This document shows, one piece after another, positions 1-64,000 of a stretch of 64,000 bases of DNA (the first letter of the stretch is position 1; every line of letters starts with the position of its first letter). The notes under the pieces are model-generated. The model was given only the letters and a program-made list of their open reading frames with translations, was not told the DNA's origin and made no database searches. Both the position numbers and the translations under genes were made by a program. The stretch is from the NCBI GenBank assembly GCA_947625775.1, contig CANQPM010000008.1:62001-126000 (forward strand). Direction: 5' to 3'. The stretch comes from an uncultured Lachnospiraceae bacterium (GTDB lineage: Bacteria > Bacillota > Clostridia > Lachnospirales > Lachnospiraceae).

Positions 1-845
1 GCGAGGATTGAAGCGGCTTTGAGCGCTGCCCCTGATGAAATGCCTACCAGTATTCCTTCGCTTACCGCAAACGCCCTGCCCTCCGTAAATGCATCATCAT
101 TTTCAATTGGAATGATTTCGTCATAAATCTTTGTGTTGAGCACATCAGGCACAAAGCCTGCGCCGATTCCCTGTATTTTGTGGGCTCCTGCCGTTCCCTT
201 TGACAATACGGGGCTTGAGGCGGGCTCGACTGCTACTACCTTAATGTCAGGTTTTTTCTCTTTCAAATACTCGCCAACACCTGTGAGCGTACCACCCGTG
301 CCTACGCCCGCGACAAAAATATCGACCTTTCCGTCCGTCTGCTCCCAAATCTCAGGTCCTGTCGTTTCCTTATGTATTTTGGGATTGGCAGGGTTTACAA
401 ACTGCCCCAGAATAACAGAGCCCTCTATCTCCTTATTAAGCTCCTCCGCCTTTGCAATCGCGCCCTTCATGCCTTTTGCGCCCTCGGTAAGCACAAGCTC
501 GGCGCCATACGCCTTAAGGAGATTTCTGCGCTCTACGCTCATGGTGTCGGGAAGCGTGAGAATCGCCTTATAGCCCTTTGCGGCAGCCACTGACGCAAGC
601 CCGATTCCCGTATTTCCCGAAGTCGGCTCTATAATCGTAGCCCCCGGCTTAAGCAAGCCCTTCTGCTCCGCGTCTTCAATCATCGCCAGCGCGATTCTGT
701 CCTTTACAGAACCCGCGGGATTAAGATATTCAAGCTTTGCAAGTATTGTAGCATTTGTAATTCCAGCCTTCTTTGAGTATCCGTTAAGCTTTAATATCGG
801 CGTGCCGCCGATTAATTCAAGCGCGCTCTCCTTAATTTTTCCCAT
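1..845 (-). CDS. cysK: cysteine synthase A (O-acetylserine sulfhydrylase), 3' end beyond the window
   Basis: PLP enzyme that makes cysteine from O-acetylserine and sulfide in the cytoplasm. About 281 codons are present; the family is usually 300-310 residues, so only the C-terminal tail is missing at the window edge. The N-terminus reads [16 protein letters not shown]. The PLP lysine lies in NPAGSVKDR (K48) and the substrate loop TSGNTG follows near residue 72. The start at 845 is set by an AAGGAGG box just upstream. A near-consensus promoter with inverted boxes lies 90-120 bases upstream, which fits sulfur-responsive control. CysK versus the closely related CysM is decided on overall resemblance only. 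Confidence 0.93.
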
Positions 846-904
846 TTTTAATTCCTCCTTGCCGTTTTGGCAGCTAAATATTTTTATACTTTCCTTGTTT
901 CATT

Positions 905-965
905 TCCTATTATTTAAGTAGGATTTATATGTTTTGATTATATTCCTACAGCAGGATATTGTCAA
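905..965 (-). promoter_or_regulatory. cysK promoter with two inverted TCCT/AGGA boxes
   Basis: On the minus strand TTGACA (960-965) and TATAAT (937-942) are both perfect sigma-A hexamers, 17 bases apart. TCCTACAGCAGGA (944-956) lies inside the spacer. A second inverted repeat, TCCTA...TAGGA with a 9-base centre (905-923), lies just downstream of the -10. A repressor bound at either box would block the promoter. The box style recalls Rrf2-family regulators (CymR/IscR type), but that assignment is inference. Confidence 0.7.
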
Positions 966-1038
966 CTATTATTTGTTAAAACTTATCATAAAATTTTTAC
1001 CCGCCGATTAAGACTTTTCACCTTTAACAAAAAACATA

Positions 1039-2757
1039 TTAATCCACCTTATTTGCGTTTCCACCGATTAATACCTTTTTTCCCTCAAATGCAAAACCGT
1101 ACTTTTTGATTTTCCCCATGCTTATGCCATTATCAATCAACGTCTGCGAATACTGCCTCTCATCTATCTGCTTTAATGCCTCATTTACCGTATCGGCAAG
1201 CGTCTGCTCGTCGTCAGCGTCACGCACCTTAAACTCCAGAATAATCGCGTTGCCGTCTTTGTTAAGAGGTTCAAGCATTACGTCATATCTGCCGAAGCCG
1301 CTCTCCTTGTTTGAAGTAAGGCGGTATCTCCCCCTCAGCTCTACCAGCAAGCCCAAAACAAAGCCGTGGTAAAAACGCTCGGGCTCAGCCTTGCCGGACT
1401 TTCTCCTGCCTGTGTCAAAATAACTGAAAACCTCGCTCGATACGCGGTTCATGTACTCGTTCATTGCTTTTATATCGCCTGACAGCAGCGCCTTGACAAA
1501 ATCGTTGTAATCCGACTCGACTACGCCAAACCAGTCCAAAATCATCGTTTCAAACATAAGGCGCACTTCAAAGTTCGTCAGCACAAGCTCATACTCTGGC
1601 TTTGCCCCGCCCAGCCAGTCTATGTCGTCATATGTCTTTAGCCTCTGCACCTTTAAATATCCGCTCGCAAGCAGCAGGCTCCATATCGCGTTCGGTCTTA
1701 CGTCAAGCTGATTGTACACAATCTGCTCATCAATATTGCTCACGACAGGCTCTCCATTTAGAAGACCTTCAAATTTTTTCTTGACGTCAGAACCGCCCTC
1801 GCGGATAAGCTTGTTGATAAGGCTGTTTGAGCTTGTGTTTGCCCAATATACAGACACCTTGCCCGTATCAAGAAAATTTATTATTGACCACGGATTATAA
1901 ATGTCGCTGATTTTGCCGAAATTAAATCCGTCATACCATGCCTTCACCTTATCCTTACTGCCATAGCCAAACTCGTCCATAGCTGAAAACACCTCGGACT
2001 GCGTAAATCCAAATGAAGACGCATATTCATTTGAAGTTGTCGTGACTACCTTCAAATTGTTCAAATCCGAAAAAATTGATTCTTTACTAACCCGCGTTAT
2101 GCCTGTCATCAAGCCGCGCTCCAGCCATGGATTTGTCTTAAATGCCGAATTAAACAGACTCCTCGTAAACGCCGCCATCTCGTCCCAATATCCCCTGACA
2201 TACGCCTCCTGCATAGGCGTGTCATACTCATCAAGCAGCACGATTACTTTTTTGCCATAATACCTATGCAGAAAATCCGAAAGCTGGTAAATCGCCATAG
2301 TCGCTATAGTATTGTCCATATCAGGCGATACGCTTTTAAAATATTTCTTTTCTCCCTCTGTAAGCATATCCCCTTCCGTCAGAAACTCATACTGCGAATA
2401 GAGCTTTGACAAAAGCAGGCATATCTTTTCCCTCGTCGCCTTGTATTCCGTCTCCTTTATATTCGCAAAGCTCAGGCTTATCACAGGATACGTCCCCTGC
2501 AGACTGCGGTACTTCTCCTCCTGCCATACAGACAGCTTTTCAAACAAATCCCCCCTGCCCGCATACTTCACGGAAAAAAACTTTTCAAGCATGCTTATCG
2601 TAAGCGTCTTCCCAAAACGGCGCGGGCGCGTGATAAGCGTCACGCTGTCGCCGCTCTCCCACCATTCCTTTATGAAGTGCGTCTTATCTATATAAAAGTA
2701 GTCATTTGTTATGATTGTCTCAAAATCCTGAATCCCTATGCCTACAGTCCTTGCCAC
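1039..2757 (-). CDS. AAA-ATPase-like / PD-(D/E)XK nuclease family protein, copy A
   Basis: 572 residues. The N-terminal half is an AAA-ATPase-like NTPase domain: Walker A RPRRFGKT at residues 44-51 and Walker B VIVLLDEYD near 170-178. The C-terminal domain looks like a PD-(D/E)XK nuclease (YDVMLEP...IILEFKVRD near 510-530). Proteins of this type occur in many copies in gut Clostridia and Bacteroidetes; their role is not settled, and a mobile-element or defence role is only a guess. It is almost identical to the next gene except for a patch at about residues 103-158. The reading frame is intact, which argues against simple decay. Confidence 0.85.
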   Translation of the reverse strand: MARTVGIGIQDFETIITNDYFYIDKTHFIKEWWESGDSVTLITRPRRFGKTLTISMLEKFFSVKYAGRGDLFEKLSVWQEEKYRSLQGTYPVISLSFANIKETEYKATREKICLLLSKLYSQYEFLTEGDMLTEGEKKYFKSVSPDMDNTIATMAIYQLSDFLHRYYGKKVIVLLDEYDTPMQEAYVRGYWDEMAAFTRSLFNSAFKTNPWLERGLMTGITRVSKESIFSDLNNLKVVTTTSNEYASSFGFTQSEVFSAMDEFGYGSKDKVKAWYDGFNFGKISDIYNPWSIINFLDTGKVSVYWANTSSNSLINKLIREGGSDVKKKFEGLLNGEPVVSNIDEQIVYNQLDVRPNAIWSLLLASGYLKVQRLKTYDDIDWLGGAKPEYELVLTNFEVRLMFETMILDWFGVVESDYNDFVKALLSGDIKAMNEYMNRVSSEVFSYFDTGRRKSGKAEPERFYHGFVLGLLVELRGRYRLTSNKESGFGRYDVMLEPLNKDGNAIILEFKVRDADDEQTLADTVNEALKQIDERQYSQTLIDNGISMGKIKKYGFAFEGKKVLIGGNANKVD

Positions 2758-4548
2758 ATTCCCGTCCCCCTTGCGCGCTTTTTTCTACTACTTGGTTATT
2801 TTGTTATTTATTTGCACTTCCACCGATTAATACCTTTTTTCCCTCAAATGCAAAACCGTACTTTTTGATTTTCCCTATGCTTATGCCATTATCAATCAAC
2901 ATCTGCGAATACTGCCTCTCATCTATCTGCTTTAATGCCTCATTTACCGTATCTGCAAGCGTCTGCTCGTCGTCAGCGTCACGCACTTTAAACTCCAGAA
3001 TGATTGCGTCGTCGTCTTTGTTAAGAGGTTCAAGCATTACGTCATATCTGCCGAAGCCACTCTCCCTGTTTGAAGTAAGGCGGTATCTTCCCCTCAGCTC
3101 TACCAGCAAGCCCAAAACAAAGCCGTGGTAAAAACGCTCGGGCTCAGCCTTGCCGGACTTTCTCCTGCCTGTGTCAAAATAACTGAAAACCTCGCTCGAT
3201 ACGCGGTTCATGTACTCGTTCATTGCTTTTATATCGCCTGACAGCAGCGCCTTGACAAAATCGTTGTAATCCGACTCGACTACGCCAAACCAGTCCAAAA
3301 TCATCGTTTCAAACATAAGGCGCACTTCAAAGTTCGTCAGCACAAGCTCATACTCTGGCTTTGCCCCGCCCAGCCAGTCTATGTCGTCATATGTCTTTAG
3401 CCTCTGCACCTTTAAATATCCGCTCGCAAGCAGCAGGCTCCATATCGCGTTCGGTCTTACGTCAAGCTGATTGTACACAATCTGCTCATCAATATTGCTC
3501 ACGACAGGCTCTCCATTTAGAAGACCTTCAAATTTTTTCTTGACGTCAGAACCGCCCTCGCGGATAAGCTTGTTGATAAGGCTGTTTGAGCTTGTGTTTG
3601 CCCAATATACAGACACCTTGCCCGTATCAAGAAAATTTATTATTGACCACGGATTATAAATGTCGCTGATTTTGCCGAAATTAAATCCGTCATACCATGC
3701 CTTCACCTTATCCTTACTGCCATAGCCAAACTCGTCCATAGCTGAAAACACCTCGGACTGCGTAAATCCAAATGAAGACGCATATTCATTTGAAGTTGTC
3801 GTGACTACCTTCAAATTGTTCAAATCCGAAAAAATTGATTCTTTACTAACCCGCGTTATGCCTGTCATCAAGCCGCGCTCCAGCCACGGATTTGTCTTAA
3901 ATGCTGAATTAAACAGACTCCTCGTAAACGCCGCCATCTCGTCCCAATATCCCCTGACATACGCCTCCTGCATAGGCGTATCATACTCATCAAGCAGCAC
4001 GATTACCTTTTTGCCATAATACCTATGCAGAAAATCCGAAAGCTTATTGAGCGCAAGCGTGGCTATGCTGTCACTCATGTCTATTGTTATACTGTCAAAA
4101 TATTTCCTGTCATTCCCCGTAAGCACATCACTGTCACGCAGATATTCATTCTGCGTATATAAATCTATCAAAGCATAAAAAATTTTTTCCCTCGCTATTT
4201 TGTACTCCGTCTCCTTTATGTTCGCAAAGCTCAGGCTTATCACAGGATACGTCCCCTGCAGACTGCGGTACTTCTCCTCCTGCCACACAGACAGCTTTTC
4301 AAACAAATCCCCCCTGCCCGCATACTTCACGGAAAAAAACTTTTCAAGCATGCTTATCGTAAGCGTCTTCCCAAAACGGCGCGGGCGCGTGATAAGCGTC
4401 ACGCTGTCGCCGCTCTCCCACCATTCCTTTATGAAGTGCGTCTTATCTATATAAAAGTAGTCATTTGTTATGATTGTCTCAAAATCCTGAATCCCTATGC
4501 CTACAGTCCTTGCCACATTCCTGTCCCCCTTGCGCGCTTTTTTCTATA
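1046..4548. repeat. tandem duplication of about 1.74 kb
   Basis: The unit at about 1046-2789 is repeated at about 2810-4548 in the same orientation, and the duplication includes roughly 30 bases upstream of each start codon. Long stretches are identical base for base (for example 1600-2040 against 3359-3799). Two blocks, 2283-2448 and 4042-4207, differ strongly in sequence but keep the same length and frame. A recent duplication followed by replacement of that block from a third copy explains the pattern best. Confidence 0.9.
2804..4516 (-). CDS. AAA-ATPase-like / PD-(D/E)XK nuclease family protein, copy B
   Basis: 570 residues, with the same domain order as copy A: Walker A RPRRFGKT, Walker B LLDEYD, and C-terminal IILEFKVRD nuclease motif. 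It lies upstream of copy A in the direction of transcription, 46 bases away, so the two could share a transcript. It differs from copy A at a few scattered positions, at the last residues, and in the block around residues 103-158, where the protein has its own version of a helical stretch between the ATPase motifs. No strong promoter was seen; the start follows a weak GGGGGACAGG box. Confidence 0.85.
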   Translation of the reverse strand: MARTVGIGIQDFETIITNDYFYIDKTHFIKEWWESGDSVTLITRPRRFGKTLTISMLEKFFSVKYAGRGDLFEKLSVWQEEKYRSLQGTYPVISLSFANIKETEYKIAREKIFYALIDLYTQNEYLRDSDVLTGNDRKYFDSITIDMSDSIATLALNKLSDFLHRYYGKKVIVLLDEYDTPMQEAYVRGYWDEMAAFTRSLFNSAFKTNPWLERGLMTGITRVSKESIFSDLNNLKVVTTTSNEYASSFGFTQSEVFSAMDEFGYGSKDKVKAWYDGFNFGKISDIYNPWSIINFLDTGKVSVYWANTSSNSLINKLIREGGSDVKKKFEGLLNGEPVVSNIDEQIVYNQLDVRPNAIWSLLLASGYLKVQRLKTYDDIDWLGGAKPEYELVLTNFEVRLMFETMILDWFGVVESDYNDFVKALLSGDIKAMNEYMNRVSSEVFSYFDTGRRKSGKAEPERFYHGFVLGLLVELRGRYRLTSNRESGFGRYDVMLEPLNKDDDAIILEFKVRDADDEQTLADTVNEALKQIDERQYSQMLIDNGISIGKIKKYGFAFEGKKVLIGGSANK

Positions 4549-4555
4549 ATAGCAT

Positions 4556-4582
4556 AAAAGGTGTCCTAAATGAACACCTTTT
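4556..4582 (-). terminator. probable terminator after the 4601-5983 gene
   Basis: AAAAGGTGT and ACACCTTTT form a 9 bp stem with a 9-base loop, placed 18 bases after the stop codon of the upstream minus-strand gene. The stem is AT-rich at its base, so it could work in either direction. Confidence 0.65.
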
Positions 4583-4600
4583 AATAAACTCTTTAAGATT

Positions 4601-5983
4601 TTAAATCCCCCCTGCGACAGTCACAGAGTTTGAAATATTCAAGAAAATATTCACCGCAAAATAAGCAAACAGTATAATTTTGCTGACCTTTCCCGGATTT
4701 GAACGCAGATAAAGCTGCGCATTGCGAAGCGCCACTATCATAATGGCGGCAGAAGCATAAATCGCCGTTCTGCTTCCAGAGGTAAAAAATACAGGCGTAA
4801 AACCCAGTATTACTCTGGAGCCAAAGCCTGCTCCCAAAATAAGGAGCTGCAGCAAAGTCTCCCTGCTCCTTCCATGGACAAAGAAAACCGTTAATGCCAC
4901 GCATGCCGTTATCATCAAATACATCAATATCTGAAATCCTATCTGCAAAGAGTTGTACGGACTTATCCCCGGCAGCTGGGTATTAAAAATAAACGCCCTG
5001 AGCATTTCTATTCCGTTAAGCAGCCGCATTTTCCCGCGAAAATATTCCCACAAGGTCAGGGGCAGCCAATAAAAATACGGGGCAAAACAAAACAATGCCG
5101 CCAGCATTTTCCAGAGCTTTTTGTTTCGCTGAAGCAGCTGCTGCGCCAGCAAAACACCTGGCAGCAGCATAAAAAGAAACCTTCCCTCGTCCATATAGTA
5201 TTGGACAGTTCCAATAAAGCCCCATAACAGCTTCTGCGCAAAACTCAGCGTTTCAAATTCCGGAAACCATTTTTCCAGCTCGTCTGCATAACGAAGCTGA
5301 TTCCCTGGGCAAGCCAATATAAAACATACAGACAAGGCAAGCAGACCTGTAAGCGCATAATAAAACTTAGGCTGTCTGCGCTTTTTTATCAACATATCAA
5401 TGCCGCACAGCAAATAAATCCCTATCAGAATCGCGCACATCTGCTCCATATTCGCCGCATAAACCATACAGACAGGGCATACTGCATACTCCCATGCTTC
5501 ACACCGCTCCTGACAGAAAAAATGCTTTGCAGGGCGCAGCGCCACCGTTCCGAGGCTCAAGGGCCACAGATAATTGACAGTCGTGGCAATCCATCCCGCG
5601 TTACAGAGGGAATCAAACGACACAGTCCATATCAGCGCAAAGAGAATGCACTGCGCCTGAAGCTTTTTACTGCTCTTCACGCCAAACAAATCCGCCGTAT
5701 TCCACACAAACAGCAGAATAATTCCTACATTAAGTATCCGCCAAACCTCAGGATATGCAGCTAAAGGAATCAACGCCGCCTCGATTACAACCCGTGATGT
5801 CCACCTGCCATAGCGGGATTTCAAAAAAGACCACAGCTGTCCATTCCAGCAGGCGGCAAATACCGCGTCGTCTTTTGTATCTACTGGAATCAACGTGTGC
5901 AGGAACAAGAGCAAAAGCGCTCCTCCCAGCAGGAACAGAATAATCAGTTTTTTACTGTCAAACCGCTTCATTGATATTTTCAT
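4601..5983 (-). CDS. polytopic membrane protein, DUF6056-like
   Basis: 460 residues with about ten hydrophobic segments, beginning with a membrane helix at residues 13-30. The first loop reads PVDTKDDAVFAACWNGQLW, followed by RYGRWTSR. An acidic pair after TM1 and an arginine-rich WTSR segment are typical of the DUF6056/glucosyltransferase-like GT-C fold membrane proteins of Clostridia, but no catalytic residue can be proved here. It follows the hybrid kinase by 38 bases on the same strand and may be in its transcript. Its function is unknown. Confidence 0.65.
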   Translation of the reverse strand: MKISMKRFDSKKLIILFLLGGALLLLFLHTLIPVDTKDDAVFAACWNGQLWSFLKSRYGRWTSRVVIEAALIPLAAYPEVWRILNVGIILLFVWNTADLFGVKSSKKLQAQCILFALIWTVSFDSLCNAGWIATTVNYLWPLSLGTVALRPAKHFFCQERCEAWEYAVCPVCMVYAANMEQMCAILIGIYLLCGIDMLIKKRRQPKFYYALTGLLALSVCFILACPGNQLRYADELEKWFPEFETLSFAQKLLWGFIGTVQYYMDEGRFLFMLLPGVLLAQQLLQRNKKLWKMLAALFCFAPYFYWLPLTLWEYFRGKMRLLNGIEMLRAFIFNTQLPGISPYNSLQIGFQILMYLMITACVALTVFFVHGRSRETLLQLLILGAGFGSRVILGFTPVFFTSGSRTAIYASAAIMIVALRNAQLYLRSNPGKVSKIILFAYFAVNIFLNISNSVTVAGGI

Positions 5984-6021
5984 CTTTCATTTTAATCCCC
6001 CATAACGCAAATGAGCGTAAT

Positions 6022-8721
6022 TTACAGCATACTACCCCACTCTACAATCAGCTCCTCGCACGCGTCAGTGTCCATTCCGTCTATCGCGTCGATAAGCTTG
6101 TCAAACATTTCCTTGTTCATGCCCTCATAGCGGTACTGCCTCATCTCCTTTGCAATCTCCTCCATACTATCCATATCAAGATTGTCCACAGCCTCGCTCA
6201 TGCGCACAAAGAAATCATTCAAAATATCATTCGTTACCTCAGGCTTATCCGCCGCTTCCTCCTCGTCCTCCTTCTTAAAGAACGGCTCCAGTATCGGAAT
6301 ATAGCCCCGATAGTACGCCAGCATAGCGTCGGTGTCGCCGCGCATTGTCACGGTATCGCGCGCGTTTCCCGCCTGTTCAAGCTTTGCCGCCGCCTCCGCA
6401 AGCTCCATGGCGCCCACCTGCTTTGAAAAGCTTTTGAGCGAATGTACCTCGATGGTGTACCTTGCCCAGTCCTCTTTTTCCAGAAGCTCCTTTATAAGCG
6501 CCGCCCTCTTTTCAATAGCCTTGTAATAAGTTTCCAATATAGACCAGAACAGCTCCTTGCTGCCAAGCATTGATATGGCAAGCTTTGTGTCCAAATCGCC
6601 TATCACAATATCCTCGTCAGCTTCCTCAGTATTTATCACGCTGCCCTCGACGCGCTTGATTTTTTCCACGGGAAGCCACTGCTTTACCTTGGCGATAATC
6701 GTGCGCAGCTCGATAGGCTTTGATACGAAATCATTCATGCCCTCACTCAGAAACATATCCTTTGTGCCGCCGACGGCATTCGCCGTAAGCGCGATAATGG
6801 GCACTTCATTATAGTTGGTATGGAAACGCCTGATAACTCGCGTGGTTTCCACACCGTCCATCTCTGGCATCATGTGATCCATGAAAATCAAATCAAAATG
6901 ATATGTTTCTATCTTTTCTATCGCTTCCTTGCCACTGAGCGCTGTCTGCACCTTCATCTGCAGCGGTTTGAGCAGCCCCTCGGCAATAGTCAGGTTGACC
7001 GCATTATCGTCCACGATAAGCACATCAGCGTCAGGCGCAATAAAGTCAAAATCCTTCTCCGAATCTTCGTCTTGGCTATAGTGAAAATCCTTCCCCTTCA
7101 AAAGTATGGCAAGATTGAGCGCATAAATCGGCTTTTTCATAACCATAAGATTTGGTATGTCATACTTGTCAGTGTCAAAAAAGTCCTCAACAACCACTGC
7201 CTTGACATTTTTATTGCCCCTCACGAAATTTTCCCAGTCAGCGTTAAACAGGCGCTTTTCAATAAGAATAAAATGCTCCTTCTCAATGCATCCCGCCTCA
7301 CTCTCCAGAAATTCGTCAGGAGTCATCGATTCAGTGTATGTTACTCCAAGCTTTTCGCAGTCAGCGGCAAGCTGGGAGCGCATAAACTCATTTTCAAAAA
7401 TTGCCGCGACATGCTTTTTGCCAGCGTTCTCCACCTCAATACTGGGCGCTGCGTCTACCACCTTCTGCGGGAATGAAAATGAAAACGTGCTTCCCTCTCC
7501 GTACACGCTTTCCACCTTTATATCGCCGCCCATAAGCGACAGTAGATTTTTTGAAATCGCAAGCCCTAAGCCCGTGCCCTCGACATTGCGGTTTCTCTTG
7601 CTGTCCACCTGCTGGAAGGACTTGAAAAGTTTGTCCAAATCCTGCGGCTTAATGCCGATGCCTGTATCGATTACCGATATGTTCATAATTATCTCATCAT
7701 CAGATTTTATCTCATATCCAAAACGTATGGTAATCTTGCCCTCGTTTGTGAATTTAGCGGCATTATTCGCGATATTTATCAGCACCTGCTTAATACGAAT
7801 ATTATCGCCATACAGCGTCTTTGGAATAGAAGGCTCAATGTCAAGAATAAGCTCAACATCTTTTTTCCTAAGGCGCGTCATGATGATATTCACCACATCG
7901 TTTATAATGGACATCGTCTCATATTCCACGGGAATAATGTCCATCTTTCCAGACTCTATCTTTGAAAAGTCAAGAATGTCATTTATAATAGTCAGAAGCT
8001 CTCTCCCCGATGACTTAATCTGGTGAATGTAATCGCGCGCCGCAGGCGGCAGATCCTCCCGCAGCGCCATTTCCGCCATGCCAATCACCGCGTTCATGGG
8101 CGTGCGTATCTCATGGCTCATATTCGCGAGGAAATCCGACTTTGTCTTGCTTGCCTTTTCAATCTCCTCGTTTGCAATCATCATCTGGTAATTTCCGTAT
8201 GCCATATCCGAAAGTATATACGACATCTTAAACAGGAACTCCGCCGCCTTTTCTATTATGCGCCTTGGCAGAATCTTGACCTTTTTTACGGCCTCGACAT
8301 ACTTGTCAGGATCGACGCCTATTTCCATAGCCACGTTCCTGATTCTGTCATAGTCGGGCTCCTTTGTAAGCACCTGCCCGCCTATAATGCAGCCGACATG
8401 ATTATCGTTTACAAGTATGGGCGCCGCAAAATCAGTAAGCCCCGCATGGCATATGTATGTAGTGGCATAATTATTTTCACGCGTCTGCTCCGCCCCGAAT
8501 TTGTCGCACCACTCGCAGCGTTTTCCCCCGATTTCAGTATTGCGCGTGTATTTCATGCAAAAGTCCGTGAAATTCGAGCCCTTAGTGACAGGCTTGCCGT
8601 CGGCATCAGTTATAATCGTCGCCATGCCCGTAAACTCGGCAACCGCCTCCTCAAAAATCTCCAGCCTCTCCTGATTTATAAAATCAACCAGCGTAAATCC
8701 CCTATCGAAATCCATACCCAT
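6022..8721 (-). CDS. hybrid sensor histidine kinase with PocR sensory domain
   Basis: 899 residues with no membrane segment, so probably cytoplasmic. Order: PocR-type ligand-binding domain (about 10-175, with C55, C69, C72, C91 and C111); HisKA with SHEIRTPMN (H203); HATPase_c with NAAKFTNEGK, DTGIGI and GTGLGLAIS (about 300-425); a degenerate receiver-like part (430-540); a true receiver with VLIVDDN, FMDHMMPEMDG and SKP (about 565-690); and an Hpt domain with EVHSLKSFSKQ (about 720-800). This is a complete phosphorelay in one chain. The output is probably the stand-alone receiver gene upstream (8961-9860). The start may be the second ATG (8715), which sits better behind the GGGGG box. PocR domains bind small molecules; the ligand here is unknown. 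Confidence 0.9.
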   Translation of the reverse strand: MGMDFDRGFTLVDFINQERLEIFEEAVAEFTGMATIITDADGKPVTKGSNFTDFCMKYTRNTEIGGKRCEWCDKFGAEQTRENNYATTYICHAGLTDFAAPILVNDNHVGCIIGGQVLTKEPDYDRIRNVAMEIGVDPDKYVEAVKKVKILPRRIIEKAAEFLFKMSYILSDMAYGNYQMMIANEEIEKASKTKSDFLANMSHEIRTPMNAVIGMAEMALREDLPPAARDYIHQIKSSGRELLTIINDILDFSKIESGKMDIIPVEYETMSIINDVVNIIMTRLRKKDVELILDIEPSIPKTLYGDNIRIKQVLINIANNAAKFTNEGKITIRFGYEIKSDDEIIMNISVIDTGIGIKPQDLDKLFKSFQQVDSKRNRNVEGTGLGLAISKNLLSLMGGDIKVESVYGEGSTFSFSFPQKVVDAAPSIEVENAGKKHVAAIFENEFMRSQLAADCEKLGVTYTESMTPDEFLESEAGCIEKEHFILIEKRLFNADWENFVRGNKNVKAVVVEDFFDTDKYDIPNLMVMKKPIYALNLAILLKGKDFHYSQDEDSEKDFDFIAPDADVLIVDDNAVNLTIAEGLLKPLQMKVQTALSGKEAIEKIETYHFDLIFMDHMMPEMDGVETTRVIRRFHTNYNEVPIIALTANAVGGTKDMFLSEGMNDFVSKPIELRTIIAKVKQWLPVEKIKRVEGSVINTEEADEDIVIGDLDTKLAISMLGSKELFWSILETYYKAIEKRAALIKELLEKEDWARYTIEVHSLKSFSKQVGAMELAEAAAKLEQAGNARDTVTMRGDTDAMLAYYRGYIPILEPFFKKEDEEEAADKPEVTNDILNDFFVRMSEAVDNLDMDSMEEIAKEMRQYRYEGMNKEMFDKLIDAIDGMDTDACEELIVEWGSML

Positions 8722-8750
8722 GCCCCCGTAATGTCATGTTTATTCCAGCA

Positions 8751-8893
8751 AAAAATGCCCGCACTTGGCTATTCCTCATATTTTATTTCAGCAGGCACAT
8801 AAATCATTCGCAAAAATGCCCGCACTTGGCTAACTCCCATTTTTTATTTCGGCAGACACCTAAATTATTCGCGAAAAATGCCTGCCCTTGGCA
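8751..8893 (-). repeat. three-unit 61-62 bp tandem repeat with covarying hairpins, leader of the hybrid kinase
   Basis: The core AAAAATGCCCGCACTTGGCT occurs at 8751-8770 and 8812-8831, and in a variant form at 8874-8893. The bases between are also similar (TTTTATTTC, GCAGGCAC or GCAGACAC, TAAAT). On the minus strand each of the two upstream units can fold GCGGGCA with TGCCTGC, or GCAGGCA with TGTCTGC. The stem bases change together between units, which suggests a conserved RNA (or single-stranded DNA) structure. The unit next to the start codon lacks the second arm. Confidence 0.6.
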
Positions 8894-8900
8894 TTTTTCT

Positions 8901-8957
8901 AAACATTTAGGAAGTCTTAGGCAGCGTCTTTTGCTGCCTTAGAGTTCCTTAATGTTT
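8901..8957. terminator. long imperfect hairpin after the response regulator gene
   Basis: Two 25-base arms (8901-8925 and 8933-8957) pair through GGCAGC/GCTGCC at the tip and AAACATT/AATGTTT at the base. It lies three bases after the stop of the 8961-9860 gene. The T-run lies on the plus side (TTTTTTTT at 8955-8962), so it may act poorly on minus-strand transcripts or may be a repeat. The sequence GTTCCTTAATGTTTTTT recurs at the hairpin near 50609. Confidence 0.5.
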
Positions 8958-8960
8958 TTT

Positions 8961-9860
8961 TTATGCCAAAGTTTTTTCAATAATCGCCATAAGCTTTTCA
9001 TGCTCGACAGGCTTAACCAGATATCCCTGCGGGCGCATGCTTAACACTTGGGTTATCTTCTCCCTCTCCGTAACGCCCGTAAGGAAAATAACAGGTATGT
9101 CCTTTGTCGCGGGATTTGCCCTGAGCTTATCCAAAACCTCAGGTCCTTTTTCCGCAGGCATCTCATAGTCAAGCAGGATAAGATCCGTAGTTTTTTTCTC
9201 CAAAAATTTAAGCGCAATCTTGCCGCTAAGCGCCGTAGCCACGTCATACTTATCATGCAGCTGCTCCTTGATTGCCTTAAGCATTGCCGAATCATCATCC
9301 ACAATCATAACATGCTTACGCCGAGGTGCTGCCGATGCCGCTGTCGGCTCACCGCCGCTTTTTATCTTCTCGGCATCTAAAAGCGCCTGCGCTATCTCGA
9401 GGTCAATCGCCTTTGCGCTTTCCATCGTCTTTTCCGCAGCCGCCGCTCTCTGCGCCGCCTCAGCCTCGCGCCGCTCACGCTCCTCCTTGTACCAGTCGTC
9501 AAGGAACTTGGTGAGCTTTTCCCTTACTTCAGACACCTTCATAGGATAACGCAATGTAAAATCCACCGAGCATGCCGCCATCTTGAAAAACGCGCTGCAG
9601 TTAGTTTCCGTGCCTATGACAACAAACGGAATATTATATGGCTCAAGCTTCGCCTTTAGATTTGACGTGCGCTCCGCGTTCTCCTTCACCTCGTTTCCGA
9701 CGCAATAGCAGAACGCGTCTGGCTTCATCAGCCTTACATGGTTCATAATGTCTTCCCATCTAAGCGATGTAGACACGGAATCAAACCCGTCATCAAGATG
9801 TGAAAAGAAATCGTCTATAATCGTATTATTTTTCCCCGTTAATAAAAGCTTATATTTCAT
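8961..9860 (-). CDS. response regulator with N-terminal degenerate receiver and C-terminal REC domain
   Basis: 299 residues. Residues 1-120 look like a receiver fold that lacks the acidic pocket, followed by an alanine/arginine/glutamate-rich coiled coil (about 122-168). A complete receiver follows (183-299) with IVDDD (187-190), phospho-acceptor D231 in LLDYEMP, T in FLTG and K in LVKP. There is no DNA-binding output domain, so it should act through protein contact. It is transcribed just ahead of the hybrid kinase and is the obvious partner for it. The start at 9860 follows a GAGGT box. Confidence 0.85.
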   Translation of the reverse strand: MKYKLLLTGKNNTIIDDFFSHLDDGFDSVSTSLRWEDIMNHVRLMKPDAFCYCVGNEVKENAERTSNLKAKLEPYNIPFVVIGTETNCSAFFKMAACSVDFTLRYPMKVSEVREKLTKFLDDWYKEERERREAEAAQRAAAAEKTMESAKAIDLEIAQALLDAEKIKSGGEPTAASAAPRRKHVMIVDDDSAMLKAIKEQLHDKYDVATALSGKIALKFLEKKTTDLILLDYEMPAEKGPEVLDKLRANPATKDIPVIFLTGVTEREKITQVLSMRPQGYLVKPVEHEKLMAIIEKTLA

Positions 9861-9965
9861 AACTACCTCATTTCTGCGCTTTTAGCTGCGCAAACGCAAA
9901 GCCGCAGCCAGCCATGCCATACCGCGCCCGCAGCACCCGCGCAAGTCCTTCAAATTACCTTTTTA

Positions 9966-9994
9966 ATTCTATCATAATATATTTATATTTTCAA
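9966..9994 (-). promoter_or_regulatory. promoter of the response regulator gene
   Basis: Minus-strand TTGAAA (9989-9994) and TAGAAT (9966-9971) are 17 bases apart. The leader to the start at 9860 is about 100 bases and unusually GC-rich, with several GCGC-rich inverted segments (9876-9950). Confidence 0.65.
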
Positions 9995-10093
9995 TGCAAA
10001 AAGTGCTTTCTTGCCAGCAGCGCCTGCGCAGCGGCTTAATTGCCACAGCCTGCCCCTGCTGGACGGGAATGTATGGTGCCAATTCCCGCTACA

Positions 10094-10123
10094 CAAAAAA
10101 GCACGGCAAAGACCACCGTGCTC
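10094..10123 (-). terminator. terminator of the DHH phosphoesterase gene
   Basis: On the minus strand AGCACGG pairs with CCGTGCT and is followed by six T, 26 bases after the stop at 10149. Confidence 0.88.
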
Positions 10124-10148
10124 TTTATATGTAAAATTTTTGCTCACT

Positions 10149-11069
10149 TTATTTATTCGCCTGCTCGCAGAGTTCTGCAAGCATCTTGGGCAGCTCCGTG
10201 GGCATCTGCTCATCATTAAACTGGCATGTGCCGACCTTTTTATGTCCGCCTCCGTGGTATTTGAGCATCAGGCTGCCGACATTTACGTCAGACGTCTTAT
10301 TTAAAATGCTGTAGCCGACCGCCGCCGAACACCCCATGCCACCGCGCCCGCTCACTATCCACGCGGAAATATTCTGCTCTGGGTACATACTGTAAATCAT
10401 AAAGCGGTTGCCCGTATAAATAGGATCGACGCCCCTCAAATCGCTGATAATGACATTGCCCTCCACCCTTGTGTGCTCCGTCACCATCTTTTTAAACTTC
10501 TCCGTCTGCTCGTTATATACCTCTATGCGCTCCTTGACGTCAGGCAGCTCCAAAATCTCCGCCGTGCTCATAGTGCGGCAGCAATGCATAAGCTTCTCCA
10601 TAAGCTGGTAATTGGAAATGGAAAACTGTCTCCAGCGCCCAAGCCCTGTCCTCGGATCCATCAAAAAACCTACAAGAATCCACCCCTGCGGATTCATAAC
10701 CTCATCTATGGTAAGATTGCCTGAGTCTACCTTGTCTACAGCCTCCATCATATCGTCAAACTGCGGAAAACGCTCACGCCCGCCATAATACTCATAAATA
10801 ATGCGCGCGCATGACGGAGTAATACGGCTCTCGCCCTTGTACTTGCCCTCAAGCTGGTTTCTCTCAAATTCGCTTGAATGATGGTCAAACCACAATCCGC
10901 AGCCTTCAACAAACGGCACGTTTGCCAGACAGTCATTCTCGTTTATCTCAATCAAACCGTCCTGAAGATCCTTGGGATGCGCAAACTTCCAGCTGTCAAT
11001 GATGCCCGCCTCAAGCAGAAGCGCCCCGCACGCCAAACCGTCAAAATCCGAACGTGTAACTAATCTCAC
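10149..11069 (-). CDS. DHH-family phosphoesterase
   Basis: 306 residues. The N-terminal metal-binding motif is SDFDG (D8, D10) and the signature FDHHSSE holds D62-H63-H64. The C-terminal DHHA1-like motif GGGHKKVGTCQF lies near residue 276. Such proteins hydrolyse short oligonucleotides, cyclic dinucleotide products or polyphosphate. The length is close to nanoRNase/oligoribonuclease types, but this branch is often simply called exopolyphosphatase-like, and the substrate cannot be read from the sequence. The start is GTG at 11069, chosen because a GGAGG box stands eight bases upstream and no ATG fits. Single-gene unit with its own promoter and terminator. Confidence 0.85.
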   Translation of the reverse strand: MRLVTRSDFDGLACGALLLEAGIIDSWKFAHPKDLQDGLIEINENDCLANVPFVEGCGLWFDHHSSEFERNQLEGKYKGESRITPSCARIIYEYYGGRERFPQFDDMMEAVDKVDSGNLTIDEVMNPQGWILVGFLMDPRTGLGRWRQFSISNYQLMEKLMHCCRTMSTAEILELPDVKERIEVYNEQTEKFKKMVTEHTRVEGNVIISDLRGVDPIYTGNRFMIYSMYPEQNISAWIVSGRGGMGCSAAVGYSILNKTSDVNVGSLMLKYHGGGHKKVGTCQFNDEQMPTELPKMLAELCEQANK

Positions 11070-11129
11070 TTATATATCCTCCTCGCCATTTCTAATTGAA
11101 ACAATCGGTAAATACTTTCCAACATTTAT

Positions 11130-11158
11130 AGTATAGCATATATGCCGATTATTGGCAA
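11130..11158 (-). promoter_or_regulatory. promoter of the DHH phosphoesterase gene
   Basis: Minus-strand TTGCCA (11153-11158), 17-base spacer, TATACT (11130-11135); leader of about 55 bases. Confidence 0.7.
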
Positions 11159-11176
11159 TGGAAAATTTACGCCGCG

Positions 11177-13030
11177 CTATCCCAGCGTCAGCCCAAGATA
11201 CCCGCTTTCACAGTCCCATTCTTCCCCTTGCGGAAAGAGTATCATGCTGCCCGTATGATTTATGACACATCTGTCACAATTTGTTTTTTTCAACAGCGCA
11301 GGGATAATCTCGTCAAGCTGCTCCTTTTCAAGCGTTGTCTCAACAATGCATATCTCTCCCTGCCCCGCGCCGCGCCTGTACATCAAAAGCCTATGCTCTG
11401 GCACAGCCTCATCTGTCATTCTGGAAAGCATAAGTGTCCTGCCGCCGCACATGCGGTTCTCATCAATGGCGTAGCTGACTGCCTCCTCGTCCCACTCGGC
11501 ATAGCACTCCTGCTCAAAATAACTGTCACGGAGTTTTTTGTAGGTTTCCGCCGAAGGCTCACTTACCTGCCACTCTCCAAGCAGCTCGCCTCCATTTTCC
11601 TTAAGTTCTTCTTTTACCCCATTTTCTCCCTGTCTTCTCTCATCATCTTCACCCTTTACGCTTTCCTCATTTACCGCATTTTCTTTATTCGCCTGTATGT
11701 TTATGCTATCTGCATTTTCTGACACATATGTCATATTTTTGTGACAATCTGATCTAAAAAACGCCTCCCTAAAACCAATTTCACTATAATATTTCTTCAA
11801 TTCTTCACCCGCAGGACACAGTACAAGCGGTACGCCGTATTTCTCCGCGCCAAACCTTATGATGCTTGTCGCATATCCCTTTCTTCTATATTCAGGAAGC
11901 GTCGCCACGGCATACAGATACCTTGCCTTTCTCTTTTCACCCTTTACCGTAAGCAGCACAGGCAGAAAGCTTGCCATAGCCACAGGCTTTTCGTCAGCAT
12001 AAATCACAAGCATATTTTCATCGGTAAAGCGTTTCTGCAGATAATTGTCGATATACTCCCTGCTGTCGCCAAAGCAGGTCTGCCATATTGCGCGTATGCT
12101 GTCAAAATCCTCTTTGTTTGCATAGACAACTCGGCTCTGCACAGCGTCATATTTTTTCAGCAGAATGTCAGGGACATATGAAAGCTTTGCCTTTCTAAGC
12201 CCCAAATCACCAGTATCGTCCTCGCGGTTTACATACGTGTACTGTCCGCCCTCGTTTATTACAAACTGCTGGTTTATCATAGGATATGCGCCCTGCAGCT
12301 CTGGAAAAGCCTTCTCAAAATGCACCACCAGCGTGTCGCTGTTTAAACGCTCGCCCACCGTAAATGCCACTATCTCACCCTTTTTGCGCAGCACTCCGCC
12401 TATAAGCCCCAGCGCATCAAAATTTTTGAGCGCCTCGCCCAGCACGGCGATTTCACGATCCATCGCGGAATTCCATTTTTCCTCACGGTGTCCTATCCAC
12501 TCCTGCGCCATTTTGCGGCACTCATCTATGTCGTCTGCGGCCAGCTTCTCATAGCTCCAGTCGTTGTCGTCCATAAACCGCGCTATATGGTTGCGCTTGC
12601 CGTGCAGCTTATGCCCCTTTAGGCTCGTCAGCTTTTCCACCGTATAAACATAGTCCCAGTTGTCCCTGTTTGTGTCCACCAGAAATTCGCCTGGAAAGTC
12701 TTTCAGCAGCTCACTGCGCCCTTTTTCCATAATCGGATATATGCTGAGCGGAACGCCCTCGTTCGCGCATTTTTGCATAAGCAGCTTTATGACCGCCTTT
12801 TTGTCGCCGCTGCCAAACGGATATGAATACTGGCGCCTGCCGTTGTTCTGGTATCTGAAAACCCCGCACCCGTATGCCTGCCCGACCTCCGCCTGATAAA
12901 CCTTGCGCCATATGAAATTATTGGCGAAGGTGTATTCGCAGGCGGCATAGTCGTCATACTTTAATTTTTCATCAATCCAGTCCTTGTCAGCCAGTGAAAT
13001 TTTGTGAAACACAAGCTCCTCATTATCCAT
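11177..13030 (-). CDS. DUF2156 domain / GNAT acetyltransferase fusion protein
   Basis: 617 residues. Residues 1-300 match the DUF2156 fold, the catalytic part of aminoacyl-phosphatidylglycerol synthases, here without membrane helices. Residues 305-445 form a GNAT domain; the acetyl-CoA loop is recognisable as YAVATLPEYRRKGYATS. A hydrophilic, charged linker of about 50 residues (roughly 446-495, rich in E, N, K) follows, then a C-terminal domain of about 120 residues recalling the tail of Eis-like acetyltransferases. Lachnospiraceae proteins of this build are annotated as GNAT or DUF2156 proteins without known substrate. The low-complexity linker looks like an insertion. The start at 13030 (MDNEELVFHK) follows a GGAG-like box. 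Confidence 0.8.
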   Translation of the reverse strand: MDNEELVFHKISLADKDWIDEKLKYDDYAACEYTFANNFIWRKVYQAEVGQAYGCGVFRYQNNGRRQYSYPFGSGDKKAVIKLLMQKCANEGVPLSIYPIMEKGRSELLKDFPGEFLVDTNRDNWDYVYTVEKLTSLKGHKLHGKRNHIARFMDDNDWSYEKLAADDIDECRKMAQEWIGHREEKWNSAMDREIAVLGEALKNFDALGLIGGVLRKKGEIVAFTVGERLNSDTLVVHFEKAFPELQGAYPMINQQFVINEGGQYTYVNREDDTGDLGLRKAKLSYVPDILLKKYDAVQSRVVYANKEDFDSIRAIWQTCFGDSREYIDNYLQKRFTDENMLVIYADEKPVAMASFLPVLLTVKGEKRKARYLYAVATLPEYRRKGYATSIIRFGAEKYGVPLVLCPAGEELKKYYSEIGFREAFFRSDCHKNMTYVSENADSINIQANKENAVNEESVKGEDDERRQGENGVKEELKENGGELLGEWQVSEPSAETYKKLRDSYFEQECYAEWDEEAVSYAIDENRMCGGRTLMLSRMTDEAVPEHRLLMYRRGAGQGEICIVETTLEKEQLDEIIPALLKKTNCDRCVINHTGSMILFPQGEEWDCESGYLGLTLG

Positions 13031-13214
13031 TTCAATTCTCCCATATTGCTTTTAGTGTTTTTTAATTATATGAAAAACGCCGCCATTGCATTTTTCAGTA
13101 TAAGTTTTAGGAATTTCCGCGCAGGCATATTTATATTGTGCAAAATTTTATTGCGTGCGTTTTTATCTGAAATTGGATTTATTATAACATATGCATAAAG
13201 CTTTTTCAAGCTTA

Positions 13215-13246
13215 AAAACCCGACGGTTCTGCTGCCGTCGGGTTTT
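13215..13246 (-). terminator. terminator of hsp20
   Basis: AAAACCCGACGG and CCGTCGGGTTTT form a perfect 12 bp stem with an 8-base loop, 16 bases past the hsp20 stop. It is symmetric and may also serve the plus strand. Confidence 0.92.
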
Positions 13247-13261
13247 GGTTTTATTTAGCCA

Positions 13262-13714
13262 TTATCCTTCTATTGCTATATAATTGCTCTGCTCTACTGC
13301 TTTGGCATCCTTCTTTGGAACAGTGAGCTTCAATATGCCGCTCTCAAACTTAGCGCGTATATCCTCCTGCGTAACACCTTCGCCTACATAAAAGCTCCTG
13401 CTCATGCTGCCGACATATCTCTCGCGGCGGATATATTTTCCTGTCTTGTCGTCCTTCTCGTCGTTGTTCACATTTCTTGAGGCTGAGATTGTGAGGTAGC
13501 CGTTCTTTAGCTGGGCGTTTATATCCTCCTTGTTATAGCCGGGCAGGTCTATATCCAGCTCATAGCTGTTGTCCGTTTCCCGTATGTCGGTTTTCATTAT
13601 ATTATCAACATTCTTGCCAAACATCCCGCCGCGTCTGCCGAAAAAGTCATTGTCAAACGGGAAATTCATCATCTCATCAAATAAATCCTCTCCAAAAATA
13701 CTAGGTCTTAACAT
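13262..13714 (-). CDS. hsp20: Hsp20 / alpha-crystallin small heat-shock protein
   Basis: 150 residues. The N-terminus is arginine/phenylalanine-rich (MLRPSIFGEDLFDEMMNFP). The alpha-crystallin domain (about 40-140) contains YELDIDLPGYNKEDI, the A-x-x-x-G-I-L-K-L-T-V-P signature (FESGILKLTVPK near 127-138) and a short acidic tail. It is an ATP-independent holdase that binds unfolding proteins as oligomers. It is expected to be repressed by HrcA through the CIRCE element upstream. Monocistronic, with a strong terminator. Confidence 0.95.
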   Translation of the reverse strand: MLRPSIFGEDLFDEMMNFPFDNDFFGRRGGMFGKNVDNIMKTDIRETDNSYELDIDLPGYNKEDINAQLKNGYLTISASRNVNNDEKDDKTGKYIRRERYVGSMSRSFYVGEGVTQEDIRAKFESGILKLTVPKKDAKAVEQSNYIAIEG

Positions 13715-13791
13715 AAGTCATTACTCCTTCCATTGATATAAGGCGGACAGGCTTTCTTTTTTGTCTGTCCTGTTTTATTTGTTCTAGATGT

Positions 13792-13834
13792 AATATAACA
13801 CTTATTGTTAGCACTGTCAAGGGGTGAGTGCTAA
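13792..13834 (-). promoter_or_regulatory. hsp20 promoter with CIRCE (HrcA) operator
   Basis: Minus-strand TTGACA (13815-13820), 17-base spacer, TATATT (13792-13797). The CIRCE arms are TTAGCACTG (13808-13816) and GAGTGCTAA (13826-13834), nine bases apart; one base differs from the consensus arm TTAGCACTC. The operator covers the -35 box, the classical arrangement for HrcA repression. Confidence 0.93.
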
Positions 13835-14007
13835 TTTTTTAAAAATTTTTTTAACGCCTTATCTCACAAGTCTCATATTACACGAAATGCTTTTTATTCC
13901 AGCGTATTTAAAATGAAATGCATATACCCTAAAATAATTCTGTCTGCATATATTTTGCGCCGCCGCACTGTTTTTATACTGTCTTTTATAAAATATGCGG
14001 CTTTTAA

Positions 14008-14050
14008 CAAAAAAACTCCCGCAGCTTCATATAAAATAAAGCTGCGGGAA
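14008..14050 (-). terminator. terminator of the flavodoxin gene
   Basis: TTCCCGCAGCTT pairs with AAGCTGCGGGAG (minus strand), followed by seven T, immediately after the stop at 14058. Between this site and the CIRCE element (13835-14007) nothing else was recognised. Confidence 0.92.
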
Positions 14051-14057
14051 TTATCCC

Positions 14058-14537
14058 TTAAATCTCTATTCCGTCTGTCCAGACCTTGAGCGCCTTCGTA
14101 TCCTCAGTCCCGCCAAGGCGCCTGCCTTCCCTTATCTTAGCGCCCGGAGCCGACGGTCTTAAATGCTCCGCCGCATTCCCGATGCCGCTTCCGCCAGAAG
14201 TCGCAAAGGGAATGATTGTCTTGCCGCTAAAATCATATTTTTCAAGGAAAGTATTCACGATATGCGGCGCAACGCCCCACCATATGGGAAATCCCAAATA
14301 GACAGCGTCGTACTTCGATATATCAATTGCCTCCCCGCCAAGCTCAGGCCTCGAATCAGGATTCATCATCTCCACCGAACTGCGGCTGCTCTTATTGTTC
14401 CAGTCCAAATCCTCGCTGGTGTATTTCTGCGCCGGCGTAATCTCATACAAATCAGCCTTGATAGTCATGACAAGCTCCTTTGCCAGTCTTGCCGTAACTC
14501 CGCTCGCTGAAAAGTACGCTACTAGTGTCTTTGCCAT
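14058..14537 (-). CDS. flavodoxin
   Basis: 159 residues, FMN-binding electron carrier or flavodoxin-like reductase. The phosphate loop is YFSASGVTARLA (residues 8-19), followed by DLYEITPAQKYT; YLGFPIWWGVAP near 82-93 and FATSGGSGIGN near 113-123 contact the flavin. The length and the motif AYFSASGVTA place it with the single-domain flavodoxin_4 group, often induced by oxidative stress. The start follows GGGAGGT. Single-gene unit. Confidence 0.9.
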   Translation of the reverse strand: MAKTLVAYFSASGVTARLAKELVMTIKADLYEITPAQKYTSEDLDWNNKSSRSSVEMMNPDSRPELGGEAIDISKYDAVYLGFPIWWGVAPHIVNTFLEKYDFSGKTIIPFATSGGSGIGNAAEHLRPSAPGAKIREGRRLGGTEDTKALKVWTDGIEI

Positions 14538-14563
14538 AATAACATTACCTCCCTTACGTATTT

Positions 14564-14592
14564 ATTATTTCATACTTTTTTTATAATGTCAA
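14564..14592 (-). promoter_or_regulatory. flavodoxin promoter
   Basis: Minus-strand TTGACA (14587-14592), 17-base spacer, AATAAT (14564-14569). No clear operator was seen. Confidence 0.7.
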
Positions 14593-14755
14593 CAAAGCTT
14601 TTTAAACGAATTAATCTCCTAAATTTTCATTTTTGGCATCATCAAACAGGGAAATCTATGATATTACTTTCATAGGAAAGAACTCCTCTTTTATGTTGTT
14701 TTCGTCACTTACATAATACACAATTTTTGTTGACGATGGGTGTTTCTGCCATGCC

Positions 14756-17326
14756 CTACATAACACACAGCAGATGCTCCGTCTTCATATCGTGATAGAC
14801 ATAGCTTTCCCTGCCCTCCATCGAATATATCTCCAAAATTTCCTTCAGCTCCTCCCCCTCAGGGTAAAAATCAGTCAAAAGATTTTCCAGCTCCTTCAGG
14901 CGCTCGGGCGCAAAAACACGCGTTTTCTCATTTTCAAATACCGCCGCATATAAAATATCGCTCTCCACCAAATCTTGGAAAATATGGCTTCCGTAAGACA
15001 GCTCGGGTATATATCCCGCCCTGGATTCCGACACTTCGCAGATAATGTCAAAGCCGCTGATATCCGAAAAAGCCGTGGGCACTCCCAATTCAGGCGAAGA
15101 TGTCCCTATCCTGCCTGGCACAAGTAGCATCAGATGCTTTTTGCTGTCCCTGAAATGCCAGTTAATCGCTCCCAGAGCGCGCGCAATCTTGTTTTTATCC
15201 TTGTACGGCATCTGATAATACGCTACAGAATCCACCATAACGACATAATCAAGCTTTATATTTTTTGACAGCCCCATAGACGCATGGCTGCACTCCAAAA
15301 AAATCCTGCTTCTGTCCAGATTTTCAGGCACGGCGATGTCCTCCCTGTCATGGGCTACCTGCAAAGGTCTGCACTGGAGGAGATTTATCATATACTCCCC
15401 TGTCTCGGAAATATTTATCGTGTACTCTATATCCACAGGATACTGGTACTCCTCCTGAATAAGCGCCATAAGATTTCGCATATCGTTCATGAGCTCATCA
15501 TTTTTGACAATGCCCTCGCAGGACACAAAGAGTATCTCTCGGTTTTGCCCCCTGTTTCTAAACTCCGTCTCCGCATCCCAGTCATGCTCAAGCAATATAC
15601 GCTTCAAATAAGCGGGCAGCCTGTCTTCCAGCCACGACAAATCCTTGCCCTCAGCCACGCCTTTCACGGTATCTATAACATCTATTTTTCTCTGTGAAAA
15701 CTGGTGCTTGTCCCTGCTCGTGACAGCCGTAGTCCTGCGGGGCTGATCCAGATTGACAAGACGCGGATAAGAGCCCTCGACGCGGTCAACCGCCCCCGTT
15801 CCCAAGCCCATAACAAGACGCAGCATGCCCGCGCTGGGATCAATCTCGTCAAAGCAGCGGTACGGGCTGTACGAATATCCTACCCCCGCCGCGCATGGCA
15901 TAAAGAAATCCCTGTACCGCGATCCCGAAACACGCTGCACCAAAAGCGCCATCTGCTCATCTCGCCCTGCTAAGCCCCTGCGCAGACGGTAATCAAGCGC
16001 GGATCTGCTCATGGTGCTGGCATACACAGTCCTTACCGCCTCCTCAAACTCCTGCAGGCGCTGCTCCAATGAGCCGCTGTTTGCGCAGAATACAGACTCG
16101 TATTTCCCCGCAAACGCATTTCCAAAGCCGTCTTCAAGAATACTGCTGGAGCGCACGATAATAGGATTCTGCCCATAATAGTCCAAAAGCCGCTCAAACT
16201 GCTCCCGCTCCGTGTCCGAAAATTTCCCTGTCCTAAGACATTCGGCAAATGTACCCGCAAGCTCAAAATATTCCTCCTGCTGCCGCTGGCGCACGCGTAT
16301 GTCCCAGAAATCATTATGCACTATATATGAATAAAACACATCAGAGCCGATATAAAACGAATCATGCGGCTCAAGCCTCGCATAGAGCTTTGGATTTTTG
16401 TTTGCAGCAAGCTTTCTCGCAAGCAGCATGCCGCACGCCTTTCCGCCAATCATGCCCGTGCCGACCATGCGCGCGCGAATCTGGAAATAATCCTCTGGCG
16501 TGAAATTTGCCTTAATCAGCCGCCTCAGCTTCTCATCTCTCGTCATCATAATATCGCACATTCTGCCGCAGACATCCGTGACGTCCATGCCCTGTCGGTA
16601 CATCTGCTCGGCAAAGCCAAAGAAACGATCCCAACTGTCCGTATTCTGGTCCGCGCCTGCCGCCTGTTCATTCATCAACTGATAAAACCTGCTGACGCGC
16701 ACGCCGTCCTGCAGCACGCGGAAACTGCCGTCCTTACGATCATATACGTGGGGCAGGAACATCGTTTCCGAATACCTGTTCCAGACCTTCAGGGGGCGCA
16801 CATACACCTGCGCCTCGTCGGAATATACGTCCATAAGCAGCTGCGTAGTGTCGCGTATCTTGGCAATCGCCTTGAATGAATGTTTGCCCCTAATCAGTGG
16901 GAAAAAAGCCACAGTATTGAGCTTAAACAAAAAAGGACACGTGACGCGGAAAAAATTTCCCATCATCAAATCCGTTGCCCATGCTGTCTGAAGCTCCGAA
17001 AGACAGTCAAAAACATAAAAAGCGTCTTCCCCCTCATGCTCTATCAGATTGTGTATCTCCACAGTAAAATTTTCAAACCTGTGCGACAGCTCCACAGTCA
17101 CGATCTTAACGCCCTGCCGCTCCTCCACAAGCGGTTCATGCGACGCAAACCTGATGTAAATCAGATTTCTCCCGTCACGCACTGCCTGATCGACATACGG
17201 GTTGAGGAACAGTTTAAATTCCTCAAGCCTCGTGACCTGCCACACCACATTGTCGCCAAGCCTTATATTGTCAAGCGCCTGATCCATCTCAGGTATTCCC
17301 GATAACACCCTCTCAAATGCCGCCAT
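14756..17326 (-). CDS. PEP/pyruvate-binding (PPDK N-terminal) protein with KaiC-like N-terminus
   Basis: 856 residues. Residues 1-210 resemble a RecA/KaiC-type domain that has lost its Walker A (MDQALDNIRLGDNVVWQV at 14-31, FYVFDCLSELQ near 107). From about 290 the protein matches the ATP-grasp pyruvate,phosphate dikinase N-terminal domain (GGKACGMLLARKL, IIVRSSSILEDGFGNAFAG). The phospho-histidine domain and the PEP-binding barrel of PpsA/PpdK are absent, so it should not be a normal dikinase. A C-terminal domain of about 180 residues has no clear match. Its biological role is unknown. A GGAGG-type box (AAGGAGGAAGG) precedes the start. Confidence 0.75.
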   Translation of the reverse strand: MAAFERVLSGIPEMDQALDNIRLGDNVVWQVTRLEEFKLFLNPYVDQAVRDGRNLIYIRFASHEPLVEERQGVKIVTVELSHRFENFTVEIHNLIEHEGEDAFYVFDCLSELQTAWATDLMMGNFFRVTCPFLFKLNTVAFFPLIRGKHSFKAIAKIRDTTQLLMDVYSDEAQVYVRPLKVWNRYSETMFLPHVYDRKDGSFRVLQDGVRVSRFYQLMNEQAAGADQNTDSWDRFFGFAEQMYRQGMDVTDVCGRMCDIMMTRDEKLRRLIKANFTPEDYFQIRARMVGTGMIGGKACGMLLARKLAANKNPKLYARLEPHDSFYIGSDVFYSYIVHNDFWDIRVRQRQQEEYFELAGTFAECLRTGKFSDTEREQFERLLDYYGQNPIIVRSSSILEDGFGNAFAGKYESVFCANSGSLEQRLQEFEEAVRTVYASTMSRSALDYRLRRGLAGRDEQMALLVQRVSGSRYRDFFMPCAAGVGYSYSPYRCFDEIDPSAGMLRLVMGLGTGAVDRVEGSYPRLVNLDQPRRTTAVTSRDKHQFSQRKIDVIDTVKGVAEGKDLSWLEDRLPAYLKRILLEHDWDAETEFRNRGQNREILFVSCEGIVKNDELMNDMRNLMALIQEEYQYPVDIEYTINISETGEYMINLLQCRPLQVAHDREDIAVPENLDRSRIFLECSHASMGLSKNIKLDYVVMVDSVAYYQMPYKDKNKIARALGAINWHFRDSKKHLMLLVPGRIGTSSPELGVPTAFSDISGFDIICEVSESRAGYIPELSYGSHIFQDLVESDILYAAVFENEKTRVFAPERLKELENLLTDFYPEGEELKEILEIYSMEGRESYVYHDMKTEHLLCVM

Positions 17327-17454
17327 AAGCCTTCCTCCTTCACTGACATTTCCATATTCAGCACAAGTCCATTATACGACATATTTGAGCCTGTTACTAT
17401 AAATTTGAAAAATTCGTGGAAAAAATTCAAAAAAATCCTGCTGAATTTTCCGCG

Positions 17455-18804
17455 TCACAGCCCTGTCCTTATAATCTCCCTCCACCTCTTTGAAAACATA
17501 TAGTAGCCAAGCATCATAACCATGCCAAAGCTAAAGCTGATTGGAAAGCACAGCATAATATATGTCCCGTCAAAATAGCGGTCGATCAGATACGCGCTCG
17601 GAATACGCACAGCCCAGAGCATCAGGATATTAACGACTGTCGAGTATTTAATCAGCCCCACGCCGTTTACTATGCATATAATCCCGTTAAATATCGCATA
17701 AAACCACTGTGATAAAAGCATCACCACCACGTACCTTCCCGCATACATAAGCACAGCCTCATCACGCGTAAAAATCCGCAATATCGGCATTCGGAAGGAA
17801 ATCATGCCAAGCCCGAACGCCAATGTGACAATGCCCGAAATCACTGGAATGCGGATATACCCCTGCCGCAGCCTGTCAAAATTCCGAGCCCCGTAATTCT
17901 GCCCCGAAAAGGTGGTCGCCGCAGAGGAAAGCGCGGTAATCGCTATATTTGTAAGCCCCGTCACCCTTCCCGCTACTGAATTGCCCGCCATAAACACAGA
18001 GCCCTGCGCGTTTACCAGGGTCTGTATCGCCACATGCCCGAGAGAGTACAGCGAATTATTAAGCCCTATAGGAAGCCCAATCATAATAATCTGCTTTAAT
18101 TCCTTCGCGTCAAAGCCCCTTGGAAAATAAGTAAGCCCCAAATCGGGGAACTTTTTCCTTATATATACAATGCTTATAATCCACGACAAATACATGGCAA
18201 GGCTTGTCGAAAGCGCCGCCCCGCCCGCGTCCATTCCCAATACCGCGACAAATAAAAGGTCGAGCACGATATTTGCGATACACGACACTACGAGAAACCA
18301 CAGCGATGCTTTACTGTCCCCCATGCCGCGCAGTATGCCCGCGTTCATATTGTAGCCTATGTTCCCAAGCGCTCCGAGGAACACAATCCGCGTATATGCT
18401 ACGGCGGCGTCCCATGTGTCAGCAGGCGCGCCCATCCACCCCAGTATCAGCGGCGCCGCAAAATACCCAAGCACGCAGACAGGTATTCCGCATATAAATA
18501 CAAAAAACGTAGCGGTATCTACCGCCCGCCGCATCCTTTTTGCGTCCTTTGCGCCCACATACTGTGAAATCAGTATTGAAACGCCAGAACCGATTCCCAA
18601 AAATACGCACAAAAGCACCTCCACGGGCTGGGAGCTTGTGCCCACCGCCGCCAGTGAAGTCTCGCCGCAGTAATTTCCGATAACAAGCGTATCTACAGTA
18701 GTGTACAAATACTGTAATATATTTCCCAAAATAATAGGAATGGCAAAGAGAAACACATTCTTCATAATCGGTCCTGTAGTCATGTCTATTTTCTTCTGAT
18801 TCAT
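17455..18804 (-). CDS. MATE-family efflux transporter
   Basis: 449 residues from the chosen start MNQKKIDMTTGP. Twelve hydrophobic segments form two homologous halves. The opening MTTGPIMKNVFLFAIPIILGN is typical of the MATE (NorM/DinF-like) family, which exports cationic drugs or metabolites in exchange for Na+ or H+. The reading frame could be extended 25 codons upstream to 18879, but a GGAAG box before 18804 and the family N-terminus favour the shorter form. Substrate not readable. Confidence 0.9.
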   Translation of the reverse strand: MNQKKIDMTTGPIMKNVFLFAIPIILGNILQYLYTTVDTLVIGNYCGETSLAAVGTSSQPVEVLLCVFLGIGSGVSILISQYVGAKDAKRMRRAVDTATFFVFICGIPVCVLGYFAAPLILGWMGAPADTWDAAVAYTRIVFLGALGNIGYNMNAGILRGMGDSKASLWFLVVSCIANIVLDLLFVAVLGMDAGGAALSTSLAMYLSWIISIVYIRKKFPDLGLTYFPRGFDAKELKQIIMIGLPIGLNNSLYSLGHVAIQTLVNAQGSVFMAGNSVAGRVTGLTNIAITALSSAATTFSGQNYGARNFDRLRQGYIRIPVISGIVTLAFGLGMISFRMPILRIFTRDEAVLMYAGRYVVVMLLSQWFYAIFNGIICIVNGVGLIKYSTVVNILMLWAVRIPSAYLIDRYFDGTYIMLCFPISFSFGMVMMLGYYMFSKRWREIIRTGL

Positions 18805-18987
18805 CACTGAAATGCACTTCCTTTTTTCTATAAATAAATATTGAATATTGCATATTTCAAGACGGCTTAACGCTGTCACCTCATTATTTTTGAAATTCCC
18901 GCGTCATTTTCAATCTTGCACTGTTACTATTTTATAACAAGAAAAATGTGTTTTCCGTTTAATTTTTGACATATTTGTCTGAAAACC

Positions 18988-19015
18988 TTGATTTTTTGTC
19001 TTTTTAAATTATACT
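18988..19015 (+). promoter_or_regulatory. candidate promoter of a small plus-strand unit
   Basis: TTGATT (18988-18993), 16-base spacer, TATACT (19010-19015). It would start a transcript of about 265 bases that ends at the hairpin at 19243-19281. The leader repeats the decamer AAATTCCACG twice (near 19065 and 19110). Confidence 0.5.
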
Positions 19016-19134
19016 GTATATAGAAACAATCTCGCCTAACACAAAACATTTGCGGAAATCTGTCTAAATTCCACGTTAATAAACAGAGTTTCGCAGCCGC
19101 TTAATATATAAATTCCACGGAAGGAGCACATGAC

Positions 19135-19218
19135 TTGTCCGAAACATTTAATATCTCAAAAATACGCCACGAGAATATTTTGATGAATAAGATTAATACC
19201 TTGATGTATCACAGATAA
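19135..19218 (+). CDS. possible 27-residue small protein
   Basis: A TTG start (19135) stands eight bases after a strong GGAAGGAG box. The frame reads SETFNISKIRHENIL after the start, then MNKINTLMYHR, and stops at 19216. The peptide is basic and has no clear membrane segment. An overlapping ATG frame from 19130 gives only 17 residues. The terminator starts 24 bases after the stop and the promoter candidate lies 120 bases upstream, so this looks like a self-contained unit rather than chance. No family is recognised; it could instead be a regulatory RNA. Confidence 0.4.
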   Translation: MSETFNISKIRHENILMNKINTLMYHR

Positions 19219-19242
19219 CAAGTCTTTTGTTAAGAAAATAAA

Positions 19243-19281
19243 GCCGCTGCTGCCCGCTTTTAATGCGGACAGCGGCGGTTT
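19243..19281. terminator. bidirectional terminator between the small unit and gltD
   Basis: GCCGCTG pairs with CAGCGGC and CCGC with GCGG around a 7-base loop (stem 19243-19276). It is followed by GGTTTTTG on the plus strand and by TTTATTTT on the minus strand. Confidence 0.85.
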
Positions 19282-19318
19282 TTGTTTTGCGCTACTGATA
19301 TTTTTTGGTGTATTTGCC

Positions 19319-20812
19319 CTACTGGATATACATATTTGAATAACCCATAAGGCTCTCGTCAACCTCTCTTGCGCACTCCCTGCCCTGTCGGATTGCCTTT
19401 ACCACAAGCGACTGACCTGTATGCATATCGCCCGCGACAAATACATTGTCAACGCTGGTCTTGAATTTGCCAGTCTCGGTCTTTACGTTGGTGCGCTGGT
19501 CGAGCTCTACCTTGAAGGCATCAGTGACATATTTCTGGCTGCCAAGAAAACCTGCCGCGATAAGAACTACCTGCGCGGGCAGTGTCTGCTCGCTGCCCTC
19601 TATCTCCTTCATGTTCATTCTGCCTGTCTCGGCGTCCTTTTCCCATGTGAGCTTTACTATCTTTACTGCCGTAAGATTGCCGCTCTTGTCCTTGATAAAC
19701 TCCTTGACTGTGGATTCGTAAATCCTCGGATCGTGTCCAAACAGCGCGATTGCCTCCTCCTGACCATAATCTGTCTTGCAGATTTTGGGCCATTCGGGCC
19801 AAGGGTTGTTGTCCGCCCTTGTGTCGGGGGCTTTGGGCATCATCTCTATCTGCGTCACGGACTTTGCGCCAAGCCGAATTGAAGTGCCTACACAGTCGTT
19901 GCCCGTGTCGCCGCCGCCGATTATTATCACATCCTTGCCCTTTGTGGAAACATAGCTTTTGTCAGATAAATTTGAGTCAAGCAGGCTTTTTGTCACGCCC
20001 CTTAAAAAGTCAACCGCAAAATATATTCCCTTGGCGTCGCGCCCCGCGGCGTTTATGTCCCTCGGATTTGACGCGCCGCACGCAAGCACTATCCTGTCAA
20101 AGCCTTCTACAAGCTTCTTTGATTTCGCGTCTTTTCCAATGTCGGCGTTTGTGACGAATTTGACGCCCTCCTCCTCCATTATCTTGATTTTGCGCTCAAT
20201 AATGTGCTTTTCAAGCTTCATATTCGGTATGCCGTACATCAAAAGCCCGCCGATACGGTCATTTCGCTCAAATACCGTCACGCTGTGGCCGCGCTTATTG
20301 AGCTGGTCCGCCACGGCAAGCCCTGACGGACCGCTGCCTATAACGGCAACCGTCTTGTTTGTGCGCACCTTTGGCGGTCTTGCCGCCGCAAGCCCTGTGG
20401 CGTATGCGTTTTCGATAATAGCGTATTCATTTTCCTTTGTCGCCACCGCATCGCCGTTTAATCCGCAGGTGCAGGCGTTTTCGCAGAGCGCGGGGCATAC
20501 GCGAGACGTAAATTCAGGGAAATTGTTCGTCTTTTTGAGCCTTTCGTATGCCGCCTCCCAGTTGCCCGTGTACACCAAGTCGTTCCATTCGGGCACTAGG
20601 TTGTGGAGCGGACACCCTGACGTCATTCCCGCTATGTTCATTCCCGCCTGACAAAACGGCACTCCACATTCCATGCATCTTGCGCCCTGATTTTGCTGCT
20701 CCTCCATAGGGAGGTGCGTGTGGAACTCGTTAAAATGCTTCACCCTCTCCGCGGGAGTCTGCGCCGCGGAGGTCTTTCTCTCATAATCTAAAAATCCTGT
20801 TGGCTTTCCCAT
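19319..20812 (-). CDS. gltD: glutamate synthase small (beta) subunit
   Basis: 497 residues from MGKPTGFLDYER. It passes electrons from NAD(P)H to the GltB subunit. The N-terminal cysteine-rich part carries two 4Fe-4S motifs (RCMECGVPFC with GCPLHN, and CPALCENACTCGLN). The FAD fold is AVIGSGPSGLAVADQL near residue 152 and the NADPH fold is DVIIIGGGDTGNDC near 292. The frame continues 21 codons upstream, but a GGAGG box directly before 20812 and the family N-terminus fix the start. The upstream extension would overlap gltB by 23 bases, so the shorter start also gives normal spacing. Part of a gltBD operon. Confidence 0.96.
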   Translation of the reverse strand: MGKPTGFLDYERKTSAAQTPAERVKHFNEFHTHLPMEEQQNQGARCMECGVPFCQAGMNIAGMTSGCPLHNLVPEWNDLVYTGNWEAAYERLKKTNNFPEFTSRVCPALCENACTCGLNGDAVATKENEYAIIENAYATGLAAARPPKVRTNKTVAVIGSGPSGLAVADQLNKRGHSVTVFERNDRIGGLLMYGIPNMKLEKHIIERKIKIMEEEGVKFVTNADIGKDAKSKKLVEGFDRIVLACGASNPRDINAAGRDAKGIYFAVDFLRGVTKSLLDSNLSDKSYVSTKGKDVIIIGGGDTGNDCVGTSIRLGAKSVTQIEMMPKAPDTRADNNPWPEWPKICKTDYGQEEAIALFGHDPRIYESTVKEFIKDKSGNLTAVKIVKLTWEKDAETGRMNMKEIEGSEQTLPAQVVLIAAGFLGSQKYVTDAFKVELDQRTNVKTETGKFKTSVDNVFVAGDMHTGQSLVVKAIRQGRECAREVDESLMGYSNMYIQ

Positions 20813-20852
20813 AGTTTCCTCCATATTATCTTTATTGAGATGAACGAACGCT

Positions 20853-23800
20853 TTATTTTTTCTTTGTGTTGGCATAGAATGCTTCTATCTGCGCCTGCTC
20901 CGCGCTCAGTCCTTTTTCCTCCATCTGCACGATAGTCTTTAGCATCCTGTCGTAGTCAAAAGGAATGATCTTCTTGAATTTGGGCAGATATTCGCCGAAG
21001 TTGTCAAGAATCTCCTTGCCTTTTTCGGAGTTGGTATATGCCACATGCTCCTTAATCATATCTTTGAGCTCGATAACATCATATTTGTTGGTAATCTCGC
21101 TCATTGATACCATTTCCTTGTTCACTCTCATGTAGAGGTCGTTGTCCATGTCAAGCACATATGCGATACCGCCGCTCATGCCCGCCGCAAAGTTCTTGCC
21201 CGTGCCGCCAAGCACTACCACGCGCCCGCCTGTCATATACTCACAGCCATGGTCGCCTACGCCTTCTACTACGGCGATTGCGCCTGAGTTTCTGACACAG
21301 AAGCGCTCGCCCGCAACACCATTTATAAACGCCTTGCCGCTTGTAGCGCCGTAGAGCGCCACATTTCCGATAATGATGTTTTCGTCCTGCTTAAAGGTGC
21401 TGCCCTTTGGCGGATATACTATCAGCTTGCCGCCCGAAAGCCCCTTGCCGAAGTAGTCGTTTGAGTCGCCGACAAGCTCCAGTGTAAGCCCCTTTGGAAT
21501 AAACGCGCCGAAGCTCTGTCCGCCCGCGCCCTTGCACAGTACATGGAAGGTATCCTCGTCAAGCGTATTGTAATAGCGTTTTGTGATTTCCGCGCCGAAT
21601 ATCGTGCCGAAAGCGCGGTCAGTATTCATTACGTCAACCTCTATGCTCTTTTTCTGCTTTGTTTCAAGCGCGCTGCCAAACTGCTTTAAGAGCACTCTCT
21701 CGTCAAGCGTCTTTTCTAATTCAAAGTCATATACGTGCTTGGGATCAAATACTGCCTTTTCCTTTACATAAGGATTATCGAGAATGTGTCCCAAGTCAAG
21801 CTTTATCGTGCCCTCGGGCAGATTTTCCTTCATCTTCAGAAGATCCGTGCGCCCTACAAGCTCGTCAACTGTCCTTACGCCAAGCTTAGCCATATATTCT
21901 CTAAGCTCCTCAGCAATAAAGCGCATGAAGTTTATTACATACTCGGGCTTACCCTTAAAGCGCTTTCTAAGCTCGGGATTCTGTGTGGCAACGCCTACAG
22001 GACAGGTGTCAAGGTTGCAGACACGCATCATCACGCAGCCCATAGTTACAAGCGGAGCCGTCGCAAAGCCAAATTCCTCCGCACCGAGAATTGCGGCGAT
22101 TGCCACGTCGCGTCCTGTCATAAGCTTGCCGTCTGTCTCGATGCGCACTTTATTTCTAAGACCGTTCTGTATAAGCGTCTGGTGCGTTTCCGCCACGCCA
22201 AGCTCCCATGGAAGCCCCGCGTTGTGGATTGAGCTTTTTGGCGCCGCGCCTGTGCCGCCGTCGTAGCCTGATATGAGCACTACCTGCGCGCCCGCCTTGG
22301 CAACGCCCGCAGCTACAGTGCCGACACCGCTCTCAGACACGAGCTTTACGCTTATTCTCGCGTCCTTGTTTGAGTTTTTGAGGTCATATATAAGCTGCGC
22401 CAAGTCCTCGATTGAATAAATATCATGATGAGGCGGGGGTGAAATTAAGCCTACACCTGGCGTTGAGTGCCTTGTCTTTGCAATCCAAGGATATACCTTG
22501 CCCGCGGGCAGATGTCCGCCCTCGCCTGGCTTTGCGCCCTGCGCCATTTTTATCTGTATCTCCTGTGCGCTTACAAGGTATCTGCTCGTCACGCCAAAGC
22601 GCCCGCTCGCCACCTGCTTGATTGCCGAGCAGCGGTTCAAGCCGTCAGGTCCTATAACCATTCTCTCTAAATCCTCGCCGCCCTCGCCGCTGTTTGACTT
22701 GCCGTGCAGCGTGTTCATGGCGATTGCAAGCGTCTCGTGCGCCTCCTTTGAGATTGAGCCGTATGACATAGCGCCTGTCTTAAAGCGCGTCACGATGCTG
22801 TCCACACTCTCAACCTCGTCGATGGAAATTCCCTTTTTCGGATAGTTAAAGTCCATAAGACCGCGCAGGTTTCTCACGCTCTCCTCGCTGTTTATCATTG
22901 CTGTGTACTGCTTAAACATATCGTAATTGCCAAGGCGCGTTGACTGCTGCAGCATATGTATTGTCGCGGGATTGTAAAGGTGCTCCTCCGCTCCGCTCCT
23001 TGACTTGTGATGTCCTGGGCTGTCGAGCGTGAGGTCTGTCGTAAGCCCCAGCGGATCAAACGCCATTGAGTGGAGCGCGTCAACTTCTTTTTCAATGTCC
23101 TTTATCGTCACGCCGCCGACTCTGCACACTGTATTTGTGAAATATTTGTTTATTACATCATAGCCTATGCCTATTGCCTCAAAAATCTGCGAACCCTGAT
23201 ATGACTGGATTGTTGAAATGCCCATCTTTGAGGCGATTTTTACTATGCCGTGAAGGATAGCGTCGTTGTAATCGTCAACCGCCGCGTGGTAGTCCTTGTC
23301 AAGCATGCCGTTGTCGATAAGCTCCTTGATTGACTCCTGCGCAAGATAAGGGTTTACCGCGCTCGCGCCGTACCCGAGGAGTGTCGCGAAGTCGTGTACT
23401 TCCCTTGGCTCCGCCGACTCCAGTATCAGCGCGACGCTTGTTCTTCTCTTTGTCTGCACCAGATGCTTCTGCATAGCTGATACGGCAAGCAACGACGGGA
23501 TAGCGACATGGTTTTCGTCTACGCCCCTGTCGGAAAGTATAATGATATTAGCGCCGTCGCGAAATTCCCTGTCAACCTCGACATAAAGCCTGTCGATAGC
23601 TTTTTCAAGGCTTGTGTTCTTGTAGTATGTGATAGGCACTTCGGCAACCTTAAAGCCTTCTTTGTCCATGCTCTTTATTTTCAGAAGGTCTGTAGTCGTC
23701 AAAATCGGGTTGTTGACCTTTAGCATATGACAGTTGCTCTCGCTGTCCTCCAATAGATTGCCGTCCTTTCCGATATACACGCTCGTGGAGGTGACAACCT

Positions 23801-25397
23801 CCTCGCGGATAGCGTCGATAGGCGGGTTTGTAACCTGCGCAAAAAGCTGCTTAAAGTAATGCGAAAGCTGGTGATGGCTTGATGAAAGCACGGGCAGCGG
23901 CGTGTCTACGCCCATTGCCGCGATTGCCTCCGCGCCGTTTTTCGCCATCGGAAGTATGCTTGTTTTAAGCTCCTCGTATGTGTAGCCAAACGCCTTTTGC
24001 ATGCGCTGTCTTTCCTCGTAGCTGTACTCGGGCACTCTCACGTTGGGGATTTTGAGCTCCTTTAGCGTGACAAGGTTTGAGTCAAGCCACTCGCCGTATG
24101 GGCGGCGCTTTGCGTATCTTTCCTTTAAAGTGTCGTCGTCTACTACCTCACCCTTTACCGTGTCCACAAGAAGCATCTTGCCAGGGCGGAGTCTGTCTTT
24201 TTTCACTATCTTTGCCGCGTCGATTGGAAGCACGCCTACCTCTGATGAAAGGATAAGCTGTCCGTCTGACGTTATGTAATAGCGTGAGGGGCGGAGTCCG
24301 TTTCTGTCAAGCACCGCGCCCATTATGTCGCCGTCAGAGAAAAGTATCGACGCGGGACCGTCCCACGGCTCCATCATTGTTGCGTAATACTGGTAAAAGT
24401 CCTTTTTACTCTGCGACATTGTCTTGTTGTTTGCCCACGGCTCGGGAATTGTTATCATTACCGCAAGCGGGAGCTCCATGCCGCTCATCACGAGGAACTC
24501 CAGCGTATTGTCAAGCATAGCGGAGTCTGAGCCCTGCGCGTTTACCACGGGCAGCACCTTGTGAAACTCATGGCTCAAAAATTCAGACTCCATATTTTCT
24601 TCGCGGGCAAGCATCTTGTCTACGTTGCCGCGGATTGTGTTAATCTCGCCGTTGTGTACGATAAAGCGGTTGGGGTGCGCCCTCTCCCAGCTTGGGTTTG
24701 TGTTCGTCGAAAAGCGCGAATGTACGATGGCGATTGCCGATTTGTAATCCTCGCTCTGCAAATCCGTAAAGAAGGTCCGGAGCTGCTTTACAAGGAACAT
24801 TCCTTTGTAAACTATCGTCCTGCTGCTGAGCGATACCACATATGTATTGTCGGAGCTCTGCTCAAACACACGCCTTGCGATGTAGAGCTTTCTGTCAAAG
24901 GCAAGACCTTTCTCGACATTTGCGGGTTTTTTCACAAATGCCTGCATTATGTACGGCATGCACTCCACCGCCTTGTGCCCGAGCACTGACGGCACGCACG
25001 GAACCTCACGCCAGCCTAAAAACTCCAAGCCCTCCTTCTCGACGATAATCTCAAACATCTTTTTTGCCTGATTGCGTTTCAGCTCATCCTGCGGGAAGAA
25101 GAACATGCCTATGCCGTATTCCCTCTCGCCGCCAAGCTCTATGCCGAAGGGCTTTGTCACCCTCACAAAGAACTCATGGCATATCTGGATAAGTATGCCT
25201 ACGCCGTCGCCTGTTTTCCCTTCTGCGTCTTTGCCCGCCCTGTGCTCAAGGTTTTCAACTATCCTGAGGGCATTCTCGACGGTTTCACGCGTCTTTTCGC
25301 CCTTGATGTTGACAATGGCGCCTATGCCGCAGTTGTCGTGCTCGAACTCGGGGCTGTAGAGCGGCGCCTGTGGAAGGTTTAATTTTGCATCAAACAT
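20853..25397 (-). CDS. gltB: glutamate synthase large (alpha) subunit
   Basis: 1514 residues, the usual length. Class II glutamine amidotransferase domain with catalytic cysteine C23 (HDNCGIGA) after a 22-residue propeptide; central domain; FMN-binding barrel (about 830-1200) with the 3Fe-4S motif CVMMRVCNLDTCPVG; C-terminal GXGXG beta-helix (about 1270-1480). It makes two glutamates from glutamine and 2-oxoglutarate. gltD follows 40 bases downstream on the same strand. Upstream there are inverted TTGTC/GACAA boxes that could be operators. Clean frame over its full length. Confidence 0.98.
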   Translation of the reverse strand: MFDAKLNLPQAPLYSPEFEHDNCGIGAIVNIKGEKTRETVENALRIVENLEHRAGKDAEGKTGDGVGILIQICHEFFVRVTKPFGIELGGEREYGIGMFFFPQDELKRNQAKKMFEIIVEKEGLEFLGWREVPCVPSVLGHKAVECMPYIMQAFVKKPANVEKGLAFDRKLYIARRVFEQSSDNTYVVSLSSRTIVYKGMFLVKQLRTFFTDLQSEDYKSAIAIVHSRFSTNTNPSWERAHPNRFIVHNGEINTIRGNVDKMLAREENMESEFLSHEFHKVLPVVNAQGSDSAMLDNTLEFLVMSGMELPLAVMITIPEPWANNKTMSQSKKDFYQYYATMMEPWDGPASILFSDGDIMGAVLDRNGLRPSRYYITSDGQLILSSEVGVLPIDAAKIVKKDRLRPGKMLLVDTVKGEVVDDDTLKERYAKRRPYGEWLDSNLVTLKELKIPNVRVPEYSYEERQRMQKAFGYTYEELKTSILPMAKNGAEAIAAMGVDTPLPVLSSSHHQLSHYFKQLFAQVTNPPIDAIREEVVTSTSVYIGKDGNLLEDSESNCHMLKVNNPILTTTDLLKIKSMDKEGFKVAEVPITYYKNTSLEKAIDRLYVEVDREFRDGANIIILSDRGVDENHVAIPSLLAVSAMQKHLVQTKRRTSVALILESAEPREVHDFATLLGYGASAVNPYLAQESIKELIDNGMLDKDYHAAVDDYNDAILHGIVKIASKMGISTIQSYQGSQIFEAIGIGYDVINKYFTNTVCRVGGVTIKDIEKEVDALHSMAFDPLGLTTDLTLDSPGHHKSRSGAEEHLYNPATIHMLQQSTRLGNYDMFKQYTAMINSEESVRNLRGLMDFNYPKKGISIDEVESVDSIVTRFKTGAMSYGSISKEAHETLAIAMNTLHGKSNSGEGGEDLERMVIGPDGLNRCSAIKQVASGRFGVTSRYLVSAQEIQIKMAQGAKPGEGGHLPAGKVYPWIAKTRHSTPGVGLISPPPHHDIYSIEDLAQLIYDLKNSNKDARISVKLVSESGVGTVAAGVAKAGAQVVLISGYDGGTGAAPKSSIHNAGLPWELGVAETHQTLIQNGLRNKVRIETDGKLMTGRDVAIAAILGAEEFGFATAPLVTMGCVMMRVCNLDTCPVGVATQNPELRKRFKGKPEYVINFMRFIAEELREYMAKLGVRTVDELVGRTDLLKMKENLPEGTIKLDLGHILDNPYVKEKAVFDPKHVYDFELEKTLDERVLLKQFGSALETKQKKSIEVDVMNTDRAFGTIFGAEITKRYYNTLDEDTFHVLCKGAGGQSFGAFIPKGLTLELVGDSNDYFGKGLSGGKLIVYPPKGSTFKQDENIIIGNVALYGATSGKAFINGVAGERFCVRNSGAIAVVEGVGDHGCEYMTGGRVVVLGGTGKNFAAGMSGGIAYVLDMDNDLYMRVNKEMVSMSEITNKYDVIELKDMIKEHVAYTNSEKGKEILDNFGEYLPKFKKIIPFDYDRMLKTIVQMEEKGLSAEQAQIEAFYANTKKK

Positions 25398-25447
25398 CTT
25401 TTTACCTCGTTTCTGCGCGTATGGTGCGCGTTAGTTTGAAAGTCTGG

Positions 25448-25500
25448 AAATTGTCAGATAATCAGACAATTTATTTTGCTTATATTGAATTGTCTGACAA
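25448..25500 (-). promoter_or_regulatory. gltB upstream palindromes (candidate operators)
   Basis: 25448-25472: arms AAATTGTC and GACAATTT around a centre that is itself nearly symmetric (GAT-A-ATC). 25490-25500: TTGTCTGACAA, a perfect match to the T-N-G-T-N3-A-C-N-A pattern of FadR-type GntR operators. The first box shares the TTGTC/GACAA half-sites. Which regulator binds is unknown. Confidence 0.55.
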
Positions 25501-25513
25501 AAGCATGTAAAAA

Positions 25514-25552
25514 AGCAACCAAAAAACGCTATTTGAACCGCCTTTGGTCGCT
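25514..25552 (-). terminator. terminator after the DUF4026 gene
   Basis: On the minus strand AGCGACCAAA pairs with TTTGGTTGCT (10 bp, one G-T), then six T. It lies about 90 bases after the stop at 25638 and 120 bases before gltB. It most simply ends the upstream gene; if transcription starts further up, it could be a gltB attenuator. Confidence 0.7.
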
Positions 25553-25637
25553 TTGTATGCTATATTGTACTTTTCTTTTCACATTATAGGGGATTTTTGC
25601 GGATTTGTAAAGGGGGTAATTTGATTTTGTATCAAAT

Positions 25638-26939
25638 TTATAATAAATATACTTTGTCGGGAGTTACCGTAAATTTAGGAGTGTAAATTATCCAGTCTGT
25701 TACATCCTCCACGGTAAACCATCTTTCGTCCCCCTTGTGGGCATTGCTTACGTGGTACGGCTCCTGCGTCAATTTTGCCTTAAATTTATCATGGTTAAAT
25801 TCCAAAAGCTCAAACCATATATGCTCGCAGTCTTCCCCGCCGTCAGTAGTCAATCCTATTTTTATAAGCGCTTTATTCCCTTTGTCCTGCAGCGCCTTTT
25901 TCAAATAGTCAAATCTTTCTATTGCAAGGGCTCTCATTCTGGCGGTTTCCTTATCGCTAAAGAAAAATATCGGATTTTCTCCCCACAAATCATTGTAATC
26001 CGCAACCTTGCTCAGATTATTGTTTTTCATATCCTCCTCTGTTTTATACAGGAATATCGGACTTGTCCTTGTATTATGCGCTTCCTTTCTGTCAGCAATC
26101 CCGCCAGTCTCCAAGCGGTCGTAATAATGAATTGCCTCCGTCCAGGATTTGCAGATGGCTACTACTGGTTCTCCATTAGACAGCGCTCCTAAATAAGCGA
26201 TTTCTGTCCGCGGATTAAATTCGCCGTCCTTGTCAATCAGAAAACTGGCAAAGGCGTTAATCAGATTGCAATGATTGCCATAATTTTCTTTATCTGACTG
26301 TAAAATTTCCAATTCTGTAAGTCCGCATCTGCAAAGCCCATGAGTGTGCAGCCAAATCTCGCCGCTCTCATTATATACCGCATGAATGATATACATAGCT
26401 CTCGGTCCTGGAGTTACGCTTGAATTGGCAGCTAATACTGCCCATTTTGCAGGCAGCAGCTGCTCCGCGCTCTCGTCAACTAAGCCAATAAAATTTGGAA
26501 AAGCGGCAACGGCAAGCTTTAGCTGCAAATGAAAGGATTTCTTTGCGTCGCTTTTAAATTCCATATAGATTGTCAGGGCCGACTTTGCATTTTCCAATTT
26601 TTCTATTTCTTCTTCTGTAAAAGAATATGATGATGAATTAATAAGTACCCTTGGCAATGAAAATTGACCTGGAAAAAGCCCAATCTGGTATTCTTCATTA
26701 TCATATTTTATGTTCATGCAAAACACTTGTGATTTATTATCAGCCCACTTTTTCATAACCGTTATGCCGGGGATATCTGAAATCCTGCCAACGATATCAT
26801 TTAGCTTTGCCAAATCGTCTTCATTTTCAGGGACAACCATCATATATGATTTTTCTTCCCAGTATTCCAGCGGCGCCTCTTTTATATTTCCCTTTGGGGG
26901 TGCATTTTTCTTTTCAAATAGATGTTTCGCAAAAAACAT
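25638..26939 (-). CDS. DUF4026 / DUF2314-type protein
   Basis: 433 residues from MFFAKHLFEKK. The start is placed at 26939 because GGAGG stands seven bases upstream; the frame is open 21 codons further. The middle region resembles DUF4026. The C-terminal segment (about 350-433: LTTDGGEDCEHIWFELL, then ERWFTVEDVTDWII) resembles DUF2314, a small domain found in Clostridia and near immunity genes. No catalytic motif is visible and no membrane segment. Function unknown. It sits at the start of an accessory stretch that includes two toxin-antitoxin-like pairs. Confidence 0.65.
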   Translation of the reverse strand: MFFAKHLFEKKNAPPKGNIKEAPLEYWEEKSYMMVVPENEDDLAKLNDIVGRISDIPGITVMKKWADNKSQVFCMNIKYDNEEYQIGLFPGQFSLPRVLINSSSYSFTEEEIEKLENAKSALTIYMEFKSDAKKSFHLQLKLAVAAFPNFIGLVDESAEQLLPAKWAVLAANSSVTPGPRAMYIIHAVYNESGEIWLHTHGLCRCGLTELEILQSDKENYGNHCNLINAFASFLIDKDGEFNPRTEIAYLGALSNGEPVVAICKSWTEAIHYYDRLETGGIADRKEAHNTRTSPIFLYKTEEDMKNNNLSKVADYNDLWGENPIFFFSDKETARMRALAIERFDYLKKALQDKGNKALIKIGLTTDGGEDCEHIWFELLEFNHDKFKAKLTQEPYHVSNAHKGDERWFTVEDVTDWIIYTPKFTVTPDKVYLL

Positions 26940-27026
26940 ATTTTTACCTCCGAACAGATATTTTATATGTTTTATCCTATCATGGAGAGGCTGGATTTGC
27001 AAATATTATATGGAAAAGTCAACGGG

Positions 27027-27752
27027 TCAGCCCCATTTTTCCAGCTCCTTTTTGCGCTCCTTCCAATCGGGCATCAGCATTGTGACGAAATCCCAAAACT
27101 GTTTTGAATGATTGGGATGGATGAAATGTGCAAATTCGTGCAGCACTACATATTCTATGCAGCTCTTTGGGGTTTCAATCAGCCTGCTGTTTAATGTGAT
27201 GATTGCATTATTCGGCTGGCAGGAGCCCCAGCGGGTTTTCATGCATCGGATTTTTAATGCGGGGTATGGCACTTTGTATTTTTGAAAGAGCTTATATGTT
27301 TCCTGCAGCTGTTCTTGAAATATCATCGTCCGGTATTGTTTAAGCCATTTCGACATTAGAATTTCTTTATGGCGGAAATCGTCTTTATTTTTTACCTTCA
27401 GGAAAATATATGCTCCGTCCGTATGTACGCTTTCTTCGCTGCTTTCTTCTACTTTCAGGCATAGGCTTTTGCCCAGAAGATTGTAATGTTCGCCGCTTTC
27501 ATATCTTTTTGGAGTGTCTTGAATTAACTTTCTTCTTTCTGCGTATCTTGACAACGCCGCAAATATATATTGCTGCTTTTGACTGATATATGTTTCTATA
27601 AATTCTATGGGCACTCTGTTATTGGCTGACACAAGGACTTGTCCATCTGGCTTTATCCTCAGATTTACGTTTTTTACTGGCTTTCTTGTGAGCAGGTATG
27701 TAATATCGCCATTCTCACAATGAACTGTCCTTTGTTCTGTTGGCTGTTTCAT
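27027..27752 (-). CDS. YgjP-type (DUF45) zinc metallopeptidase-like protein
   Basis: 241 residues. The zinc site VVLHEFAHFIHPNHSKQFW (about 203-221) has HExxH plus a third histidine, as in the YgjP/WLM-related family. Upstream comes the conserved RCMKTRWGSCQPNNAIITLN segment (around residues 168-187), which is diagnostic for the family. In many genomes this family sits beside type I restriction or toxin-antitoxin genes. No partner is visible here apart from the toxin-antitoxin genes just upstream. Cytoplasmic; substrate unknown. Confidence 0.88.
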   Translation of the reverse strand: MKQPTEQRTVHCENGDITYLLTRKPVKNVNLRIKPDGQVLVSANNRVPIEFIETYISQKQQYIFAALSRYAERRKLIQDTPKRYESGEHYNLLGKSLCLKVEESSEESVHTDGAYIFLKVKNKDDFRHKEILMSKWLKQYRTMIFQEQLQETYKLFQKYKVPYPALKIRCMKTRWGSCQPNNAIITLNSRLIETPKSCIEYVVLHEFAHFIHPNHSKQFWDFVTMLMPDWKERKKELEKWG

Positions 27753-27848
27753 TATACTTTAAGTCTCCTTTAGAGCCGTTGCCTTTGCATTGTCAATCAG
27801 CTTTATTTATAATGATTTTTCTGCTGAATCATATATGCATAAATTTTT

Positions 27849-28271
27849 CTACTCAACCAAAGACAGGAAATCATTTGGTTTGATAGCTGGAATTTCTGAA
27901 TGTTCATAGTCCTTGGTGTTTATTGTAATAATGTAATCTGCCCTTGCCTCCTTGGCGCATTTGTCCTGAAGGCAATCCTCAAAATCTTTAAAACAATCCT
28001 TTTCAATAGCATCTAATATTTCTTGCTGAGATGCGGAAACTACAGAAAAAATTTTACATATATTTCTCAAATCTTCTCTGCGTTCTTTATCACTTTTCCT
28101 TCTAAGGACATACCAGAGCGTTGATAGCGTATGAAATGCAATGTAACCTGAACACTCGCCGTTGGCACACCTTTCTACAGTCTTAATTGAAGACTCCAAA
28201 TACTCATCATTTCTATTCGTAATGTAATTCAAAAGGACATTGGTATCAATTAAAACTGCCATATTTTTCAT
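27849..28271 (-). CDS. PIN-domain toxin (VapC-like ribonuclease)
   Basis: 140 residues, or 137 if translation starts at the second methionine (28262). The PIN fold starts with VLIDTNVLLNY (first catalytic aspartate D9). The later acidic site is CFKDFEDCLQ (near 101-110) and the end strand reads DYIITINTKDY. PIN toxins cut RNA. The gene overlaps the end of the antitoxin gene by 26 bases, a typical translationally coupled antitoxin-first order. Confidence 0.88.
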   Translation of the reverse strand: MKNMAVLIDTNVLLNYITNRNDEYLESSIKTVERCANGECSGYIAFHTLSTLWYVLRRKSDKERREDLRNICKIFSVVSASQQEILDAIEKDCFKDFEDCLQDKCAKEARADYIITINTKDYEHSEIPAIKPNDFLSLVE

Positions 28272-28542
28272 CTAACGCTATTCCCCTCTCTTTTTCATAA
28301 TCAATAGACTCAGAAAACCTTTTTCTTGATTCTTCAAGTCGCTTAAATGCCTCTAATTTTTCTGTATCAGTTTCCGTTTTTTTATGTGCGGGCGCTGAGA
28401 TAATGAACGGAATGCTTCTTTCCCTAAGTGCTGTTCTTGTAAATGTTTCGTAAAAGGTCTGTTTTGTCTGCCCCATAGCTGCAAGCATTTCGCTCAGTTC
28501 ATCATAAATAGAATCTTCTAATCTAATACTAATTATTTTCAT
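28246..28542 (-). CDS. RelB/DinJ-type ribbon-helix-helix antitoxin
   Basis: 98 residues. The N-terminal ribbon-helix-helix begins IISIRLEDSIYDELSEML and continues MGQTKQTFYETFTRTAL, typical of RelB/DinJ. The C-terminal half is charged and probably unfolded until bound to the toxin. Partner of the PIN gene that overlaps its 3' end. RelB/DinJ antitoxins more often pair with RelE/YafQ toxins, so the PIN partner is a mixed pairing, though such pairs are common in Clostridia. Expected to repress its own promoter. Confidence 0.85.
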   Translation of the reverse strand: MKIISIRLEDSIYDELSEMLAAMGQTKQTFYETFTRTALRERSIPFIISAPAHKKTETDTEKLEAFKRLEESRKRFSESIDYEKERGIALDEKYGSFN

Positions 28543-28565
28543 AAAACCGCTCCTTGTGCAATGAA

Positions 28566-28609
28566 ATTATACTCGAATTGTATGTTTCTGTTTATATTTT
28601 ATTCTGTTT
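28566..28609 (-). promoter_or_regulatory. promoter/operator region of the RHH-PIN pair
   Basis: The -10 is TATAAT (minus strand, 28566-28571); the -35 is weak. The octamer AAACAGAA is repeated at 28586-28593 and 28602-28609, 16 bases apart, in the position expected for an RHH antitoxin operator. GAGTATA and TACACTC flank the region as a loose inverted pair. Confidence 0.5.
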
Positions 28610-28660
28610 GAGTGTAAATAGCAAGCAATGGCTTTCAATTCCGCATTTTTCACTAATTTA

Positions 28661-29689
28661 TTATATTTGCAGGCTTTCCGCATACTTGAATTGAATGATA
28701 TCCTTTTGCGCTGTATTTATATAAGCCTGCTCGTTATGCATGAAATTAATTATTTCATTTTTGCTCATTTTACCCAGCTTTTTAATGACAGCATCAAGAA
28801 TACTTATATCATCTTCCGAAAGTGCTGGAAACGTGTCTGCATTATTCAACGAAAAATGATATACGTTTGTTTCTCCCATATCTATTTCTTCACAGGGAAC
28901 ACCTCTCAAAGCAATTATAGAATCGTGTTCCACTGGCACTGCACCCATTGGCAAAGCCTGATATACTAAGCCAGTTATCGCATAACCTCTTGTTTTATAA
29001 GACAACGCGTCTGCATACCACAAAAGCTTCATAAGCTTTACTTTATAAAGATTCGTAACCTTTGCAGATGCCGCAAAATATCTAATAACATCAACCACTT
29101 TATCTAATGAAAGCTCTGTATTTCCATTAAACATTTTGTTTTTCTGAAATCTCGCATAGCCTGCCTCTATCGCCTTTCGCAGATAGCAATCTTTGTCTTC
29201 CTCATATAATGCAGCTGCCGCATTTAAATACTTCTGATATGCTGCCTGCGGCAAATTCCCCTGCGCCCCAGCCAGCAGCGTCAAAAACCACTCGGGATCT
29301 TGCGAGAGCTTTTTTAATATTGTATCGTGCGCTTTGTCCTGTACCTGATGTCCTTCATATCTTGTTATTGTTTTTTCGCCCCATCCAAGCAAAATGCATA
29401 AATCACTCTGGCTGATTCCATACTTTTTTCTGATACTGCCAATCTCGGAAGATGTCAAAAGTCCTGCTTTCTTTTTATATGCATCTTTAAGCCGTATATC
29501 GTTTTCCTGAAGCTGGCGTTCGTCCATGTATAGTTCTTCTGCCTTGTCGCAATATAAATATGAGGCTTCATATTTAACCTCCATATTTTTAAAGGTTGCC
29601 TTCTCATCAATGAGGACTGTCTTCACATCATGTTCTTCCATGCAGCATGTGCATAACTGCTTTTCTTCCTTAATAATCTTCATATTCAT
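28661..29689 (-). CDS. Panacea-domain (DUF4065/SocA-like) antitoxin with MqsA-type N-terminus
   Basis: 342 residues. Residues 1-60 resemble the YgiT/MqsA zinc finger but keep only C13, C16 and C47 (CTCC...LYC), so one ligand is missing. A helix-turn-helix follows (about 78-115: LLTSSEIGSIRKKYGISQSD, then TITRYEGHQ). The C-terminal 150 residues form the Panacea/SocA domain (KLMKLLWYADALSYKTRGYAITGLVYQALPMGAVP near 217-252). Panacea proteins neutralise many unrelated toxins, whose genes are next door. The gene just upstream, 12 bases away, is the obvious partner. The start is fixed by GGAGG overlapping the end of that gene. Confidence 0.88.
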   Translation of the reverse strand: MNMKIIKEEKQLCTCCMEEHDVKTVLIDEKATFKNMEVKYEASYLYCDKAEELYMDERQLQENDIRLKDAYKKKAGLLTSSEIGSIRKKYGISQSDLCILLGWGEKTITRYEGHQVQDKAHDTILKKLSQDPEWFLTLLAGAQGNLPQAAYQKYLNAAAALYEEDKDCYLRKAIEAGYARFQKNKMFNGNTELSLDKVVDVIRYFAASAKVTNLYKVKLMKLLWYADALSYKTRGYAITGLVYQALPMGAVPVEHDSIIALRGVPCEEIDMGETNVYHFSLNNADTFPALSEDDISILDAVIKKLGKMSKNEIINFMHNEQAYINTAQKDIIQFKYAESLQI

Positions 29690-29701
29690 GAAAGCACCTC
29701 C

Positions 29702-30079
29702 CTAAGTTTTTCTGTATGGGAACATTGACGGCATAAACGGTTTCTCTGCAAAATGGAAGGACATCACAAACGTTGTGGCATTGCCATACGTTCCTAAAAG
29801 CTCTACCCTTATTTTTATATATACATCGTCTTTTGCATTATATGTTCTGCCAAATTCACGCATCTCGCTTCTATTTGGAAAACGAATATCCTTAACCGTT
29901 CTCATGTAGTCTTCTGCCGACAGCGTAAGCAATTCCCTTTTTAGCGCATATAATGGATTTTCGTCTGGAAATAGAGTGTTTATTGTATATTGATTGGTAT
30001 ATTTTTCGTCTCTGCCGTTGTCAACAAGTCTTTTTGCCTGAAATTCTATTTTTGCCCCATTATTAAGAGCGTATTTCAA
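29702..30079 (-). CDS. putative toxin paired with the Panacea antitoxin, unrecognised family
   Basis: 125 residues from a TTG at 30079 (KYALNNGAKIEFQAKRLVD). The frame stays open and protein-like for 21 more codons upstream (LDRQNKARIESELEVKAYIQN) to 30142. There the strong AAGGAGA box and a TTG (30141) are in the +1 frame. The true start is therefore unclear, and a one-base slip at the start codon would explain it. The rest is rich in charged residues (DEKYTNQYTINTLFPDENP, IKIRVELLGTYGN, MSFHFAEKPF). No known toxin motif is recognised. Gene order (toxin, then antitoxin) and a self-contained promoter/palindrome support the toxin assignment, which remains inference. Confidence 0.6.
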   Translation of the reverse strand: MKYALNNGAKIEFQAKRLVDNGRDEKYTNQYTINTLFPDENPLYALKRELLTLSAEDYMRTVKDIRFPNRSEMREFGRTYNAKDDVYIKIRVELLGTYGNATTFVMSFHFAEKPFMPSMFPYRKT

Positions 30080-30160
30080 ATTTTGTATATATGCTTTGAC
30101 TTCTAATTCGCTTTCAATTCGTGCTTTATTTTGTCTGTCAAGCCAGCTTTCTCCTTTTTG

Positions 30161-30207
30161 GTATCAAATGATACTTTTATAATATGTCTTTTTTCATTTT
30201 TTGTCAA
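30161..30207 (-). promoter_or_regulatory. promoter and palindromic operator of the Panacea pair
   Basis: Minus-strand TTGACA (30202-30207), 17-base spacer, TATTAT (30179-30184). Just downstream is the perfect palindrome GTATCATTTGATAC (30161-30174), then an AAGGAG box (30151-30156). This is the layout expected for autorepression by the antitoxin HTH. Confidence 0.75.
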
Positions 30208-30217
30208 TATGCAATAA

Positions 30218-32398
30218 TTATTTTTTCAGTATTTCCACCCTGCTGCCAATCCTGCTGAGCAATTCGTTTGATATGCTGCCTGCATTGTCTGCGGCGGTTT
30301 GCGCAAGGATGCCATCGCCTATGATTGTCGCGGTAGTTCCTTCGGCGACGTCTGGTATGTCGGTTATGTCCACTGCTGTCTGGTCCATGCATATCCTGCC
30401 CGCTATGTACGCTCTTTTTCCGTTTATCATCACATAGCCTTTTCCGCATGAAAGGCTGCGCGGTATGCCGTCGGCGTAGCCTATGGGAAGTATTGCGATT
30501 TTTGTTTTTCGGCTTGCCGTGAAAGCCCTGCCGTAGCCTATGGTTTCGCCTTTTTCTATTGTTCTGATGAGTATTACCTTTGTTTTGAGGGAAAGTACAG
30601 GGCGCAGGTCGAGCGGTTTTCTCACCTTGTCGTCTGGGGAACTTAGCACGCCGTAGAGCGCTATCCCTACTCTTACGTAATTGCATTTAAGCTCAGGATA
30701 ATTTAATAATCCGTAACTGCTTTGAATGTGGATTTTGGGAATCGCAAGCCCTGACTGCTCTATGCGGTCGATTGCCTGTCTGAAATTGCTTATCTGCTTT
30801 TGAGTGAAAGCGATGTCCTCCGCATTAAGGCTGTCGGAAACGCACAAGTGCGAGTAAATTCCGTTTATATTTATGTGCTTCAATTTGAAGGTTCTTTCTA
30901 TTTCATCCGCTTCCCTGTAGTCTATGCCCAGCCTGTGCATGCCTGTGTCGATTTTTATGTGGGCATTTATGCTAATGCCTTGGCTGTCCAACAGACTTGC
31001 GTATTTGTAGCTTATCAGCGTCTGGGTGAGCTGATATCTGCGAAGCTCCTTTGCCCTTCTTACGTCTGTATAGCCAAGTATTAGAATTTCCCCGCGAATG
31101 CCATAGCGGCGGAGTTCTATTCCCTCGTCTATGGCAGCGACGGCGAAAGCTTTTACGCCGATTTTGTTGAGGCACACGGCGGTTTCGTACATTCCGTGAC
31201 CGTATGCCTGAGCTTTGACTACTGCCATAAGCTCGCATTTTTCGGGCATTGCGTTTTTCAGTATTTGGACATTGTGCTTTAGGTTGTCATGATTAATTTC
31301 AAGCCATGCGCGCTGTCCGCGTGCTGTGAGCATATTATCTGCAGGCGCTGCGGCGCTTTTTATTTTTCTGCGCTTTACTTTCTGGTATAATAGTGTAAAT
31401 ATCAGTGAAAATACAGCTGAAAAAACGCTCACTGCAAAATAATGTCCGACGCTGTTTTCAATGAATATTTCTTGAGTGCCTGTAAGCTTTGCCAAAAGCC
31501 GTACTGCTACTATCATCAGAGGGTGGATTATATATACGACAAGCGAAAATGTCCTGAGTGAAGCTTTTCTCTCCCCTCGCCAAAAGGTGAGCAGGCTGAA
31601 AAGATAATATGTGCATGGGATAAGGAAAATATACATGCTGTCGTGGCGCACAAGTCCTGCCCGATGCGCGATTATCCCTTCCGCGAGCATAAAAATAAAT
31701 GAAACTGCAAAACCCGCCACACATTTGAGGGCAGAAATACTGACACTTCTGTCAGAAATTATTGCCCCTACTGCAATAAAAACAGGGGCAAAAAATATCC
31801 CATTTCGCGTATAGTCGAACACTTCAAAAATATGGCGGTAAAAGCTTTCCGCAAAAGGGATTTTTTGTGATATGCCATAGAAGCTGTCACCGAAAATGCC
31901 GACTGTGTACAAAAACAGCGTGGCGGCGAATGTCCTTTTTATGCCAAATTTTTTTGTGAGAAACCACACTATTGTGGCTCCTATGATAACTGCAGGGAAA
32001 TACCAGAGATGATACATTGTGCCGTCAAAGACTATATCCTTTATTATGTTTGGCAAAAGATATTCCGTTGAAAAATAGCCGTTATATATGTTTATCGGTA
32101 TGTATATTATTATGGAAAAGGCGTAAATTGCAGACATTTTTTTGACGAGCTTTGCCAGTCTGCCGTTGTCCTTTGAGTACGAGGGTGAGAGGAAAAAGCC
32201 TGTAGTTGTAAAGAAAAACGGCACGGCGATACGCGCGATTATCCGTGTCGCTATCATATCAAATTGTTCGCTGTAGGTTGTGAATATTGAAGTATGTATC
32301 GCGACAACAAAGAATGCGGCAACGCATCTGAAATAATCTATGCCTGTGTATGCCTTGCCTGTGTATGCTGTGTCAGTGCATGCTTTATTATTGTCCAC
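30218..32398 (-). CDS. vanT: VanT-type membrane-bound serine/alanine racemase
   Basis: 726 residues. Residues 15-350 form an acyltransferase-3-like membrane domain with about ten helices (GIDYFRCVAAFFVVAIHTS at the first). After a linker (about 345-365), a fold-type III alanine racemase domain begins with RAWLEINHDNLKHNV. The PLP lysine lies in VVKAQAYGHG (near 394); IKIDTGMHRLGI and GRICMDQ complete the site. VanT supplies D-serine for D-Ala-D-Ser precursors in VanC, VanE and VanG clusters. It follows vanXY by 95 bases. The N-terminus has a short AYTGKAYTG repetition. The stop lies just before the promoter of the Panacea pair. Confidence 0.93.
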   Translation of the reverse strand: MDNNKACTDTAYTGKAYTGIDYFRCVAAFFVVAIHTSIFTTYSEQFDMIATRIIARIAVPFFFTTTGFFLSPSYSKDNGRLAKLVKKMSAIYAFSIIIYIPINIYNGYFSTEYLLPNIIKDIVFDGTMYHLWYFPAVIIGATIVWFLTKKFGIKRTFAATLFLYTVGIFGDSFYGISQKIPFAESFYRHIFEVFDYTRNGIFFAPVFIAVGAIISDRSVSISALKCVAGFAVSFIFMLAEGIIAHRAGLVRHDSMYIFLIPCTYYLFSLLTFWRGERKASLRTFSLVVYIIHPLMIVAVRLLAKLTGTQEIFIENSVGHYFAVSVFSAVFSLIFTLLYQKVKRRKIKSAAAPADNMLTARGQRAWLEINHDNLKHNVQILKNAMPEKCELMAVVKAQAYGHGMYETAVCLNKIGVKAFAVAAIDEGIELRRYGIRGEILILGYTDVRRAKELRRYQLTQTLISYKYASLLDSQGISINAHIKIDTGMHRLGIDYREADEIERTFKLKHININGIYSHLCVSDSLNAEDIAFTQKQISNFRQAIDRIEQSGLAIPKIHIQSSYGLLNYPELKCNYVRVGIALYGVLSSPDDKVRKPLDLRPVLSLKTKVILIRTIEKGETIGYGRAFTASRKTKIAILPIGYADGIPRSLSCGKGYVMINGKRAYIAGRICMDQTAVDITDIPDVAEGTTATIIGDGILAQTAADNAGSISNELLSRIGSRVEILKK

Positions 32399-32493
32399 CT
32401 TTGTCAGTCCTCCTTTTGTATTCGCAAGTTATTAAATAATTGCAAAACGTGTTCTAAACCGTCCAAATTTAGTCAAAACATATAAAAATTGCA

Positions 32494-33477
32494 TCAATGA
32501 GGCTGTCGCAATAAGGAGCAAGTTACGACAAATCCGTCAACGTTGTTTCCTGATATTTCGTAGGCGGACACTGCGTCGTCTGTATTGTAAGGAAGCATTA
32601 TTTTTGTGATGTCTGCCTTTTCCGCTTGGACATAAAATATTTCAAAATGTGTCTTGCCGTTGTCGTATTTCAAATGCTCACCATTAGCCGAAAACTGTTT
32701 CAGGTATTTGATATACTCCTCAAGCGCAAAATTATTTTCGCTTATTATCGCGGAATGCGGAAAGCCCACATATCTGAAATGCCACGGTTCAGGCGCGATT
32801 TTCGTAATGTTTTCTTTTCCTTTCCGATAGCGTTCGATAAAGCCGTACTGCGGCGCGGCGGCGCGAAATTTCTCACATATTCCTTCATATGGAAAATCAG
32901 GACATATAAAATCAATATTCTCCTTTTCAAGCCCAAGGTCAATCGCAAGACCTGTCTGATGCTCACTGTGATTTGGCAGCGCTACGAATTCAGCCGTAAA
33001 CTCCGCGCCGTTTTCCTTCAATGAGCTTTCGTATATGTCGGTCTGTTCCTTTTCACTGCGGTAGCCGCTTACAAGCGCAATGCTTTCTTTGTATATATTA
33101 GTCTGCTCCCTTCCATCGCAACAGCCGCTTACAAGCACAGTGTTTTTTTTCTGCATTTCTGTTTGTTCACTTTCACTAAAGACTGGCGAATAATACGCCA
33201 GAAAATATCCGCCTTCTTTTTGTATTTTTGTTCGTTCTCCTTTACTACTACAGCCGCTCGCAGACACACTGACATCTTTACATTCAGCGGCTTTAATGCT
33301 TCTAAGCGCCTGCCCCAGCATTTGCGCCGCCTCCGCCTGCAATAAAACCTGCGGATATTTTTCATTTACAGGTGTAAGGCTTGTGCTTATGCTTTCACCA
33401 CGCAGAGGGAAATCGCCATTTACCAAAATAAGTTTCCCCTCATAAATTTCTTTATTTTCAACTAAAATTCCCATCAT
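32494..33477 (-). CDS. vanXY: VanXY-type D,D-peptidase with an internally repeated SGYRS segment
   Basis: 327 residues; usual VanXY proteins are about 250. It trims D-Ala-D-Ala and pentapeptides so only D-Ala-D-Ser precursors remain. Zinc ligands H173 and D180 (SEHQTGLAIDLG) and E230/H233 (EPWHFRYVG) are present. The normal LVSGYRSEKEQTDIY segment (135-149) is preceded by three decayed copies at about 69-134 with a period of about 20 residues. A C-terminal extension of about 75 residues follows, and its last residues LLRQPH are encoded by sequence like a repeat end (GGCTGTCGCAATAAGGA, 32502-32518). The start overlaps the vanG stop by four bases. Confidence 0.88.
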   Translation of the reverse strand: MMGILVENKEIYEGKLILVNGDFPLRGESISTSLTPVNEKYPQVLLQAEAAQMLGQALRSIKAAECKDVSVSASGCSSKGERTKIQKEGGYFLAYYSPVFSESEQTEMQKKNTVLVSGCCDGREQTNIYKESIALVSGYRSEKEQTDIYESSLKENGAEFTAEFVALPNHSEHQTGLAIDLGLEKENIDFICPDFPYEGICEKFRAAAPQYGFIERYRKGKENITKIAPEPWHFRYVGFPHSAIISENNFALEEYIKYLKQFSANGEHLKYDNGKTHFEIFYVQAEKADITKIMLPYNTDDAVSAYEISGNNVDGFVVTCSLLRQPH

Positions 33478-34526
33478 ACATACAAGCCTATCAGCTTGTC
33501 CAGCACCTGCTCAAAGCACAAGCCTATTCCTTTCATCATATTCGGGTATCTGCTGTGCGAGGTAAAGCCAGGGATAGTGTTGACCTCGTTAAATACAATT
33601 TCGCCCGCTGGCGTCAGAAACATATCAACCCTTGCAAAGCCCGAACAGCCAAGTGTCCTGTAAATTATCTTCGCCGTTTCCTGTATTCGCCTTTCCGTCG
33701 CAGCGTCTATCCTTGCGGGCATATGGATTTTCGAGGTTTTTAGCGTATATTTTTCCGTGTAGTCAAAAAATCCGCTGGAAAGCTCTATCTCGTCAACTCT
33801 GCCTACCGTCAGACTGTCTTTCCCCAACACGGCGCAGCCTACCTCAAAGCCATCAATGTTCTCCTCTATTATGATACTCGTGTCATATTCAAGGGCAAAC
33901 TGTATGGCTGGAATAAGCCCTGTTTCCATCTGAACTTTAGTAATGCCAAATGATGAACCTGAACGTATCGGTTTTACAAAAAGTGGGTATTTCAGCTCAT
34001 TGGTAAGCACTGTGATATTTGGCAGGTCGCTCTTTGTCACTGCCACTGAATTGGGCGTGGGAATACCCGCCGCCCTGACAAGCCTGTGCGCCCTGTCTTT
34101 GTCCATACAGAGCGCCGACGAAAGCGTACCGCAGCCCACCACCTCTATTCCCGCAAGCTCAAACAGCCCCTGCACTGTGCCGTCCTCACCGTTTCTGCCA
34201 TGAAGCACTGGAAACGCTAAATCTACATGGTACACATTTGTGACATATCTGTCATTTTTGTCAAATTCAATTATCCCTCCCAGCCTTCTGCTCTGCGATA
34301 CTGCAACTGGGTGAATATTCTGTTCATCGGCAATCCATGAATTGTTTTCTATTTTTTCAAGGTTTCCGCTGTAGCGATGCCATTCGCCCTGTCGTGTTAT
34401 TCCGATTGGAAGAACGTCGTACCTGTCGCTGTTTAAAGCCTTTAATACTGCATACGCCGACTGCAGCGAAACCTCATACTCCGTCGAGTTGCCGCCAAAA
34501 ATTACTGCTATCTGTTTCTTTTTCAT
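33474..34526 (-). CDS. vanG: D-alanine--D-serine ligase, VanG type
   Basis: 350 residues, ATP-grasp ligase. The opening IAVIFGGNSTEYEVSLQSAYAV, PVLHGRNGEDGTVQGLFELAGI, LCMDKDRAH and VKPIRSGSSFGITKV match VanG closely. The specificity loop FDYTEKYTLKTSKIHMPAR is of the D-Ser (VanC/E/G) and not the D-Lac type. Metal-binding FNEVNTIPGFTSHSRYPNM is intact. It joins D-Ala to D-Ser, giving precursors with low vancomycin affinity. First gene of vanG-vanXY-vanT. Ribosome-binding site AAGGAG. Cryptic or weakly expressed VanG clusters are common in gut Clostridia, so the phenotype is uncertain. Confidence 0.94.
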   Translation of the reverse strand: MKKKQIAVIFGGNSTEYEVSLQSAYAVLKALNSDRYDVLPIGITRQGEWHRYSGNLEKIENNSWIADEQNIHPVAVSQSRRLGGIIEFDKNDRYVTNVYHVDLAFPVLHGRNGEDGTVQGLFELAGIEVVGCGTLSSALCMDKDRAHRLVRAAGIPTPNSVAVTKSDLPNITVLTNELKYPLFVKPIRSGSSFGITKVQMETGLIPAIQFALEYDTSIIIEENIDGFEVGCAVLGKDSLTVGRVDEIELSSGFFDYTEKYTLKTSKIHMPARIDAATERRIQETAKIIYRTLGCSGFARVDMFLTPAGEIVFNEVNTIPGFTSHSRYPNMMKGIGLCFEQVLDKLIGLYV

Positions 34527-34795
34527 TGTCGCTCCTTTTCCCTATATGAATAATTCTGACAAAAAACGCTAATTAACGAAAAAAACAGCGCCCTCTGCCT
34601 TGACACAATGATTGTATCAAAGCAAAAAACACCGTTTTTTCGTTTTATCGCACGGCTTTCATATTTTTTTATGATTAATTTCTTACGATTTTCTTACAGG
34701 GAAAATGCCGCTCTCCTGCGCGCCGCCAGCGCCATATTTCTATTGTTTTTTTCACGGAAATATGATATGCTTTTCCAGTGTAAGGAGGCGGCAAA

Positions 34796-35797
34796 ATGAA
34801 TTACATTGGCTCAAAATATTCATTGCTGGATTTTTTGGAAGCTACCATTGAAGAAGTGACAGGATACAGGTCTGGCGACAATTATGTGTTTGGCGATTTG
34901 TTCGCTGGGACAGGAATTGTCGGGCAGACATACAAGGCAAAGGGCTGCACGGTAATTGCAAATGATATTCAGTATTACAGCTACATATTAAATAAGCATT
35001 TTATAGAGAACATACCCGATTTGGACACAGGTTTACTGGAAAAGCTTAACGCCCTTTCCCCTGTCGAAGGGTTTATCTACAACAATTACTGCGAGGGCTC
35101 AGGCTCGGGCAGGAATTATTTTACCAATGAAAACGGAATGAAATGCGACGCCATACGGATTGAGCTCGAACGCCTTCATACCTCTGGAGAAATTGACAGC
35201 CACATTTACTACTACTATTTGGCGAGCCTTGTAAACTCCATAGATAAATACGCAAATACAGCCTCCGTTTATGGGGCTTTCCTTAAGCATATAAAAAAAT
35301 CAGCGCAAAAGGAATTTAAACTGGAGCTCCTTCCAGTTATTTCAGGAAATGTCGGCAAAGCCTACAATGAGGATATCAATGAGTTAGTCAAAAAGGTAAA
35401 CGGCGATGTATTATATCTTGATCCGCCTTACAATGCAAGACAGTATTGCTCCAATTATCACGTTCTTGAAACAATCGCAAGGTATGATAACCCCGAATTG
35501 ACAGGAGTTACAGGTCTGCGCAATTCGCCCGAGCAAAAAAGCCGATTCTGTTCAAAGCGCACGGTAGACACTGCATTTGAGGACTTAATAAGCAACGCCG
35601 ATTTTAAATACATCTTTTTAAGCTATAACAACGAGGGGCTTATGTCTCTCGATACAATCAAAAAAATTATGTCACGCTATGGCGAATACAGCTTTTTTAC
35701 AAAAGAATATAAACGCTTCAAGGCGGATAAAGACGAAAACCGCACTATCGCGGCGGACTCCACCACGGAATATCTTCACTGCCTTATTAAAAAATAG
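34796..35797 (+). CDS. D12-class DNA adenine methyltransferase
   Basis: 333 residues. The SAM-binding motif is DLFAGTGIVGQTYK (about 33-46) and the catalytic motif is YLDPPYNARQYCSNYH (about 206-221), as in D12-class (alpha) N6-adenine methyltransferases such as the NlaIII and FokI families. It opens with MNYIGSKYSLLDFL, typical for the group. The start follows AAGGAGGCGG. The second methyltransferase starts 11 bases downstream, so both form one plus-strand operon inserted in the van region. No restriction endonuclease gene is visible beside them. Confidence 0.9.
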   Translation: MNYIGSKYSLLDFLEATIEEVTGYRSGDNYVFGDLFAGTGIVGQTYKAKGCTVIANDIQYYSYILNKHFIENIPDLDTGLLEKLNALSPVEGFIYNNYCEGSGSGRNYFTNENGMKCDAIRIELERLHTSGEIDSHIYYYYLASLVNSIDKYANTASVYGAFLKHIKKSAQKEFKLELLPVISGNVGKAYNEDINELVKKVNGDVLYLDPPYNARQYCSNYHVLETIARYDNPELTGVTGLRNSPEQKSRFCSKRTVDTAFEDLISNADFKYIFLSYNNEGLMSLDTIKKIMSRYGEYSFFTKEYKRFKADKDENRTIAADSTTEYLHCLIKK

Positions 35798-35807
35798 GAG
35801 ATGTCAA

Positions 35808-36596
35808 ATGGCAAAATACAATGATTTAGATCCTAAAAAATGGAAGGAATATACTGACATTAATACCGATTCATTATGGATTATAGACAAACGCGACAAT
35901 TCAGGCGCACATACGGGGGACTATCATGGCAACTTCGTTCCGCAAATCCCGCATCAGCTTTTTTCAAGATATACCAAAAAAGGCGACTGGATTTTAGATC
36001 CTTTTATGGGGAGCGGGACATCATTAATCGAGGCGCAGCGAATGGGCAGAAATTCCATAGGAATTGAATTGCAGCAGACCGTTGCCTGTGAAGCCCGCGA
36101 GCGGATTGAAACTGAGCGCCGCGACGACTGCGCCGTGAAAGTGGTATCAGGGGACAGCCGAACCATTGATATGGACAAAATAATGAACGATATAGGAATA
36201 AAAAAATTACAATTTGTAATTATGCATCCGCCTTATTGGGACATAATTAAGTTTTCCGAAAGCAAGAATGATTTGTCAAACATGGAAAGCTTAGATGAAT
36301 TTCTGGGGGCGTTTGGCGAGGTGATTGATAACTCAACAAAGCGCCTTGAAAAGAACAGGTACTGCGCCTGCGTTATCGGCGACAAATATTCAAACAGCCA
36401 AGTCATTCCCCTTGGCTTTTACTGTATGAACAAATTTATCGAAAAAGGGTTTTTGTTAAAAGCCATTCTCGTTAAAAATTTCGGCGAGACAAAGGGAAAA
36501 TCCAACCAGCAAGGCATATGGCGCTATAGGGCTATCACAAACGATTTCTACATATTTAAGCATGAATATATTTTTGTATTTAAAAAGGTGAAGTAA
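35808..36596 (+). CDS. N4-cytosine/N6-adenine DNA methyltransferase, beta class
   Basis: 262 residues from MAKYNDLDPKKWKEY. The start is set by AGGAG seven bases upstream. Catalytic motif IV reads MHPPYWDIIKFS (near 141-152), with HPPY in place of the common DPPY/SPPY. Motif I comes after the target-recognition part of the N-terminal region (WILDPFMGSGTSLIEA near 62-77), the permuted order of N6_N4 Mtase proteins. Target site unknown. It shares an operon with the D12 enzyme; two methyltransferases together usually mark an asymmetric recognition site with one enzyme per strand. Confidence 0.88.
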   Translation: MAKYNDLDPKKWKEYTDINTDSLWIIDKRDNSGAHTGDYHGNFVPQIPHQLFSRYTKKGDWILDPFMGSGTSLIEAQRMGRNSIGIELQQTVACEARERIETERRDDCAVKVVSGDSRTIDMDKIMNDIGIKKLQFVIMHPPYWDIIKFSESKNDLSNMESLDEFLGAFGEVIDNSTKRLEKNRYCACVIGDKYSNSQVIPLGFYCMNKFIEKGFLLKAILVKNFGETKGKSNQQGIWRYRAITNDFYIFKHEYIFVFKKVK

Positions 36597-36619
36597 CCCA
36601 AACGGTTTCCTCACCTTTT
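36583..36619. terminator. bidirectional terminator between the methyltransferases and vanS
   Basis: AAAAGGTGA and TCACCTTTT form a perfect 9 bp stem that includes the methyltransferase stop codon. Inside, AACC pairs with GGTT. The structure also ends minus-strand transcripts of vanS. Confidence 0.88.
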
Positions 36620-36683
36620 ATCCTATTTTCAGAGATATCTTAAATTATACTAATTTTAAACTACATTATAAAATCCATATAAG

Positions 36684-37844
36684 CTACATCAGCAGCGCCA
36701 CCTCAAACTCCACCATATCATCATAGCTTTTTGCCGTAATCGTGCCGTTATGCAACTCTACTATCTGCTTTGCAATGGCAAGCCCTAGTCCTGCACCGCC
36801 GCTTTGCGTGCCTCTTGACGCGTCAAGCCTGTAAAACTGCTCAAATATCCGTGAAAGCTTTTCCTGCGGTATAGTCCTTCCGTAATTTGTGAATTTTATG
36901 CTTACATTACTTTCCTTTTGGGAAACTGAAATGTATATAGCGCTGTCGCGTTCGCTGTAATTTACCGCATTGCGCAGAAGATTGTCAAACACGCGCTGCA
37001 GCTTGTCCACGTCACAGCTTATCATTATGCCGCGTCCCGCCACAAGACGGCATTTTAAGTTTTTCTCCGCAAGCATCGGCTCAAACTCGGACACCAGCTG
37101 CTCAAGCATTCGCGTCAAATTCACGTGACTGTATTCAAGCGTCAGGCTTGACAGATTGTATCGCGTTATCTCAAAAAATTCGTTTATCAGGTCTTCAAGC
37201 CGAAGCGCCTTTTCAAGCGAAATACCAAGATATTTTTCCCTAAGCTCCCCTGAAATCTGCTTTTCGTCTTTTAACAGTGTCAGATAACCGATTACCGACG
37301 TGAGCGGGGTTTTGAGGTCGTGCGCAAGATATACCACCAAATCATTTTTGCGCTGCTCCGCTATCTGCGCCGTGAGCTTTCTCTGCTCCAGCGTATGCTT
37401 TATCTGGTTGATTTTCTTTTCAGTGGCTGAAAGCTCCTGCGAAAGTATGATGTCGCCTGAATTTTCCTCTATCAGTGCATCTATGCCGCGGTTTATCTCG
37501 CCGAAATATTTTGTAAATCTGTTTAGATATATCCACATCATCACGGCAAATGCGCAAAGCATTGATGTCCATATTATAGGCTCCGCGTTATCTCTTATCA
37601 CATGCCTGTATATGACAAGCGCCGTGTCATAGTCATGCACCACAAAGCGGTCAAGAAATGTGACTACCCAGTTTGCCAGATGTCCGCTGAACACCAGATT
37701 ATACAGGCTTATTATGAATATACCTGCGCCAAACATCATAGCAATCGTAAGTATAAAAAGTTTTGTCTTTAACTGCCCGTAGCCGCTGTTTTTGTATTTG
37801 TCCGTTTTCCTGCGGCTCTTTATCTTTTCAATAAGCTTATTCAA
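36684..37844 (-). CDS. vanS: VanS-type sensor histidine kinase
   Basis: 386 residues. Two membrane helices (about 28-50 and 89-108) frame a short outside loop of about 38 residues, as in VanS of D-Ser clusters. The HisKA motif is VVYLAHDLKTPLTSVIGYL (H175). The ATP domain has LLRNAVNYS, FTNYGRTIP and GAGLGLAIAKQI. It should sense glycopeptide or cell-wall stress and phosphorylate VanR. The start overlaps the vanR stop by eight bases. It is separated from vanG by the divergent methyltransferase pair. Confidence 0.88.
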   Translation of the reverse strand: MNKLIEKIKSRRKTDKYKNSGYGQLKTKLFILTIAMMFGAGIFIISLYNLVFSGHLANWVVTFLDRFVVHDYDTALVIYRHVIRDNAEPIIWTSMLCAFAVMMWIYLNRFTKYFGEINRGIDALIEENSGDIILSQELSATEKKINQIKHTLEQRKLTAQIAEQRKNDLVVYLAHDLKTPLTSVIGYLTLLKDEKQISGELREKYLGISLEKALRLEDLINEFFEITRYNLSSLTLEYSHVNLTRMLEQLVSEFEPMLAEKNLKCRLVAGRGIMISCDVDKLQRVFDNLLRNAVNYSERDSAIYISVSQKESNVSIKFTNYGRTIPQEKLSRIFEQFYRLDASRGTQSGGAGLGLAIAKQIVELHNGTITAKSYDDMVEFEVALLM

Positions 37845-38577
37845 TTTTGTACCCCACTCCCCACACTGTTTTTATGAATTTGGGCTTGCGCGGAGGCTCG
37901 CCGAGCTTTTCGCGAAGCCTGCCTATATGCGCCATTACCGTATTGTTGCTGTCAATGAATTTTTCGCCCCAGACGTTTTCAAACAGCTCCTCCGATGAAA
38001 TAACGCGCCCCCTGTTCTCGCACAGATACCATAGGATTGAAAATTCTATCGGCGTGAGCGCTATTTCTTTTCCGTACAGCGTGCATTGGTGGGTGCTTTT
38101 GTTTATTATAAGCCTGTTTATGTCGTATTCCGTTTCCCGCATTGTGCCGTCTGCCTGCGCCTTGCCGTTATTTATATCCGATATGCCGCCCACGCCTGCC
38201 GCGCTGTTATACCGAGTATAGCGGCGCAGCTGTGTTTTGACGCGCGCCGTTACTTCAAGCGGGTTAAACGGCTTTGTTATGTAGTCGTCCGCGCCGATTG
38301 TCAGCCCCATTATCTTATCCGTGTCCTCTGACTTTGCCGTGAGCATTATCACGGGGTAAAAATGCTTTTCCCTGATTTTCTGCAGAAGCGTAAAGCCGTC
38401 TACGTCGGGAAGCATTATGTCAAGTATCGCAAGGTCGGGGCTTTGCGCGCTGATATACGCCAGCGCGTCAGCGCCGTTGTAAAACTTATGCACTGTGTAG
38501 CCGTCATTTATCAGGTACAGCTCTATCAGGTCGGCTATTTCCTTTTCGTCGTCTACTATCATAATGTTGGCTGCCAT
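37837..38577 (-). CDS. vanR: VanR-type response regulator
   Basis: 246 residues, OmpR/PhoB class. The receiver has IMIVDDEKEIADLIELYL at the start, phospho-acceptor D53 (ILDIMLPDVDG), T in MLTAK and K in ITKPF. The winged helix covers about 145-246 (ALTPIEFSILWYLCENRGRV, SSEELFENVWGEKF). The receiver wording is close to VanR. A linker of about 25 residues between domains is longer than usual. It is probably the activator of vanG-XY-T and perhaps of its own promoter. Confidence 0.88.
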   Translation of the reverse strand: MAANIMIVDDEKEIADLIELYLINDGYTVHKFYNGADALAYISAQSPDLAILDIMLPDVDGFTLLQKIREKHFYPVIMLTAKSEDTDKIMGLTIGADDYITKPFNPLEVTARVKTQLRRYTRYNSAAGVGGISDINNGKAQADGTMRETEYDINRLIINKSTHQCTLYGKEIALTPIEFSILWYLCENRGRVISSEELFENVWGEKFIDSNNTVMAHIGRLREKLGEPPRKPKFIKTVWGVGYKIE

Positions 38578-38708
38578 ATGTGATTTATCCCCCGTTCGTT
38601 AATATTTTTCATAAAAACCTCTGAAGCAATCAGCATTTCCATAAATAAACCATACCGCAATTATAGCATTATTTCATATAAAAGCATACCTTAAATTTCC
38701 CAAAACAC

Positions 38709-38737
38709 GTGACATTTCCAAAATATAGAGTTATAAT
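38709..38737 (+). promoter_or_regulatory. promoter of the flavin reductase gene
   Basis: GTGACA (38709-38714), 17-base spacer, TATAAT (38732-38737), leader of about 30 bases. A divergent minus-strand TATAAT near 38662 may serve vanR. Confidence 0.65.
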
Positions 38738-38776
38738 ATTACCACAAAAATCAAGCAAGTAAAAGGAGAATTTATC

Positions 38777-39280
38777 ATGCACACATTTCAACCGTATCCA
38801 ATCGAGGAATTGGAATTTAATCCGTTTGAGAAAATCGGCAAGGACTGGGGGCTTGTATCGGCTGGCTCAAAGCAGAAGGCTAACGCTATGACCGTAAGCT
38901 GGGGCGGCTTGGGCGTGCTCTGGGGCAAAAACGTGGTGTTCATCTTTATCCGCGACTCACGATATACAAAGGAATTTATCGACGCGGGAGACTTTTTCTC
39001 CGTTTCGTTCATGGACAAAAATTACCGCGACGCACTAAACTACTGCGGCTCACATTCGGGCAGAGACGAGGATAAGGTCTCAAACGCGGGGCTTACATGG
39101 GCTTACAAGCACTCAATCCCTTACATAGACGAGGGCAATTTCATACTTCTGTGCCAGAAGCTTGCCGCGATGAAGATTACAGACGACTCATTTATCTCGC
39201 CTGAAATAAAAAAATGGTATGCAGACGGCGATATGCATACCATGTATGTCGGCGAGATATTAGAGATTATGGCTAGATAA
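38777..39280 (+). CDS. flavin reductase family (flavoredoxin-like) protein
   Basis: 167 residues. The flavin-binding split-barrel begins near SAGSKQKANAMTVSWGGLGVLWGK (residues 29-52), where AMTVSWGGLG is the usual FMN-contact region, and continues FIFIRDSRYTKEFI. Enzymes of this type pass electrons between NAD(P)H, flavins and small redox partners. A C-terminal helix-rich part ends in LEIMAR. It overlaps the convergent CPBP gene by eight bases. Ribosome-binding site AAGGAGAA. Confidence 0.85.
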   Translation: MHTFQPYPIEELEFNPFEKIGKDWGLVSAGSKQKANAMTVSWGGLGVLWGKNVVFIFIRDSRYTKEFIDAGDFFSVSFMDKNYRDALNYCGSHSGRDEDKVSNAGLTWAYKHSIPYIDEGNFILLCQKLAAMKITDDSFISPEIKKWYADGDMHTMYVGEILEIMAR

Positions 39281-40064
39281 CCATAGATAGCGCAAATACG
39301 GTAATATTAGCCGCCATGTGGAAAATCACAGGCGCGGCAAAGCACTTTTCCTTCTCATAGCAAAGCGCAATCAGCATTCCCATGCACGTACCGTACAAAA
39401 ACTGCGGCAGATTGGCGTGAAACGCGCCGAAAATCAATGCCGTGGCTACGATACTGCGCGGAATGCTGTAAAAGCGCTTCATTCTGTTGTACGTCACACC
39501 CCTGAAAACAAGCTCCTCCGCAAACGGCGCTATTATCCCGTACAAAACAATCCCCAGCCACAGCGGCACTGAATACTGTATCTGCTCAACATTGGCGTAT
39601 CTTTCTGAGACACTTTGAAAAAGCTCCAGACCATACGAAACTGCAGCATTGAGCGCAATGCTTGAAACTGCTCCAAAAATCGCGCATACCGCAAGCCCCA
39701 AGGCGTTCACTTTTTCATATCCCAAAAATCCGTTTTTCATATACGCTGCAAACTGCCTTGCCATTCCCGCGTCAATGTCTACTTCTCCCGAGACCGCAGC
39801 CTCCTTCAAAAAATCACCCACAAGAAATATCACGCCGACCAACGACGCTATTCCGTTTATAACAGCGTTTATCTGATTATAATTCTGGCTCACAAACTCC
39901 GCTGCGCCGCCAAGCGGAACTGACACTACTGTCATAACCAAAAGCAGCTGCGCAAGCGTTTTTACAAGCATGTATATGACAAGCGGCTTTAAAATATAGT
40001 ACGCCTTCTGAAAAAATGTCGTGCGCTTTTGCGTTATCTTTACTTCTTTTCTCTTTCTCTGCAT
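39273..40064 (-). CDS. CPBP-family intramembrane metalloprotease (CAAX-protease-like)
   Basis: 263 residues with about seven hydrophobic segments. The catalytic motifs are FAEELVFRGVTYNRM (EExxxR), FGAFHANLPQFLYG (FxxxH) and FHMAANIT near the end. Bacterial members can act in bacteriocin self-protection or maturation; no bacteriocin gene was seen beside it. The N-terminus is strongly basic (MQRKRKEVKITQKR). The start lies 23 bases after the addA stop, so it may be read through from addBA. Confidence 0.9.
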   Translation of the reverse strand: MQRKRKEVKITQKRTTFFQKAYYILKPLVIYMLVKTLAQLLLVMTVVSVPLGGAAEFVSQNYNQINAVINGIASLVGVIFLVGDFLKEAAVSGEVDIDAGMARQFAAYMKNGFLGYEKVNALGLAVCAIFGAVSSIALNAAVSYGLELFQSVSERYANVEQIQYSVPLWLGIVLYGIIAPFAEELVFRGVTYNRMKRFYSIPRSIVATALIFGAFHANLPQFLYGTCMGMLIALCYEKEKCFAAPVIFHMAANITVFALSMVI

Positions 40065-40086
40065 TTATGCCCCAATCCCTTCATAT

Positions 40087-43000
40087 TCACACCAAAATCT
40101 CTTTTTTCAGCGCAAACGAATACAGATACCGCTCCTTAACCCGCTGCCCTGTTATCTGCTCCAGCGCAAGCTGGTAATAGTCAAGCTGCGCCTTATAGCG
40201 CGCAATCAGCTCCTCATCGCTGTCAACCATGTCCGTCTTGTAGTCGGCAAGCACTATTCCGTCATTCTCATAAAAGAACACGTCAATGACGCCCTGCACC
40301 AGCACAGTCTCGTCAGCGGGATAACGCTCATTCAGCCTGTCAGCGGGTATTCCAAGCACAAACGGCTGCTCCTTGAAAAGGGCTCCCGCACGGTTTGCGG
40401 CTATCATGCGCTGCGCAAGCGGGGTTTTCAAAAAGTCAATTATCCTGCCGATTTTTACACACTCAAGCTCCGCCTGAGATACTCTGCCCTCCGAAATCCA
40501 TAAATTGCGCTCGCGCTTAACTACGTCATATAAACGCTTTTCTACACTTTCAATATCCGCCGCGCCGCTGTCATATGCAAGCCCCTCGCCAAAGGACAAA
40601 AGCTCCATGCTCTTATGCACAGCATTTCCGTACCGTGCGCCGCCTGTCTCCTGCTCTGCTTTTTCTTTATCCTCTGTTTCAAGCCTGAACCTTGGCACAT
40701 AGCTTTCCTTTGGCATTTTGACAAGCTCATCTGCCTCCGTGTCAGCCTCGTCATAGGCGGCGCGTTTGAGCTCGGAAACTGTAGTCTTTACTTTTAAGCC
40801 CTCTAGCCGCGCATGCAGATACTGGTACTGCAGCCTCTCCTCCAAAAGCTGTGAAAGCCCTGCATCTGCGTATTTATGCGCCTCGTCAAGCTGCGCCTCC
40901 AAGAGCATATCCTTACCAAGCTCCTTTAACTGCTCAGCCGCCGTGTCCACCTTCTCATATACCACCATCTTTATCCGCACATTCTCATACGGCAGCGAAT
41001 ATCCCCCGCGCCGCCCTTCGGCAAATTCGTCTATGCATTTGTGCCGTATAAGTGACATCAGTGTCATATCCATATATGAGTTTGCCGCCATTATCGCGGA
41101 ATACGGCAGCTTTTGTCCGCTTTCCAGCATTATATGGCTGTATGAGGAAAGCTTTTTTTCAAGGTCTTCGACGTAGCCTGTCAAAATCAGTTTTTCCTTC
41201 GCCCTCGTGAGTGCGACATAAAACACGCGCATATCCTCCCCCCGCGTGTCCTCCTTCATTTTATGCGCAACCGTGTTTTTTCTGAGCGTCTTTGACTTCA
41301 CGCGCATCACGGGATTTATGTAGTCTACGCCTATGCCAAGCTCCGCGTCCATAATTATACCCTGCCGCATATCCATCTGATTAAACTGTTTGGAAAGTCC
41401 GCACACAAAACAGATAGGAAACTCCAAGCCCTTGCTCTTGTGAATCGTCATTATGCGCACGACATCAGCATTCTCGTCAAGTATGTTTGCCTCGCCAAAA
41501 TCAACCTCTTGCTCCTGCATGGTTTCCAGATACCTTATAAAATGAAACAGCCCGTAAAAGCTTGTCTTCTGGAATGCCCCCGCCTTTTCAAGCAAAAGCT
41601 CAAGATTCGCTCTCCTCTGGTCGCCCCCAGGCAGCGCGCCGACAAACATATCGTAGCCCATAATGCGTATCAGCTGCTGTATCAGCTCCTTTATCGGCAT
41701 ATATGACGCCATGGCGCGGAATTTATCTATTGTTTCGAGCAGCCTCGAAAGCTTTTCAATACACTTTTTTTCTTCTTCAGACGCCTGCCCTTTGTCACCG
41801 CCGATCGCCTGTAAATAGAGCTTAACCTGCTCATATAAATACAGCTTTTTATTTTCAGCGTGGCTTTTTGCATAGCAGCTTATCCTTGCTATTTCTTCCT
41901 CGGAAAAATTAAAATACGGCAGCTTCATAACGCCGAAAAATGGTATGTCCTGCAGCGGATTGTCTAGCACGCGCAGGAAATTTACAATCCCCTGTATCTC
42001 GAGCGTCTCAAAATAGCCCGTTCTGCTTGTGACATGCACAGGTATTCCGCGCTCTGACAATATTCGCCTGAAATCCTCGTCCCAGCCTGCAGTCGCCCTG
42101 AACAAAAGCACTATGTCCGAATACCTTGCGGGGCGCAGCTTACCTGTCTCCGCGTCAGTCACGGGAAAGCTTCCCACAAGCTCTTTTATCCGTGAAGCGA
42201 CAAGCATAGCCTCCTTCTCTTTTTCCGTGTATTCCTGCGCGCTGTCCGCATTGTCCTCCGCATCAGGCGATGCGATTAGCAGCTCCGTCTGATAAATGTT
42301 ATCCTCATTGCCGTTGTCTGATTTGGGATATGGGTATTCCGCTCCCGCGCTAAGCGCCGCCTTGTCGTCATATTCCACATTGCCAATCTGTTTTTTCATA
42401 AGCTGTCCGCATATGAAATTCACAGAGTCGGTGACCTCCATGCGGCTTCTGAAATTCGTGCTCAAATCTATTCTCGTGCAGCCGTCAGCATTTGTGACAT
42501 ATGTGTCATATTTTTCCATAAAAATCTCAGGGCGCGCCAGACGGAACTTGTATATGCTCTGCTTTATGTCGCCTACCATAAATCGGTTGTAATGCCCCTT
42601 CTCCTCGCCCGATATGCATTTGAGCAGAAGCTCCTGAACCTCGTTTGAATCCTGGTACTCGTCAATCATTATCTCGGCAAAATAATCCTGCAGCTCCAGC
42701 GCCGTGCCTCTGGGCGTGATTTTTCCGTTTTTGCCCTTCTCCACAAGTATCTGCAGCGCAAGATGCTCCATATCCGAAAAATCCACGATATTTTTGTCGC
42801 GCTTTTCCTTGTCCAGCCTGCGCTTATATTCCATGGTAAGCATGACAAGCTCGGAAACTGCCCTGTCACACTCTGCCATGCTCTCCGCAATGCTCTCTGG
42901 CGGAACACTAAACATATTTTTTTTCAGGTCGCCGACGCTCTTTTTTACGTCATCACGGATTGATTTTACCGCCTCCTTTAATTCCTCGTCAACCCCTTCC

Positions 43001-43860
43001 CCCTTTTTGGAGGAAAGCCTTGTAAACGCCGCCTCCTCAAAAAGAGCGTAAAGCTCGGAATAGCTTTTGCCAGTTTCCAGCTTTTTTATCATTTCCAAAT
43101 CGGACTGCAGATTTTCCGCATACTGCGCAGGACCGCCCGCGCTGCCCGCTATTTTCTGCGCCTTGCCAATCTGCTCCTCACATTCGCAAAGCGCGGTATT
43201 CATGTACGACACCATGTATTTGAACCATTTTTTTTCAGACAAGCCGTCTGCGCTGTCAATTTTGTAGTCATCAAGCCTGTCATTCAGCCACTCCTCGGGG
43301 AAGGGATAGCTTATCGAAAAATGGTAGAGTCTCAGCACCGCCTCCTCTATCCGCTTTTCGTCTGTGCCTGTGCTGTAGCACTCGACAAAGTTCAAAAAGC
43401 TCTCAGTCGGCTCGGCGTGCATATCCTCCAAAAGCTTAGCCAGCACGTCGCTTTCCAGCAGCTTTATCTCCCCCTCGTCAGCCACCCTAAAGGAGGGATC
43501 AAGACCTATCTCATTGAAATTGTTCCTTATTATAAAAAGGCAGAAGGAGTCAATTGTCGTAATCTGCGCGTTATGTATGAGCGCCGCCTGCCGCTGCAGG
43601 TGCTCATTTTCAGGCTCTGCCTCAAGCCGCTTTGTGACTGCGGCGGATATGCGCTCCCTCATCTGCGCCGCCGCCGCGGAGGTAAATGTCACAATGAGAA
43701 GCCTGTCAATGTCCACGGGCTTTTCCCTGTCCGTAATCATCTGTATAATGCGCTCAACAAGCACCGCCGTCTTGCCGCTGCCTGCCGCCGCCGACACAAG
43801 GATATTTTTCCCGCGCGTGTCTATGACACTTCGCTGCTCCTTAGTAAATTTAACCGCCAT
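40087..43860 (-). CDS. addA: ATP-dependent helicase/nuclease subunit A
   Basis: 1257 residues. UvrD-type helicase with Walker A VSAAAGSGKTAVLVER (22-37), Walker B MIDEYQDSNEVQ, and IMTIHKSKGLEFPICFVCG. The C-terminal RecB-like nuclease shows QGVIDVFFYENDGIVLADYKTD near 1190-1210. With AddB it resects double-strand breaks up to Chi, doing in Firmicutes what RecBCD does in E. coli. The start overlaps addB by 11 bases. The frame is intact over the usual length (1200-1260). Confidence 0.97.
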   Translation of the reverse strand: MAVKFTKEQRSVIDTRGKNILVSAAAGSGKTAVLVERIIQMITDREKPVDIDRLLIVTFTSAAAAQMRERISAAVTKRLEAEPENEHLQRQAALIHNAQITTIDSFCLFIIRNNFNEIGLDPSFRVADEGEIKLLESDVLAKLLEDMHAEPTESFLNFVECYSTGTDEKRIEEAVLRLYHFSISYPFPEEWLNDRLDDYKIDSADGLSEKKWFKYMVSYMNTALCECEEQIGKAQKIAGSAGGPAQYAENLQSDLEMIKKLETGKSYSELYALFEEAAFTRLSSKKGEGVDEELKEAVKSIRDDVKKSVGDLKKNMFSVPPESIAESMAECDRAVSELVMLTMEYKRRLDKEKRDKNIVDFSDMEHLALQILVEKGKNGKITPRGTALELQDYFAEIMIDEYQDSNEVQELLLKCISGEEKGHYNRFMVGDIKQSIYKFRLARPEIFMEKYDTYVTNADGCTRIDLSTNFRSRMEVTDSVNFICGQLMKKQIGNVEYDDKAALSAGAEYPYPKSDNGNEDNIYQTELLIASPDAEDNADSAQEYTEKEKEAMLVASRIKELVGSFPVTDAETGKLRPARYSDIVLLFRATAGWDEDFRRILSERGIPVHVTSRTGYFETLEIQGIVNFLRVLDNPLQDIPFFGVMKLPYFNFSEEEIARISCYAKSHAENKKLYLYEQVKLYLQAIGGDKGQASEEEKKCIEKLSRLLETIDKFRAMASYMPIKELIQQLIRIMGYDMFVGALPGGDQRRANLELLLEKAGAFQKTSFYGLFHFIRYLETMQEQEVDFGEANILDENADVVRIMTIHKSKGLEFPICFVCGLSKQFNQMDMRQGIIMDAELGIGVDYINPVMRVKSKTLRKNTVAHKMKEDTRGEDMRVFYVALTRAKEKLILTGYVEDLEKKLSSYSHIMLESGQKLPYSAIMAANSYMDMTLMSLIRHKCIDEFAEGRRGGYSLPYENVRIKMVVYEKVDTAAEQLKELGKDMLLEAQLDEAHKYADAGLSQLLEERLQYQYLHARLEGLKVKTTVSELKRAAYDEADTEADELVKMPKESYVPRFRLETEDKEKAEQETGGARYGNAVHKSMELLSFGEGLAYDSGAADIESVEKRLYDVVKRERNLWISEGRVSQAELECVKIGRIIDFLKTPLAQRMIAANRAGALFKEQPFVLGIPADRLNERYPADETVLVQGVIDVFFYENDGIVLADYKTDMVDSDEELIARYKAQLDYYQLALEQITGQRVKERYLYSFALKKEILV

Positions 43861-46800
43861 TGACTTCCTCCTTTATGCGCTCCAGCGCCATTTCCTGTGA
43901 CATATCCTCCAAGCGGCGCACCAGCCTGCTGCCAAGCCTTTTATCAAAACCGCACACGCTGCTGTACGCGCAATATGTACATGCGCCCGCGCCGTTCTGC
44001 TCATACGGATTGAGCCCAATGCTGCCGTCGAGCATATCCGTGCCAAGCTCCCTTATCTTGCGGTTTACAAAATCCGACACTTTCCCAAAATCATCATTTG
44101 AAAGTATCGACGAGCTCTGCGTAAAGCTCCCGTCCTTCTTTTTGGCGACAGGAATAATTGACGACTTACCCTCAAATTCACTGTCGAGAAGACGTATTAT
44201 CTCCTCGTCATCGCTCACCATTCCCGTCATCTTAAGCTTTTCCATTATTTCAGCCTCTATCTCTTTTGCATCGGGACTTCCTTTTTCTGTTTCAGCCAGC
44301 GGATCGCTTACGTGGTAATAGAGCATGGCGGCGGGAATGACACGCGTGTCAGGATTTTTCTTTTTCTGCACCTCCATAGCCGCATTCATATACACGACAA
44401 GCTGCAGCTGCAGACCGTAGTAGAGCGCCGCCAAATCAAATTTTCTTGTGCCTGATTTGTAGTCTATCACCTTTACATATATCTTGTCATCTTTTCTGCA
44501 AGTGTCCACGCGGTCTATCCTGCCAATAAGATGCAGCTTTTCCTCATCTGAAAGCGATATATTTACAGAGTCCAAATCCGAGATTGTCTGAAATGACATT
44601 TCAAAGCTTTCAGGCGTAAACGCGCCCTTTTTCAGCTGATACTGCAAGGTCTGCACTGTCCTGTTCAGGATTCTCTGCATACGCGTTATCATGTATTCGC
44701 TGCGCTTGCTGCTGTAGAGGACTGTCCCGCCATATGAGGCGGCATAGCTTTCAAGACATTCCCCTACAAGCCGCTCGCCAAGCTCGCTTGGAAAGTCAAG
44801 CCATGTGCAGCCCCCGGCGGCAAGCCTGTCGGAAAAGCCCTCCAGCACCGCATGAAAAACATTTCCTATGTCAACGCTCTCAAAGCTGTACTTGTCGCGC
44901 TCCTCCAGAGTCAAGCCGTACTGCAGAAAATGCGCATAAGCGCAGGCGGCGAATTTCTCCAAACGGCTCACGCTGTTTTTAATAACTTGTCCATAGAGCA
45001 ACCTTGCAAGCTCCCTCGGCAGCCTCAAGCCGTCAGCGCCCTTTATGTATGAAAATGCCGCGCGCCTCATCTGCTCCACAATCGGGGCATACTTTTCATT
45101 TCTGACATATGTGTCATAAAGCGTGAAAAACAGCCTGCTTTGACCGATGCCCTCACGCGACGCATAACCGCGCATAAGCCCCACCAGATAAGCCAAACCG
45201 TCAATGGGCGAATTTATCTGCTCCTCGATTGGGCGTAGCTCTGGCTTTTCGATTTCAAGCCGTGAAAAAAGCTTCGACACCATGCTTATAAGATATGCGG
45301 GACTTATGCTTTTCCCCTCGCTGTCAACCTTGGAATACGACAGAAACAAAAGTTCAGAGGGCTTTGTCATATTTATGTACAGGTAAAGCCGCTGTATATA
45401 CATCTTCTGCCGTGGCGTGGGCGCTAGTTCATACTCTGACGCCTGCAGAAATTCCCTGTCAATGTCGGAAATTATTCCGCCGCTGCCGCCGCTTTTGGGT
45501 ATCACGCCGTCATTTACGCCGATAAAAAACAGCGCCTTGATATCGCAGAGCCGTGTGCGCTCAATGTCGCCAATCACAACCTTGTCCACGTTCTGCGGTA
45601 TCGTTCCCACCTTTATCTCGCTAAAGCCCGCGTCAAGGATATCGGCAAACTCCTTTATTTCAAGCTCCTCATCGCCAAGCAGCGCGTCTATCTGCTCCAA
45701 AAGCTCCATGACAAGCCTGTAAATCTGCTCATACTCCTTTGCACGAACTAAGTCGCCGTCTTTTTCAAACTGTCCAGCATATTTGTCAAGCTTTTCCTCA
45801 ATCTGCGCCTTCACTATAAACTCGTAAAGCGCGCCGACAAGCTCACTGCCCTTCGCTTTTTTTATCATAAGCGGCGAAATGCACTCGACAAGCCTTTCCC
45901 TGAGCCTGTCCAGCGCGTCAAGCTCATCAGCCTCATCGTCCTGCCTGTTCATGCGCCTTGTAAAGCGGTTTGTCCATGCCTTTTTGCCGCGTATGCCCAT
46001 GGTAAGACAGTAATTTTCCAAGCGGTCAGTCTCCTCGGAGGTAATTTCCGAAAGACCGCACCTTAAAAAATGAAATACCGATTCATAAGAGTATTCCTGA
46101 ATGACAATCAGCAGCGCACTCCTTATAAATTCGACAAACGGATTGAGTACCAGCTTATTTGTCCTGTCAAGGAAAATCGGTATGTCAAAATGCCCAAAGC
46201 ACTCCTGCGCCAAAAAGCCGTACCGCTCCATGTCGCCCGTGACTACGGCAATGTCACGGTAGCAGTAGCCCTTTTCGCGCACAAGCTCCTTTATTTTAAG
46301 GCACACCTGCCTAAGCTCCTCCTTTGGGTTAGACGCTTCAAAAATTCTGATGCTCTCCTGCGGTTCGTCAAAGACCTTGTAAGGATACCTGAAAAGCTCA
46401 CGCTCCAGATGCGCAAGCCCTGCATTGCTTTTATAGCGGTAAACCGTTTCCGATGAGATTATCACGTCATTTTCGCGTACAGCCCCCGCCTCCCCGCACA
46501 GCCTGTCCAAATCGCGCATTGTCTTCTTACTAAGGTGAAAAAGCTTCTGCTCACCGTCAAGCGCATACGGATTTTCACGCGTATCCATCGTGACAGTGAC
46601 AATCACCTCCGACGCAAGCGTCATAAGCTGCTGTATAACCCTGTTCTGCACAGGCGTAAATCCCGTAAAGCCGTCAAAGACAATCACGCTGTCCTTTATC
46701 ACCCTCGACTTTGGCAGGGCGCTCCTAAGCAAATCCAGCGTTTCCTCCGTCGTAATGTATTTCTCATCAATATACTTCAAAAAACCCTTATACAAGGTAT

Positions 46801-47278
46801 GCAAATCCCTTAACTTATATGCAAGCGCCCCGCGGCTTGACGCATACTCGCAGAGCTTTTCCACATCAGTCGGATTAAGCCCGTACTGCATAAACTCCGA
46901 CAGTGCCGACTTGACCTCGTGTATGTAGCCGAGCCGTCTGACATTCTGGCGCATCACAGTAAGCTCCCCCTCAAGCTCCGCCGCCACGCGCCTGAGCACA
47001 AGACTCTTGCCCGTATCGTCAAGCACGGGCTTTTCCCCGCCGCCGACCTCCTCAAAAATCCTGTGCGAAAGCCGCCCGAAGCTTAACACGTCGATGTTCA
47101 TAATGCCCTTATGGGGGTGCCTTTTTACCATTTCAAGCTGCGTCTGCATAGTAAACTGGTCTGGCACTACAATAAGATAATTCCTGTGTATGTCCGCCTG
47201 CGCCTCCTCGATTATCCTGTTATATACCTGCCAGCTCTTTCCAGCCCCCGAAGCCCCTATATAAAACCTCAATCCCAT
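43850..47278 (-). CDS. addB: ATP-dependent helicase/nuclease subunit B
   Basis: 1142 residues. Walker A is IGASGAGKS (7-15) in the degenerate helicase half. The nuclease half has LIGRIDRVD and VKVIDYKSGTRKF (near 955-990). The 4Fe-4S cluster uses an early cysteine (FAACAYAHFLQYGL) plus the C-terminal group CTYCAYSSVC (near 1102-1111). AddB recognises Chi and cuts the other strand. addB and addA are translationally coupled. The gene is divergent from pepF with a 117-base shared promoter region. Confidence 0.97.
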   Translation of the reverse strand: MGLRFYIGASGAGKSWQVYNRIIEEAQADIHRNYLIVVPDQFTMQTQLEMVKRHPHKGIMNIDVLSFGRLSHRIFEEVGGGEKPVLDDTGKSLVLRRVAAELEGELTVMRQNVRRLGYIHEVKSALSEFMQYGLNPTDVEKLCEYASSRGALAYKLRDLHTLYKGFLKYIDEKYITTEETLDLLRSALPKSRVIKDSVIVFDGFTGFTPVQNRVIQQLMTLASEVIVTVTMDTRENPYALDGEQKLFHLSKKTMRDLDRLCGEAGAVRENDVIISSETVYRYKSNAGLAHLERELFRYPYKVFDEPQESIRIFEASNPKEELRQVCLKIKELVREKGYCYRDIAVVTGDMERYGFLAQECFGHFDIPIFLDRTNKLVLNPFVEFIRSALLIVIQEYSYESVFHFLRCGLSEITSEETDRLENYCLTMGIRGKKAWTNRFTRRMNRQDDEADELDALDRLRERLVECISPLMIKKAKGSELVGALYEFIVKAQIEEKLDKYAGQFEKDGDLVRAKEYEQIYRLVMELLEQIDALLGDEELEIKEFADILDAGFSEIKVGTIPQNVDKVVIGDIERTRLCDIKALFFIGVNDGVIPKSGGSGGIISDIDREFLQASEYELAPTPRQKMYIQRLYLYINMTKPSELLFLSYSKVDSEGKSISPAYLISMVSKLFSRLEIEKPELRPIEEQINSPIDGLAYLVGLMRGYASREGIGQSRLFFTLYDTYVRNEKYAPIVEQMRRAAFSYIKGADGLRLPRELARLLYGQVIKNSVSRLEKFAACAYAHFLQYGLTLEERDKYSFESVDIGNVFHAVLEGFSDRLAAGGCTWLDFPSELGERLVGECLESYAASYGGTVLYSSKRSEYMITRMQRILNRTVQTLQYQLKKGAFTPESFEMSFQTISDLDSVNISLSDEEKLHLIGRIDRVDTCRKDDKIYVKVIDYKSGTRKFDLAALYYGLQLQLVVYMNAAMEVQKKKNPDTRVIPAAMLYYHVSDPLAETEKGSPDAKEIEAEIMEKLKMTGMVSDDEEIIRLLDSEFEGKSSIIPVAKKKDGSFTQSSSILSNDDFGKVSDFVNRKIRELGTDMLDGSIGLNPYEQNGAGACTYCAYSSVCGFDKRLGSRLVRRLEDMSQEMALERIKEEVNGG

Positions 47279-47395
47279 AATATGCCCCTCATTGAAATTT
47301 TAAACGATTTCTTTTTTATTTTGTTTTAGTCTAGCATAATTATACAAAAAATGGTAGAGTAAAAGCGAGGATTATTTTTTAGGAGGTCATAAGAT

Positions 47396-49213
47396 ATGAG
47401 TGACGCATCTTGCAATGTTTCAGTATTTGAACGCAGAAAAGACGTTCCAAAGGAATACACATGGGCTACAGAGGATTTGTACGCCTCTGATGACGAATGG
47501 AAATCCGAGCTTGACAGGCTAAAGGAGCTCCCCGCCAGGCTGGAAGCTTTTCAGGGCACACTTTCAAAAAGCGCAGAACAGCTTCTCAAATTTTTACAGT
47601 TTCAAGACGAAATTTCAGTAACCCTTGACCGATTTGCCAACTATTCAATGCGCAAGGCAGACGAGGACACAAAAAACACCGTTTACCAAGGCTTCAAAGA
47701 CCAGACAAACGGCATATATGTCGCAATTTCCTCCGCCCTTGCCTTTGCAGAGCCCGAGATACTTGCCATAGAGGACAGCACGCTTGAAGGCTTTTTTGCG
47801 GATAAGCCCGAGCTTAACGTCTACAGGCGTTATATAAACGACATACGCCGCAAACGCGCGCATATTCTCACAAACGCGGAGGAAAAAATACTTGCGGCGG
47901 CAGGAGACCTCGCGCAGGCGCCTGACGATATTTTCGGTCTATTGAACGACGCAGACATGACCTTTGATTCGGTAACTGATATAGAAGGCAACCGCCATGC
48001 CGTGACGCATGCAAACTTTATCAAGCTGCAGCAAAATTCTGACAGAAGTGTCAGAAAAGCCGCTATGGAATCGCTTTACAAAACCTATAAAAACCACAAA
48101 AACACCTCAGCAGCGCTTTTATCCGCGCAGATGAAACAGCTTAAATTTTTTGCCTCAATGCGCAAATATGACAGCGCCCTAAGCGCCGCGCTTGACGCAG
48201 CAAACGTCGATACCGCCGTATATTACAATCTTATTGAGACTGTCCACGAAAATATGGAGTCAATGTACCGCTACGTGCGTTTAAGGAAAAAACTCCTGCG
48301 CGTTGACGAGCTCCATATGTATGACCTCTACGCGCCAATGGTGCCAAACTTTGAAAAGACCGTCACCTATGACGAGGCAAAACTGAATATAAAAAATGCG
48401 CTTTCCGTGCTCGGCGGGGATTATGTCGCCCTGCTCGACGAAGGCTTTAACAACCGCTGGATTGACATTTATGAAAATGACGGCAAACGCAGCGGCGCAT
48501 ATTCCAGCGGCGCAAGGGTTCACCCATACGTGCTGCTTAATTACAACAACACCCTTGACAGCGAATTTACCCTGGCGCACGAAATGGGACACGCCATTCA
48601 TTCATACCTTTCAAACAAAAACCAGCCCGTGATTGATTCCGACTATGTGATTTTTGTGGCGGAAGTAGCCTCCACCTGCAACGAAGCGCTTTTAATGCAG
48701 CATCTTTTAAAGAACACGGCAGACAAAAAAGAACGCGCCTACCTGATAAATTATTTTCTGGAACAGTTCAGGACCACACTCTATAGACAGACCATGTTTG
48801 CTGAATTTGAGCTAAAAATGAGCGAGCTGGTTCAAAAAGGCGAAAGCGTTAATTCCAAAACCGCATGCGAAGTTTATTATAATTTGCTAAAGCTCTATTT
48901 TGGAGATAACATAGTAATCGATTCCCAGCTAAAGCTTGAATGGGCGCGCATACCACATTTCTATTATAATTTTTACGTGTACCAGTACGCCACAGGCTTT
49001 TCAGCCGCAATCGCGCTGTCGCAGAAAATACTCAAAGAAGGCGAGCCCGCCGTTAAAGCATACAAGGAAAAATTTCTAAGCGCAGGCTGCTCTAAAGATC
49101 CTGTATCAATATTAAAAGACGCCGGCGTCGACATGTCCACCAAAGCGCCAATAGAGGAGGCACTGAAACTGTTTGATGGATTAATTGATGAAATGGAAGA
49201 ACTAATGAAATAA
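47396..49213 (+). CDS. pepF: oligoendopeptidase F
   Basis: 605 residues, M3-family zinc peptidase. The active site is LAHEMGHAIHSYLS (H395, E396, H399), with the third ligand E in the following EVASTCNEALL. The family motif HPYVLLNYNNTLDSEFTLAHE is complete. It degrades peptides of about 7-17 residues in the cytosol. The start is fixed by AGGAGGTCATAAGAT. The usual length is 600-610. No terminator of the common type follows; a large palindrome starts 56 bases downstream. Confidence 0.96.
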   Translation: MSDASCNVSVFERRKDVPKEYTWATEDLYASDDEWKSELDRLKELPARLEAFQGTLSKSAEQLLKFLQFQDEISVTLDRFANYSMRKADEDTKNTVYQGFKDQTNGIYVAISSALAFAEPEILAIEDSTLEGFFADKPELNVYRRYINDIRRKRAHILTNAEEKILAAAGDLAQAPDDIFGLLNDADMTFDSVTDIEGNRHAVTHANFIKLQQNSDRSVRKAAMESLYKTYKNHKNTSAALLSAQMKQLKFFASMRKYDSALSAALDAANVDTAVYYNLIETVHENMESMYRYVRLRKKLLRVDELHMYDLYAPMVPNFEKTVTYDEAKLNIKNALSVLGGDYVALLDEGFNNRWIDIYENDGKRSGAYSSGARVHPYVLLNYNNTLDSEFTLAHEMGHAIHSYLSNKNQPVIDSDYVIFVAEVASTCNEALLMQHLLKNTADKKERAYLINYFLEQFRTTLYRQTMFAEFELKMSELVQKGESVNSKTACEVYYNLLKLYFGDNIVIDSQLKLEWARIPHFYYNFYVYQYATGFSAAIALSQKILKEGEPAVKAYKEKFLSAGCSKDPVSILKDAGVDMSTKAPIEEALKLFDGLIDEMEELMK

Positions 49214-49268
49214 CAAGTAACATCTTTATGAAATGGAGAAGTCTCTGAAATGCACCATAATGAAATTA

Positions 49269-49486
49269 GCCGGCTATGTCTGTTCGGTGGGGCTTGGGGC
49301 TGATGGTGACATTTCCTTATGTAATGCCAGAACACCTAGGCGGAAATTTGCACGGATGCAAATTTCAGGCGCGACTGCGGCACGGACGCCGCACTCGCGC
49401 CGGCGCCGACCGCCTTAGAACACCTTTTCGCATTACATTAGGAAATTCCCATCAGCACCACGCCCCACCGAACAGACATAGCCGGC
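49269..49486. repeat. 218 bp multi-branched palindrome
   Basis: Outer arms of 24 bases (49269-49292 and 49463-49486) are perfectly complementary, beginning GCCGGCTATGTCTGTTCGG. An imperfect inner arm of about 34 bases follows (49293-49327 with 49430-49462). The centre holds GAAATTTGC/GCAAATTTC around ACGGAT, and GGCGCGA-TGCGGC / GCCGCA-TCGCGCC around ACGGAC. No ORF fits inside. It lies between the convergent pepF and DUF4261 genes. It could be a non-autonomous mobile element, a REP-like element or a strong structured terminator. Confidence 0.8.
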
Positions 49487-49495
49487 GTCCTCCCT

Positions 49496-50401
49496 CTAAT
49501 CCCTAATCCCCGCCGCATACTCCCCCATATCAACATCAATCACCATCCTAGCAGGCTGCACCAGCGAATTTTCATACCTCACCTTCCACTGCACATTCGG
49601 ACTCATCTCCCCATCCTCAATACCATCAACATGATCCTCCGACTCTATCGGATTTTCATTATCATAAATATACGAAAGCAAATTGTACGCATGCTCAACC
49701 ACAAAATCATGATGCATTCCATTAAAATGATACTGCAAATCTGGCAGAAACAACGCACTCATTCCCAAAGTGTCAACTATTTTGTCATCGCTCCCCTGAA
49801 TACTAAAAAATCTCACATTAACCGCATAATGTATAAACCGCGATTCCTTTGGCATAGTACATTCCATAATCGCCTCTCTCGTAATCATCTTTTTAGACGT
49901 CTCAAACACTACCGCCCTGCACGATGGAAACATCTCAACCAGCGCCTCGACATATTCCACCAGCATTTCAGCCCTGTCCTTGTAATTCAGCGCTGATGCC
50001 AGCATATCCGTTGCTACTACCTGATATCCGCACTCGTCAAGAATTTCCTCTCCATCCTCGCAATCCCAAAGCTGGCTTGACGCAAACACATCCATCACAG
50101 GCTGCTTTATTTTGCTGCACCCCATAATCATAAGCTGAGGCGACAAATCCATATTCTTCTTTTCAGAATGAACCTTATATTTTTTAGGACAAAAGCCTGC
50201 TGACTTCTCGCTGTAGCTAAAGCACTCAGTTTCTCCAAGGTGCTTATTCATAATTGCCGTCATAGCCTCCTGCTCGGGCATTTTGCATTTTTTCTCCATG
50301 AGCAGATGGATAATGAATACCTTTCCCGGCTTGTCCTCCGTCTGGCTCAAATCCTGCTCAAAAAATCTTTCCTCCTGTTTCGGCTTCCTCGATTTTCCCA
50401 T
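49496..50401 (-). CDS. DUF4261 domain protein
   Basis: 301 residues from MGKSRKPKQEERFFEQ. GGAGGAATTACT before 50401 fixes the start, although the frame is open 24 codons more. The middle and end (VFIIHLLMEKKCKMP near 25-40, QLMIMGCSKI, QLWDCEDGEEIL, YHFNGMHHDFVVEHAYNLLSYIYDN) match the DUF4261 family, which often occurs in several copies per genome and next to SMI1-type genes. No enzyme motif is visible. Function unknown; a link to contact-dependent toxin immunity has been guessed for such families, which is inference. Confidence 0.75.
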   Translation of the reverse strand: MGKSRKPKQEERFFEQDLSQTEDKPGKVFIIHLLMEKKCKMPEQEAMTAIMNKHLGETECFSYSEKSAGFCPKKYKVHSEKKNMDLSPQLMIMGCSKIKQPVMDVFASSQLWDCEDGEEILDECGYQVVATDMLASALNYKDRAEMLVEYVEALVEMFPSCRAVVFETSKKMITREAIMECTMPKESRFIHYAVNVRFFSIQGSDDKIVDTLGMSALFLPDLQYHFNGMHHDFVVEHAYNLLSYIYDNENPIESEDHVDGIEDGEMSPNVQWKVRYENSLVQPARMVIDVDMGEYAAGIRD

Positions 50402-50516
50402 AGTAATTCCTCCTTTAATTACCGTTGCATTTATCTTTGATAAAAATGCTTTATGCCTTATTATAACACTCAAATAAGCCAGACGCCACTGTTAATTTGT
50501 CCCCTTCCTGTCCCCT

Positions 50517-50556
50517 TCTTGTCACTCTGCTGCCGTTTGTGAAAGGCGTATGAATA
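50517..50556 (-). pseudogene. remnant of an sdpI 3' end
   Basis: About 39 bases (50517-50555) match the last codons of the intact sdpI (52749-52787), with one difference within the matched part; they encode the end YAFHKRQQSD. Nothing else of sdpI remains. The scar shows that this segment was once beside another sdpI copy. Confidence 0.7.
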
Positions 50557-50573
50557 CGTTCGGTTTATTAAAC

Positions 50574-50611
50574 AAAAAACGCCAAGACAGCATTTTTGCC
50601 GTCTCAGCGTT
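50574..50611 (-). terminator. terminator of the alpha/beta hydrolase gene
   Basis: Minus strand AACGC-GAGACGGC pairs with GCTGTC-GCGTT around AAAAAT, followed by TTTTTTG, 36 bases after the stop at 50647. It ends on the plus side with the same GTTCCTTAATGTTTTTT found at 8944-8960. Confidence 0.85.
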
Positions 50612-50646
50612 CCTTAATGTTTTTTAATTTATTTCAATGCCAGTCA

Positions 50647-51645
50647 CTATTTCATGTTCTTTCTGAAAAACTCCTCCAGCTTATCAAACGGTATCGCGTT
50701 TTTGCCGCCGCCGTCATAGAGGTCTGTATGCACAGCGTCAGGAATGAGCAAAAGCTCCTTGTTGTCCGTGTATTTGCTGTCCTTCACCATTTCCGCGTAT
50801 GCGTCCTTGCCAAAATAGCATGAGTGCGCTTTCTCGCCATGCATAACCATGACCGCGCTGCGGATTTCATTGCTGTACTTGAGTATCGGCTGATTTATGA
50901 ATGACTCGCAGCCGATTACGTTCCAGCCACCGTTTGAGTTGAGCGACCTTGCATGATAACCGCGGCTTGTCTTGTAGTAATCATAATAGTCCTTTACGAA
51001 AAATGCCGCGTCCTCGGGAAGCGGATCGACTACCCCGCCGCCAAGCTTATATTCACCCGCCTTTAAATCCTCAAGCCTCTGGGCGCACATTGCTGCCTTT
51101 TTCTGATAGCGCTGTTCTTCACTGTCCTCGCTGTCAAAATAACCTTTTGCGTTTACCCTTGTCATGTCATACATGGTTGAGGCTACCGTCGCCTTGATTC
51201 TGGTGTCCAACGCCGCCGCATTAAGCGCCATGCCGCCCCAGCCGCATATGCCGATAATGCCGATTTTATCAGAATCCGCCTTGTCATTCAAGGACAGGAA
51301 ATCCACCGCCGCCATAAAATCCTCAGTATTTATGTCAGGCGATGCCATATATCTCACATTGCCGCCGCTCTCTCCTGTAAACGAAGGATCAAAGGCAATT
51401 GTTAAAAAGCCCTTCTCCGCCATAGTCTGGGCATAAAGCCCCGAACACTGCTCCTTTACCGCTCCAAAAGGACCGCACACGGCAATCGCGGGAAGCCTGC
51501 CCTGCGCGTTTTTCGGCGCATACATATCCGCCGCCAGCGTAATTCCGTAGCGGTTTACAAATGTCACCTTGCTGTGCTCTGTCTTTTCACTCTTTGGGAA
51601 GGTCTTATCCCATTCCATTGTAAGCTTTAATTCTTCTTTTTTCAT
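50647..51645 (-). CDS. alpha/beta hydrolase (dienelactone-hydrolase-like)
   Basis: 332 residues. The nucleophile elbow IGICGWGGMAL near 148-158 places a cysteine (G-x-C-x-G) in the nucleophile position, as in dienelactone hydrolases, unlike the serine of most lipases. An acidic residue sits in MVMHGEKAHS and the histidine in IPDAVHTDLYDG. The YcjY-type proteins with this build have unknown substrates. It is transcribed away from the LysR gene, whose product may control it. GGACGG-type weak ribosome-binding site. Confidence 0.85.
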   Translation of the reverse strand: MKKEELKLTMEWDKTFPKSEKTEHSKVTFVNRYGITLAADMYAPKNAQGRLPAIAVCGPFGAVKEQCSGLYAQTMAEKGFLTIAFDPSFTGESGGNVRYMASPDINTEDFMAAVDFLSLNDKADSDKIGIIGICGWGGMALNAAALDTRIKATVASTMYDMTRVNAKGYFDSEDSEEQRYQKKAAMCAQRLEDLKAGEYKLGGGVVDPLPEDAAFFVKDYYDYYKTSRGYHARSLNSNGGWNVIGCESFINQPILKYSNEIRSAVMVMHGEKAHSCYFGKDAYAEMVKDSKYTDNKELLLIPDAVHTDLYDGGGKNAIPFDKLEEFFRKNMK

Positions 51646-51845
51646 AATGCGTTTACCGTCCTTTCTGCGTGTGAGACTTGGTTATTTTTACTGTTCTATA
51701 TGTTTTTATTATAACGTCTTGTTTTTTATTGCGCTAATGGTTATAATGAATATCGTGATATTCTTTTTATGAATATCATATGGCGACGCAAATCAAATGC
51801 GCTGGCATAATGCTATCGCACCACATCACGGAAACGGAGAAAAAT

Positions 51846-52727
51846 ATGGAAATACGCTCATTACGATACTTTCTTGCTGCCGCAAGGGAAGAAAATATGA
51901 CAAGAGCGGCAGAGCTTCTGCACGTCACACAGCCCACGCTCTCTAAGGCGCTCCGCTCATTGGAGGACGAGCTTGGCAAAAAACTGTTTACACGCCACAG
52001 CTTCAGCATTTCACTAACAGAGGAAGGAATCCTGCTGCGCGACAGGGCGGCGGATTTGGTTGCAATGGCTGATAAGATTGAAAAGGAATTTTTGTCGCTT
52101 GATGATATCACAGGCGGAGAACTGTTTCTTGGACTTGCCGAATCATACCAGATTAGGCATCTTGCAAAAGAAATACGCAAATTCAAAAGCGTTTATCCCA
52201 AGCTCAGATACCACATCACCAGTGGCGACACAGAACAGGTCACTGAAAAGCTGGACAAGGGGCTTCTGGATTTTGCAGTTCTGTGCGACACTCCTGACAC
52301 GCGCAAATATGACCATATCGCCTTCCCCGAGCCCGACATATGGGGCGTGGTTATGCCGCATGACGCCCCGCTCGCGGTTAAGGAAAAAATCTGTATAGAC
52401 GACCTTATAGGGCTGCCCTTGTTTTCATCACGGCAGGGCTGGGAAAACGACATCAGCAGATGGTGCGGCGAACGCCGAGACGAGCTTCATCTGGAGGGTT
52501 CTTTCAGGCTTGCATACAACGCGTCGGTTTTTGTAAAGGAAGGGCTTGGCTATCAGCTTTGCCTTGACCATCTGATAAATACGTCGCCCGAAAGTGGGCT
52601 TGTGTTCAGACCGCTCCATCCAAGGCTTGAAGCCAGACTCTTTTTGATATGGAATAAATACCAGACCTTCACTCCGATTGCGGAAAGGTTTCTCGCGCAG
52701 GTGAAAAACAGCTTTGCGGAATACTGA
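51846..52727 (+). CDS. LysR-family transcriptional regulator
   Basis: 293 residues from MEIRSLRYFLAAAREENMTRAAELLHVTQPTLSKALRSLE, a standard LysR winged helix (residues 1-60). The effector-binding domain (90-293) includes ELFLGLAESYQIRHLAKEIR. The start is placed at 51846 with CGGAG upstream; the frame is open 22 codons more. It is divergent from the hydrolase gene, the usual arrangement for a LysR regulator and its target. A decayed copy of its 3' third lies at 54355-54582. It converges with sdpI. Confidence 0.92.
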   Translation: MEIRSLRYFLAAAREENMTRAAELLHVTQPTLSKALRSLEDELGKKLFTRHSFSISLTEEGILLRDRAADLVAMADKIEKEFLSLDDITGGELFLGLAESYQIRHLAKEIRKFKSVYPKLRYHITSGDTEQVTEKLDKGLLDFAVLCDTPDTRKYDHIAFPEPDIWGVVMPHDAPLAVKEKICIDDLIGLPLFSSRQGWENDISRWCGERRDELHLEGSFRLAYNASVFVKEGLGYQLCLDHLINTSPESGLVFRPLHPRLEARLFLIWNKYQTFTPIAERFLAQVKNSFAEY

Positions 52728-52740
52728 CACATTAAAATTT

Positions 52741-53400
52741 TTATCCCGTCTTGTCGCTCTGCTGCCGTTTGTGAAAGGCGTATGAATATATTACGGGTAT
52801 CGCGATAAGCATAACTATTATGACAGAAAACGTAATGCCAAATGTTTCTTCGGGCAGGAACGCGCAAAACATGAACACAGTCCCGCCAAGCAGCCACACC
52901 TTTCCGCCAAAGCGGTGCGTCGCGTTCCAGTTTTCCTCATTTTCAAGCGTCCATTTTATTCTGATTCCTATTGTCTTATTCTGCCTGATTTTGGGAAAAT
53001 AATTGCCAAGCAGGGCGAACAAAATTCCAAAAAAGATTATTGCAATCCTGCCGACATTTAAGCCTGTGCCGAGGGCTTGCGCGTAAATTACTGCGCTTGC
53101 AAAGAGCGACACGGCGGGAATAAGCCAAAATATCATATTCATAATTTTCCTTGTCTGTTTTTTGTTGCTGCAGTCCGACGCTGTGAAAAAAATACAAGCC
53201 CAGTGTCCCGCAAGCATAATAGCGGGAAAGCCAAACACTGCAAATGCCCTGCTGCTCCAGCCGTTTGCAGCGCCGTCAAAGCCCCAGTGCGTCACAATGC
53301 GCTGCGGCAGCAAATCCCAATATACTATGCCTATTATAACAGGCATCAGTATTATCACAGAAGAAATCATACATCTCCATTTATTGTTTTTAATCATCAT
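52741..53400 (-). CDS. sdpI: SdpI-family membrane protein
   Basis: 219 residues with six hydrophobic segments. The DUF1648 region contains PQRIVTHWGFDGAANGWSSR (about 32-51). The SdpI part has GNYFPKIRQNKTIGIRIKWTLENEENWNATHRFGGKVW (about 131-168), the family signature. In Bacillus, SdpI protects against the SdpC toxin and transmits the signal to SdpR at the membrane. It follows sdpR with one base between. No sdpC toxin gene was seen in the window, so it could be an orphan immunity and sensing pair. Confidence 0.9.
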   Translation of the reverse strand: MMIKNNKWRCMISSVIILMPVIIGIVYWDLLPQRIVTHWGFDGAANGWSSRAFAVFGFPAIMLAGHWACIFFTASDCSNKKQTRKIMNMIFWLIPAVSLFASAVIYAQALGTGLNVGRIAIIFFGILFALLGNYFPKIRQNKTIGIRIKWTLENEENWNATHRFGGKVWLLGGTVFMFCAFLPEETFGITFSVIIVMLIAIPVIYSYAFHKRQQSDKTG

Positions 53401-53401
53401 A

Positions 53402-53671
53402 TTAATCCCTTCCTTCCTTCAAATCAGTAATCCACAGCATTACCTCCTCCAATACAGAGGCATTCAGTTCATAAAAAATAAATTTGCCCTCACGGTTATC
53501 CCTGATTAAATCCGCGTCCTTAAGCACCGACAGATGCCTTGAAATAGAGGCGTCTGTCACTGGAAAATGAGCTGCAATCTCGCCAGCGGACATTTTTCCG
53601 TTTTTCAGCATATTCAGTATTTCCCTGCGTATCGGATCGGCAAGGGCTTTCAGCGTCTGCTGTAATCCCAA
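53402..53671 (-). CDS. sdpR: SdpR-type ArsR-family repressor
   Basis: 89 residues, compact winged helix: LKALADPIRREILNMLKNGK, SAGEIAAHFPVTDASISRHLSVLKDADLI. It lacks the metal-binding cysteines of ArsR/SmtB, as in SdpR. It is expected to repress its own operon by binding the perfect palindrome upstream, and to be tied up at the membrane by SdpI when toxin is present. Ribosome-binding site GAAAGGAGG. Confidence 0.9.
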   Translation of the reverse strand: MGLQQTLKALADPIRREILNMLKNGKMSAGEIAAHFPVTDASISRHLSVLKDADLIRDNREGKFIFYELNASVLEEVMLWITDLKEGRD

Positions 53672-53689
53672 GATAAAGCCTCCTTTCTT

Positions 53690-53745
53690 TTAACATTTAA
53701 CCTAAATGTTAATTGTAGTATAGCATACACTCTCTGCGCTGTCAA
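53690..53745 (-). promoter_or_regulatory. sdpRI promoter with perfect palindromic operator
   Basis: Minus-strand TTGACA (53740-53745), 17-base spacer, TATACT (53717-53722). Just downstream, at the probable transcription start, lie the arms TTAACATTTA (53690-53699) and TAAATGTTAA (53703-53712), perfectly complementary around three bases. Confidence 0.88.
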
Positions 53746-53869
53746 TAGCTTTTGAAAACTAATTTTTAGGTCAGTTTACAAAGAACTACACGCAGGTTTT
53801 TCAATCGCTCTTGTATGGAGAGTTCAATGCGCCCCGCCTTGTCTGCTTGATAAATGAAAAAACTGATAG

Positions 53870-54196
53870 TTACCAATCCCGTTCTCGAATGGCTTCCTCC
53901 GCATCAATGGGAATACCAAACCATTCCAGTACATAACCCACAGTTTCTCCTATGCAGTCACGAGCCACCGTTTCAATTTCGCTGCCATTCTCGTCAAATT
54001 CTTCCTGCAAGTCGTTAATGGCGCAGACCGCCTCGTCCAGCTTTTCTTGAATGACCTCGGTATTTGTTTCGCCAGTTTCCAGCAGGTCAATTACCTTTTG
54101 GAGTTCGCCTTTTACCTTGTCTACCAGAAAGTCTGGATAATATTCGTCCTGATACATCTCGTCCAGTAATTTGTAATTTTTATCAAACGCTTTCAT
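53870..54196 (-). CDS. DUF5713 family protein
   Basis: 108 residues, acidic and mainly helical. The end DENGSEIETVARDCIGETVGYVLEWFGIPIDAEEAIRERDW is the conserved part of DUF5713, and the opening YKLLDEMYQDEYYPDFLVDKVKGEL also matches the family. No membrane segment. Function unknown; related proteins are often found among immunity-like genes. The ribosome-binding site is AGGGAG at about 54207. It is the only clearly intact gene between sdpRI and the module copies. Confidence 0.75.
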   Translation of the reverse strand: MKAFDKNYKLLDEMYQDEYYPDFLVDKVKGELQKVIDLLETGETNTEVIQEKLDEAVCAINDLQEEFDENGSEIETVARDCIGETVGYVLEWFGIPIDAEEAIRERDW

Positions 54197-54354
54197 TTTG
54201 GTTCTCCCTTCAAATTTTCATCTGATGTTTAGCTACTTTTCTTTATTGTACTACAATACCAATAGCGTGGAAATAGGGAGTTTTTCAATTGTATTTTCGA
54301 CTTTATGGATATACGGGCAGGCGGTCATTTTGGTGCAGACTTATCTTAGTTGCT

Positions 54355-54582
54355 TACAATGCATCTATTTTTGTTGAAGACGGACTTGGCTATCAGCTCT
54401 GTTTCGACCATCTGATAAACGCGTCAACCAAATGTGGGCTTGTGTTCAGACCGCTTTAGCCAAAGCTTGAAACCAAACGTTTTTTGATGTGGAATAAATA
54501 TCTGACCTTCACACCGATTGCGGAAAGATTTATCGCACAGGTGAAAAACAACTTTGCGGAATATTGCCACATTAAAATTTAG
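54355..54582 (+). pseudogene. decayed 3' third of a LysR regulator
   Basis: The frame reads YNASIFVEDGLGYQLCFDHL and then, after one in-frame TAG, continues to FTPIAERFIAQVKNNFAEY. It follows the intact LysR (52516-52727) closely over about 75 codons. The original stop TGA has become TGC. Upstream (54200-54354) nothing recognisable remains. Confidence 0.85.
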
Positions 54583-54621
54583 CAGTTTCAGGCCTCTTTG
54601 TAAATGAGATGAAAATTGCCA
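54572..54621 (-). pseudogene. remnant of a pyridoxamine-phosphate-oxidase-like 3' end (module copy 1)
   Basis: The minus strand encodes AIFISFTKRPETAKF and a stop, which corresponds to ATFSSFTKEPEIVRF at the end of the intact gene at 62662. The rest of the gene is missing. It overlaps the LysR remnant by 11 bases. Confidence 0.7.
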
Positions 54622-54623
54622 CT

Positions 54624-54653
54624 AAAAAAGGGCTGTCACAATGCGCGCAGCCC
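54624..54653 (-). terminator. terminator of the first Rpn-like gene
   Basis: GGGCTG pairs with CAGCCC (minus strand), then six T, 29 bases after the stop at 54682. Confidence 0.75.
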
Positions 54654-54681
54654 ATTTGATTATCCTATGTTTACAGAAACC

Positions 54682-55635
54682 CTATACTGTCGGAAGTACC
54701 GCAAGCTGCTCTACTTCCTCAACACTCAGCCCCGTATCTTCAGCTATTTCCTCCACTGTCATCTTTCCTCTTTTTAACATTCTAAGCGCAGTTTCTTTTT
54801 GGTTTTGGTTTATGCCTTGGCTTAGCCCCTGACTTATTCCCTGACTTATACCCTGATTTAAAATAGTTCTTGCAGTCGTTTCAATTAATGGTCCGCTCAT
54901 AATATCACCCACACCTTTCTGCACGTTCTCATATTTCTGTGCGATTTCCTTAATCACGTCACCAGAAAGCTCTATAATGGTACGTTTGTCAAACGCCCCA
55001 ATCACTCCCTGTTCTTCCAGTCCGTCAAGCCTTTCCAGAATTTTCCTGTACTCTGCCTTTAATTCTGCCAGTTTCTGCTCATTGCCATTATATTCCGCAA
55101 AATTTTTCTCATGTGAAAAAATATAAAACGGAATAAGCATCAGCAAGCCTTTTCCAAAAATATCGTCAAGCGAATATGCCTGCACTTTCATTATCGGCAC
55201 ATCATACTGGACTGTCCCGCCTGGCGTGATAATCACGTATTTCATTTTATCGGGCGTTTTTTTGTATGTCCTAAGGTAAAGCACCGCTGTATTGGGGAAT
55301 GTCACTGTAAGCGTTTCCTCCGTGACCTCTCCTTCATCAAGCGCTATCTGCGCGTCATACTCAAAAAGTCTTATAGTGATTTTTCCGTCTGGAAGGCTGC
55401 TTTCACACTCAATATGGTACTTTTTCGGCACTTTCCCAAAAACCGTAAAATTTGTGTCCGTAATCCGTTCCTTATCTGCCTCGTCCATCTGGTTCAAAAA
55501 ATGTTCGTTTGGGAAAAAACGGATTTCTTCTTTCCCTGTATAGTTTTCCCCGAAAATTTCATTTATTACAGGTATGATAAGCTGCCTGCAGTCATTCAGT
55601 ATTGTCCGAAATGCCCCGTCGTATATTGTCGCCAT
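54682..55635 (-). CDS. Rpn/PD-(D/E)XK nuclease-family protein, copy 1 (intact)
   Basis: 317 residues. The nuclease-like core has D60 (ERITDTNFTVFG), E76/E78 (YHIECES) and Q96 (FEYDAQIAL), the layout of recombination-promoting Rpn/YhgA-type nucleases. After a helical part comes a low-complexity run of SQG units (ISQGISQGLSQGINQNQ near 268-284), then a short helix-turn-helix-like end (EEIAEDTGLSVEEVEQLAVL). Such proteins are thought to nick DNA and promote recombination; direct activity here is unproved. Two more copies lie at 58353 and 63139. It is followed by its terminator and by a remnant of the companion gene. Confidence 0.82.
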   Translation of the reverse strand: MATIYDGAFRTILNDCRQLIIPVINEIFGENYTGKEEIRFFPNEHFLNQMDEADKERITDTNFTVFGKVPKKYHIECESSLPDGKITIRLFEYDAQIALDEGEVTEETLTVTFPNTAVLYLRTYKKTPDKMKYVIITPGGTVQYDVPIMKVQAYSLDDIFGKGLLMLIPFYIFSHEKNFAEYNGNEQKLAELKAEYRKILERLDGLEEQGVIGAFDKRTIIELSGDVIKEIAQKYENVQKGVGDIMSGPLIETTARTILNQGISQGISQGLSQGINQNQKETALRMLKRGKMTVEEIAEDTGLSVEEVEQLAVLPTV

Positions 55636-55700
55636 ATGTCAGTCCTTTCGTGTTTGTAGTTTTATCATATCATTTCAGGGCTTCAAATTCAAGAATTTCA

Positions 55701-56016
55701 TTGTACTTTTCCATAGTGATAACGGAATGACCACAATGAAAAAGATCTGCGGCGAAACATGGCATTATGCGCTGCGTTTCGCTGTTTTTTACGTTTGGGT
55801 GGCTGGGAGTACACTTGCAGGACAAAGGAAGATTAAGCAAAATTTAATGGCAATAAGGATATGAGTGTGATAACATACATAAATGAGGTTAAATTATAAA
55901 AAAGTATTGAGGAAAATTTAGTTTTGAATTTATACAATAATTTATGATTTGAAAATGAACCAGAAAAATAAGTAAAGAAACTGAAACAGTATTAGTGAAC
56001 ATTTAGGATGAAAATA
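55701..56016. other. AT-rich stretch without a recognised gene
   Basis: The homology to the other module copies ends near 55700. Then follows AT-rich sequence with a 45-codon frame (55729-55864, KICGETWHYALRFAVFYV) that has no clear ribosome-binding site. Nothing else can be supported. Confidence 0.4.
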
Positions 56017-56379
56017 ATGAGGTCAATTATTCTTATTTCACCAAATAAAAATGAAATATTGAGTTTGTATCAGCAGTGGAGTGATAAAGCATAAAATATA
56101 TATAAGGATAACGATAAGCTGAATATGATGCTTGCTGGAGAAAGGATTTATATTGATTACTTGGAGAATGGGCGGAATGAGTATGAGGAATCTGAATTAA
56201 ATCAAATTGACATTCCTGAACCAGCTTTTTATTCCATTGCATATTCAGATAAAGATGTAATGAAGGAATTTATTCAAAAAAGCAAGTTTGTCAAAGGAAG
56301 TTATATAGATAATGATTTTTGAAGGATTATATCATTAGATGAAATGCAGGAAGATAAAATTTTAGAATTTATTCAATGA
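56017..56379 (+). pseudogene. immunity-type or hypothetical gene with two in-frame stops
   Basis: 121 codons in one frame from ATG 56017 (RSIILISPNKNEILSLYQQW) to TGA 56379, broken by TAA at 56092 and TGA at 56320. The middle third reads MMLAGERIYIDYLENGRNEY and then AFYSIAYSDKDVMKEFIQKS. The frame continues sensibly across both stops, so this is a recently damaged gene of about 13 kDa. The acidic, tyrosine-rich composition and the neighbours suggest an immunity protein; the family was not recognised. Confidence 0.6.
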
Positions 56380-56657
56380 ATAATGTTTCAAAAACATCAT
56401 CCCCTGCCGACAAAATATTTGTTCTTTGCGCCTGAATGTATTGCTGAAACAAGAGACATATCGGTCGATTTATGGTATCATGTATTATAGCAGAAAGATT
56501 TGGGATGTGTTGTATATGTCTTTTGTTGCAATTCGGTGACATTATCAGCTGGGAAAATCGACGAGATAGATTACAAAAATAATTTAACAATCGTACCAGT
56601 GTACTGTCTACACAGGGTAAAATCATATAAATTGCGTTTCAATCGGAGGTGATCATA

Positions 56658-57230
56658 ATGGTAAAACGAACAGATTGCACAATTTCAGATATATGTATTA
56701 ATTATTTGGTTAAAAATAGCTTTAATCTTTTTATTGAACGCACTAACGGAGAAAGCGTGAATGAATGGTACTGGATTGCAGAGAGGACAGATTTACATTT
56801 ATATGCAACAGACCCCGTCAGACTGATTGCATTATACATGATACACAAGGATTGGATTAATAAAAGGAAACGTTGTAAAACTGAAGAAGCGGACGGAGAT
56901 TATGTTTCTGTAAATGATAAATTCGGTTATTTTAAATTTTTAGGGGCATATCCCACAAAAAAAGCTGAGGAGATAGTGGATTATGGTAATACTTACAAAT
57001 ATGCAGTTGATAAGCTGGTTCAATGGGGATATATGGTTTCCATTGTGGATGATTCTGTTGACTTTTCGGAAAATTGTAATTTGTATATAGCAGAAAAAAA
57101 CAAAAAGATATATTCAGCAACAGATCCATTGCGTTTATTGGGGCTGGTTTCAATGATACAGGAGTATGGCGAAGATTGGGCTTATAGCGATGTGGTTAGA
57201 TCTTTTACGATACAGCCTGCAGCAGAATAA
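56658..57230 (+). CDS. hypothetical protein sharing a C-terminal domain with the next gene
   Basis: 190 residues from MVKRTDCTISDICINYL; GGAGGTGATCATA before 56658 fixes the start. The C-terminal 100 residues (KFGYFKFLGAYPTKKAE, then KLVQWGYMVSI, ATDPLRLLGLVSMIQEYGEDW) are clearly paralogous to the end of the downstream protein. The N-terminal part contains a related short motif (YATDPVRLIALYMIHKDW), so the protein may be an internal duplication. AT-rich compared with most of the window. Probably an immunity-type protein, by context only. Confidence 0.65.
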   Translation: MVKRTDCTISDICINYLVKNSFNLFIERTNGESVNEWYWIAERTDLHLYATDPVRLIALYMIHKDWINKRKRCKTEEADGDYVSVNDKFGYFKFLGAYPTKKAEEIVDYGNTYKYAVDKLVQWGYMVSIVDDSVDFSENCNLYIAEKNKKIYSATDPLRLLGLVSMIQEYGEDWAYSDVVRSFTIQPAAE

Positions 57231-57314
57231 TTTTGCTTTGATGAATGAAGTGAAAAACATACAGAAATTATGTTATTCAGTATTTTATTTAAATTGGGAG
57301 GAATGGATGTAAAA

Positions 57315-58013
57315 ATGAGAAAAATTGAGCCAAATGATTATGATTTCAGAAACAATTTATATCTTTCTGTTTTTGCGGGAGTGTGTAAATCAAAGGAGTT
57401 GCTTAATGAATATTTAGAGCAACGCTTTGAGCAACAAAAGTATGGATTAATGAGTTCTCAATTTAGTGTGGATTTTCACATTAAATATTATGATGACGAA
57501 TATGTTGTTTCATCTTTAAATACTAAAATGTCTAATGATATAGATGAGATTTTTTCTGATACAGCGGTGTTCGATTTGGATTTGCTAAAACAAGATTATC
57601 CCAATCATTTTGATCGGCTTTATAATGTCGTTATTATTATAGGACGGCTAAAATATGAAGGGGCGATACGGGAAATTCAAAATAATAAATTTGGGTATTT
57701 TAAATTTTTGGGCACATATCCGGAATTATTGCCGAATAAGATAAATGATGAGCCGAAAATGGACAAATATGCGATTTCTAAGTTGGTTGATTGGGGATAT
57801 CATATCTCTGTAATAAATGAAAATAGGGATGACAGCAATGGGGATTTGTATTTTAAAAATCATTTTAAATGGAAAGCTGAAAAGGACGGAAAAACATTTA
57901 CAGCCATAGATCCTCTGCGTCTTTTAGGAATTGTTACAATTGTACAAGAGTACGGGGATGCTTGGAATCGAATAGATGTGCCAAACTTTTTTTCGATAAA
58001 ATTTGATAATTAG
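57315..58013 (+). CDS. Imm22-like immunity protein with extra C-terminal domain
   Basis: 232 residues from MRKIEPNDYDFRNN. The N-terminal 80 residues (LYLSVFAGVCKSKELLNEYL, then SSQFSVDFHIKYYDDEYV) fit the Imm22 pattern of hydrophobic strand, YLE helix and F-x-x-DF-x-I-x-YYD. The rest (KFGYFKFLGTYPELL, KLVDWGYHISV, AIDPLRLLGIVTIVQEYGDAW) is shared with the gene before it. Imm22 proteins protect against nuclease-type polymorphic toxins, but no toxin gene is present. An ATG at 57303 is too close to GGGAGG, so 57315 was preferred; the choice is uncertain. Confidence 0.65.
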   Translation: MRKIEPNDYDFRNNLYLSVFAGVCKSKELLNEYLEQRFEQQKYGLMSSQFSVDFHIKYYDDEYVVSSLNTKMSNDIDEIFSDTAVFDLDLLKQDYPNHFDRLYNVVIIIGRLKYEGAIREIQNNKFGYFKFLGTYPELLPNKINDEPKMDKYAISKLVDWGYHISVINENRDDSNGDLYFKNHFKWKAEKDGKTFTAIDPLRLLGIVTIVQEYGDAWNRIDVPNFFSIKFDN

Positions 58014-58043
58014 GATTTGTGTGAATAATGTATCAAAACCTAA

Positions 58044-58198
58044 ACGTTTGACACGTCCTTTACCTTTCCTGTCTGTATATACAGCCTTCCCTCAAATTCA
58101 TTGATAGTGCCAAACGGACACACTCTCGCCTAATCGCCGTCTATCGTAGCCAGATAATATGTCCCTGCTTCTTTTAAAAAATTTAGTACTCTTTGCAT
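58044..58198 (-). pseudogene. pyridoxamine-phosphate-oxidase-like remnant (module copy 2)
   Basis: The minus strand reads MQRVLNFLKEAGTYYLATID, then a TAG in place of the glutamine codon of the intact gene, then FGTINEFEGRLYIQTGKVKD. It then jumps to the far 3' flank (GTATCAAAACCTAA), so roughly 240 bases are deleted. Compare 62662-63054. Confidence 0.9.
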
Positions 58199-58223
58199 CT
58201 TAATCCCCCATTCTGACGCTTTC

Positions 58224-58328
58224 AAAGGTGCTGTCGCACTAAGGAACATAAGTGCAAGATATAGTATTATTTAATTCAGACACAATACCATATCTTGTAT
58301 GTGCAATCCTTATTACGACAGCCCCTTT
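58224..58328. mobile_element. 105 bp inverted-repeat element (MITE-like)
   Basis: The ends AAAGGTGCTGTCG (58224-58236) and CGACAGCCCCTTT (58316-58328) are complementary except one base. Inside, TAAGGA/TCCTTA and CAAGATAT/ATATCTTG continue the imperfect pairing to the middle. The tip motif GGCTGTCGCAATAAGGA also appears at the vanXY 3' end (32502-32518). There is no coding capacity. It lies between the two decayed genes of module copy 2. Confidence 0.6.
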
Positions 58329-58352
58329 GATTATCCTATATTTACAGAAATC

Positions 58353-58872
58353 CTATACTGTCGGAAGTACCGCAAGCTGCTCTACTTCCTCAATACTCAG
58401 CCCCGTATCTTCAGCTATTTCCTCCACTGTCATCTTTCCTCTCTTTAACATTCTAAGCGCAGTTTCTTTTTGGTTTTGGTTTATGCCTTGGCTTAAAATA
58501 TTTCTTGCAGTCGTTTCAATTAATGGTCCGCTCATAATATCACCCACGCCTTTCTGCACGTTCTCATATTTCCGTGCGATTTCCTTAATAACGTCGCCAG
58601 AAAGCTCTATAATTGTCCGTTTGTCAAACGCCCCAATCACTCCCTGTTTTTCCAGTCCGTCAAGCCTTTCCAGAATTTTCCTGTACTCTGCCTTTAATTC
58701 CGCCAGTTTCTGCTCATTGCCATTATATTCCGCGAAATTTTTCTCATGTGAAAAAATATAAAACGGAATAAGCATCAGCAAGCCTTTTCCAAAAATATCA
58801 TCAAGCGAATATGATAAGCTGCCTGCAGTCATTCAGTATTGTCCGAAATACCCCGTCGTATATTGTCGCCAT
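58353..58872 (-). pseudogene. Rpn-like gene copy 2 with internal out-of-frame deletion
   Basis: The N-terminal 20 codons (MATIYDGVFRTILNDCRQLI) join directly to the SLDDIFGKGLLMLIPFYIF part, about 132 codons further on in the intact copy, with a frame change and an early stop. The junction lies at a shared CATA, suggesting a microhomology deletion. The nuclease core is lost. The SQG run is reduced to one unit. The 3' half remains open, and the upstream flank to 58938 matches copy 1. Confidence 0.9.
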
Positions 58873-59085
58873 ATGCCAGTCCTTTCGTATTTGTAGTTTT
58901 ATCATATCATTTCAGGGCTTCAAGTTCAAGAATTTCACGCCAATTTTCCTTACAATATCTTACCCGCTATGAGCCTCCTTGCCACTCTGTAACAGTGTTC
59001 CACATAGATCAAAGCTATGCCATTCTCAATGTAAATTTCCCGTCGCAATAATTTATTTTATTGAGGCCGTCATAAAAACAGCGGT

Positions 59086-60177
59086 TCATCTCACTTTTCT
59101 ATAATATACCACTGTCTTTGCCAGACAGCAGACAGTTACCGCCAGACTTATAACAAACTCGATGCGGTAAACGTCGTAAATATCCCAAAGCGTGTTTGCC
59201 ATTATCATAAATATCGGCATGGCATCTACCACAAGATGCATTATTCCACCGAAAAACATTCTTAAAAGCACAGGCGCACACCATAAAACGGCTGAAATAA
59301 CGACAGCGCCAAACGACGTGGCATTATGAGCCGACACGCACAGGGTAATGGCGCACAGGCAAAGCTGCGAAAACAATCCTGCCGTCAGCAAAATACGCAG
59401 ATAATCCGCAAATAAAATCTTATCTATCAGCGTCGGTGTCTCCATTTTTCCCTGAAAAACCATTCCCGATATGCTTTCAAAGCCGTCCAAGCCATAACCC
59501 GCTGCGCATAGCGCCAAATCAAATGCCGCAATCCCAGCAAATACAAGAAACGCCAGTGAAAATGCAGCCGCAGTCTTGGCAGCTATATCCTTTCTCGGAC
59601 CTTCCCATGTGGTAAAAATGAGAGGATACATTCCTGTCTGCTTTTCGTCCGCGAACACAACTGAAACGCCGCATATCACAAGTATGCTCCCCAGCACAAG
59701 CCCAAACTGCAGCATATCGCAGAATACCGTCCAGCCCTTGACATATGAAAGCACAGGTGTAATTCCAAGCTTTTCGTGTGCCTGTCCAAATTCTGTTTCA
59801 GCAAGCGTATATTGCATACTTATGGGCGTATTATTTTTCCAGTTTCCATCGGTGAAATATAACGCGACAAAATTATTCAGATAATTCGCATCCTGCCAGC
59901 CCGGCATATTGTCTGCATATACAGACGGCAATCCATATTTTTCCACAATGCCGTTGATTTTTTCATCTGTTATCTCCCCTTCAAACTCTCTCGTGATTTC
60001 ACGATCCATTTTCACGGCTTCATAACCCAAATATATCTTGTCTCCCACTACGCATCTTTCCGAGCTCACGCTTATAAAAAAATAAAATACCATAAGCGCT
60101 GCTGTTATTGCAGCCCCCGCCAAAAACAATTTTTTATGGCAAAGCTTATACATTTCCATTCTGTATAATTTCATCAT
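59086..60177 (-). CDS. ABC-2-type transporter permease
   Basis: 363 residues. One N-terminal membrane helix (about 17-35), a long extracytoplasmic part (about 36-150), then five hydrophobic segments (from 154 on), ending with a helix before the C-terminus. This is the shape of ABC-2 exporter permeases for peptides or antibiotics. It follows the ATPase gene by 26 bases and is the last gene of the sigma-factor operon. The start (MMKLYRMEMYKLCHKKLF) follows GGAGAAGGG. Substrate unknown. Confidence 0.85.
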   Translation of the reverse strand: MMKLYRMEMYKLCHKKLFLAGAAITAALMVFYFFISVSSERCVVGDKIYLGYEAVKMDREITREFEGEITDEKINGIVEKYGLPSVYADNMPGWQDANYLNNFVALYFTDGNWKNNTPISMQYTLAETEFGQAHEKLGITPVLSYVKGWTVFCDMLQFGLVLGSILVICGVSVVFADEKQTGMYPLIFTTWEGPRKDIAAKTAAAFSLAFLVFAGIAAFDLALCAAGYGLDGFESISGMVFQGKMETPTLIDKILFADYLRILLTAGLFSQLCLCAITLCVSAHNATSFGAVVISAVLWCAPVLLRMFFGGIMHLVVDAMPIFMIMANTLWDIYDVYRIEFVISLAVTVCCLAKTVVYYRKVR

Positions 60178-60203
60178 TTTTACCCTTCTCCTTCCGCAGC
60201 CGC

Positions 60204-61070
60204 CTATTTCAAAAAACCATGATAAAGATACGCTTCCTCCAGCGTAGGCTCCGCAGCCGCCGCCCCCTTTGCAGGCATATCATCCGCAACAATTCTAAGC
60301 TTCGCCCCGCCTTCGCAGTTTCTTATGTTGCTTACAATATACATTTCCCTCATCCGCTCTATGTCCTCCGCGCACACATCGCAGCTCCACACGTGCCCCT
60401 TTGCAGCCCTTACAAGCTCGTCCGATGTCCCTGACAAAATCAGGCTTCCGTCTTTCATAATCAGTATAGTATCCGCAATATATTCAATATCAGACACTAT
60501 ATGAGTTGATAACAGCACCATTCTGTCCTTTCCAAGCGTGCTTATGATATTTCGGAAATTCACGCGCTCCTTTGGATCTAAGCCCGCCGTCGGCTCGTCA
60601 AGGACAAGTATTTCAGGCTCATTCAAAAGCGCCTGAGCTATGCCTAGCCGTCTGAGCATACCTCCCGAAAAGGTCTTAAGCTTCCTTTTCCTCATTTCTG
60701 ACAAGCCTGTCAGTTCCAAAAGCTCCTGTATTTTCAGTTTTGCGCCACTACTTGGCAATGCCTTTAACGCCGCCATATAATTAAGGAAGCGCTCCGCCGT
60801 AAAATCGCCATAATATCCGAAATCCTGCGGCAAATAGCCAAGCAGTCCGCGGTAGTCCGCGCCCATGCGCAGTATGTCAATGCCGTCACATCTGACCATC
60901 CCCTGTGTCGGCTGCAATATCCCGCATATAAGCCTCATCAGCGTGGTTTTCCCCGCGCCGTTTTCGCCAAGCAGACCGTATACGCCTTTTCGGAAAATAT
61001 AGCTAAAGTCTCCGACCGCCGTTTTCTCCTTGTATTTCTTTCCGACCTCACGCAGCTCTAATTCGTACAT
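60204..61070 (-). CDS. ABC transporter ATP-binding protein
   Basis: 288 residues. Walker A LLGENGAGKTTLMRL (about 33-47), Q-loop GYLPQDFGYY, signature TFSGGMLRRLGIAQAL, Walker B ILVLDEPTAGLDP, switch histidine LLSTHIVSD. The C-terminal 70 residues are the regulatory extension common in bacitracin- and lantibiotic-type exporters. It overlaps the membrane-protein gene upstream by 13 bases. It should power the permease encoded next. Confidence 0.95.
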   Translation of the reverse strand: MYELELREVGKKYKEKTAVGDFSYIFRKGVYGLLGENGAGKTTLMRLICGILQPTQGMVRCDGIDILRMGADYRGLLGYLPQDFGYYGDFTAERFLNYMAALKALPSSGAKLKIQELLELTGLSEMRKRKLKTFSGGMLRRLGIAQALLNEPEILVLDEPTAGLDPKERVNFRNIISTLGKDRMVLLSTHIVSDIEYIADTILIMKDGSLILSGTSDELVRAAKGHVWSCDVCAEDIERMREMYIVSNIRNCEGGAKLRIVADDMPAKGAAAAEPTLEEAYLYHGFLK

Positions 61071-61843
61071 AACAATTCCCCCTCGTCAATCCGATTAAAT
61101 AATCTCCAAATCTGCAAAACATTCAGCACAGCCGATATTCCAAACGCTATCAGCCATATTCCTGCCGCCGATGCCAAAAACAGGTCTGGAAAAAGCAGTA
61201 ACACCGCGTATGCCGCTGATATAAACAACGCCCCCGCTGCAAACAGATACGGATTTCTCCTGACTGCGCCAGTCGATAATATTCCCACTGCCACGGTGTC
61301 CGATGTTAAATACGGCGTAAATATATACAGCCCCGCCCTGACAAAGCTGACGCCAAGACTGATATTTATATAAAATGTAAAAAACAGCAGCACCGCCAGA
61401 CATATAACCCCCGCAGCCGCCAAATATGCTGCAATGCACTGTTTTGTGCCAAAATAACAGCTTTTGCCAAGCTCCGCCATTTTTCCAAAAAACAGCTTGT
61501 CTATGAAGATAATCGAAGCCGCGCTTAAAATGCACGCACCTGACATATATGTGGCGATTATCGCATTTTCATTCAAATTTGCCCATTCGCAGAAATACAT
61601 TCCCGCAGCTCCGACAGAAAAAAGTATGGCATATACCGCGAAAAAGGATTTGTCCATATACCTAAAAAGATTTAACAGTATGTTTCTTCCTCGGCGCGTC
61701 ATATTATAATCCGATGATGAAAACGCCTTCCGCCTAAACAGCTCTGACGATGCCGCTTCATATGCCTGTTTCTTTTTTTGCGCGTCAGTTATCATTTCCT
61801 TATCCGCCCGTAAAAAAAGGTCTTTTAATTTTCTGTCTGCCAT
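61058..61843 (-). CDS. membrane protein, possible anti-sigma factor or exporter partner
   Basis: 261 residues. The N-terminal 65 residues are soluble and charged (MADRKLKDLFLRADKEMITDAQKKKQAYE). Six hydrophobic segments follow, starting near residue 70. The position directly after an ECF sigma gene and the soluble-then-membrane build fit an anti-sigma factor that holds the sigma factor at the membrane. No zinc-binding anti-sigma motif is present, so this is inference. It overlaps the ATPase gene. The start at 61843 follows GAGGGGT. Confidence 0.6.
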   Translation of the reverse strand: MADRKLKDLFLRADKEMITDAQKKKQAYEAASSELFRRKAFSSSDYNMTRRGRNILLNLFRYMDKSFFAVYAILFSVGAAGMYFCEWANLNENAIIATYMSGACILSAASIIFIDKLFFGKMAELGKSCYFGTKQCIAAYLAAAGVICLAVLLFFTFYINISLGVSFVRAGLYIFTPYLTSDTVAVGILSTGAVRRNPYLFAAGALFISAAYAVLLLFPDLFLASAAGIWLIAFGISAVLNVLQIWRLFNRIDEGELLCTN

Positions 61844-61858
61844 AAGCTTACCCCTCCT

Positions 61859-62386
61859 CTATATTTTTTCGTTTGATATCCGCTTTCTTAGCTGCTGTAT
61901 GCCAAGTCTGTAGCGCGACTTTGCCGTAGATGTCGTGCAGCCCATCATAGAAGCGATATCCTTAAACTTCATTTCCTCATAGATACGCAGGACAACGGTT
62001 TCCCTCACCTCAAGCGAAAGCTCCCCCAAAAGCCCCATAAGGTAAAGCGAATTTTCAGCCTGCAATATGCCCGCGCCCTTGTCAGACAACTGCGTTTCTT
62101 TTAGATTTTCATTCAGTAAAACTGCTTCTTTGCCTTTATGAAAATAATCAAAGCACAGGTTTCTTGCTATTGTCAGCAAATAGCCTTTCAGGCTTATGTA
62201 ATTAAAAGACCTGTTGTATTTGATAAATTTCAAAAAGGTTTCCTGTGTGATGTCGTATGCGTCGCTTTCCTTCTGCAGCATATAAATGCAAAAACGGAAA
62301 ACGGCTTCGTAATATCTTTCTATGATTATCGAAAGCGCCTCTTTATCGCCGTCCCGCAGCCGACTGAGCAATTCATTGTCGCTCAT
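61859..62386 (-). CDS. ECF-type RNA polymerase sigma factor
   Basis: 175 residues from MSDNELLSRLRDGDKEALS. Region 2 reads FRFCIYMLQKESDAYDITQETFLKF (about 31-55), and region 4 has LSLEVRETVVLRIYEEMKFKDIASMM and STAKSRYRLGIQQLRK (about 125-170). AGGAAACCT before 62386 favours this start over an ATG 12 bases upstream. First gene of an operon with a membrane protein and an ABC exporter. Upstream, the minus strand has TGAACCTTTCGG (62462-62473), which could be an AAC-type -35 box of an autoregulated ECF promoter. Confidence 0.92.
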   Translation of the reverse strand: MSDNELLSRLRDGDKEALSIIIERYYEAVFRFCIYMLQKESDAYDITQETFLKFIKYNRSFNYISLKGYLLTIARNLCFDYFHKGKEAVLLNENLKETQLSDKGAGILQAENSLYLMGLLGELSLEVRETVVLRIYEEMKFKDIASMMGCTTSTAKSRYRLGIQQLRKRISNEKI

Positions 62387-62525
62387 AGGTTTCCTCATTT
62401 CTGCGCTGATGCCTGCGCATATTTGTATTTTTTGCTTTATAATATATAACCTGAATTTTTGCCGAAAGGTTCACTTTATTATATAACTTTTTTTTTGCTC
62501 ACACACCGATTTTTATGTCATGCAA

Positions 62526-62555
62526 AAAGCAGGGACTATTACAAATCCCTGCTTT
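62526..62555 (-). terminator. terminator of the pyridoxamine-phosphate-oxidase-like gene
   Basis: AAAGCAGGGA and TCCCTGCTTT form a perfect 10 bp stem around a 10-base loop, with TTTTTG following on the minus strand. It lies about 105 bases after the stop at 62662. Confidence 0.85.
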
Positions 62556-62661
62556 AACTGATTATTCAATAATAGCATGTAATTTTAAAGGTGTTTTAGT
62601 AGATTTCTAATATTTTTCAAAAGATAGAAATTTATTTCTTTGTTTTAAGATATCTAGTGTA

Positions 62662-63054
62662 TCAAAACCTAACAATTTCAGGCTCCTTCGTAAAAGAGCT
62701 GAAAGTCGCTGTCGCGTCCTTTATGTAAAACACTTCCGTGTTCCCGTCGTCCGCGCTGTACATGCCCTGCAAAGACGGATATGCTTCAAGCATTGCCACG
62801 CGCGCCTCTCTCCTGTCGTCCTCAACGAATGTTCCTGCCACGCGCAGCCATTCGCCGTCTTTAAACGCGCATATCTCGGCTTTTGGATTTTTGTGGAGCT
62901 GCTTTGACACGTCCTTTACTTTTCCTGTCTGGATATACAGCTTTCCCTCAAATTCATTGATAGTGCCAAACGGACGCACTCTCGCCTGATCGCCGTCTAC
63001 AGTAGCCAAATAATAAGTTCCCGCTTCTTTTAAAAAATTTAATACTCTTTGCAT
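62662..63054 (-). CDS. pyridoxamine 5'-phosphate oxidase-family protein (module copy 3, intact)
   Basis: 130 residues from MQRVLNFLKEAGTYYLAT. The start is fixed by GGAGG seven bases upstream; a longer frame from 63081 is possible. The flavin-binding split barrel shows TVDGDQARVRPFGTINEFEG (18-37), LYIQTGKVKDVSKQLHKNPK and the closing AEICAFKDGEWLRVAGT. Members reduce or bind flavins, haem or F420; some reduce nitro compounds. The enzyme activity cannot be decided here. Two decayed copies lie at 58044 and 54572, each beside an Rpn-like gene. Confidence 0.88.
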   Translation of the reverse strand: MQRVLNFLKEAGTYYLATVDGDQARVRPFGTINEFEGKLYIQTGKVKDVSKQLHKNPKAEICAFKDGEWLRVAGTFVEDDRREARVAMLEAYPSLQGMYSADDGNTEVFYIKDATATFSSFTKEPEIVRF

Positions 63055-63138
63055 TTTAATCCTCCATTCTGCCGCTTCCAAACAGCATATTCCATATACG
63101 GAATATACTGTTTGACTATCTCATTGTCTACAAAAATT

Positions 63139-64000
63139 CTACACTGTCGGAAGTACAGCAAGCTGCTCTACTTCCTCAATACTCAGCCCCGTATCTTCAG
63201 CTATTTCCTCAACTGTCATCTTTCCTCTTTTTAACATTCTAAGCGCTGTTTCTTTTTGGTTTTGGTTTATGCCTTGGCTTAGCCCCTGACTTATTCCCTG
63301 GCTTATTCCTTGGCTTATTCCCTGATTTAAAATAGTTCTTGCAGTCGTTTCAATCAATGGTCCGCTCATAATATCACCCACGCCTTTCTGCACGTTCTCA
63401 TATTTCTGTGCGATTTCCTTAATAACGTCACCAGAAAGCTCTATAATGGTACGTTTGTCAAACGCCCCGATTACTCCCTGTTCCTCCAGACCGTCAAGCC
63501 TTTCCAAAATTTTCCTATACTCTGCCTTTAATTCTGCCAGTTTCTGCTCATTGCCATTATATTCCGCAAAATTTTTCTCATGTGAAAAAATATAAAACGG
63601 AATAAGCATCAGCAAGCCTTTTCCAAAAATATCGTCAAGCGAATATGCCTGCACTTTCATTATCGGCACATCATACTGGACTGTCCCGCCTGGCGTGATA
63701 ATCACGTATTTCATTTTATCGGGCGTTTTTTTGTATGTCCTAAGGTAAAGCACCGCTGTATTGGGGAATGTCACTGTAAGCGTTTCCTCCGTGACCTCTC
63801 CTTCATCAAGCGCTATCTGCGCGTCATACTCAAAAAGTCTTATAGTGATTTTTCCGTCTGGAAGGCTGCTTTCACACTCAATATGGTACTTTTTCGGCAC
63901 TTTCCCAAAAACCGTAAAATTTGTGTCCGTAATCCGTTCCTTATCTGCCTCGTCCATCTGGTTCAAAAAATGTTCGTTTGGGAAAAAACGGATTTCTTCT
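63139..64000 (-). CDS. Rpn/PD-(D/E)XK nuclease-family protein, copy 3, 5' end beyond the window
   Basis: About 287 codons are present, beginning at the residues EEIRFFPNEHFLNQM, which are codons 36-50 of copy 1, so about 35 N-terminal residues lie outside. The nuclease core (ITDTNFTVFG, YHIECES, FEYDAQIAL) is intact. It differs from copy 1 at very few residues, but its SQG run has one more unit (ISQG three times, then LSQG). It stands just upstream of the intact pyridoxamine-oxidase-like gene. Confidence 0.85.
   Translation of the reverse strand, partial: EEIRFFPNEHFLNQMDEADKERITDTNFTVFGKVPKKYHIECESSLPDGKITIRLFEYDAQIALDEGEVTEETLTVTFPNTAVLYLRTYKKTPDKMKYVIITPGGTVQYDVPIMKVQAYSLDDIFGKGLLMLIPFYIFSHEKNFAEYNGNEQKLAELKAEYRKILERLDGLEEQGVIGAFDKRTIIELSGDVIKEIAQKYENVQKGVGDIMSGPLIETTARTILNQGISQGISQGISQGLSQGINQNQKETALRMLKRGKMTVEEIAEDTGLSIEEVEQLAVLPTV

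What the first reader, a model, noticed from the sequence alone, without database searches (positions are those of the whole stretch)
29702..30207. Candidate new toxin paired with a Panacea antitoxin
Seen: a 125-residue (perhaps 146) protein of no recognised family lies 12 bases upstream of a Panacea-domain antitoxin, behind a TTGACA-17-TATTAT promoter and a perfect GTATCATTTGATAC palindrome. Known: Panacea (SocA/DUF4065) antitoxins pair with many unrelated toxins encoded next to them. Inference: this is a toxin, possibly a new family, autorepressed through the palindrome by the antitoxin HTH.
Basis: partly seen in the sequence, partly recalled or inferred. Interest (0 to 1): 0.8.

Follow-up and report, generated by a model that had tools for sequence, protein, structure and literature searches.

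The report
Divergent MqsR toxin with Panacea antitoxin
The unrecognised small protein looks like a distant version of the known RNA-cutting toxin MqsR, paired with an MqsA-Panacea antitoxin behind a conserved operator, so it is a real toxin-antitoxin pair of a known kind rather than a new toxin family.

The parts
30179..30207 (-). promoter TTGACA-17-TATTAT
   Evidence: 11/12 consensus positions; a TTGAC...TA...T pattern was found upstream in 25 of 27 genome-contig loci with upstream sequence
30161..30174 (.). palindromic operator GTATCATTTGATAC just behind the -10 box
   Evidence: GTATCANNTGATAC in 27 of 27 genome-contig loci with upstream sequence; single site in the genome; symmetrical double change in L065 (GTGTCAAATGACAC)
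30151..30155 (-). Shine-Dalgarno AGGAG
   Evidence: sequence; relatives have similar sites at the same place
30139..30141 (-). TTG at the place of the relatives' start codon, out of frame with the toxin body
29702..30163 (-).
   Evidence: MqsR by hhalign and structure
28661..29689 (-). PanA antitoxin, 342 aa: MqsA-type zinc domain + HTH + Panacea
   Evidence: the one Panacea match in the genome
29276..29653 (-). MqsA-like zinc-binding + HTH region of PanA (residues 13-138)
   Evidence: TIGR03830
28721..29035 (-). Panacea domain of PanA (residues 219-323)
   Evidence: PF13274

Best explanation
A type II toxin-antitoxin operon of the MqsR:PanA kind. Shown by sequence and prediction: promoter, operator, a protein with the MqsR fold, then an MqsA(zinc)-HTH-Panacea protein. 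Inferred: an intact toxin cuts mRNA with an active site built round Tyr108 (146-aa numbering; E. coli Tyr81), probably helped by invariant His130 (at the place of E. coli Lys96) because catalytic Lys56 is not kept; the zinc domain of PanA neutralises it; the PanA HTH dimer binds GTATCANNTGATAC next to the -10 box and represses the operon; Panacea may sense an activating cue. In this window's sequence the toxin's 5' end is out of frame, so this copy may be silent while the antitoxin stays intact.
Against: No Pfam, NCBIfam or PHROG hit on the protein and no MqsR_toxin hit for any of 22 family members. Comparison with only 7 proteobacterial MqsRs is weak: P 17.6, E 0.0014, score 25.1, shuffle max 18.6 in 100; profile A4 against E. 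coli MqsR alone P 1.7. E. coli residues Lys56, Tyr61, Gln68, Arg72 and Lys98 are not kept. The first, poorer model (pLDDT 64.7) gave no MqsR match. The better model used an alignment with one MqsR-like row (L058). Toxicity, RNase activity and operator binding are untested. The window copy lacks a standard start codon in frame.
Confidence: 0.92

Rival explanations
1. A toxin of a genuinely new family that merely neighbours a Panacea antitoxin.
For: No hit in curated HMM libraries.
Against: Profile-profile and structural match to MqsR far above shuffles and above the next chain; the partner antitoxin is MqsA-type.
Confidence: 0.03
2. The window copy is a decayed unit: the toxin is silenced by a 5' frame break and the antitoxin persists alone, possibly protecting against incoming MqsR:PanA elements. 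(A statement on this copy; compatible with the best explanation.)
For: The conserved TTG is out of frame and no other standard start precedes 30079; broken toxin genes also occur in 3 of 28 relatives (L025, L027, L028).
Against: Toxin body and operator are otherwise conserved, so the event is recent or an assembly error; no reads and no second genome of the species were looked at.
Confidence: 0.4
3. An MqsR-fold protein that no longer cuts RNA and serves only as PanA's co-regulator.
For: Lys56 and Gln68, invariant in 7 of 7 proteobacterial rows, are replaced or missing.
Against: Tyr81, Lys83 and Ser-Phe-His are invariant in 32 of 32 rows; toxin frames are broken in some relatives as if costly; L. 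rossiae MqsR:PanA is shown among validated pairs (PMC10440598, figure legend).
Confidence: 0.06

Closest known systems
MqsR:PanA pairs, NetFlax node D2 (PMC10440598; 'MqsR like' n=90 in PMC8832971)
   Same: Toxin next to an antitoxin with zinc domain, HTH and C-terminal Panacea; MqsR fold
   Different: This branch is missed by Pfam MqsR_toxin, has an extra stretch of roughly ten residues around 39-49, and its zinc domain lacks the fourth cysteine. Whether it is one of the published unannotated clusters could not be checked (supplements not readable here)
E. coli MqsRA (3hi2; PMC2791442, PMC9636575)
   Same: Toxin gene first, fold, Tyr81, Lys83, zinc-HTH antitoxin
   Different: E. coli MqsA has no Panacea domain; Lys56 and Lys96 in E. 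coli, Arg/Gln/Glu and His here; E. coli Cys40 has no counterpart in this PanA
Other RNase toxins of the RelE/BECR-like class
   Different: Much lower structural scores than MqsR

Membership tests
MqsR toxin (Pfam MqsR_toxin as curated) | Single-sequence match to PF15723 over its cut-off | tested here: not met
   MqsR_toxin not listed for any of 22 family members at E<=1; bridge L039 passes. Hence filed as a divergent relative of MqsR, not as a curated member
MqsR toxin (homology) | Profile-profile kinship | tested here: met
   E 1.1e-14, score 87 against at most 22 in 200 shuffles
MqsR toxin (homology) | MqsR fold | tested here: met
MqsR toxin (homology) | Catalytic Tyr81 | tested here: met
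   32/32 rows
MqsR toxin (homology) | Catalytic Lys56 of E. coli | tested here: not met
   Arg 11, Gln 13, Glu 8 of 32; Lys in only 4 of 15 MqsR rows, so it does not define the wider family; Lys in 7/7 proteobacterial rows
MqsR toxin (homology) | mRNA cleavage and growth arrest | not testable with these tools
   needs bench work
MqsA antitoxin | Zinc domain (E. coli Cys3, Cys6, Cys37, Cys40) plus HTH | tested here: inconclusive
   TIGR03830 97.2 bits, over cut-off, but Pfam MqsA_antitoxin 26 bits, under its cut-off of 30; three Cys in 56/56 rows, the fourth absent in the window row; His20 in 47/56 may replace it
Panacea (PanA) antitoxin | Panacea domain, PF13274 | tested here: met
   82.7 bits, cut-off 25.7
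Type II TA operon | Conserved two-gene linkage | tested here: met
   28/28 MqsA-HTH, 26/28 with Panacea found
Type II TA operon | Autoregulation through an operator | tested here: inconclusive
   Operator conserved and single; binding not tested
Type II TA operon | Intact toxin reading frame in the window | tested here: not met
   Conserved start out of frame; assembly error not excluded

The most novel reading that the evidence does not exclude
The Panacea-linked MqsRs of this phylum, this family included, form a catalytic branch in which the Tyr/Lys56 chemistry of E. coli MqsR is replaced by a Tyr/His pair (His in 32 of 32 family rows and 14 of 15 MqsR rows at the Lys96 place; Lys in 7 of 7 proteobacterial rows). 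E. coli's histidine-free, 'noncanonical' RNase would then be one branch's specialisation rather than the rule.
Probability: 0.35. Interest if true: 0.5.

Novelty: new variant of a known kind. Interest (0 to 1): 0.3.

Why it matters
It removes a candidate 'new toxin family' and shows that some unannotated toxins next to Panacea antitoxins are MqsR relatives too divergent for the present Pfam model. It gives a sharp operator (one site in this genome) for binding tests, and a sequence contrast (Lys56/Lys96 against His) that makes the unusual chemistry of E. coli MqsR testable.

Tried and rejected

Rows dropped: from the 28 genome-contig loci, L006, L011, L013, L021 (not needed) and L025, L027, L028 (broken) were left out of A1; L003's row lacks its first codons; A7 uses 12 of the 28, 7 viral loci and the window. 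Some rows are near or exact duplicates (L016 and L033; L012 and L044; L052 and L053), so counts are of sequences, not of independent events.

Full report
What is there. On the - strand, ten bases after the stop of a vanT-like gene (30218), lies a TTGACA-17-TATTAT promoter, then a perfect 14-bp palindrome at 30161-30174, a Shine-Dalgarno sequence, an open frame ending at 29702, and 12 bases later a 342-aa gene. That gene has an MqsA-type zinc + HTH region (TIGR03830, 97.2 bits, cut-off 61.8; Pfam's own MqsA_antitoxin gives 26 bits, under its cut-off of 30) and a Panacea domain (82.7 bits, cut-off 25.7). The small protein matches nothing in Pfam, NCBIfam or PHROGs at E<=1.

The start codon. Twenty-eight relatives were found in genome contigs. 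The model shows that the part missing from the 125-aa form holds a strand and most of the first helix (residues 5-8 and 12-27). In the window the equivalent TTG (30141-30139) is not in the body's frame, and its own frame stops after 12 codons. The window copy is thus interrupted, or the assembly is wrong there; intact copies exist in relatives. Three of 28 relatives also carry broken toxin genes (L025 early stop, L027 and L028 internal losses).

Linkage. An MqsA-HTH gene follows directly in 28 of 28 genome-contig loci, with Panacea detected in 26 of 28: L008 ends at the contig edge and L028 has no hit. In the class survey 11 of 391 genomes, own included, have the toxin. Of its 13 match places outside the window genome, 12 have the MqsA-HTH match and 10 the Panacea match in the fetched flank; L037 and L038 lack Panacea there, and L042, half of a broken copy, lacks both. 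L033 and L043 are two matches to one gene, whose protein reads the same as that of L016. In the genus 2 of 38 genomes, own included, have the toxin. Six of six viral-contig loci have both parts downstream. Upstream regions of 26 sequences (25 loci plus the window) show one related pair, L010/L013, and none of seven neighbouring window proteins is found in 29 loci with flanks of at most 4 kb: the pair moves as a unit and is sporadic.

Operator. GTATCANNTGATAC lies upstream of the toxin in 27 of 27 genome-contig loci with enough sequence (L020 is cut off), mostly just behind the -10 box. Of 19 further loci in that call, 10 have the exact motif (9 upstream, L037 at +17 of the projected start); nine do not (L038-L042, L052, L053, L055, L065). 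Some of these nine carry a near copy by eye (for example GCATCAATTGATAC in L041), and L065 has GTGTCAAATGACAC, a change on both arms that keeps the symmetry. The motif occurs at one place in the 3.75-Mb genome, here, where PanA is also the one Panacea match. Arg110 and Tyr111 of the PanA HTH region are invariant in 56 of 56 PanA rows. Binding is inferred.

How it probably works. In E. coli MqsR, Lys56 and Tyr81 are essential (PMC9636575, passages). The Tyr81 and Lys83 places are invariant here (32 of 32) and in 15 of 15 MqsR rows (11 same-phylum, 3 bridges, E. coli). Lys56 becomes Arg, Gln or Glu; Tyr61, Gln68, Arg72 and Lys98 are not kept either. Lys96, which that paper names among charged residues adjacent to the catalytic pair, is His in 32 of 32 family rows and in 14 of 15 MqsR rows, E. 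coli being the exception. Seven of seven proteobacterial rows, E. coli included, keep Lys56, Gln68, Tyr81 and Lys96. I infer RNA cleavage by Tyr108 with His130. In a published MqsR:PanA pair the zinc domain alone neutralises MqsR and Panacea alone does not; the authors favour Panacea as a sensor (PMC10440598, section 10). This PanA keeps three zinc cysteines in 56 of 56 rows but lacks the fourth; His20, in 47 of 56 rows, may take its place.

What is known. Kurata et al. 2022 (PMC8832971: abstract, section 6, first part of section 5, passages) report 90 MqsR-like toxins among 1,268 Panacea-linked ones and 938 with no domain hit. Ernits et al. 2023 (PMC10440598: section 10 and passages) dissect a MqsR:PanA pair and show L. 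rossiae MqsR:PanA. The E. coli complex paper (PMC2791442) was seen in passages. The system is therefore a divergent variant of a known kind, and may already sit unannotated in the published clusters. In the held library one paper names both MqsR and Lachnospiraceae (listing only).

Verdict.

Noticed in passing
window 30218-34526 (-), 36684-38577 (-): A VanG-type cluster sits directly upstream of the TA promoter: D-Ala-D-Ser ligase VanG (552.9 bits, cut-off 495), VanXY-like (274.1 bits, below its cut-off of 500), VanT-like serine racemase (catalytic part 560.3 bits, cut-off 460), then a histidine kinase and a response regulator. Described only.
   Followed up: partly
window 34796-36596 (+): Two DNA methyltransferase genes (MethyltransfD12 and N6_N4_Mtase) lie on the opposite strand between the kinase and the ligase genes of that cluster.
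   Followed up: partly
window 27849-28542 (-): A second toxin-antitoxin-like pair downstream of PanA: a RelB/RHH-like gene (weak hits, below cut-offs) overlapping a PIN-domain gene (PF13470, 61.9 bits, cut-off 27).
   Followed up: no
L073 229-1447 (-): In one same-phylum genome the MqsA-HTH antitoxin next to MqsR is fused to a nucleotidyltransferase (MNT-like) domain instead of Panacea and is followed by a HEPN gene: one antitoxin perhaps serving two toxins. Among 17 genomes of that class only its own matched over the whole length; the longest other joint match, residues 75-271 at 26% in G811, is full of stops.
   Followed up: partly
L069 1797-2381 (+): An MqsR-like gene with an MqsA-HTH antitoxin frame of 195 aa without a Panacea match, so Panacea does not seem obligatory in MqsR pairs of this phylum.
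   Followed up: no
L034, L035, L036, L051, L054 upstream regions: In one branch the palindrome lies upstream of the -35 box instead of behind the -10 box: an operator shift with the same sequence.
   Followed up: no
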